From a virus, in the IMG/VR virus record IMGVR_UViG_3300036766_000685, positions 1 through 30,041 of that record: a DNA stretch of 30,041 bases, one strand, 5' to 3'. Below, piece by piece: positions 1 to 30,041 of the stretch. Within the stretch, counting starts at the first letter, position 1, and the number at the start of each line of letters is the position of its first letter. Made by a program: the position numbers and the translations under genes. The notes under the pieces are model-generated. The model made no database searches. It was not told where the DNA came from and worked only from the letters and a program-made list of their open reading frames with translations.

Positions 1-630
1 GACTCAGCCACAGGTAGACCAGTCAATACTTTGATGGGGGGGCCCGTTACTGCAGTAAGCACGGGAGCGCCTCCGGCCGGTCAGCCTTGGCTTGGTCCCG
101 GAGCGGGAACGCTGCCGCCGGGCGTCAATGTGAACCACGATCAATACGGGGCCGGCAACTACGATCCGAACTTCGCGAACACTCCAGAAGGTCAACAGCA
201 GATCCAGGCGAAGTTGAATCCCCAGGAAGAATCGGGAAAGGATCCTGGTGGATCTTGGCAGGATCCCGGACACACGGGAAAACCGACCTGGGTTCCATCC
301 GCTGGCGCCGGCGGTGGAGGGGTAAAGCCTCCTCCGGTGATTCCTCCGACCAGTCCGGGCCCCATGCCTCCGTCCGGTGGTGGGCGCCCAGGCGTGACCG
401 GCGCAATGCCAGCAGCCGGCGCGATCGCGGCGCCCGTGCCTGGCGGAAATCCGAACGCCGGGGCCATGTCTACCATGACATCACGACAGGGGCGACCGAT
501 GGCCGGTCCTGGGATGACGGCCCCTCCGAAGCTTGGAGGAATAGGGCTCTTTGGTGGGCGTCCTGGACAAAGAGGCGCGCCGGCTGGAACAGGATACCGA
601 ACGGGCATATTCGGCGGTGGGAGGATCTAA
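1..630 (+). CDS. Pro/Gly-rich putative virion protein, 5'-truncated by window edge
   Basis: The frame is open from base 1 with no stop, so the gene very likely begins upstream; internal starts TTG 31 and ATG 34 are possible but have no clear ribosome binding site. The protein is low complexity, with Pro, Gly and Ala runs throughout, and ends in a GIFGGGRI tail. I see no catalytic motif or membrane segment. Its TAA stop is followed immediately by the ATG of the next gene, so the two are probably translationally coupled. The position directly before two more late genes suggests a virion or assembly protein. That role is inferred from position; the family is not recognised. Long open frames on both strands here are a by-product of high GC. 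Confidence 0.7.
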   Translation, partial: DSATGRPVNTLMGGPVTAVSTGAPPAGQPWLGPGAGTLPPGVNVNHDQYGAGNYDPNFANTPEGQQQIQAKLNPQEESGKDPGGSWQDPGHTGKPTWVPSAGAGGGGVKPPPVIPPTSPGPMPPSGGGRPGVTGAMPAAGAIAAPVPGGNPNAGAMSTMTSRQGRPMAGPGMTAPPKLGGIGLFGGRPGQRGAPAGTGYRTGIFGGGRI

Positions 631-1737
631 ATGGCTCGAAACGGTGTCGCCGCCATCGATCAGCTTTTGGGACTGAGCGAAGAGGAGGGGAACTACCTGG
701 CGCAGTTGATCGGACACCGTAAGGTCAATCCGGCAACTCCAGACCAGCCGCCTGAGCCGCAAGCCGACATTACTGGAGCCGTCAATCCTCGCATGGTGGG
801 AAACTCTCCGGCAACCGGCGCGACCGATAACGAGATGGCCGGCCCGGTGGGGATCCGGCCGCGATACGCCGGCGGGCCCACTGTCAGCCCAAACTATCCG
901 AGCACGGTCCCACAGGCCCCCACGCCACCCGTCTATCAGCCTCCGCCTAAACTTCCTTGGTGGAAGAATGTCGCGGCCGTGGGCCTTGGCGCGCTTTCCG
1001 GTCTTTCCGGGCCCCAGGCGCCGGCCTTGGTCGCGCACAACGTATACGGGGCTCCGGAGGAAAGAGCCAAAGAACAGTTCGGCCGCGATGAGCGACAATA
1101 CGAGCGACAGCTCTCCGATCGAGAGCGACAGCAGCAGCTCGAAGAAAGTGGGCGACATCAGCGCATGAGTGAGGCACGAGAAACAGCCCGCGACGAAGAT
1201 ACTGCCCGTTACCGATCCGGAGAACTTGCCCTCGGAACCTCCCGCGAGGGTCGTGAGCGGGAAATGGGGACGCTCAGAGAGAAGCGTCTCGGAGAGTTTG
1301 AACAGGGCCAGCTTACTTACCACGGCCGCGAGGCATCGGCCGCGGAACGTAGGGCGGCCGCCGCGGAGGCAACGTCCAAGGCTGAAGTCGAACAGATGAT
1401 CCCGGCCCGCGCAGAACAGGCCAGGTCAACAGCCGAATGGAACCGGCGACGAAAAGACACATCGGCCAGGGGAACATCATTGACCGAATATCAGAAGGCT
1501 CAGATCCGGCAGAAAGCAACCGCTCAGAAGTCAGCGATCCGAAAGCGATACTCATCGCGTGGCTGGGATCCAGACGCCGAACAACTCACGCAAATGAACT
1601 CGGAGATTGCCGACGTCGACGATCAAATGAATGAGGCGTTGAGCGGTAGCGGAGGCGAAGACCGCGAGGCGCCCGCTCCCAAAGGCCGGCGCTACTCCCC
1701 AGGATCAAACCCAGCCGGACTAAACCTTCCTCGATAG
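631..1737 (+). CDS. Coiled-coil putative internal virion protein
   Basis: This 368-aa protein starts at the ATG abutting the upstream stop. Residues about 1-100 are Pro-rich. A short Ala/Gly hydrophobic stretch follows near residues 110-130. Residues about 145-310 are a long, highly charged Arg/Glu/Gln helix, almost certainly coiled coil. The C-terminus is Ser/Gly/Pro-rich. Nothing looks enzymatic. It precedes the 2274-aa virion protein by 12 bases and is probably co-transcribed. This kind of helical protein beside a giant polyvalent protein is typical of internal head or ejection components, but that role is inferred from context only. Confidence 0.75.
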   Translation: MARNGVAAIDQLLGLSEEEGNYLAQLIGHRKVNPATPDQPPEPQADITGAVNPRMVGNSPATGATDNEMAGPVGIRPRYAGGPTVSPNYPSTVPQAPTPPVYQPPPKLPWWKNVAAVGLGALSGLSGPQAPALVAHNVYGAPEERAKEQFGRDERQYERQLSDRERQQQLEESGRHQRMSEARETARDEDTARYRSGELALGTSREGREREMGTLREKRLGEFEQGQLTYHGREASAAERRAAAAEATSKAEVEQMIPARAEQARSTAEWNRRRKDTSARGTSLTEYQKAQIRQKATAQKSAIRKRYSSRGWDPDAEQLTQMNSEIADVDDQMNEALSGSGGEDREAPAPKGRRYSPGSNPAGLNLPR

Positions 1738-1749
1738 GGGTCGAGTAGC

Positions 1750-4700
1750 ATGGCAGACGGTCGGGTCTTACTCCAAGCCTGGCGCGAGAAGTACCCTGGC
1801 GCCTACGATGACGTACCAGACCAGGATCTTATCGGCGCGATCCGATCGAAGTTCCCTGGGGCATATGACCATTTCAGCCTCGGACCTGCCGATACCTTTT
1901 CCGGAGCCAAAGCCACCGGCTCCGGCGCTAGGACCCTTCCGCCCTCCCCGGAGAGTGTTCCACGTGAAACCCTCCCCTATCAAACCGACCTATCCCAGGA
2001 ACCAGAAAACCGCGCAGAAAGCGATTTAAGCGATCTTTATCCCCGACACCCTGGAGACATCGCGGAAGGTTCCGATCTCCAGAGGGCGCCTTCGGTGGCA
2101 AAAGGCCCGGGCAACGTAGTCGCCGCTCCAGTCCCAAAACCGACCTATCCGACCCTTGGGCCCGAAAATACTCGAGAACTGACACCAAATGAGACACCTT
2201 GGTATCGCAAGTCGCCTCTTAGGCTGTCCGAGGGCCTTCACAAGTTCTTTCCGGAAGTCGATACCGCGACCAGCCGCCCGGGAAAGATCGCCGCCGGCCT
2301 GGTGAGGGGTGGGGTTCAAGCCGTCGAGGGATTGACAACGCCCTTGAGTCTCGGTTTACTCAGTGGAGCGTCGCTAGCCGCTCCGGCCGCGGTAGCCGGC
2401 GCAGCATTAATCGGAGCGTCTCCAGCCACGGCCGCCATCGTGGGAGCCGGGGTGTCCGCCCTGCTCGATCTCGGCTTTACGGCCGACATGGCTCATAGCC
2501 TGGTCCAAGAGGCGCCGGAGGCTATCGCACAGATCGGCGACGACTACCGGAGGGGCGACTTAGCCTCCGCGACTGAAAAGGCGACCAGTTTAGCGGTAAG
2601 TGCTGGATTCGCCCTGTCAACAGCCCACGGCGCCGGCCGCCGAATCGGTGAAGTTACCACGGCAGTTCGAAACCGGCCGCCGCGCCTAGCCAAACCGGCG
2701 GGGGTCGAACAGCAGGGCCCGGCTCTTCCTCCAGGGGGACAGGCCCCGGCGATCCAAGCTCCGGAGCAAGCGACTGGCTACCGCGCTCCGGCCCTTGGAC
2801 ACACAGAACTCCCGTCAGCACCAGAACCAGAATTTGATGCCTTGGTACGTGGTGCGGCCCCCGAACCTCCGCCAGGGCCCCCTGTCATTCAAGAGCCGCC
2901 CCATCCTGTCATCGTCGAGCCGCCGGCCTCGCCTCCGATTGCGACCGGACCGCCGCCGATCCCCGAACCGCGCGCGCCGGAAGTGCAGCCGATCGCTACA
3001 AGACCCGTCTCTCCGGAACAGCCAATGGTCCCTGAGCAGTACAAGATTACGGATCTGGCCGATGCCTACGAAGAACCCCAATCTCCGCCTCCGGAGAAGA
3101 AAACCAGGACGGTCAAGTATGGTGGGAAGAAATATCCCGTCAGTGAAGACCGGATCCCTACCGAACTACTGAAAGACTTTGCAACGTATCAGCGCCGATT
3201 TGGACAGGCGGACTTTGAATGGTGGCTCAGAAATAAAAGTCAACCTGGCCTCGCGCCAGAGCCGATTCAAGAGCATGAAAGACCCGCAGAGCCTCCGGTG
3301 ATGTCAGAAGGGCAGGCCCGAGCGGAGAAGTTAGGGAAACTGCGCGCCGAAGGGGAGGGTCAAGGCACCTGGTCGCTCCCGACGCTGGAAGGCCCAATTA
3401 CCCTAGAAGACGCCGCCATATATCGAAAGGAAATAGAGAAATCGGAAGGCCGGCGGGAAGAGCGGCCGGTCGAAAGAGAGAATCTCCCTGGCAAGCACTT
3501 CCGAGAAGAAGAGCGGGTCGCGCTGGCAGAAGAGATTCGTAACCGTCCAGTGCCGGCTGTTGCAGGTCAGTTCGAGTCAAATCCCCTGATCGTAAAGTTG
3601 AGAGAGCAGGCCGAATACGAAAGAGAGAAAGGGGAGGACGCCAATCCAAAGAGAGTCGATGCCTTTCAGCGCATGGCGAATGAGATGTCCGAGGGTGGAT
3701 CCGCGAGTAGCCCGATGGATGTTCATATCCCCGTTGGAACTCGCCTGATTTGGCACCTTGCGGGGAAGGATCCCGCAGCGGTCCTCGAAGTATCGAAGGT
3801 GGATCCGACAGCCAGGTACTTCACGGCGAAGGTTGTCGAGAAGCTTCCAGGCTACGACGCCGACACGTTCTTTAAGGGCCGCGTTGAGGATGGAAAGATC
3901 GGCCTGCACAATGTCGATTACACCTATCTCCGCCTGGCCCCGGAAGCCGAGAAGCCCTCCAAGGCGGAGCCAGGCCCGACCGTCAAAAAAGAGACTTCCG
4001 AAACGACTCTCAAGCTCAAACAGGAACTAGAACGCCTGAAGGAAGAGCGTGCGGCCCTGGATGCCAAGCTTCAAAAGGAACCCACTCCTGGCAAAAGATC
4101 CGAAATGGTGCCGCCGGAGATCAAGAGGGATGTCTTTGCCAATGCCGCGAAGAAACTCGACAAGCTCGACAATCAGATATCCCAACTTGAGGCTGAGCAG
4201 ACCCCGGCCGGAGAGCAATTCTTAGTTCCTGGCGTGGAACCGATCCAAGCCAAAGAGGCCCAGGAGCCAGTCGCCCCAGCGATGGCGCGAACAATCTCCG
4301 CGCAGGAATACACCAAGCTCGACAAAGACAAATATGGTGGCCTCGCGTATCTCATTCGCCGCGGCCTGGACTCGATGACCGGCGAGCAGACAAAGACGCA
4401 TTTTTCAGTCGATACCGGAAATAAGACCTTTCAAGTGGTCCCGCCGTGGATTGTGCGCCTGATGCGTCGAAACGCAGCCGGATACTTCGATAAAACTAAG
4501 CCAAATACGGCGTCGACACTGGATGGAATTGAAATAACCAGGCTTTCCGATCAAGACGCCAAGAAACACGGCATGGGTGACTACACCAACGTATACGAAG
4601 TCGACACTCCGGCCGGGAAACTCACGCTTGCCCAGCAGCCGATCAGTGGTCTGAATGTGAAACAGAATTGGCGCGTTGACTTCGACCTCTCGACTGACCG

Positions 4701-7700
4701 TATCCGCAAAGAGATCGAACGCCAGGCTGGACCCTCAGAAGAAGAGCCGATCCAGATACCGAGCAAGGCAGAGCCGGGCTCACCCGTCACGAGAGAAGCT
4801 AAACTCGCCCAATCGACTCCAAGCAAGTTGTATCAGCCAGAGCCCGAACACGAATTTGGTAGTGACGAATGGTGGGAGTCGCTCAGTCCGGCCGAAAAGA
4901 AGTATTTCGAGGATGAGGACGGGGGCCCGCATGGATCCGAAGGCGGGTTTGCGCCAAAGATGCCACTCGCGCAGCTCCTTGCCAGGATCCGTCAGCGACC
5001 TGGTGGATTCTCCAAGCAAGCTCCGCCGGCCGGCGGAGCGGGAGGCGCCGGGAAGCCGCCGATCGGAACTACGCCCGGAGGGACTACCCTCGATGATGTC
5101 TATGCGATCACCAAGCACACGCCGGAGCAGAAGCCCATTCTTGAACGGGTAACGACCTGGCTCAAGGCAGCCCCCAAGAAAGTACAAACCGGCATCGTCT
5201 CGGGATTCACTCCGCTGCGCGACCTGGAGAGGGACACGCTGACGAAAGAGGGATCCCCCATGCCAAAGGTTGACCTGGCTCGCAAGTTCGAGCTGGTCGC
5301 CGGCGGCCGCGCCAAGGCGGAAGCCGACATTTACGGGCTCAAGAGAGCCGTGGTCGATCCGATCCGAGAGCATTACGACGATATGAACGCTTACCTGATG
5401 CTAGAGCGCACCAGGGACAGACTTCTGAAGGATCCGAAGACCCGCAAGGTTGGGAATTGGACGGTCGAGTTGGCAGAGGCAAGGTTAGCCGAGCAACGCC
5501 AGCGCGTGGGGCCAAAGGTGTTTGACAAACTCGTTGAAGCCGGGAAGGTCTATCAGGAAGTGATGGATCGGTCGCTACAACTCCAGGTCGAATCCGGGCG
5601 AATGAAGCCGGAGGTATACGAGGAAATCAAAAAGTGGAACGACTTCTACGCTCCGTTCAAAGTTCTCAAATACCTCGAAAAGAATGAGGGGATTTCTGGT
5701 TCCGGCCGTCCAATCGCGACCACAGTTGACTTCACAAAGCGGATCAAGGGCGTACAGGCCGAAGACCTGGCGCTGGGAGACATCCTCGGTGAGAGCGCGC
5801 GGCAACTGTATCGCTCCAGGATCCTGGCCGAGAAGAATATCGCCATGCTCTCCCTCGACAAATTCAAGGGCCGATCCGACCTAGTGCAAAGTGCACGTCC
5901 GACGATACGTGTTTTAATCGACAGGAAACCGGCGGAGGATGTTCTCTCTCACCTGGGAGACATCAAAGCCGGCGCCCGGGTCCATCAACCGATGGAACAG
6001 CAGATGGTCAAAGTCGGCCGCGCGATTGAATGGGCAGAAGAAAACGGGATCACGTTTAAGTTCAAGAAGCTGCCTACTAATCTCGGTCGCGGCACCATCG
6101 GAGGGTTCGAAGGCGGGGGACAGGTAAGTCTCCGCGCGTTCACGTCCCGGGTGATGACCCACGAACTCGGGCACAACGTCGACGTGCCCCTGAGAGACTC
6201 CCAGGGAAACATCATCGAAAAGACTCGGAACGTGTTCGGAACAACTCGGTCAGTTGTGCAGCGACTTTCAAGCGACATCAATACCAGCCGGTCGTTCCAG
6301 AAGGAACTGAAAGACGTGCAGGCGTACACCGGCCAGGGCGGCAGCGAAAAGTATCGAGCGAAAGCAGTTGAGCGATTCGCCGAGTTCACCCAGCTCTATA
6401 TTCACGATCCAAAGCAGGCCCGCAGCCTGGCGCCGAAGTGGACAAGTCATTTCGAGCGCAAGATCCTGCCGCAGCCGGCCGTGAAGTCTCTGTTTGAAAA
6501 ACTGTCTTCCCTGTACCAGAGCGTCGACAAGCTTCCCAATATCATGACGCCGCTCAAGGAAATGGACGGTCACAACTACCTGGAGTTGGCAATCCGCAGA
6601 GCGTTCCCGGAGAAAAAGCCCATTCTGCAGACGATCTTTGGAACGAAGCCGGCAGAGGGCAACGAGATCCTCACTTACCTGAAAGCTGGCAAGCTGACGG
6701 CGATGGAAGTACCAAAAGACGTCGCCACAGCCGTTCAAGGGTTGACGCCGGCGGAGGCCGACATTTTCTCGAAGACTCTCAGCCTGGCGAATCAGCCGCT
6801 TCGTTGGGGCGCGACCACGTACAACCTCGCCTTTCAGGTCCGCAACTATTTGCTCGCCGATCTTCCAACAGCAGCCATAATGTCGCGGTACGGATTGAGA
6901 TCGATAACCGACGTCTATCAGTTCCCGATCGACATGGCCTATTCAACCCTTTCCTCGCTCAAAGGGAATTTTGGGCATCCAGACGAGCTTTACATGGAGT
7001 GGCTCAGATCCGGCGCCGCAAATTCTACGATCGCCAGGCAGCTCCGCCCGGAAAGCTACCGCGACATTCTAGGGATTGAGAAAAAAGGTAGAGCGTCGCG
7101 GGTTCTGGATTCCATCAGCTCATTCTCGAACGCCGTCGAGGAAGCCAATAAAATTCTTGGCCTACGTAGAGGGATGAGAATTGAAGGAATCGATCGTCTT
7201 GGCCCGGAGGCGCGCGCTGCTAAAATGCAGGAGATCGCTTCTGAGGTCCGCAATTATTCCGGATCCCCCGACTTCGCTCGGATGGGCACCCACGGCCGAA
7301 GCCTCAATTTGATCTTTATGTTTTACAACGCTCGAACCCAGGGCATCGCGGCCCATTTGTCTCGCCTGGCGGGGAAGACAGGGACCGCCGAAGCCAAGGC
7401 CGCCTGGACGCGACTCGCGCTTCTTGTGGGGCTTCCGGCACTGACGCTCGCCTTGGTCAACTCCAGCAATGAACAGGAAGAGATCGACGGGCCCTCGGGC
7501 AAGATCAAGACGTCTCCCGCGGCCGACTACAAGCGCATCACCCTGCGCGAACGCGACAACAACTTTATGATTCCGACCGGGAGATACTTCCTCGACGACC
7601 AGGGGAACAAGGTCAGAGACTACTACCGCGTACCGAAACGCGAAATCGTGCAACTGTTCGGAAATCTGATTGAATCCTCTGTCGAGTTTGCCGCCAAACG

Positions 7701-8574
7701 AGATCCGAAGGCCCTGGCCGACTACGCCATGAACTTTCTGGAGAACGTCTCCCCGATCAACATCCAGGGGCGTAATCTTCGAGAGCGCGGAGAGTCGATG
7801 GTCAGCTCGACCAGTCCGATTTTGAAGGAAGCGGTTGAAGTGCCGCTCGGCCGCGACACGTACTTTCATCGGGACATCGTACCGGAGCCCTATAAAGACG
7901 TGCGGCCTGAATCCCAACAGTACAGGCGCACCACGCCGGCGCCGTTCAAGATCGCCGGCAAGGTGACAGGCGTTTCTCCCTTGAGGCTCGAAGCACTCAC
8001 CAGGGGGATCAGCGGGGGCCTATTTACTCAGTTTATGCCTGGCAAACCAGAGATCGGCCGGAGTGCCTTGACGACGGCGCCGGTCGCGCGGACCTTCTTC
8101 CGATCGCCGTACATGGAAAGCGAAGACATGCGCCAGGGCATCGAGGCCGCGAAAGGATCCGAGGCGCTGCGCTCTGTCGACATAAAGCGTCGCGCCGAGG
8201 GGGCGTATGAGGAAATCAAGGCCCTACCACGAAGAGAGCAACAGAAACGCATCAACGAAATTCATCGTGGGGATCCAGACGTTGGCGAGAAGATGCGCTC
8301 GATGTTTGAAAGTGACCGGCTCGGGATAGGGTACGAAGAGAGGCAGCTCAAGACTCTCGGGATCGCGGACGGCACCCGGGCCAGATACCTGCTCGATCGC
8401 GTCTCGAAGATGTCGGAGGCCGATCAAAAGGAATATCTCCAAACTCTCGACCGACGCGGTATTCTTGGAGCGGTGAGGGGCGATGATCCACCCGAAGTAT
8501 TGATGCAGCTTCGACGGCTGCAGAAAGGGAAGCCCATCACTCGAACACCGAGGGCGCCGGTTCCAGAACGATGA
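1750..8574 (+). CDS. Giant 2274-aa polyvalent virion protein with zincin-like HELGH motif
   Basis: This is the largest gene in the window. The N-terminus has two copies of a K(Y/F)PGAYD motif (about residues 14-40), seen in phage internal proteins. An Ala-rich hydrophobic segment lies at about 200-243, a Pro-rich linker at 310-460 and a coiled coil at about 747-817. Residues 1471-1475 are HELGH, an HExxH zinc-metallopeptidase motif; Glu1541 or Glu1545 in an ERFAEF stretch could be the third ligand. Residues about 1683-1780 resemble the LPD38-type region of large polyvalent proteins (a YNLAFQVRN-like motif). A further hydrophobic segment lies near 1889-1905. Such proteins are thought to be packaged and ejected with phage DNA. 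The peptidase call is a motif match; the substrate is unknown. The next gene overlaps by 4 bases. Confidence 0.88.
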   Translation: MADGRVLLQAWREKYPGAYDDVPDQDLIGAIRSKFPGAYDHFSLGPADTFSGAKATGSGARTLPPSPESVPRETLPYQTDLSQEPENRAESDLSDLYPRHPGDIAEGSDLQRAPSVAKGPGNVVAAPVPKPTYPTLGPENTRELTPNETPWYRKSPLRLSEGLHKFFPEVDTATSRPGKIAAGLVRGGVQAVEGLTTPLSLGLLSGASLAAPAAVAGAALIGASPATAAIVGAGVSALLDLGFTADMAHSLVQEAPEAIAQIGDDYRRGDLASATEKATSLAVSAGFALSTAHGAGRRIGEVTTAVRNRPPRLAKPAGVEQQGPALPPGGQAPAIQAPEQATGYRAPALGHTELPSAPEPEFDALVRGAAPEPPPGPPVIQEPPHPVIVEPPASPPIATGPPPIPEPRAPEVQPIATRPVSPEQPMVPEQYKITDLADAYEEPQSPPPEKKTRTVKYGGKKYPVSEDRIPTELLKDFATYQRRFGQADFEWWLRNKSQPGLAPEPIQEHERPAEPPVMSEGQARAEKLGKLRAEGEGQGTWSLPTLEGPITLEDAAIYRKEIEKSEGRREERPVERENLPGKHFREEERVALAEEIRNRPVPAVAGQFESNPLIVKLREQAEYEREKGEDANPKRVDAFQRMANEMSEGGSASSPMDVHIPVGTRLIWHLAGKDPAAVLEVSKVDPTARYFTAKVVEKLPGYDADTFFKGRVEDGKIGLHNVDYTYLRLAPEAEKPSKAEPGPTVKKETSETTLKLKQELERLKEERAALDAKLQKEPTPGKRSEMVPPEIKRDVFANAAKKLDKLDNQISQLEAEQTPAGEQFLVPGVEPIQAKEAQEPVAPAMARTISAQEYTKLDKDKYGGLAYLIRRGLDSMTGEQTKTHFSVDTGNKTFQVVPPWIVRLMRRNAAGYFDKTKPNTASTLDGIEITRLSDQDAKKHGMGDYTNVYEVDTPAGKLTLAQQPISGLNVKQNWRVDFDLSTDRIRKEIERQAGPSEEEPIQIPSKAEPGSPVTREAKLAQSTPSKLYQPEPEHEFGSDEWWESLSPAEKKYFEDEDGGPHGSEGGFAPKMPLAQLLARIRQRPGGFSKQAPPAGGAGGAGKPPIGTTPGGTTLDDVYAITKHTPEQKPILERVTTWLKAAPKKVQTGIVSGFTPLRDLERDTLTKEGSPMPKVDLARKFELVAGGRAKAEADIYGLKRAVVDPIREHYDDMNAYLMLERTRDRLLKDPKTRKVGNWTVELAEARLAEQRQRVGPKVFDKLVEAGKVYQEVMDRSLQLQVESGRMKPEVYEEIKKWNDFYAPFKVLKYLEKNEGISGSGRPIATTVDFTKRIKGVQAEDLALGDILGESARQLYRSRILAEKNIAMLSLDKFKGRSDLVQSARPTIRVLIDRKPAEDVLSHLGDIKAGARVHQPMEQQMVKVGRAIEWAEENGITFKFKKLPTNLGRGTIGGFEGGGQVSLRAFTSRVMTHELGHNVDVPLRDSQGNIIEKTRNVFGTTRSVVQRLSSDINTSRSFQKELKDVQAYTGQGGSEKYRAKAVERFAEFTQLYIHDPKQARSLAPKWTSHFERKILPQPAVKSLFEKLSSLYQSVDKLPNIMTPLKEMDGHNYLELAIRRAFPEKKPILQTIFGTKPAEGNEILTYLKAGKLTAMEVPKDVATAVQGLTPAEADIFSKTLSLANQPLRWGATTYNLAFQVRNYLLADLPTAAIMSRYGLRSITDVYQFPIDMAYSTLSSLKGNFGHPDELYMEWLRSGAANSTIARQLRPESYRDILGIEKKGRASRVLDSISSFSNAVEEANKILGLRRGMRIEGIDRLGPEARAAKMQEIASEVRNYSGSPDFARMGTHGRSLNLIFMFYNARTQGIAAHLSRLAGKTGTAEAKAAWTRLALLVGLPALTLALVNSSNEQEEIDGPSGKIKTSPAADYKRITLRERDNNFMIPTGRYFLDDQGNKVRDYYRVPKREIVQLFGNLIESSVEFAAKRDPKALADYAMNFLENVSPINIQGRNLRERGESMVSSTSPILKEAVEVPLGRDTYFHRDIVPEPYKDVRPESQQYRRTTPAPFKIAGKVTGVSPLRLEALTRGISGGLFTQFMPGKPEIGRSALTTAPVARTFFRSPYMESEDMRQGIEAAKGSEALRSVDIKRRAEGAYEEIKALPRREQQKRINEIHRGDPDVGEKMRSMFESDRLGIGYEERQLKTLGIADGTRARYLLDRVSKMSEADQKEYLQTLDRRGILGAVRGDDPPEVLMQLRRLQKGKPITRTPRAPVPER

Positions 8575-9050
8575 AAAGAATCTTTGCCTTTCTCACCTTC
8601 TGGCCGATCAATATGCGGCCGGTGAATCTCTTTGACTATGCGTTTAACTGCGTCATCCCTCCCTTACTGGCCTTTTCGTTCTGCTACGGTTGGCTGGCAC
8701 TGTCTATTCCTCGGGAAATCTCCGCCCAGGCGCAGACCATGACCGACGAAGTGCGTCGGCACGCGACAGAGATCGATCGCCTGCAACAAAGCTTTGCCGT
8801 CGAGGCAAAACTCCGGGCCGATAAAGATCAGATTAACGAGCATCGGGTGACCTTGGTAGAGACAAACTACTCATCCCTAAAAGAGGAAATGAGCGACATT
8901 CGAAAACTCTGCTGGTACATCATCGGTGGGCTGGGGTTACAGCTCTTAAAGAGCGCGTTTGATGTACGAGGCCGCTGGGCCTATTATCGAGGAGGGGAGC
9001 GCCGGCGCCCGGTTCCAGACGATTGTCCCGCACTACCAGAGAACAAATGA
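8571..9050 (+). CDS. Membrane-anchored coiled-coil protein, possible lysis (holin or spanin-like) protein
   Basis: This 159-aa protein starts in an ATGA overlap with the giant virion gene. It has a hydrophobic segment at about residues 23-47, a charged helical stretch (about 50-105) predicted to be coiled coil, and a second hydrophobic segment (about 113-128, WYIIGGLGLQLL) followed by a basic tail. The arrangement recalls XhlA-like hemolysins, where a coiled coil precedes a C-terminal membrane segment, or an inner-membrane spanin. It lies directly upstream of the endolysin with a 4-base overlap, which supports a lysis role. The exact role (holin, antiholin or i-spanin) cannot be decided here. 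Confidence 0.75.
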   Translation: MKRIFAFLTFWPINMRPVNLFDYAFNCVIPPLLAFSFCYGWLALSIPREISAQAQTMTDEVRRHATEIDRLQQSFAVEAKLRADKDQINEHRVTLVETNYSSLKEEMSDIRKLCWYIIGGLGLQLLKSAFDVRGRWAYYRGGERRRPVPDDCPALPENK

Positions 9051-9451
9051 CCGACGACACAGCTCGCACGAAGATTTCGGAAAACTTCTTTGCAGATGAG
9101 TTCGAGTGCCCCTGTTGTCACGTCCAGGGCATACAAGCCGACTTCATCCTCCAGCTCCAGCACGCGCGCACAGCCTGTCGACTTCCGTTTTTCATATCCT
9201 CCGGATTCAGGTGTGCCAAGCGCAATGTGGAAGTTGGGGGAGTCAAAAACTCGTCGCATCTGCGCGGCTGGGCGGCAGACATCATTTGCCGTGGCAGCTC
9301 CGCCAGGTTCCTAATCACCAAGGCGCTGATGGCGGCAGGCTTTAACCGTTTAGAGTTTGATGACTTGCACATTCACGTCGACGCGGATCCATCACTCTCA
9401 GCCAACGTCTTTGATTTGCGGCCGATATCTTCCGGGGTGAAACCATCATGA
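9047..9451 (+). CDS. Peptidase M15-type endolysin (D-Ala-D-Ala carboxypeptidase-like)
   Basis: The 134-aa protein carries the hallmarks of the M15A family: SGFRC near residue 50, then SSHLRGWAADI with zinc-ligand candidates His71 and Asp78, and a C-terminal HIH pair (His108, His110). Enzymes of this family cut peptide bonds in peptidoglycan stems and serve as phage lysins. It is a single catalytic domain of normal length with no signal peptide, so release would need a holin. I chose ATG 9047, which overlaps the previous stop as ATGA; an in-frame TTG at 9023 would add eight residues but lies inside the upstream gene. Holin-like and lipoprotein genes follow. Confidence 0.9.
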   Translation: MTDDTARTKISENFFADEFECPCCHVQGIQADFILQLQHARTACRLPFFISSGFRCAKRNVEVGGVKNSSHLRGWAADIICRGSSARFLITKALMAAGFNRLEFDDLHIHVDADPSLSANVFDLRPISSGVKPS

Positions 9452-9672
9452 GTGAGACGACGGCAAATCGACTAGCTTGGGCGGCCGCGATTGCGATCGG
9501 ACTGGCTGGATGGATGGACGGGATGCACAGTTTTCGGGAGCTGGTTGACCCGCACACCATTCGGGCCCTGTTTTTGACGATAGGGTCAACGCTCACAGCC
9601 GGGATCGCGATCTCGCGCCCGGACTGGTCGAAAAAGCTTCGAGAGTCGATGACAGAGGAAAAACCAAAATGA
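9448..9672 (+). CDS. Small holin-like membrane protein
   Basis: This 74-aa protein has two hydrophobic stretches (about residues 9-23 and 39-56) separated by a short polar loop and a charged Lys/Glu-rich C-terminus. Size, topology and position between the M15 endolysin and a lipoprotein fit a class II-type holin, which would form the membrane lesion that releases the lysin. Start and stop overlap both neighbours by 4 bases (ATGA). The amino-acid sequence itself matches no holin family I can name, so the call rests on topology and context. Confidence 0.7.
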   Translation: MSETTANRLAWAAAIAIGLAGWMDGMHSFRELVDPHTIRALFLTIGSTLTAGIAISRPDWSKKLRESMTEEKPK

Positions 9673-10082
9673 GAGCAAAGCGAACACTCGCAACCTTTTC
9701 TTTCATCTTCCTGGTCGCGGCCTGCGCGCCAAGATCGGTACAACCTGGTACTCCGGCGCCGAACGCCCGCCAGTCTTTCTTTGCCCAAACGATGTCATTC
9801 CTTCAACGCCTCGATGCAGGGAAGACGGCCGCGGTACGGGCTGCGGCAATATCGGTTCGCTCTGGATTGATTCAGCCGGCTCAAGGCGAGAAGGTGCGCG
9901 ACCTGGGAGTCAAACTCGACTCTACCGTCAAGGCGGCATATGACCAGCTCGCGATTTACATCGCGATCACCGATCCCGCGCAATCCTCCGGGCAATCTGC
10001 TGTACTTAACGCCATCAGTGAAGTCGGTAGGGGCCTGGCCGAGATCGAGCAACTACTGGCGACCTGGAAGGTCAAGCATTGA
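9669..10082 (+). CDS. Lipoprotein, possible outer-membrane spanin
   Basis: The 137-aa product begins with a basic n-region, a hydrophobic core and the lipobox LVAAC (Cys at residue 19), so it should be processed by signal peptidase II and lipid-anchored. The mature part is helical with a Pro-rich start, and about 118 residues long. As the fourth gene of the lysis cassette it could be the o-spanin partner of a membrane-anchored coiled-coil protein, which would suggest a Gram-negative host. O-spanins are often shorter, so a different envelope role remains possible. Both ends overlap neighbours by 3-4 bases. Confidence 0.75.
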   Translation: MRAKRTLATFSFIFLVAACAPRSVQPGTPAPNARQSFFAQTMSFLQRLDAGKTAAVRAAAISVRSGLIQPAQGEKVRDLGVKLDSTVKAAYDQLAIYIAITDPAQSSGQSAVLNAISEVGRGLAEIEQLLATWKVKH

Positions 10083-10366
10083 AACAGGAGCCGCTGACCC
10101 GTGAGAGAATCAGGGAGTTAGCGCCGGTTCTGTCAGCCTTCCAGGATATGGAAGACGCTTTGAAGGGGGAAACCGTGGATCCACAAGTAATTTATGAGTT
10201 CACCGCTTTGGGAATTACGCTCGTGACCAAACTGCTTGAACACCGGACCGGAAAGCCGATCGCGGAGCTGTCCGGAGCGGAAATGCTCGCCGAGATCGCC
10301 GCAGCGAAGGCAGCCGTTACGGATTCGGCGGAGGTGTACGCTGACGCCCTTGCTGGAAAGCTTTAG
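10079..10366 (+). CDS. Hypothetical 95-aa helical protein at end of lysis operon
   Basis: The likely start is TTG 10079, overlapping the lipoprotein stop as TTGA, which points to translational coupling. The product is soluble, acidic and helical, with no motif I recognise. It ends 148 bases before the divergent regulator start, and its last 50 bases overlap the 3' end of the minus-strand regulator gene, so the two are convergent and share their ends. It is probably the last gene of the late rightward transcript. Function unknown. Confidence 0.65.
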   Translation: MKQEPLTRERIRELAPVLSAFQDMEDALKGETVDPQVIYEFTALGITLVTKLLEHRTGKPIAELSGAEMLAEIAAAKAAVTDSAEVYADALAGKL

Positions 10367-10514
10367 CGTTATGGATTCGGATCCACTCTCGGATCATGGC
10401 CGCGCCGTTCTTCTGGCCGGCTGACTCCGCACAGCGTTCAAGCTGCTGGATCTCCACACTCGACAGCCGCACCGGATAAACCTTCCTTGCCTCCCCGTTG
10501 CTTTTGATCCCCAT
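10317..10514 (-). CDS. Ribbon-helix-helix (CopG/Arc-like) transcription regulator
   Basis: This 65-aa protein has the ribbon-helix-helix pattern: a short beta strand (YPVRLSS, about residues 13-19), a helix (VEIQQLERCAESAG), a turn, then a second helix (AAMIREWIRIHN). Such proteins bind operators as dimers through the strand. The ATG at 10514 is preceded on the minus strand by AAGGAG about nine bases away, which makes this a real gene. It is divergently transcribed from the early operon at 10641, and the region between them holds three GTATTACG boxes placed inside promoter spacers. It is therefore a good candidate for the repressor acting on those boxes and on its own promoter; that link is inferred. 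Confidence 0.8.
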   Translation of the reverse strand: MGIKSNGEARKVYPVRLSSVEIQQLERCAESAGQKNGAAMIREWIRIHNAKAFQQGRQRTPPPNP

Positions 10515-10546
10515 GTCGAACGATTCTCCTTAACCCCTGGCCTTCA

Positions 10547-10575
10547 ATCCTGCCAAACCGTATTACGCGAGTCAA
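10547..10575 (-). promoter_or_regulatory. Putative sigma70-like promoter for the RHH regulator with a GTATTACG box in the spacer
   Basis: Read on the minus strand, TTGACT (10575-10570) and CAGGAT (10552-10547) are separated by exactly 17 bases. The -10 is weak (3 of 6 matches). The first GTATTACG box (10560-10567) falls inside the spacer, as expected for autorepression. Confidence 0.4.
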
Positions 10576-10607
10576 TGTATTACGGTCTTGAAAGTGAACG
10601 TATTACG
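10560..10607. promoter_or_regulatory. Three GTATTACG operator-like boxes
   Basis: Identical 8-mers GTATTACG start at 10560, 10577 and 10600. The third is extended as ACGTATTACGT. They lie only in the gap between the divergent regulator and the early operon, and they overlap both promoters. The same 8-mer recurs at 11224-11231 (inverted) and 19347-19354, each time just upstream of a gene start. Confidence 0.65.
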
Positions 10608-10616
10608 TTCTAAGAT
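10588..10616 (+). promoter_or_regulatory. Sigma70-like promoter of the early operon
   Basis: TTGAAA (10588-10593), a 17-base spacer and TAAGAT (10611-10616) make a good promoter about 25 bases before the ATG of the 64-aa gene at 10641. One GTATTACG box lies in the spacer and another ends three bases before the -35, so a bound protein would block RNA polymerase. Confidence 0.65.
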
Positions 10617-10640
10617 GGGGCCCACTGGAGGAAACAACCT

Positions 10641-10835
10641 ATGGGCACACGCAAACCAGCATCAGCGCAGCAAGTTCGAGAGTTCACCTACTCCGCCGGC
10701 TTCCCGGATCTATTGGACGCCTGGCGCACTATCACCACCGCATTGAAGACGCGGTTTCCCTCGGAGTTTAAGAGAATCAGTAAGGGAAAGCCCCGGGAGA
10801 AGAAGTCGGCGCCGGCCGCGGGAGGCCAATCATGA
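10641..10835 (+). CDS. Hypothetical 64-aa basic protein, first gene of early operon
   Basis: ATG 10641 is preceded by GGAGGA with 8-base spacing, and a promoter sits just upstream. The product is small, with a basic Lys/Arg-rich C-terminus (KGKPREKK) and a central helical part containing Trp and aromatic residues. No family is recognised. The stop overlaps the start of the next gene by 4 bases, so it belongs to the operon controlled by the GTATTACG boxes. Confidence 0.7.
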   Translation: MGTRKPASAQQVREFTYSAGFPDLLDAWRTITTALKTRFPSEFKRISKGKPREKKSAPAAGGQS

Positions 10836-11209
10836 TGAAACACCGAGAACTTCTTCAATGTCGAGTCTGTGAGTGCACGGTGACCCGCGGTTGTCATACG
10901 CCGTGCTTTTGGGTCGAGGAAGATCTCTGTTCAGAGTGCCTTTCTGACGATGGCTCGCCCTTGCACCTGGTCGAAAGGTTTCCGCACGGGAGCCGCGTCA
11001 TAGGGTGGGAGAAAGGGTTCGATAAACCGTTTGTCAGAGGGACCGTTACCGGGATAATAGCAGAGACTTCGAATCGGCACGCGGTTATCCAGATCCGCAC
11101 GTCGGGCGGGAGTCGCGTTCTGTGTCTCCGGCCAGGATTAGTCCGGATGACGCTCCAGCGCCGTGGCAAGTCGGCGCAAGTCGGTGATCGCCCGACCGCA
11201 CGAATGTAA
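10832..11209 (+). CDS. Small Cys-rich zinc-binding phage protein
   Basis: The 125-aa protein begins with a dense cysteine cluster: Cys10, Cys13, Cys15, Cys21, Cys25, Cys33 and Cys36. The CRVCxCT...CFWVEEDLCSEC spacing is one I recognise from small phage proteins of unknown function and probably binds zinc. The C-terminal half is beta-rich and resembles a small SH3-like barrel (GTVTGII...HAVIQIRTSGGSRVLCLRPG). It overlaps the preceding gene by 4 bases. DNA or protein binding is plausible but not shown. Confidence 0.75.
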   Translation: MMKHRELLQCRVCECTVTRGCHTPCFWVEEDLCSECLSDDGSPLHLVERFPHGSRVIGWEKGFDKPFVRGTVTGIIAETSNRHAVIQIRTSGGSRVLCLRPGLVRMTLQRRGKSAQVGDRPTARM

Positions 11210-11248
11210 TACTTTTCGTTTGGCGTAATACGCAAAAAGGTGTACATT
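11206..11248 (+). promoter_or_regulatory. Second promoter with CGTAATAC (inverted GTATTACG) boxes
   Basis: TTGGCG (11220-11225), a 17-base spacer and TACATT (11243-11248) form a plausible promoter. CGTAATAC, the reverse complement of the 8-mer box, lies at 11224-11231 across the -35/spacer edge, and a 7-of-8 match ends at 11212. The layout matches the 10588 promoter. Confidence 0.5.
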
Positions 11249-11257
11249 TTGCAGGTC

Positions 11258-11488
11258 ATGAAACCCAATGCGATCAAATTCGAGAACCGGGCAGAGTTGA
11301 TTTGTTCCTCTCTGGTCCCAAATGAGGAATACCGCGGTCAAGGGCTGGAGCTGCTCTTCTGCCCGTCCTGCTATTGGCAGCTGCTCTTAACTGGCCCGGT
11401 TCAAAACATCCTGATATGCCCGTTTTGCGCGCACCATCCTGCATTGATAAAAGGGAACGGGTTCGAGGATTGGGACGCCCGCCGTTAA
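11258..11488 (+). CDS. Small zinc-ribbon protein
   Basis: Starting at ATG 11258 gives 76 aa with CPSC (Cys35, Cys38) and CPFC (Cys54, Cys57), a four-Cys zinc-ribbon pattern with a hydrophobic hairpin between them. A GTG at 11240 in frame would add six residues. Neither start has a good ribosome binding site, and the predicted promoter places the transcript start within a few bases of ATG 11258, so the message may be leaderless. Small zinc ribbons like this occur in many phages; the target is unknown. Confidence 0.65.
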   Translation: MKPNAIKFENRAELICSSLVPNEEYRGQGLELLFCPSCYWQLLLTGPVQNILICPFCAHHPALIKGNGFEDWDARR

Positions 11489-11508
11489 ACCATTTTGGAG
11501 GTTGAGTA

Positions 11509-12450
11509 ATGGGTCAAACTGCCACTGACGTTGAAGTCATCCCCAGGGCTCACCCCGAAGGGACCATCGCGATCGTGCCTGTGATGAGCCTGGTCGACGC
11601 CAAGGCCAGGCTGGCACAGTTTCGGGCCTTTGTCGCCGAAGAGCTGCACGAGGGCGAAGATTACGGCCTGATCCCGGGCGTCAAACAAAAGTCGCTCTGG
11701 AAGCCAGGCGCCGACAAACTCTGTTGGCTGTACGGCCTCACCCCTACCTTTCCCGAAGTCATTCGAACGATCAACTGGAAGAAAAACCTTTTCGATTACG
11801 AAGTCCTTTGCCGTCTGATCAACAAGCGCGACGGGAGCATCGTCGGCGAGGCGTGGGGCTGCTGCTCTTCGATGGAGAAGAAATATCGCTTCCGTAAGGC
11901 CGAGCGTCGATGCCCGAAGTGCGGGGCCGAGGCGATCCGCAGGGGGAAGACCCAGGGAGTGAATCCCTCGCCTCAATGGTACTGCGCGAAGAACGCCGGC
12001 GGGTGCGGTAAGAATTTCTCGATCGCGGATCCGACGATCTGCTCCCAGGAAGAGAGGTTAATCGAGAACGATGATCTTCCATCGGTCAAGAATACGATTC
12101 TCCGTATGGCCGAAAAGCGCGCCTATGTGGCGGCCGTGGTGGCGGCGACGGCCAGCTCCGGCATATTCTCCCCAGGTGGAGCGCGAGAAGTCGACGTCGA
12201 GAAGAGAGCGTCAGAGCATCGAGTCTCTGTCGCCGGCACCCATCAGAAGCTGGTCGAGATTGCGGGTCGCAAGATCCTGCCTTCCCACCAAGCGGCCGAA
12301 CTCGAGTCCTGGCTCAAAAAAGCCCACACCGCGGCCGAGCTGACCGACATGTTGGTCAAGGTCGAAGCCATCGTCCTCGATGACCAGCTCCAGCGCGGAA
12401 AACCTTCGGATCCGTCCGATATTTCGAAAAGAGACATCGCATGGCAGTAA
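11509..12450 (+). CDS. Conserved phage protein with zinc-ribbon insert, possible ssDNA annealing or recombination role
   Basis: The 313-aa protein has a clean GGAGG ribosome binding site. The N-terminal part contains EDYGLIPG and KPGADKLCWLYGL, a combination I associate with a widespread family of phage proteins near replication and recombination genes, possibly Rad52-like. At about residues 133-170 there is a zinc-ribbon insert (CPKCG, then WYCxxxxGGCG). After it comes NTILRMAEKRAYVAAV, a conserved helix, and a C-terminal helical region resembling the tails of single-strand annealing proteins. It sits before the DnaA-like gene and the candidate origin. The recombination role is an inference, not a confirmed assignment. 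Confidence 0.72.
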   Translation: MGQTATDVEVIPRAHPEGTIAIVPVMSLVDAKARLAQFRAFVAEELHEGEDYGLIPGVKQKSLWKPGADKLCWLYGLTPTFPEVIRTINWKKNLFDYEVLCRLINKRDGSIVGEAWGCCSSMEKKYRFRKAERRCPKCGAEAIRRGKTQGVNPSPQWYCAKNAGGCGKNFSIADPTICSQEERLIENDDLPSVKNTILRMAEKRAYVAAVVAATASSGIFSPGGAREVDVEKRASEHRVSVAGTHQKLVEIAGRKILPSHQAAELESWLKKAHTAAELTDMLVKVEAIVLDDQLQRGKPSDPSDISKRDIAWQ

Positions 12451-12794
12451 AAGGGAAAGCGGGCCCCAGGCCGGCGCCAGGGCCAAGTCGAACAATCAAA
12501 GGCAAGGCGCCAAGGTTGCCCGGGATGGAGAAGTCGGGAATACAAGAGATCGACAAGGCGGCCGGGGAATACCTGGAGATCATGACCGAGCGCGTGGAGC
12601 TGCTCGCGCACGAGGTTAAACTCAAGGGAAGACTCTTTCTCTTGATGCACAAGCACGAGCGGGCTCGCTACTGCTACGAAGACCTTGAAGTCATTCTCGA
12701 ACCAGGAGAGGAAACCCTCAAAGTCCGACGCCTGAAAGCGAAAAAGCAGAAGGATGACATTGCCCCGCCTCCCCCTTCTGGATCGGTTGGATAA
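12441..12794 (+). CDS. Conserved small phage protein with helical core
   Basis: The 117-aa product starts at ATG 12441, ten bases inside the upstream gene. After a basic Pro-rich N-terminus, residues about 34-75 form an amphipathic helix pair, followed by a short beta segment (YCYEDLEVILEPGEE) and a Lys-rich tail. I have seen this layout in many phage early regions, but no function is assigned. It shares one base with the next gene's start. Role beyond early-operon membership is unknown. Confidence 0.7.
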   Translation: MAVKGKAGPRPAPGPSRTIKGKAPRLPGMEKSGIQEIDKAAGEYLEIMTERVELLAHEVKLKGRLFLLMHKHERARYCYEDLEVILEPGEETLKVRRLKAKKQKDDIAPPPPSGSVG

Positions 12795-13213
12795 TGGGCC
12801 CCCACGTCGCGTACCTTTCGATGGATCCGGGCGATGTGCTGGAGATAACAACCCCAGCCGGCCGATTCAACCTGCTGGCCTCAGAGCTTGGAGAACTATC
12901 CATTATGCGGATCGACGATGAGGCTGGACTGGAGCCTTTCAATGTCGTCTTGTTTTTGAGGAAGATTTGCAATGCCCATAAGATCCACATTCAGGATCTG
13001 CTGGATGGCTCGCAGTTGGCAAACGTCGTTACGGCCCGTCGAGCCGTCGCCTTGGAACTGCGCGCCCGCGGGTGGTCATTTCCTAGGATCGGGCTTCTTC
13101 TCAACCGTCATCACACGAGTATCATGTACCTGGTAGATTCTGCACAGGGCGCTAACAGGATATCCACAGAAATTTCCACCGGACAAAGCGTTGAAACGGC
13201 GACGGATAAGTGA
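12794..13213 (+). CDS. DnaA domain IV-like DNA-binding protein
   Basis: The C-terminal part of this 139-aa protein (residues about 78-115) matches the DnaA origin-binding domain: TARRAVALELRARG, WSFPRIGLLL, then RHHTSIMY with Arg105, His106, His107 and Thr108, where DnaA has a (R)DHTT(V) signature. There is no AAA+ domain, so it cannot act as a complete initiator. It might recruit host proteins to, or compete for, DnaA boxes. The gene overlaps the previous stop by one base. DnaA-box-like sites occur at its 3' end and just after it, next to an AT-rich tract. The family match is good; the role in initiation is inferred. Confidence 0.8.
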   Translation: MGPHVAYLSMDPGDVLEITTPAGRFNLLASELGELSIMRIDDEAGLEPFNVVLFLRKICNAHKIHIQDLLDGSQLANVVTARRAVALELRARGWSFPRIGLLLNRHHTSIMYLVDSAQGANRISTEISTGQSVETATDK

Positions 13214-13330
13214 CTTTTCCACCGAAAACGGCCTTACCTGGTGCTACTAGAGTTAGTTATTAAGAGCTTTTCTTAAAAGCTTTTCTGGTCAACTTTGGGA
13301 GAGTAGTTTACTCACTTTTTTAGTTTCTAC
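13160..13330. other. Candidate replication origin: DnaA-box-like sites plus AT-rich tandem 13-mers
   Basis: Three 9-mers close to the DnaA box TTATNCACA occur at 13160 (ATATCCACA), 13172 (ATTTCCACC) and 13215 (TTTTCCACC). Downstream lies an AT-rich gap of about 100 bases. It contains two adjacent 13-mers, 13262-13274 and 13275-13287, identical at 11 of 13 positions (AAGAGCTTTTCTT and AAAAGCTTTTCTG), like the 13-mers of a DNA unwinding element. No gene occupies 13214-13330. Confidence 0.45.
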
Positions 13331-13720
13331 ATGAAAGGGCGACAATTTCCAAAATCTCGCTTCGACGTGCTCCGGCAGGAAGACCTCCGGCCGAGAGAAC
13401 CTTACCGGAGACGGCTGTTCGATTTAGCTCTTTCGTATCTCCGGAAGTCGGACAAGTGGCTGTATGCGGATCTGGTCGAGGAAATGAAGCAACTCGCGAC
13501 ATCAGAAGGCTGGCCCTACAATCACACTTGGATCGAGCAGGCGATCGACAGTGCGCGTAAATTCAGAGAAGAGGAAAAAAAACAGGCGGCTCGGAAGTTT
13601 CGTTTTCAAGTCGAGAAGGCGCAGGATGCTTTTCTTGGCACCTACGAGGACAACGAGTTAGCTCAGGAAGTCAAAAGGGTTGTCTCAAAGTTACACAATA
13701 AGTTCAAGTGGCCCACGTAA
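13331..13720 (+). CDS. Hypothetical 129-aa charged helical protein
   Basis: ATG 13331 follows the AT-rich gap directly; no strong ribosome binding site is visible. The protein is rich in Arg, Lys and Glu with several aromatic residues and two long predicted helices (about residues 58-100), and no membrane segment or Cys cluster. It ends KFKWPT. I do not recognise a family. Its place after the candidate origin suggests an early or DNA-metabolism role, but this is position only. Confidence 0.65.
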   Translation: MKGRQFPKSRFDVLRQEDLRPREPYRRRLFDLALSYLRKSDKWLYADLVEEMKQLATSEGWPYNHTWIEQAIDSARKFREEEKKQAARKFRFQVEKAQDAFLGTYEDNELAQEVKRVVSKLHNKFKWPT

Positions 13721-13797
13721 TAAACCAGGCAGACGCCCCCGGGCCTGGCGACCAATCGGGAGCAAAAATGCTCGAGAATTTTGGAGGGAAACATCCC

Positions 13798-14436
13798 ATG
13801 CTGCGAATGTCACCGGAGCGACAAACTCGCTTCAAATGCACCCCGAACCTGATACCCGGAAAGATGGCCGGATCCATCAGCTTCACGATGGACGAAGAAA
13901 ACACCCAGGCCGCGAAGAGATCGTCTCTGCCAAACGGGGGCTTTTCGGCTACCGCTCTCCACGGCGGCGAAATCTTCACGCTCAATTACATCGATCAAGA
14001 GGGAACGCTCAATCTGACGTTTGGAGGCGCGTCGCGCGCGGTCTTGGAGAGATTCGTCGCGCCGGCATCTGCAGGATCCTTCGGAGTGGATCCAGCTCAT
14101 GCTTTCGATATTCGGATTTTCCAGACTTCCGACCTGGGATCACCGAGTGATCTTGTGAACTACTCTCAATTTCACCTGGAGCTGGAGGGAGACGTCGCTC
14201 AACCGTCGCCGTACTCGACCAGTGCCGAGACGAACTTTGCTCCGGTATGGGTGGAATGCGACCTGGGCGACCCTCGCGACAAGGATGAGACTCCGATCAT
14301 CGGCACTGGCAACGGAGACTTTATCGATGCTTCCGGCTTCCTGCATCGCAAGGATGGAACGCTCTGGCATCCGGCCCCCACAGTCCAGGATGCGCCGGCG
14401 GCCGGAGATCCGAAGCAGATCCTTTGGACTGACTAA
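13798..14436 (+). CDS. Hypothetical 212-aa beta-rich protein
   Basis: I chose ATG 13798 because GGAGGG lies nine bases upstream; ATG 13768 and GTG 13708 are in frame, and the latter would overlap the previous gene by 13 bases. The product alternates short beta stretches with Gly, Pro and Asp turns (for example FTLNYIDQEGTLNLTFGGA), ends in an acidic loop region, and has no signal peptide or membrane helix. This looks like a beta-sandwich, possibly a carbohydrate- or ligand-binding or structural protein. No family is recognised. Confidence 0.7.
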   Translation: MLRMSPERQTRFKCTPNLIPGKMAGSISFTMDEENTQAAKRSSLPNGGFSATALHGGEIFTLNYIDQEGTLNLTFGGASRAVLERFVAPASAGSFGVDPAHAFDIRIFQTSDLGSPSDLVNYSQFHLELEGDVAQPSPYSTSAETNFAPVWVECDLGDPRDKDETPIIGTGNGDFIDASGFLHRKDGTLWHPAPTVQDAPAAGDPKQILWTD

Positions 14437-14655
14437 TTCAAGGTCATGGGTCGAACTGCCAGGAACTTATGGCCCCTGGAGATCGACACTTCGGGAGGCT
14501 GGTACTCCCGCAAAGCGCGTGCTAGCCCGCGCATACCAGAACGGGGCCCGCTCCCCCGTGAAGGCCCGCGTGTGACTCACGCCGCCGTCAAACGTGGGAG
14601 CGGTCCCCGCGGGCGAGTCGTCGAATCTGGCGGCTCGCCTTACCTTGGAGGTCGA
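14437..14655. other. GC-rich gap with several potential hairpins, no convincing gene
   Basis: No good coding frame is seen. Strong inverted repeats are visible: CGGGAG/CTCCCG around a 7-base loop near 14494, ACGGGG/CCCCGT around a 7-base loop near 14541, and GGCGAG (14612-14617) with CTCGCC (14634-14639). The last could help terminate the minus-strand transcript ending at 14640. A structured RNA is possible but unproven. Confidence 0.35.
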
Positions 14656-15038
14656 ATGGAAAACCCTTTCAATCTGCTCAGTAATCCGGGGTTCACTGGC
14701 CGGCTGTTCATTTGGCAGATGCCACCCATCCAGCGGGGTCCCGGCGCCATAATGTGGTGGGTGTGCAACGACACGCAATCGGTCGGCCGGCCCTGTCCGC
14801 TGTGCTGGAACTGACGCGATGAGATGGGAACGGGGTGTCCTTGGCAGGTTGCTCGGACGGTCGCGGGATCACTGTCAGACGACAGTTGACTGACGGATCG
14901 TTCGTATTCTTCGAGGTGGGCTCGTATCTGTCCCAGCGCGCGCTGGGATGCAGGGTAGGGGAACTCCAGTCCTTCCAGGTGGCGTGCTTCGTCGATAAAA
15001 GCTTGTAGCCGCTTTCTGGAGTAACTGAGGATGCTCAC
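14640..15038 (-). CDS. Hypothetical minus-strand protein whose C-terminus runs through repeat copy 1
   Basis: From GTG 15038 the frame gives 132 aa; a GTG at 15104 is also in frame but would overlap the upstream gene by 62 bases. The first 60 residues look natural: a helical pair with SYSRKRLQAFIDEARHL and RALGQIRAHLEEYERS. From about residue 80 onward the frame is the antisense of the 89-bp repeat and the small ORF at 14656, so the true protein was probably shorter or has been altered by the insertion. Four bases separate it from the stop of the minus gene at 15043-15510, suggesting one two-gene minus operon. Function unknown. Confidence 0.45.
   Translation of the reverse strand: MSILSYSRKRLQAFIDEARHLEGLEFPYPASQRALGQIRAHLEEYERSVSQLSSDSDPATVRATCQGHPVPISSRQFQHSGQGRPTDCVSLHTHHIMAPGPRWMGGICQMNSRPVNPGLLSRLKGFSIRPPR
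14656..14814 (+). CDS. Small ORF fused to the 89-bp repeat
   Basis: ATG 14656 has a strong TTGGAGG site with 5-base spacing. The first 24 residues (MENPFNLLSNPGFTGRLF then IWQMPP) are unique; the remaining 28 residues come entirely from the repeat and end in CPLCWN. The same peptide tail ends the unrelated ORF at 16891-17106. The minus-strand ORF opposite may be the real gene here. If translated, this is a 52-aa peptide with three Cys. Confidence 0.4.
   Translation: MENPFNLLSNPGFTGRLFIWQMPPIQRGPGAIMWWVCNDTQSVGRPCPLCWN
14728..14816 (+). repeat. Repeat copy 1 (89 bp; first 55 bp shared by all three copies)
   Basis: Identical over 89 bp to 17020-17108, and over its first 55 bp (14728-14782) to 15732-15786. 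With copy 2 the match extends six bases further left (CCACCC). It begins ATCCAGCGGGG and ends GAACTGACG, contains GGCGCC and GGCCGGCC palindromes, and can pair CAGCGG near its left end with CCGCTG near its right end. Confidence 0.95.
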
Positions 15039-15042
15039 CCGG

Positions 15043-15510
15043 TCATCGCCGGTACGGGTGCGCTGGGCGCCAAGAGTGCATTGATTGAACTTGCGCGGCG
15101 GCACATTCTGCTAGAGCGGCACAAAACGCCCGCAGATTCTTGAGGGATTCCTTTGGTTCGTCAGCCTTCCTTGGACTCTCAAGACGTTTTACGATATTTA
15201 GCGCCTCCTGCACGAGCTCGCTGACTGTCCGTACTTGAACGTCCCACTTGGACGCGTCCAACGCCTGGCTCATCAAGGCAATTGTTGTGGGATCAAGGTG
15301 CGGCTGCTCCGCAGCCTTTTCGTTCTCTTTTCTTGTAAAGGATTCGCTAAGGAGTTCCGCCAGACGGCTTGTCGCAGCCAGATCGGAGGTTCCACCCTGC
15401 CGGATGATGCTGTCAAGTTCGATCGCCGCTCGCACCGCCAATAGCGGTAAACCGGCATTGAAAGTTCCAAAGCTTTCCTGAATTGGCTGGGTTGCAATAA
15501 GTTCGGTCAT
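15043..15510 (-). CDS. Hypothetical minus-strand helical protein (moron-like)
   Basis: ATG 15510 gives 155 aa, preceded on the minus strand by a GAGGG-type site; the frame extends further upstream but without a better start. The protein is almost entirely helical, rich in Ala, Leu and Glu, with no Cys cluster or membrane helix (GLPLLAVRAAIELDSIIRQ, then VSELVQEALNIVKRLES). It is one of few minus-strand genes in the window and lies between two copies of the repeat, with palindromic operator-like sites upstream. That pattern fits an independently expressed accessory gene. Function not recognised. Confidence 0.65.
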   Translation of the reverse strand: MTELIATQPIQESFGTFNAGLPLLAVRAAIELDSIIRQGGTSDLAATSRLAELLSESFTRKENEKAAEQPHLDPTTIALMSQALDASKWDVQVRTVSELVQEALNIVKRLESPRKADEPKESLKNLRAFCAALAECAAAQVQSMHSWRPAHPYRR

Positions 15511-15555
15511 GTGTAGGCCCTCAGTATTCTGTATTGCGCCGGCGAGTTCAAGTCT

Positions 15556-15593
15556 TTGACATTTGTCAATTAAAGTTGACAAATTAAAGTCAA
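15556..15593. promoter_or_regulatory. Operator-like palindromes containing TTGACA
   Basis: Two inverted repeats sit side by side: TTGACATTTGTCAA (15556-15569) and TTGACAAATTAAAGTCAA (15576-15593). They are upstream of the minus-strand gene at 15510 and at the start of the interrupted plus ORF. A related perfect palindrome occurs at 18254-18270 upstream of another orphan gene. Confidence 0.5.
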
Positions 15594-15956
15594 TCCTCAA
15601 CGCTGGCTGGAACGTCGCTTTGGACGACAACTTATGGCACGATCATAAGGAGATTCGCGACAAAGACCGGACGCTTAAAGAATTGATCCTCAAGAGCATC
15701 GAAGTCTTGGAGTACCGGCAGATCACCACCCATCCAGCGGGGTCCCGGCGCCATAATGTGGTGGGTGTGCAACGACACGCAATCGGAGGTCTTCTTTACC
15801 CGGCGCAGCGAGGTCGACCTGGACATAACCGACGTTACTCAAATCGGACACTATGAGCCAGAATTCGATCCCGAGCACCATCGAATCATGGGCTGGCCTC
15901 TATGCTCAATCTGCCGATCGAGGCATTCGAGTAGCTACATTCACGCTTGCGAATAG
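15563..15956 (+). pseudogene. ORF interrupted and frameshifted by repeat copy 2
   Basis: Before the repeat, frame 2 reads a natural charged sequence ending KSIEVLEYRQI. After it, frame 0 reads VFFTRRSEVDLDIT, then MGWPLCSIC and a stop at 15956. Deleting the 61 bases shared with copy 1 (15726-15786), or the 55-base core, joins the two halves in one uninterrupted frame of about 110 codons (RQIKVFFTRR at the junction for 61). With the repeat in place the upstream frame ends at 15856. The TTG start at 15563 is uncertain. The likely reading is a small Cys-containing protein broken by insertion. Confidence 0.55.
15732..15786 (+). repeat. Repeat copy 2 (55-bp core, 61 bp shared with copy 1)
   Basis: Identical to the first 55 bp of copies 1 and 3, in the same orientation. 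The left match with copy 1 extends to 15726. It lacks the last 34 bp of the longer copies. It interrupts an otherwise continuous ORF. Confidence 0.95.
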
Positions 15957-15978
15957 AACAGGAGAAATACTCAAATGA
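15853..15978 (+). CDS. Possible 41-aa ORF overlapping the interrupted gene
   Basis: ATG 15853 opens a 41-codon frame whose stop overlaps the ATG of the repeat-rich gene at 15975 as ATGA, the arrangement common elsewhere in this genome. There is no good ribosome binding site, and another frame over the same bases looks like the end of the interrupted gene, so only one of the two is likely real. Confidence 0.25.
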   Translation: MSQNSIPSTIESWAGLYAQSADRGIRVATFTLANRTGEILK

Positions 15979-16880
15979 CAAAACAAATGGAGGTACACAA
16001 CCAAAAAGAATTAGACACCGCCTTAAAAATGGGAGCTGATGTTGCCCCCATCCTACTCGGTAATGCTTTTTATGAGCTGGGTGGAAACTCCCGCGCCACG
16101 TTGTGTGGAAACTCCACCGCCACGTTGTGTGGAAACTCCACCGCCACGTTGTGTGGAAACTCCCGCGCCACGTTGTGGGGAAACTCCACCGCCACGTTGT
16201 GGGACAACTCCACCGCCACGTTGCGGGACAACTCCACCGCCACGTTGCGGGGAAACTCCACCGCCACGTTGTGTGGAAACTCCACCGCCACGTTGCGGGA
16301 CAACTCCACCGCCACGTTGTGGGGAAACTCCACCGCCACGTTGTGGGACAACTCCCGCGCCACGTTGCGGGACAACTCACGCGCCAACGCATCAGAAGCA
16401 AGCCAGCTGTCTGCCTTCGACAAATCAAGCATCATAGCTGCGCGCTACGTTGCCATAACAAAGCACCATAACACTGTAAAAACAAAAGGCGGGATAGTTA
16501 TTGCTATCCCGGTTGTCAAAACCGCGAAAGTATGGTGTGAGTTTTACGCAGTCCCTATCAAGAAAGGCGTGGCTGTTTTATTCAAAGCAGTTGGAGATGA
16601 CTTCCAAAGTTCAAGAGGCGGTGTATTTTATACGCCTGGGACTAAGCCTGAAGCCCCAGATTGGGACGGTGGAAGAGCCGAGTGTGGCGGTGGCCTTCAC
16701 TTCTCACCGTGTCCCAAATTGGCCAAATCAATGAACCAGGACGCTAAGCGATTTGTGGCCTGTCCCATAAAGGTCTCGGAAATTAAAGTCCATTATCCGG
16801 CTCAATATCCTAATAAGGTAAAAGCCCCTCGGGTATTCGGAGCGTGCTACGAGGTGGATATAGAGGGTAACCGCATCTAG
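15975..16880 (+). CDS. Tandem-repeat beta-solenoid-like protein with conserved C-terminal phage domain
   Basis: ATG 15975 follows AGGAGA by about nine bases. Residues 37-140 are thirteen 8-residue repeats of the type (G/D)NS(T/R)ATL(C/W/R), the last one degenerate. Such octads resemble the repeated ATV/ATL patterns of predicted right-handed beta-helix proteins. Residues about 150-301 are a separate domain: AVLFKAV, PDWDGG, then ECGGGLHFS and VKAPRVFGACYEVD. I recognise this pattern from phage hypothetical proteins (probably DUF7666-like). Base use is visibly more AT-rich than the neighbours outside the repeats, consistent with acquisition. A surface or host-interaction role is possible; function is not known. 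Confidence 0.75.
   Translation: MTKQMEVHNQKELDTALKMGADVAPILLGNAFYELGGNSRATLCGNSTATLCGNSTATLCGNSRATLWGNSTATLWDNSTATLRDNSTATLRGNSTATLCGNSTATLRDNSTATLWGNSTATLWDNSRATLRDNSRANASEASQLSAFDKSSIIAARYVAITKHHNTVKTKGGIVIAIPVVKTAKVWCEFYAVPIKKGVAVLFKAVGDDFQSSRGGVFYTPGTKPEAPDWDGGRAECGGGLHFSPCPKLAKSMNQDAKRFVACPIKVSEIKVHYPAQYPNKVKAPRVFGACYEVDIEGNRI
16083..16394 (+). repeat. 24-bp tandem repeat, 13 units
   Basis: Thirteen contiguous 24-bp units with consensus GGAAACTCCACCGCCACGTT plus a variable last codon and first-codon variation. They differ at only a few positions, so the array is young. Because 24 is a multiple of three, unit gain or loss keeps the frame. There are no unique spacers, so it is not a CRISPR array. 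Confidence 0.95.
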
Positions 16881-16890
16881 GAGATGACTT

Positions 16891-17106
16891 GTGAAGCTTT
16901 CTGAATTAAGGAAGGGCCAACGGTTCTATATTAAAGGGAAGTATTTCCAGGTCAGCGGAAAGCTGATCGACAAGAGCGGCGGGTCCGCTGTCGTAATCTA
17001 TGATGGCGAGACTTCCAGAATCCAGCGGGGTCCCGGCGCCATAATGTGGTGGGTGTGCAACGACACGCAATCGGTCGGCCGGCCCTGTCCGCTGTGCTGG
17101 AACTGA
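16891..17106 (+). CDS. Small beta-barrel-like ORF, C-terminus replaced by the repeat
   Basis: GTG 16891 has AGGAGA six bases upstream. The first 43 residues (LSELRKGQRFYIKG, then GGSAVVIYDGETSR) look like a small SH3- or KOW-like beta protein common in phages, which normally continues with more beta strands. Here the frame enters the 89-bp repeat at base 17020 and ends with the same 28-residue tail seen at 14656-14814. The native C-terminus is therefore probably lost. Deleting the 89 bp would fuse it in frame to the ORF at 17109. Confidence 0.6.
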   Translation: MKLSELRKGQRFYIKGKYFQVSGKLIDKSGGSAVVIYDGETSRIQRGPGAIMWWVCNDTQSVGRPCPLCWN

Positions 17107-17108
17107 CG
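17020..17108 (+). repeat. Repeat copy 3 (89 bp)
   Basis: Identical over all 89 bp to copy 1 at 14728-14816, in the same orientation. It ends one base before the ATG at 17109. Copy 1 is likewise followed closely by an ATG whose first residues would be MRW, so the right edge may include the start context of a following gene. Confidence 0.95.
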
Positions 17109-17282
17109 ATGCGATGGAAAAGAAAAGACCGCCCTTGCCGAGTCAAAACCAGATTTCTCTTTTTTCCTAAACGAATCGGCTCCGAATGGCGGTGGCTGGA
17201 GATCGCCTCTTGGGTCGAGGTATTCAACGATACCGGCGGGTTCTATGATCCGCGTGAGTGGACAGAAAAGCGGTGGCATTGA
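17109..17282 (+). CDS. Small conserved-looking phage protein
   Basis: This 57-aa basic protein starts at the ATG directly after repeat copy 3 and overlaps the next gene's start by one base (TGATG). It contains TRFLFFPKRI, then EWRWLEIASW and a Trp-rich end (REWTEKRWH), a pattern I associate with small single-domain phage proteins of unknown function. No ribosome binding site is obvious because the upstream sequence is the repeat, so its native leader may have been displaced. Confidence 0.6.
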   Translation: MRWKRKDRPCRVKTRFLFFPKRIGSEWRWLEIASWVEVFNDTGGFYDPREWTEKRWH

Positions 17283-17740
17283 TGCGCTGGAAGGAACTGC
17301 CCCAACACCTGGTCGCACGGGTGCGATACGACAGCGGGCCGGCACGGCTCCCCGGAGGATCCGCGTTGCCGAAGGCCATACCGATCGGCCTTAAAGGCAA
17401 TCCTGCAGGACGGAAGATGAACAAATGGGAGCACTCTTACATGATCGAGTTGCAGCTCCGCCAGGCGGCCGGCGAGATAATCGACTTCCATTGGCAGAGC
17501 GTGAACCTGCGCCTGGCCTCCGGAACCTGGTATCTGCCCGATTTCGATCTCCTGATGCCGAGCGGCCGCACCCGCCTGGTCGAGGTTAAAGGCTTCATGC
17601 GCGACGACTCTGCCGTCAAAATCAAGGTGGCGGCCGAAATGTATTCCTGTTTCGAGTTTGAGCTGGTTACGAGGCCCAAGGGCGCCAACGGCTTCGTGAC
17701 CGTGTGGACGGCTAACCTTGGCGCTCTTCGGAGGCGTTAA
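17282..17740 (+). CDS. PD-(D/E)XK nuclease, DUF1064-like
   Basis: ATG 17282 overlaps the previous stop and avoids the longer TTG start at 17258. The 152-aa protein has MNKWEHSYMIELQLRQ, a Trp/Phe-containing strand, then YLPDF (Pro86-Asp87) and LVEVKGF (Glu101, Lys103), the PD...ExK catalytic pattern. It continues with DDSAVKIKVAAEMY, typical of DUF1064-type phage endonucleases. These are predicted to cut DNA, possibly recombination or replication intermediates such as Holliday junctions. Fold and metal-binding residues are visible; the substrate is inferred. The next gene starts immediately after the TAA. Confidence 0.82.
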   Translation: MRWKELPQHLVARVRYDSGPARLPGGSALPKAIPIGLKGNPAGRKMNKWEHSYMIELQLRQAAGEIIDFHWQSVNLRLASGTWYLPDFDLLMPSGRTRLVEVKGFMRDDSAVKIKVAAEMYSCFEFELVTRPKGANGFVTVWTANLGALRRR

Positions 17741-18058
17741 ATGTGGAACCCATTACTTCCAGTCCATCCAGTGTCTTGGGTGATCGCTACAACTGCACAG
17801 CCTTGCAGCGAGATTGACCTATCCATCCCTTTCCTGTGGGGGGTGATGGCTACGGCCTTCCTGCTGTTGTTTCTCTTCCTGGTGGCCGTGTGGGGCTTCG
17901 GATTCAAGGTTATCACGGTGGATCTGCCCGATCCGCCTCCGGGCTACTTTCAATCTAAGGTCGAATTGAGAGGGAGTGATATCCAGGCTGGGGATGTTGT
18001 TTCCTTTGAGGGTCTGGATTCTCCAAATCCCAAAGTAACCGTGGTTCGACCTAAATGA
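17741..18058 (+). CDS. Single-pass membrane protein, unknown function
   Basis: The 105-aa product starts directly after the nuclease stop. It has one strong membrane helix at about residues 30-56 (FLWGVMATAFLLLFLFLV) and a C-terminal soluble domain of about 50 residues with beta character and Pro-rich linker (DLPDPPPGYF). It is the last gene before the terminator at 18112. It could be a superinfection-exclusion or envelope protein, but nothing specific supports that. Confidence 0.65.
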   Translation: MWNPLLPVHPVSWVIATTAQPCSEIDLSIPFLWGVMATAFLLLFLFLVAVWGFGFKVITVDLPDPPPGYFQSKVELRGSDIQAGDVVSFEGLDSPNPKVTVVRPK

Positions 18059-18111
18059 CTTCCCTCCGGAGCGACCGGAGAGAACGGCGGGCCCCTGCCG
18101 TTGAGTGAGGT

Positions 18112-18151
18112 CAGGCGCCGGAGAGGTTCCCTAACCGCTTCCGGCGCCTTT
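18112..18151 (+). terminator. Rho-independent terminator, copy 1
   Basis: A perfect 10-bp stem AGGCGCCGGA/TCCGGCGCCT with an inner GGTT/AACC stem, then TTTAATTTT. The 40 bp are identical to 19280-19319. It closes the transcript that includes the nuclease and membrane protein. Confidence 0.85.
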
Positions 18152-18157
18152 AATTTT

Positions 18158-18190
18158 CTGGGTATCTGCTCTTAGATACCCAGTAAGAGC
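18158..18190 (+). promoter_or_regulatory. Overlapping alternative hairpins after the terminator
   Basis: CTGGGTATCT/AGATACCCAG (10 bp, 18158-18183) and GCTCTTA/TAAGAGC (18168-18190) share bases, so only one can form at a time. This may be a back-up terminator or the start of a leader. The rest of the 332-base gap (18059-18390) holds the terminator at 18112, the palindrome at 18254 and a GGAGG site before 18391; I see no gene. Confidence 0.45.
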
Positions 18191-18253
18191 AGCCTGAGGC
18201 TCCTACGGGAGCTCGGGCGAGTGACAAAAAGCGGGACCGTTTCACGGCAAGGG

Positions 18254-18270
18254 TTGACAAAATTTGTCAA
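18254..18270. promoter_or_regulatory. 17-bp palindrome overlapping a TTGACA -35 element
   Basis: TTGACAAAATTTGTCAA is a perfect inverted repeat with a single central A. It lies 120 bases before the 292-aa gene. No good -10 is visible at 17 bases, but the site is related to the palindromes at 15556-15593, suggesting one regulator reads both. Confidence 0.55.
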
Positions 18271-18390
18271 GTGGTGAACGAAGAATCAATGAGTTACGGG
18301 TGTTAAAGGCTGGAGCGGTAATTGCATAGTTAAAGACGGGGACACTGAAGTTCCCAAAAAAACCAGCGCTGAGCTGGGTGGAGGAAAAAA

Positions 18391-19269
18391 ATGAAGGTAC
18401 AGGTAAACTACACACTGAGTAAGTTAGGACAAAAACACGCAATCCTCGCCGGCCAACCCTCCGGACGAAACCACAGAGTGGAAATGGATCTAGATCCCGG
18501 GGTCGTGGATCTCTCGTCGATCGATGAGCACGGATCGATCAGTATCACAATAATCAATGAATTTTCATCCCATCCGACTCATGGTGAAGTCGAGTCCTTC
18601 ATTCTTGTACAGAGAGAAAAACAGTCGGAAGAAAAAGAAGAGAGACAAAAGAGATCCCTCGCAACTCTGATAGAACTCCTGAACGAAGGTTGTTCTGGGT
18701 GGATCTGCCATGACGGTCAAGAAATTGTAACACCGCGCCCTTGGGCCAATATCTACCGGAATGATGTAGATCCTCGGTTGTGGGATCAAGCCGTCGCCCT
18801 TATTTTAGTTCAGCAAAAGGAGAAAAAGAGGTTGAAAGAATCGGAGGAACAGCTCCGCCAGGTGGAGCTTGATAGGTTTAAATCCGAGAAGACATCAGAA
18901 CGTCATTCCTGGATCCGGGAAAACGGGTCTGAAAAACTGCGAAAAAATCTGTCTCACGGGATGGAGTGTCGTCGGACGTATGTGTCTGAGAGACTCTCTC
19001 ATGATTTTCCGGGTTGGATCTTCCCCACAAAAGGTACTGTAAGAGAAGTAATCTGTTGTGAGTCAGAGGAACTGGATCTCTTTGACCGACTCAAAACTAC
19101 CGCCGGCTTGAACGAATTTGAACTTAAATTCGTTCAAGAATATGAAAAATGTCCTGACGGTGGTGGGTGCGAGGAGTGCGACGACGATGGAGACCACATT
19201 TCTAAATCATACCGGATCGTGAGGGCTCACTGTGCGGTGTTGGAGGAAGACGTGTGGTTTCTGGTCTAG
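18391..19269 (+). CDS. 292-aa orphan (moron-like) protein of unknown function
   Basis: ATG 18391 has GGAGG seven bases upstream. The protein has a beta-rich N-terminus (about residues 1-75), a long Glu/Lys/Arg helix (76-95 and again 143-180) and a Cys-containing C-terminal region with CPDGGGCEECDDDGD that may bind metal. No family is recognised. Identical terminators lie before and after it, and it has its own palindromic upstream site, so it is transcribed as a single-gene unit. That is the usual structure of a moron, a late-acquired gene with its own control, often expressed in lysogens. Function unknown. Confidence 0.75.
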   Translation: MKVQVNYTLSKLGQKHAILAGQPSGRNHRVEMDLDPGVVDLSSIDEHGSISITIINEFSSHPTHGEVESFILVQREKQSEEKEERQKRSLATLIELLNEGCSGWICHDGQEIVTPRPWANIYRNDVDPRLWDQAVALILVQQKEKKRLKESEEQLRQVELDRFKSEKTSERHSWIRENGSEKLRKNLSHGMECRRTYVSERLSHDFPGWIFPTKGTVREVICCESEELDLFDRLKTTAGLNEFELKFVQEYEKCPDGGGCEECDDDGDHISKSYRIVRAHCAVLEEDVWFLV

Positions 19270-19279
19270 ATAGATGAGC

Positions 19280-19319
19280 CAGGCGCCGGAGAGGTTCCCT
19301 AACCGCTTCCGGCGCCTTT
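19280..19319 (+). terminator. Rho-independent terminator, copy 2
   Basis: Same 40 bp as 18112-18151, including the 10-bp stem and inner GGTT/AACC, followed here by a run of T. It ends the 292-aa gene and isolates the packaging genes downstream. Confidence 0.88.
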
Positions 19320-19346
19320 TTTCGTCTTGATCGCCGGCATACCAAA

Positions 19347-19354
19347 GTATTACG
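19347..19354 (+). promoter_or_regulatory. GTATTACG box upstream of terS
   Basis: The same 8-mer as in the early promoters, ending nine bases before ATG 19364. A TTGATC at 19327-19332 may be a -35 with a 15-base spacer to TATTAC, so the box would overlap the -10. It links packaging-gene control to the RHH regulator. Confidence 0.45.
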
Positions 19355-19363
19355 ATCGACGGC

Positions 19364-19900
19364 ATGGATCCCGACCTAACCGCGAAGCAGCTCCGTTTCT
19401 GTGAGGAATATCTCATCGATTTGAACGCCACCCAGGCCGCAATCCGCGCCGGCTACTCGAAACATTCGGCCCGGTTCATCGGTCAGGAGAACCTAACAAA
19501 ACCCAACATTCGAACCAAAATTCTCTGGCTGATGGAAGAGCGGTCAAAGAAGACCGGGATCACGGTAGAGCGCGTGCTGGAGCACCTTGCCGCGTGCGGC
19601 TTCTCGCTCATCACTGATCTTATTTCCTGGGACGCTCAGGGAAACGTAACGATTCTGCCTTCGGCCGACCTGAAGGGGCCCGCCGGCGTCGCCCGGTTCT
19701 CACAGAAGGATGGGTCGATCTCGGTCAAAATGCACGACAAGATCCGCGCGTTGATCGCGCTGGGGAACCATTTGGATATGTTCGGCAAGATCCGAGGCCG
19801 CGGGGAAGACCTGCCCGATGCGCCGGCAGCCCACGGGGATGACAAAGACTGGCCGCTGCGCCTCATTACCAAGGTGCCCGACGGCGATTGGACGATGTAA
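19364..19900 (+). CDS. terS: Terminase small subunit
   Basis: The 178-aa protein opens with LTAKQLRFCEEYLIDLNATQAAIRAGYS, the DNA-recognition helix-turn-helix signature of the Terminase_2 small-subunit family. It then has VERVLEHLAACGFSLITDLI and a DKIRALIALGNHLDMF segment, also typical. Small terminases recognise the phage packaging site and hand DNA to the large subunit. Length fits the family. A terminator and a GTATTACG box lie just upstream, so this begins a new transcript. Unusually, about 640 bases holding two ORFs separate it from the large subunit. Confidence 0.9.
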   Translation: MDPDLTAKQLRFCEEYLIDLNATQAAIRAGYSKHSARFIGQENLTKPNIRTKILWLMEERSKKTGITVERVLEHLAACGFSLITDLISWDAQGNVTILPSADLKGPAGVARFSQKDGSISVKMHDKIRALIALGNHLDMFGKIRGRGEDLPDAPAAHGDDKDWPLRLITKVPDGDWTM

Positions 19901-20086
19901 ATGCGCTTCCCAAAAACAGAACAATACCAGGGTCATGAGTACATCTTAGTCGGCTGGGATGAGCTGACTCAGTTCACCCTCGAACAGTGGGAATTGATGA
20001 GCGCCCGGAGCAGATGTCGAGTTCTGCGGCCAAGAGGCTGGGTTAAGATCGCCGACGTTATTTCGGTTAAGGAGGACTGTGAGTGA
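19901..20086 (+). CDS. 61-aa chimeric ORF carrying a copied TerL Walker B segment
   Basis: ATG 19901 follows the terS stop directly, with no clear ribosome binding site. Residues 8-33 (YQGHEYILVGWDELTQ and on) are nearly identical to TerL residues around Asp152-Glu153, including the Walker B acidic pair. The remaining residues are unrelated, ending in KEDCE. It has no Walker A and no nuclease part, so it cannot be an ATPase by itself. It may be a recombination relic, or a short protein that competes for TerL contacts. Natural function is uncertain. Confidence 0.5.
   Translation: MRFPKTEQYQGHEYILVGWDELTQFTLEQWELMSARSRCRVLRPRGWVKIADVISVKEDCE
19922..19999 (+). repeat. 78-bp partial duplication of terL (matches 20958-21035)
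   Basis: 72 of 78 bases match, offset by 1036 bases, same strand and same frame. Homology stops abruptly on the right and within a few bases on the left. Three of six differences change an amino acid. Confidence 0.9.
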
Positions 20087-20100
20087 TCTCGGGTTCTGGA

Positions 20101-20210
20101 GAGAGAGCAAAAACGTTATTTCTAACAAACCTGGAGGAAGAGTTGCCATGAGAACAGAAGACTGCCGACCATCCGATGAAAGCACGAGAGAGAGCGAAAA
20201 CGTTATTTCT
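20101..20210 (+). repeat. Pair of 23-bp direct repeats 87 bp apart
   Basis: Copies at 20101-20123 and 20188-20210 (GAGAGAGC then AAAACGTTATTTCT) match at 22 of 23 bases and are in the same frame, encoding RES(K/E)NVIS. A 10-bp part, ACGTTATTTC, also occurs at 20055-20064. Confidence 0.85.
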
Positions 20211-20540
20211 GCATTGTCCGCCGCCGCTCAAGACCGTCGACGCGCTCAAAATATGGGTCAAAACCGCCTCGTCGCCGGCGCATCCGTCGAAAAGGCTAGG
20301 CCGGAAGTTCCTTCCGCGTGTGAAAACCTACACCATAATGTCGAAAGCTTGGTGAACAAGGTTGAACTTCTCCGACAGAGATTAGAGCCACTGTGCCAAT
20401 CTTCGATGCCCGACGCGCCGGCAGATCCGCTATCACAGGGTGCAGAGGCACCCCTGGCGACTTACATTTGGGGAGAGGCCAGCAAAGTCTCCGACGTAAT
20501 CATGGTTCTGGACTCGCTCCTTCACCGGCTGCAAATCTAA
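20148..20540 (+). CDS. Hypothetical 130-aa protein between terS and terL
   Basis: ATG 20148 has GGAGGA eight bases upstream and is preferred; a GTG at 20079 is in frame but only three bases from its GGAGG. The N-terminal half is polar and carries a RESENVIS motif. The C-terminal half is helical (HHNVESLVNKVELLRQRLEPLC, then a second helix), a heptad-like pattern suggesting oligomerisation. It ends exactly before the terL ATG. It might be a packaging accessory protein, but no family is recognised. Confidence 0.6.
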   Translation: MRTEDCRPSDESTRESENVISALSAAAQDRRRAQNMGQNRLVAGASVEKARPEVPSACENLHHNVESLVNKVELLRQRLEPLCQSSMPDAPADPLSQGAEAPLATYIWGEASKVSDVIMVLDSLLHRLQI

Positions 20541-22106
20541 ATGGGCCTTGGTCTTCCGCCTCCGCTGACGCCCCCACCGATCATTAAAGTGGGGGACGAC
20601 GGCCTGCAAGAGTACATCCGCGGCCGCCTGCTCGACACTTACACCCCCTGGCCGAAGCAACGCGAGTTTCACATCTCGAAGGCGCCTTATCGATTATTCG
20701 GAGGCGCCGCCGGCCCGGGCAAGACCCTGGCGATCCTCTTCGAGGCGATCAAGATCGCCGCACAGAAATACGACCAACCCGTCAACACGCTGATTCTTCG
20801 CCGCACGTTCTCGGAACTCCAGGGCGTCATCGACACCTTCATGCGCCTTGTGCCTCGCGACCTCTACCGCTCTTACAACGATTCGAAGCATATCGTTCGC
20901 TGGAAGAACGGATCCTCGACGCGATTTGGCTTCGCGGCCAAGGAAAAGGATATCTGGCAATACCAGGGCCATGAGTACATCTTCGTTGGCTGGGATGAGC
21001 TGACTCAGTTCACCCTCAAACAGTGGCAACTGATGTCGGCATGGTGCCGATCGCCGCAGGGCCCCGGCAAGATGGCCGGAGCTACCAATCCGATCGGCCC
21101 GGGTCACGCCTGGGTCAACGCCCTGTGGCGGAAGAAGGTGCGGGCCCCTGGCATGGAGGCTGACGCCGAATACAACCCGGCCGAATATGAGTTTTTCCCG
21201 GCAACCCTGGCAGACAACCCCGTCTATTCAGCGGACACGCCGGCGGGACGCTCCTACCGATCTAAACTCGACGCGCTGCCTGCACATCTGCGAAAGGCCC
21301 TCAAAGAAGGCCGCTGGGATATCCTGGCTGGCGTCTACTTCGAGAACTTCAACGCCGAGACGATGGTCATTCGCCCGGAGACGATGCCGCTGCGCCCCTG
21401 GTCGCCCAGGTGGCTCTCGATCGATTGGGGATTCGATCATCCGGCCGCGGTGTACTGGCACGCGACAGGCGAAGATGGAGTCACGTACACTTACCGAGAA
21501 TTTGTCGTCAGGAAATTGGGGCCCAGGAGCCTGGCCCACGAGATCATGGATCGGAGCCGGATCCCGGAGTGGCAGCGTCAGAATCCAGTCCCAGGGCAAA
21601 ATCGGAACGCGACCCACGAGAACATCAGCGAAATCTGGCTCTCTCCCGATGCCTACGCCAAGCGCACCGATGAGGACACGATCGCGAGGCAAATGGAGCA
21701 GGTCTTTACCGCGAACAACTTCCCCGCGCCGTCGCCGGCGGACAACGATCGCCGCGGTGGCTGGATGCTTATGTACCAAATGCTCGACTCAGGCACTTGG
21801 AAGCTCGGAAGCAGTTGCCCGGATCTGGTCGAGATCCTGCCGCAGCTCCAGCGCGACTATGAGCATGACGTGGAGGACATCTTGAAAGTAGACGGAGACG
21901 ACCCGGCCGACTCGGCCAGGTACGGGATCAAGAGCAGGCTTTCACCTGGTCGCGAACCTTCCGAAGTGAGGATCGCCCGAAAGGTCACTTCTGAAGATCC
22001 GACCATCCGCGCCATCCAGGCAATGAAGGCCGCGGCCGCTGAAAAGAAACACGCGGAACCGATCCGCCGACATCCAGCCAGGTTTAAGCCTAGGCGACGT
22101 CGATGA
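20541..22106 (+). CDS. terL: Terminase large subunit (ATPase and nuclease)
   Basis: The 521-aa protein has an ATPase domain with Walker A GGAAGPGKT (residues 54-62, Lys61) and Walker B VGWDE (Asp152, Glu153). The SATNP-like coupling segment follows (GATNPIG). The nuclease domain begins at SIDWGFD (Asp295) with HPAAVYW. It pumps DNA into the prohead and cuts the concatemer. Length and motif order are normal for the family. ATG 20541 follows the previous stop directly. A 78-bp piece around Walker B is duplicated upstream at 19922-19999. Confidence 0.95.
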   Translation: MGLGLPPPLTPPPIIKVGDDGLQEYIRGRLLDTYTPWPKQREFHISKAPYRLFGGAAGPGKTLAILFEAIKIAAQKYDQPVNTLILRRTFSELQGVIDTFMRLVPRDLYRSYNDSKHIVRWKNGSSTRFGFAAKEKDIWQYQGHEYIFVGWDELTQFTLKQWQLMSAWCRSPQGPGKMAGATNPIGPGHAWVNALWRKKVRAPGMEADAEYNPAEYEFFPATLADNPVYSADTPAGRSYRSKLDALPAHLRKALKEGRWDILAGVYFENFNAETMVIRPETMPLRPWSPRWLSIDWGFDHPAAVYWHATGEDGVTYTYREFVVRKLGPRSLAHEIMDRSRIPEWQRQNPVPGQNRNATHENISEIWLSPDAYAKRTDEDTIARQMEQVFTANNFPAPSPADNDRRGGWMLMYQMLDSGTWKLGSSCPDLVEILPQLQRDYEHDVEDILKVDGDDPADSARYGIKSRLSPGREPSEVRIARKVTSEDPTIRAIQAMKAAAAEKKHAEPIRRHPARFKPRRRR

Positions 22107-22546
22107 AGTGGCTTTCTGCCCACGAGATGGCGAAGGCCAAGGCCGAACGTGAAATGGATTGGCCCGCCCTTGTTGAACTGACTTTTAAAATCATGCGGTT
22201 TAGAATGGCGTTCCTGATGCCTCCGCGCATCACCGTCAGGCAGCCTGTCGTCCGAATCGAGCCAGTCAACGAATTAGAAATCGGACCCTGGGATGGAATT
22301 TACAGAAAGAAAGCCGCCCTGGCGACTTACAACCGCAAAGGAAAAACGCACGGTCAGAGCCCTGAAGCTCGGTTTTCACTCATTTGCCAAGAGTTTGGCG
22401 TCCCTTACGTGAAACCGAAGCGTCTGACAGGGAGTGAGGCGATTGCTCGTCACAAGTATCTTTTTAATTTGGCTTTGTCCGGAGGAAAGCCTTACAATTC
22501 GCCCCAGGATGATTTGGCCCATAAGCAGCTACCGGCATCACCTTGA
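22103..22546 (+). CDS. Hypothetical 147-aa basic protein after terL
   Basis: The gene starts in an ATGA overlap with terL. The product is basic, with a helical N-terminus (MAKAKAEREMDWPALVEL), a hydrophobic patch around residues 33-45, and a Lys/Arg-rich centre. No catalytic motif is visible. A 38-base overlap with the next gene and the terL overlap mark it as part of the head/packaging operon. Function not recognised. Confidence 0.7.
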   Translation: MKWLSAHEMAKAKAEREMDWPALVELTFKIMRFRMAFLMPPRITVRQPVVRIEPVNELEIGPWDGIYRKKAALATYNRKGKTHGQSPEARFSLICQEFGVPYVKPKRLTGSEAIARHKYLFNLALSGGKPYNSPQDDLAHKQLPASP

Positions 22547-22844
22547 ACAACGCCTGGCCTTCCTAGAGGCTGAGAATGAGGCACTACGGAACCGACTGCT
22601 CGAAATAGTCGGCTCTCCGGCTGTGTCCATTGCCCCAGCACCCGCGGATCCAGCGTCGCCCGAGACAACGGGCCCCAAGCAGCTCCACCGCCGACACTTC
22701 CGGACCGCGCATCACATGAAAAACTTTCTGCAGAACAAAAATGCCATCGTTGCCACCGCCTCGCGCCTCGAACTCGCGGAACGCGACCGCGAACGGGAAC
22801 GGCGCCGCGCGGAGATTGACGCGGAGGACAGCCGTGCAAGTTAG
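22509..22844 (+). CDS. Hypothetical coiled-coil protein
   Basis: I chose ATG 22509 (111 aa) over the upstream TTG/ATG starts because it begins just before a leucine-zipper-like helix (LEQRLAFLEAENEALRNRLL, residues about 12-31). A Pro/Ala/Ser linker follows, then a highly charged Arg/Glu helix at the C-terminus (RDRERERRRAEIDAE). It is probably a small oligomeric head-assembly protein; the exact role is unknown. It shares its 3' end with the next gene by 11 bases. Confidence 0.65.
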   Translation: MIWPISSYRHHLEQRLAFLEAENEALRNRLLEIVGSPAVSIAPAPADPASPETTGPKQLHRRHFRTAHHMKNFLQNKNAIVATASRLELAERDRERERRRAEIDAEDSRAS

Positions 22845-23127
22845 TCGCCGATCGTTCTTTGCCTGGCTTCTCGCTCTGCCGATAGTTTCAAAAGTTGTCC
22901 ATTCAGACCCAATCGATAAGCAATTAGCACAAGACTTAATCGGTCCGATCTCTCAGTTTTTGACTGGCGATCTGGATAGGAACGTCGGTTTGGTGTCGGC
23001 CGCGCACAGAGAGAGAATGAGAGAGATGTTCGAGCGCGACCAAGATTTTTTTGAGAAATTGACGAGACGTGGAGCATTGGAGATTGACAAAGAGATTCAC
23101 GCGGAGGAACGCAATGCAGCGAGCTGA
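22834..23127 (+). CDS. Small protein with Tat-like or membrane N-terminus and a portal-like segment
   Basis: GTG 22834 has GGAGGA five bases upstream and is the best start (97 aa). The N-terminus SRRSFFAWLLALPIVSK has the twin-arginine pattern followed by a hydrophobic stretch, so it may be exported or membrane-anchored. Residues about 30-45 (QDLIGPISQFLTGDL) resemble the portal protein segment around base 25503, QDLMGPTAQFLTGAL, 11 of 15 identical. The rest is charged and helical. A Tat signal in a phage head operon is unexpected. Role unknown. Confidence 0.65.
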   Translation: MQVSRRSFFAWLLALPIVSKVVHSDPIDKQLAQDLIGPISQFLTGDLDRNVGLVSAAHRERMREMFERDQDFFEKLTRRGALEIDKEIHAEERNAAS

Positions 23128-23341
23128 TGAACCAAAGTTTACAGACGTCGACTCTTCTTGGATTAAGAAGTACCACTATGACGGGTCAGCCAACTTGATT
23201 ACTCTTGAAACCGCGAGTGGCCGCCGATTTCATGTTGAGGATTTCAGTTCGGATTCTTACAAGGCTTTCTTGGCTTCCAAGAGCAAAGGGAAGCATTTTA
23301 ACGACGTGATTCGGAAAAATCACAAAGTGCGAAATGCCTGA
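23114..23341 (+). CDS. KTSC domain protein
   Basis: ATG 23114 has GGAGGA five bases upstream; this start gives 75 aa, about the size of a single KTSC domain. The conserved order is visible: SSWIKKYHYDG, then LITLETASGRRFHVEDF, SYKAFLASKSKGKHFNDVIR. KTSC domains are found in phage and bacterial proteins, sometimes attached to RNA- or DNA-associated proteins; the biochemical role is poorly known. It overlaps the previous gene by 14 bases and the next by 8. Confidence 0.85.
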   Translation: MQRADEPKFTDVDSSWIKKYHYDGSANLITLETASGRRFHVEDFSSDSYKAFLASKSKGKHFNDVIRKNHKVRNA

Positions 23342-23513
23342 GAGTCAAGCCCAGGTCCGCCTGGCGCACGCCGTCGCCGAGGGCGGAGCGCGATCGGCAA
23401 TGCCTCCCAAGGTCGCCCGGGAGATCATCGAGAAGATGCACGGCCGCAAGATGGGCTCGTTACCAGAGAAAGCGGCGACGCGAAAAAGGAAACGCGGCCT
23501 GTTCGGCCGCTAG
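23334..23513 (+). CDS. Small conserved phage protein ending in KRGLFGR
   Basis: This frame gives 59 aa from ATG 23334, overlapping the KTSC stop. The sequence SQAQVRLAHAVAEGG, KVAREIIEKMHGRKMGSLPEK follows a pattern I know from small phage proteins (a Q-R-x-AVAEG core followed by a Gly/Lys-rich end). The C-terminus is KRKRGLFGR, the same tail as the next small protein. Position before the portal gene suggests head assembly, but no role is established. Confidence 0.75.
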   Translation: MPESQAQVRLAHAVAEGGARSAMPPKVAREIIEKMHGRKMGSLPEKAATRKRKRGLFGR

Positions 23514-23641
23514 ATACAACCCCGAGAAGGGGGCCGGCGACCGAAGCCCCTCCGCATATGAACACCGGGCCCGAAAGTCGGATATAGGGCCCGTAAATCC
23601 TGCCACGCTGTAACTCCTGCCACGAAACCGAAGGGGGCTGT

Positions 23642-23815
23642 ATGTCTCACTCTCCAGGTGAAGCAGGATTCAAACCACGACGACAGAAACGTCTCCCCTC
23701 GATGACAGGAGAAGTCAAGGCCATGCGCCCGCCTCGTGTGCCTCCAGACTACACGGGAGGCTTTGCCGCGGCTGAGAAGCCAAAGAAGCGCGGTTTGTTC
23801 GGGAGATCAAAGTAA
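23642..23815 (+). CDS. Small basic protein ending in KKRGLFGRSK
   Basis: ATG 23642 has AGGGGG four bases upstream; the stop abuts the portal ATG. The 57-aa product is very basic and Pro-rich in the middle, with no secondary-structure pattern of note, and it shares the KRGLFGR tail with the preceding small protein. The 128-base gap before it (23514-23641) holds short GC-rich repeats and no gene. A role as a portal partner is possible and untested. Confidence 0.65.
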   Translation: MSHSPGEAGFKPRRQKRLPSMTGEVKAMRPPRVPPDYTGGFAAAEKPKKRGLFGRSK

Positions 23816-26314
23816 ATGTGGCCCTTTGGATCGAAGCCTATGGGCGCCGAGGGACAGGCCAGGACGCCGGACATGAATTCGGAAAGTCAGGAAGCCCCGA
23901 AAGCGCCCCCGCCCTTGCCCGGGACTGTAGCTCCGGATGAAACCCCAAAGCCAAAGTCAGACGGCGCCTCAACCGCACAAAGCTTTGGCCTGAACAATCG
24001 GGATCTGCCCGAGAAGCTTCAACAAGCTCTCCGCCGGCTCAAAAACGATTACAAGTCCGAAAGCATCGCGACCCGTCTGCAGGAAGTTAAGCGCGTGGTG
24101 CAGGCGCGCAACTTCTGGAAGGGCCTGCAAGACCTGGTTTGGAGCGAAACAGAAGGCGGCTGGCGCCTCCCGTTCGAACAGAGCTGGCCCGAGAACATCA
24201 GCGAGGAAGAGTACCCACGCTATGCCTTTGTGACGAATTTTTATCAGGCGTTCGGTCTTTCGATTATCGCCGTGCTCTCCCAATCAATCCCGCGCACCCG
24301 CCTCATGCCGAGCAATGCTCAGGATCCGAAAGACATCGCGACGGCGACCGCATCCAGCGATATCGTGAAGCTTGTCGAGCGGAATAACGACGCGCAAACC
24401 CTGCTCACCGAGATCGCCTTCATCTACTGGACAGATGGGAAGGTCGGAACCTACACGAGATTCGTCGTCGATGGTCAAAAGTACGGTTTCGATGAGTCGC
24501 CTCAGTACGCCGACACTCCGGACACCGTGAACTTAGGCCAATCGATGTACCACTGTATGGACTGCGGACAGGACACGCCGGCCGATGAGCTGGGCCCGCA
24601 GGAACAGCAGGAAGCCCCGGGCCAAGAGCTGGACGCCGAGGGTCAGCCTGGCGAAATGGAAGGAATGAAGTGCCCGAACTGTCAGGCGCCGATGGGGCCC
24701 GAGAACCTCGTCGCGGCTCCCGTGACTCAGATTCCTAGACAGATCGGAACAACCAGGATCCCCCGCGGCCAGGAGCGCATCGATGTCGTCGGATCCCTCG
24801 AACTCAAGACCCCTGTTTGGGCGCACTCTCAGGACGACTTTCCTTACCTGATCTGGGTGACAGAAGTTCACCGGGCAAAACTGCGCGCGATCTATCCGTG
24901 GGTGGCAAAGAAACTACAACAGGGGGCATCCTCTGGAGAACAAGGGAGCGATACCTATGAGCGACAGGCGCGGATCCGCATGGCGACCACCGGCGCCGAC
25001 GACGGAAACACACCGCGCACGGGAGGGATGCCAGGCCAGAACCTTGACACCTATGAACGGATTTGGCTTCGCACCTGGTCTTTCTACAATCTCGATGACG
25101 AGGCAACACGCGATGAGCTGCTCGCAGCTTTCCCGGACGGGGCAATGTGCGCCTTCGTTGGAGATACCTACTGCGAATCCCGGAATGAGAACCTTGACGA
25201 TCATTGGGTCGTCAGCCACGCGCTACCCGGGAACGGCCAGGACCGACCCGCGATCGGCGGTTCGCTCATCAGCGTTCAAGAGCGTTACAACACGACCGAG
25301 GATCTCAAACTCGAAAACATCGAATACGGGATCCCGGAGACGTATGCCGATCCGAAGGCGGTTGACTTCGAAGCCAGAGGCTCAACGGCGAGCGAGCCAG
25401 GCGCCATGTATCCGGCCAAGAGGCGGCCAGGCGAGGCTCTGTCAAATTCATTCTTCCAGACTGCCCCTTCGCAGCTCCCCGCCGGCGTCGAGCAATTCGG
25501 CCAAGACCTGATGGGACCCACAGCACAGTTTTTGACGGGCGCTCTGCCGGCTCTCTTCGGCGGAGATATGGCAAACGTCGATACGGCTAGCGGTTATAAC
25601 CTCGCGAAAAATCAAGCGATGGGGAGAATAGGCGTCGTCTATCGCAGCCTAAAGCGGTTGTGGGCGTACACGATGATGAACGCCGTGGAATGTTTCCGGG
25701 CGAACAGGAACGATGACACCATCGTCTCGATGATCGGAGAGGGCGGCCAGTTCGAGGCTAAGGCAATTCGGACGGCAGCTCTTAAAGGGTCAATCGAAGT
25801 TTACGAAGAAACCGATGAACAATTTCCGACCCTGCAAACCGAACAGAGAGGCATCCTCGATCGGATGATGCAGAGCGAGGATGCAGAGATCCAGCGCATC
25901 CTGGGAGATCCCGAGAATGTCTCCCTGATTAAGCGCCTGAGCGGGTTGACTGATTTGGTCATTCCGGAAGAAGTCGCCAGAAACAAGCAGCATCGGGAAA
26001 TAACCGAAATGGAGAACAGCGCCCCAACTCAGGGGATGCTTCCGAACGGTCAGCAGACTGTCGAGTCCAGCGTTCCGATTGACATGGTTGTGGATGACCA
26101 TGTAACCGAGGCCGCGACCTGCCGGCGCTGGTTGATGTCAGAGAACGGACAGAGCGCGAAGGTGTCGAATCCTCCCTGGTACGCAAATGTTCGGGCCCAC
26201 ATGATGGCCCACGAGGCCGCCGGCGCGCAGCAAACCGCATCTTCTTTCCCGACACAAACACCGGCCGGGCCCCCGGAAGGCCAATCTTCTCAACCTACAG
26301 GAGAATCTCAATGA
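23816..26314 (+). CDS. Portal protein with inserted Cys4 zinc site
   Basis: The 832-aa protein follows terminase and head-accessory genes and has portal features: a Pro-rich start, an N-terminal helical domain (RNFWKGLQDLVWSETEGGW), a FYQAFGLSIIAVLSQ segment, and a long helical C-terminal part with NLAKNQAMGRIGVVYRSLKRLW. Its length matches the large portals of podovirus-like phages. A likely zinc site is built from Cys247, Cys250, Cys286 and Cys289, separated by an acidic Gln/Glu-rich loop. The portal forms the dodecameric DNA gate. The family call is by layout and context, so an alternative head protein is not fully excluded. Confidence 0.82.
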   Translation: MWPFGSKPMGAEGQARTPDMNSESQEAPKAPPPLPGTVAPDETPKPKSDGASTAQSFGLNNRDLPEKLQQALRRLKNDYKSESIATRLQEVKRVVQARNFWKGLQDLVWSETEGGWRLPFEQSWPENISEEEYPRYAFVTNFYQAFGLSIIAVLSQSIPRTRLMPSNAQDPKDIATATASSDIVKLVERNNDAQTLLTEIAFIYWTDGKVGTYTRFVVDGQKYGFDESPQYADTPDTVNLGQSMYHCMDCGQDTPADELGPQEQQEAPGQELDAEGQPGEMEGMKCPNCQAPMGPENLVAAPVTQIPRQIGTTRIPRGQERIDVVGSLELKTPVWAHSQDDFPYLIWVTEVHRAKLRAIYPWVAKKLQQGASSGEQGSDTYERQARIRMATTGADDGNTPRTGGMPGQNLDTYERIWLRTWSFYNLDDEATRDELLAAFPDGAMCAFVGDTYCESRNENLDDHWVVSHALPGNGQDRPAIGGSLISVQERYNTTEDLKLENIEYGIPETYADPKAVDFEARGSTASEPGAMYPAKRRPGEALSNSFFQTAPSQLPAGVEQFGQDLMGPTAQFLTGALPALFGGDMANVDTASGYNLAKNQAMGRIGVVYRSLKRLWAYTMMNAVECFRANRNDDTIVSMIGEGGQFEAKAIRTAALKGSIEVYEETDEQFPTLQTEQRGILDRMMQSEDAEIQRILGDPENVSLIKRLSGLTDLVIPEEVARNKQHREITEMENSAPTQGMLPNGQQTVESSVPIDMVVDDHVTEAATCRRWLMSENGQSAKVSNPPWYANVRAHMMAHEAAGAQQTASSFPTQTPAGPPEGQSSQPTGESQ

Positions 26315-26886
26315 TTCACTCACTCAGAAACCAAATTGCCGCTTCTCTACTGACAGCGACGACCGAAGAGAGCGGCGACGCCTTCGGACCCCCGGGTGTC
26401 TGCATCCCCGGACAGAACACTGTTATCAGCCTCCAGGCCCGTCTCGATCCAGGCATCACCGTCGCCAACATGGACTATGAGGTCGATCTCGATGCGTCTG
26501 GAGATTACGACGTCATGGATTCGATTGACCTGGTTGCAAACCCTTTCAACCGTCTCCAGATCCCGGGCACCGGCCTGCACAGGTTGACGATCAGTTCCTA
26601 CACCGGAAACGACGCGACCAAGACGATTGACACGGTTGTCAACTCCGGAGCTGTGAGAGCTGCCAATGTGGTAACGATCAAATGCACCGCGGCGCACGGT
26701 TTCGTTGTGGGGCAAACCGTCGTCATCGCCGGCGTGACAAATACGTCATTCAACGGAAGCTTTGTCATCGCGACTCAGAACGGAGATAAAGAGTTCACCT
26801 ATGCTCAGACCGGAGCTGGAGCCACAAGCGGATCCGGGACCGCTAAAGTCGCGACCAGCCTGGAAGTGATCGGGGTCATCCAATGA
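26311..26886 (+). CDS. Putative virion structural protein with Ig-like repeat domain
   Basis: ATG 26311 overlaps the portal stop by 4 bases. The 191-aa protein is beta-rich. The C-terminal half ([52 protein letters not shown]) matches a repeat unit common in phage head-decoration, tail and baseplate proteins. The N-terminal half holds two Val/Ile strands typical of a jelly-roll or Ig-like fold. No signal peptide. It could be a head decoration or tail protein. Confidence 0.72.
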
Positions 26887-27782
26887 GTGTAAAAATGCAA
26901 AAGCTACTCATCTCTGTTGTCGCGTTCACCTTGTTTCTTTCGGGGATGTTCGGGCAGACTGTCAGCACGGCGAAGTTCATAAAGGCCGGCCCCACCCTTC
27001 CCAACATCTGCGACCCAGGAAAGGGCGAAGTCTTTCGGAAGACCTCGACCAGCCCTCCGCAGTTGTACGCTTGCAACTCGAAAACAGCGGCCTACCCGAC
27101 AAACTGGACCCAGCTTGGAGTAACCGGCGCTGCGGGAGCGACTGGAGCCACCGGCCCGAGTGGATCTAACGGAGCTGCCGGCGCAACAGGAGCCACCGGA
27201 TCGACCGGCCCCACGGGTCCAACCGGCCCGACCGGCCCCACTGGCCCGAGTGGATCTGACGGAGCTGCGGGAGCGACAGGGGCCACAGGCTCAACTGGAC
27301 CGACCGGCCCCACTGGACCGACCGGCTCCACTGGAGCGGTAGCCGCCTGGACCACGGTATTTAAGACGGCAGATGAGACGATCGCCAGCGATCAAGTATT
27401 GTCGGCAGACAACACGCTCACATTCTCAATGTCGGCAAGCACAACTTACGCGATTCGGGGCTTTGTTCATTACTCGACAGGATCGATTCCGGATTTCCAA
27501 TATCAGTTCACTGGACCCGCGTCTCCGACAATTATAACCGGGGCCTTGTACGAAGCGGTCCCTTCGGGATCACCGGGCTTCATCACAGTGCAATCGGCAT
27601 ATCCATCAGCCAGATCTATGATCTCAAGCTCTGGAACTATCGGAGTGATTCGCTTTAACTACATCATCCAAAACGGAGCCAATGCTGGAACGTTCGCCTT
27701 CCAGTGGGCTCAGAACACAAGCACGGCGAGTAATACGACCGTGTTAGGCGGGAGTTACATCGAGTATGCGGTGGTTCAATGA
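26883..27782 (+). CDS. Collagen-like fibre protein with signal peptide, paralog A
   Basis: The 299-aa protein has a basic start and hydrophobic stretch ([18 protein letters not shown]) resembling a Sec signal. A Cys-containing N-terminal domain follows ([30 protein letters not shown]), then about 24 Gly-X-Y triplets at residues 82-153, and a C-terminal beta domain ending [16 protein letters not shown]. Collagen-like tracts form triple-helical fibres; the C-terminal part looks like a trimerising head. It is a paralog of the next gene. The apparent signal is odd for a virion protein assembled in the cytoplasm. Confidence 0.82.
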
Positions 27783-28648
27783 AAAAACTGCTCTTACTAC
27801 TGATTTTGACGGCTTCAGTTGCGCTCGGTCAAGATGAGATTTTTCGATATGTTACTCCTGGGTTCACTTTGCCGACAAAGTGTGATCCTAACGCCGGGCA
27901 GGTCTTTCGAAAAACTGGCACGAATCCAGCGGAGCTTTACCTGTGCAATTCAGCGTCGGCGGCCTATCCGACAAACTGGACGAAGCATCTTGGTTTAGCC
28001 GGCGCTACGGGACCGACCGGCGCCACCGGGCCAAGTGGATCTAATGGAGCTGCGGGAGCTACTGGCGCCACGGGGGCGACGGGCCCAACCGGGGCCACGG
28101 GGCCAACTGGACCCTCCGGCCCGGATGGAGCGACAGGCGCAACTGGAGCGAGCCCGACAGGCCCGACAGGGCCCACGGGTGCCACGGGGCCGACTGGGGC
28201 CACGGGTAATGCCGGCGCTTGGACAATCATCAACAAAACCGCCAATGAATCAGTGCAAAACAATACCATCCAGGATGACGACACACTCCAACTGTCCGTC
28301 TCGGCCAACAAGACCTATGTCATTCGGATGCACGTCCATTATTCCACCGATGCAACAGCAGATTTTCAGTACAGTTTAGCCTTTCCGAGTGCTCCCACGG
28401 TTCTGACAATCGTCGAAGAAACTGGCCCACCTGGGGGTACTGTTGGGTTTCACTTCTGGCAGGCCGCAGTTTCTGGACAACCAATACCTGGATCAGTTTC
28501 TGCAACCGGATGGATGGAAGACATCATCGTTCTGCAGAACGGAGCCAATGCGGGGACATTCAAGTTTCGGTGGGCGCAGAACACCACACAGGCGATCAAC
28601 ACGACCGTGCTCAAAGGCAGTTTTATCGAATGGAAACAAGTCAACTGA
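27779..28648 (+). CDS. Collagen-like fibre protein with signal peptide, paralog B
   Basis: The 289-aa protein overlaps the previous stop by 4 bases and repeats its layout: signal-like [15 protein letters not shown], a [24 protein letters not shown] domain, Gly-X-Y repeats at about residues 72-146 with one break in phase (GASPTGPTG), and the same C-terminal domain ([12 protein letters not shown] and [14 protein letters not shown]). The two arose by duplication and have diverged. Probably a second fibre or decoration subunit. Confidence 0.82.
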
Positions 28649-28649
28649 C

Positions 28650-28898
28650 ATGGAAGAACGCAACACAATCGCCGCAACGAGAATCGCTATCGCGATGACA
28701 AAACGAGGTTTACATCCATTGGCAGCTCCACGAGGTTTGACTGTTCCCAAGGGAAATTACGTTTCAAGCTGGGCCCTTCCCCCTGGCTCAGTGGTTGAAC
28801 TGGAAGGATCCGGGACTCAGTATGGTGTCGGCCTCGATGGATCTCTCCGATCGAAGAAACGGGCCCTCAAGCGGCTTCGAGCACAAGGCAAGATATAG
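28650..28898 (+). CDS. Small hypothetical protein
   Basis: ATG 28650 gives 82 aa and follows the previous stop by one base. The longer frame starting at 28443 runs over the collagen-like gene and is not likely. The product is beta-rich in the middle (GLTVPKGNYVSSWALPPGSVVELEG) and ends in a basic KKRALKRLRAQGK tail. It could be a small head or fibre accessory protein; no family is recognised. Confidence 0.6.
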   Translation: MEERNTIAATRIAIAMTKRGLHPLAAPRGLTVPKGNYVSSWALPPGSVVELEGSGTQYGVGLDGSLRSKKRALKRLRAQGKI

Positions 28899-28900
28899 AC

Positions 28901-28973
28901 GTGCGCGCTCCGGCGCACCGGCCGCCGACAAACCTTTGGGCCCAGCCCCCAGGGGGTCGTTTTTCGGCGGCCG
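28901..28973 (+). terminator. Hairpins after the fibre genes, possible terminator
   Basis: GTGCGC/GCGCAC (28901-28918) is followed by a 10-bp inverted repeat CGGCCGCCGA/TCGGCGGCCG (28919-28928 and 28964-28973) with an inner CCCCC/GGGGG. No long T run follows, so termination would be inefficient or structural. These, the promoter and the leader hairpin fill the 300-base gap 28899-29198; I see no gene there. Confidence 0.5.
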
Positions 28974-28995
28974 TAACCTTCCAAAAATAAATCGT

Positions 28996-29026
28996 TTGAC
29001 ACGAGTGACACCTTTTGCGCTATTCT
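28996..29026 (+). promoter_or_regulatory. Strong sigma70-like promoter for the scaffold/head operon
   Basis: Perfect -35 TTGACA (28996-29001) and TATTCT (29021-29026) with a 19-base spacer (18 if CTATTC is used), in an AT-rich local context. The transcript would begin near 29033 and carry the leader hairpin. Confidence 0.55.
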
Positions 29027-29049
29027 TTGCCCAGGACGAAACTCCTAAC

Positions 29050-29131
29050 GGTAGCTGCCAGCGGTTCAGGAGAGAAAAATTGTTTAGTGTGGCAGCTACC
29101 CGATTCTTTCAATCCCCACCCGTTGGCAGCT
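29050..29131 (+). promoter_or_regulatory. Structured leader with alternative base pairing
   Basis: GGTAGCTGCCA (29050-29060) pairs perfectly with TGGCAGCTACC (29090-29100, 11 bp, 29-base loop). The inner 8 bases AGCTGCCA can instead pair with TGGCAGCT at 29124-29131. Two exclusive structures in a 5' leader before an abundant head gene suggest control of translation or message stability. No known riboswitch is recognised. Confidence 0.5.
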
Positions 29132-29198
29132 CATTCCCCGGTCTTTGCAGGGAAACGAACACCCTGAACACAATTCGGAAAGACCGCCAAGGGGCAAA

Positions 29199-30041
29199 AT
29201 GCACGTCGTAATTCCCTCGCTATCAGACGCGAGCGTCCTGTTTTGGTTAGCAAGTCTCCTTCTCGGAGCCGTAGCCTCATCGGTTGCGGCGCCTGCGGCG
29301 AGTGCGGCCGCACCATCAGACGGAGGGGGAGCCCCCGCGCAGTCTTCGGAGTCGCCATCCGGAGATCCCTCGCAACTCTCAGACGATCAGATCCTCGACT
29401 CGACCGATGCCGAGCTGGGTCTGGATGATTCGCCACAGCCTGGGGCGCCGGCGCAAGCCGGGAAGCAGGCCGGAGAGGAAGCAGCACCCGCGAAAGCGGA
29501 CGGAAAGGATGTCGCTCCAGAAGAGATTAACCAGGCGGGCCCCGTACCCGATGACATCAAGGCGCTGTTTGCGACGCCCGGTGTCGGTCCGAAGGTTCGG
29601 GACATGTACTTTCGCTTGCAGGCATACCAGGAAGTTATGCCCTCGGTTGCCGAAGCCCGGAAAATGCAAGAGCTATTTCCGGAAGGCGTGAAGTCCGTCG
29701 AGCAGACAATGGAGCAGCTCTCGAATTTCGAGAACTTCGATCAACACTTTTACCAGGCAGCAGACGACCCAAACTCAGCGGCGACCTTTGTTTCGCTGAT
29801 GCACGAGTCAGACCCCGATCACTTCCGAGCCGTTAGTAATCAATGGGCGGGAGTGTGGGCGGATAAGGATCCCGAAGGTTATGCCAATTTTTGGGAGACG
29901 ATGGTCCGCAACTGGCTCGATGCTTCCTACGAACAGGCGGAGCGCCTCGGAGACGAAAACTGGATCAATTCGATTGACACGATGACCAGGCGGCAGTTCA
30001 GGCAGGAATATGAGCCTGGCGCCGGCAAGAATCGCGATCGG
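29199..30041 (+). CDS. Scaffold-like protein, 3'-truncated by window edge
   Basis: ATG 29199 opens a frame of 281 codons to the window end without a stop. A purine-rich site (AAGGGGC) is four bases upstream. After a hydrophobic, Ala-rich start the protein is acidic and low complexity (residues about 40-110), then helical with KALFATPGVGPKVRDMYFRLQAYQEVMPSVAEARK, a pattern I associate with phage capsid scaffold or core proteins encoded just upstream of the major capsid gene. The capsid gene itself is not in the window. Scaffolds direct prohead assembly and are removed later. Confidence 0.75.
   Translation, partial: MHVVIPSLSDASVLFWLASLLLGAVASSVAAPAASAAAPSDGGGAPAQSSESPSGDPSQLSDDQILDSTDAELGLDDSPQPGAPAQAGKQAGEEAAPAKADGKDVAPEEINQAGPVPDDIKALFATPGVGPKVRDMYFRLQAYQEVMPSVAEARKMQELFPEGVKSVEQTMEQLSNFENFDQHFYQAADDPNSAATFVSLMHESDPDHFRAVSNQWAGVWADKDPEGYANFWETMVRNWLDASYEQAERLGDENWINSIDTMTRRQFRQEYEPGAGKNRDR

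Follow-up and report, generated by a model that had tools for sequence, protein, structure and literature searches.

Three exact copies of a repeat in a metagenomic tailed phage are probably (about 60%, by our estimate) direct-repeat scars of recombination in an accessory region. They most likely remained after ordinary recombination had brought in accessory genes, a known process that does not amount to a new mobile element. The first-pass annotation had also offered a recombination hot spot for accessory genes as one explanation, which fits the data in that the copies bracket accessory cassettes.

Genomic context of the repeats

The window, i.e., the whole stretch of 30,041 bases that was analyzed, is an IMG/VR record of a tailed phage from a metagenome and has terminase and tail-fiber genes (Table 1). 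Further genes are an endolysin-like one and one for a protein of 2,274 residues that contains an LPD38 domain, and the 832-amino-acid gene that adjoins the terminase, a position conserved in relatives, would by that position be the portal. Searches with the terminase recovered 42 viral contigs of up to ~53% identity, several of which share the 832-amino-acid gene, but none of the 42 carries the genes around the repeats. The repeats sit in the accessory region of a mosaic tailed phage, upstream of its terminase genes.

Table 1. Positions of the repeats, cassettes, and neighboring features in the window
Feature	Position	Strand	Remarks
Small ORF	14656..14814	+	52 aa; GGAGG precedes ATG; last 28 codons are repeat copy 1
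Repeat copy 1	14728..14816	+	89 bp, fullest copy; similarity to 14714 (towards copy 2) and 14830 (towards copy 3)
Cassette A	14817..15731		Between copies 1 and 2; minus-strand ORFs 15043-15630 and part of 14640-15104
Palindrome TTTGTCAATTAAAGTTGACAAA	15562-15583		In cassette A
ORF	From 15563	+	In cassette A
Repeat copy 2	15732..15786	+	55 bp; 61 bp with copy 1 counted from 15726
Cassette B	15787..17019	+	Between copies 2 and 3; open frame to 15956, octapeptide-repeat gene, N terminus of ORF 16891-17106
Octapeptide-repeat gene	15975-16880	+	phrog_15773
ORF	16891-17106	+	Last 28 codons are repeat copy 3; N-terminal 43 codons in cassette B
Repeat copy 3	17020..17108	+	89 bp, identical to copy 1
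Small gene	17109..17282	+	phrog_11031; directly after copy 3
40-bp terminator-like repeat, left copy	18112..18151	+	Flanks gene 18391-19269
Palindrome TTGACAAAATTTGTCAA	18254..18270		Upstream of gene 18391-19269; half-site as at 15562-15583
40-bp terminator-like repeat, right copy	19280..19319	+	Flanks gene 18391-19269
Small terminase	19364-19900		Terminase_2
Large terminase (terL)	20541-22106		
832-aa gene	23816-26314		Adjoins terminase; conserved there in relatives

Extent and identity of the copies

All three copies lie in the same orientation at the coordinates first assigned to them, with 89 of 89 bases identical between copies 1 and 3 and 55 of 55 between these and copy 2. Copies 1 and 2 match exactly over 61 bases (14722-14782 and 15726-15786), and an alignment with one gap and one mismatch lengthens the match to 70 bp at 97% identity (14714-14782 versus 15717-15786). 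On the other side, copies 1 and 3 remain 96% identical over 103 bp (14728-14830 versus 17020-17120), and this imperfect similarity beyond the right edge of copy 1 runs into the first codons of the phrog_11031 gene, a pattern to be expected of a donor and a recipient that had diverged somewhat but kept a common gene order. The repeat core has zero mismatches, in keeping with the earlier statement that no silent changes have accumulated, but changes are seen at its edges. The similarity of copy 1 goes further on the left towards copy 2 and further on the right towards copy 3; copy 1 is therefore the fullest copy, and this overlap is one reason for reading the repeats as scars.

Pairs of exact 55-mers are expected by chance at ~1e-24, so that the observed repeat is far above chance. 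Among eight characterized phages, an exact repeat of at least 55 bp occurs only once (the T7 terminal repeat), and exact repeats of 49 to 107 bp occur in three of ~24 relatives, two of these being just 240 to 280 bp apart; such repeats are therefore uncommon but not unique. One terminase relative (L047) has an exact 65-bp repeat with a palindromic core at 4169 and 12211, 8 kb apart, as well as other short palindromic repeats.

The perfect identity of the copies might also come from assembly: if strain variants share the stretch, an assembler could have crossed the same k-mer node repeatedly and joined different phages into a chimeric contig. All three copies coincide over exactly 55 bp, matching an assembler k (k = 55 is widely used), and the source is an IMG/VR record. 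But pairs of copies share 61 and 89 bases, which is not what an artifact of a single k predicts; moreover, the flanks are largely coding, the modules follow a phage-like order, and a separate gene in this genome is flanked by repeats of 40 bp. An artifact of this kind is accordingly unlikely, although it is the foremost of the alternatives.

Open reading frames that end in the repeat

According to the first-pass annotation, the repeat gives unrelated ORFs a common 28-residue tail. This is so at copies 1 and 3, where ORFs end at 14814 and 17106, but not at copy 2, which encodes 18 residues only and no tail. Copy 2 comes after the ORF that starts at 15563 and lies in another frame, and the open frame that continues to 15956 has no upstream start, an ATG inside the repeat being its sole possible start. 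Near the portal genes of relatives, the copy-2 ORF has weak matches, but these contain stops, have E values near 1, and were set aside as chance.

Codon bias within the repeat is of the kind usual in open off-frames and falls in the lowest 3% of this phage's true-gene windows. The ORFs at copies 2 and 3, by contrast, look coding in their N-terminal parts, with 0.30 and 0.23 bits per codon, respectively. The shared tail was therefore probably acquired or is incidental, even if 28 codons make for a short codon-bias test.

These results bear on the view that the repeat is conserved for what it encodes: a C-terminal peptide (WWVC...CPLC), metal-binding-like, would be needed by the proteins and held identical by gene conversion. 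Two ORFs do end in the same 28 residues, in frame, and the cysteine spacing resembles that of a small zinc site, as judged from the residues. Against this, copy 2 is without the CPLC part and out of frame with the upstream ORF, codon bias is weak, and no protein relatives were found in viral contigs, GTDB genomes, or phages, which makes selection for the peptide a poor explanation of the identity.

Accessory genes between the copies

Copies 1 and 3 enclose a unit of 2,292 bp, which copy 2 divides into cassettes A and B, so that repeats in the same orientation bracket discrete genes, as expected of recombination scars. The ORFs of cassette A are on the strand opposite to nearly all other genes of the record, a placement that is common for inserted genes. 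Two of these minus-strand ORFs (15043-15630 and 14640-15104) overlap; a frameshift near 15050-15100 may have split what is one gene.

Cassette B holds a gene in which an array of 24-nucleotide tandem repeats (16014-16445) codes for the octapeptide NSTATLxx. The protein (phrog_15773) is related to those of mycobacteriophage genes, and its repeat part also to tail-lysozyme repeats. With matches in 105 phage records, the closest annotated genome being a 38-kb podovirus, it is a widespread phage accessory gene; this, together with the opposite-strand ORFs of cassette A, favors the insertion of accessory genes by recombination. One apparent relative (L004) was dismissed, its match being confined to the tandem array. 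Models of defense genes had no match within the cassettes.

Collapsing the repeats in silico leaves an intact arrangement of ORFs, which is again consistent with scars. When copies 1 and 3 are merged, the 52-amino-acid ORF abuts the phrog_11031 gene at 17109 in a tight gene order; when copies 1 and 2 are merged, the result is a single open ORF of 98 codons, which could be open by chance.

A second repeat-flanked gene

Exact 40-bp terminator-like hairpin repeats enclose the gene at 18391-19269, the second such case in this genome. The half-site TTGACAAA is common to two operator-like palindromes, one in cassette A and one upstream of the gene at 18391-19269, and two palindromes sharing an 8-base arm occurred in 0 of 60 simulated (first-order) sequences. 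Farther downstream, a small ORF (19901-20086) holds an in-frame 94-bp copy of a terL region (19922-20015 versus 20958-21051) with 86% identity overall and 92% in its core. This copied terL fragment, situated upstream of terL itself, shows further rearrangement in the region. The second flanked gene, the half-site that its cassette shares with cassette A, and the copied fragment each add to the case for recombination.

Tests for a mobile or functional element

On several counts, the data do not support the original proposal of a non-autonomous mini-element that moves in single-stranded form. The CAGCGG and CCGCTG motifs are present in the repeat, but the hairpin they were thought to form folds no better than shuffled sequences (z = -0.05 as DNA and +0.44 as RNA), so that the above-chance hairpin expected of elements moved as single strands (IS200/IS605-type ends, REP) is missing. 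Terminal inverted repeats or fixed ends, as in MPME or MITE elements, are lacking at the three copies; the flanks have no target-site duplication, which not every such element makes; and the roughly thirty ORFs scanned include no transposase, integrase, or reverse transcriptase. Nor are there signs of a diversity-generating retroelement, since the identical copies have no adenine-specific differences and no reverse transcriptase was among the proteins scanned.

Copies at other positions, which the proposal had anticipated, were absent from the record itself, from viral contigs (scanned with the exact 55-mer and a degenerate core and, like GTDB genomes, searched at the peptide level), and from phages and plasmids. 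Protein searches with the ORFs that contain the repeat or its flanks returned nothing convincing from viral contigs, GTDB genomes, or phages.

A mini-element that inserts at gene ends and is moved in trans would explain why exact copies occur at three sites, each after a different ORF, and the low codon bias makes the repeat look foreign to those ORFs. Yet copies elsewhere, inverted repeats, target duplications, and a significant hairpin are all missing, and the copies are unequal in extent, with differing edges past which similarity bleeds. Mobility of this kind is very unlikely.

Exact identity and placement at gene ends would also suit a functional DNA or RNA site kept in several copies, such as a promoter, a terminator, or a replication or packaging signal. 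That the repeat has no match in Rfam, no promoter or terminator call, and no structure above chance speaks against such a role, as does its length, much greater than the 13 to 17 bp of published phage repeat sites (PMC3203893, PMC4351075). A functional site is thus improbable as well.

Recombination as the probable origin of the repeats

Under recombination, foreign DNA would have been spliced in through homology to a short stretch over the end of the small ORF (repeat copy 1 or the sequence ancestral to it), so that one copy of the repeat came to lie on either side of the insert. Copy 2, inside the 2,292-bp unit, would mark a second event that parted cassette A from cassette B, and the cassettes could be lost again if copies recombined with each other. 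We infer this order of events, a recent date, and homologous or short-homology recombination as the mechanism.

Several points count against scars: at 55 to 89 bp the repeat is longer than in published cases, the basis is one genome, and neither a single-copy state nor an empty site turned up in any relative, those closest by terL being ~53% identical and sharing no gene of the accessory region. It is doubtful that the 55- to 89-bp stretch is a dedicated exchange site at the ends of small genes, through which the lineage repeatedly gains and loses operator-controlled cassettes and different ORFs receive a common tail.

If recombination is the right explanation, this phage offers a clear snapshot, probably a recent one, of the gain and loss of accessory genes in tailed phages. 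One small genome would then hold two repeat-flanked cassettes with one operator-like half-site, and a new mobile element would not be needed to account for them.

Relation to known systems

Published parallels, with repeats of 17 to 29 bp at gene ends (PMC3029335, PMC4351075), support recombination as the source of the repeats. In the Subcluster C1 mycobacteriophage LRRHood, a segment of ~1.35 kb with genes 43 to 46 lies between 29-bp direct repeats at gene ends, and its authors read it as gained or lost by recombination within the repeat, relatives being single copy (PMC3029335). The segments of the present phage likewise lie between direct repeats at gene ends. The present case differs in that single-copy relatives are known for LRRHood, whereas here the repeat is 55 to 89 bp, occurs three times, and has no empty site among the genomes found.

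Two Cluster O mycobacteriophages have accessory genes that are likewise set between short direct repeats where genes meet: gene 14 of Corndog, with a 17-bp direct repeat, and gene 60 of YungJamal, with 24-bp imperfect repeats (PMC4351075). The YungJamal gene is on the strand opposite to its neighbors, as cassette A ORFs are here. The repeats of both genes are shorter and in two copies, and the two cases were confirmed against four related genomes. For such repeat-flanked segments, the authors infer recombination with a repeat-carrying partner or deletion between the repeats (PMC3029335, PMC4351075).

Other repeated sequences of phages are less similar. The mycobacteriophage mobile elements MPME1 and MPME2 are likewise small identical sequences inserted in phage genes, but MPME1 is 439 bp long, has inverted repeats, and occurs in several phages (PMC3029335), none of which applies to the present repeat. 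The start-associated sequences of Cluster K (PMC3203893) and the 17-bp palindromes of Cluster O (PMC4351075) are also dispersed in a phage genome, but these are 13 to 17 bp long, in many copies, and at gene starts or intergenic, in contrast to a long, nonpalindromic repeat in few copies at gene ends. By analogy with the LRRHood, Corndog, and YungJamal cases, the three copies are most likely an unusually long example of the repeat-flanked accessory cassettes already known in phages.
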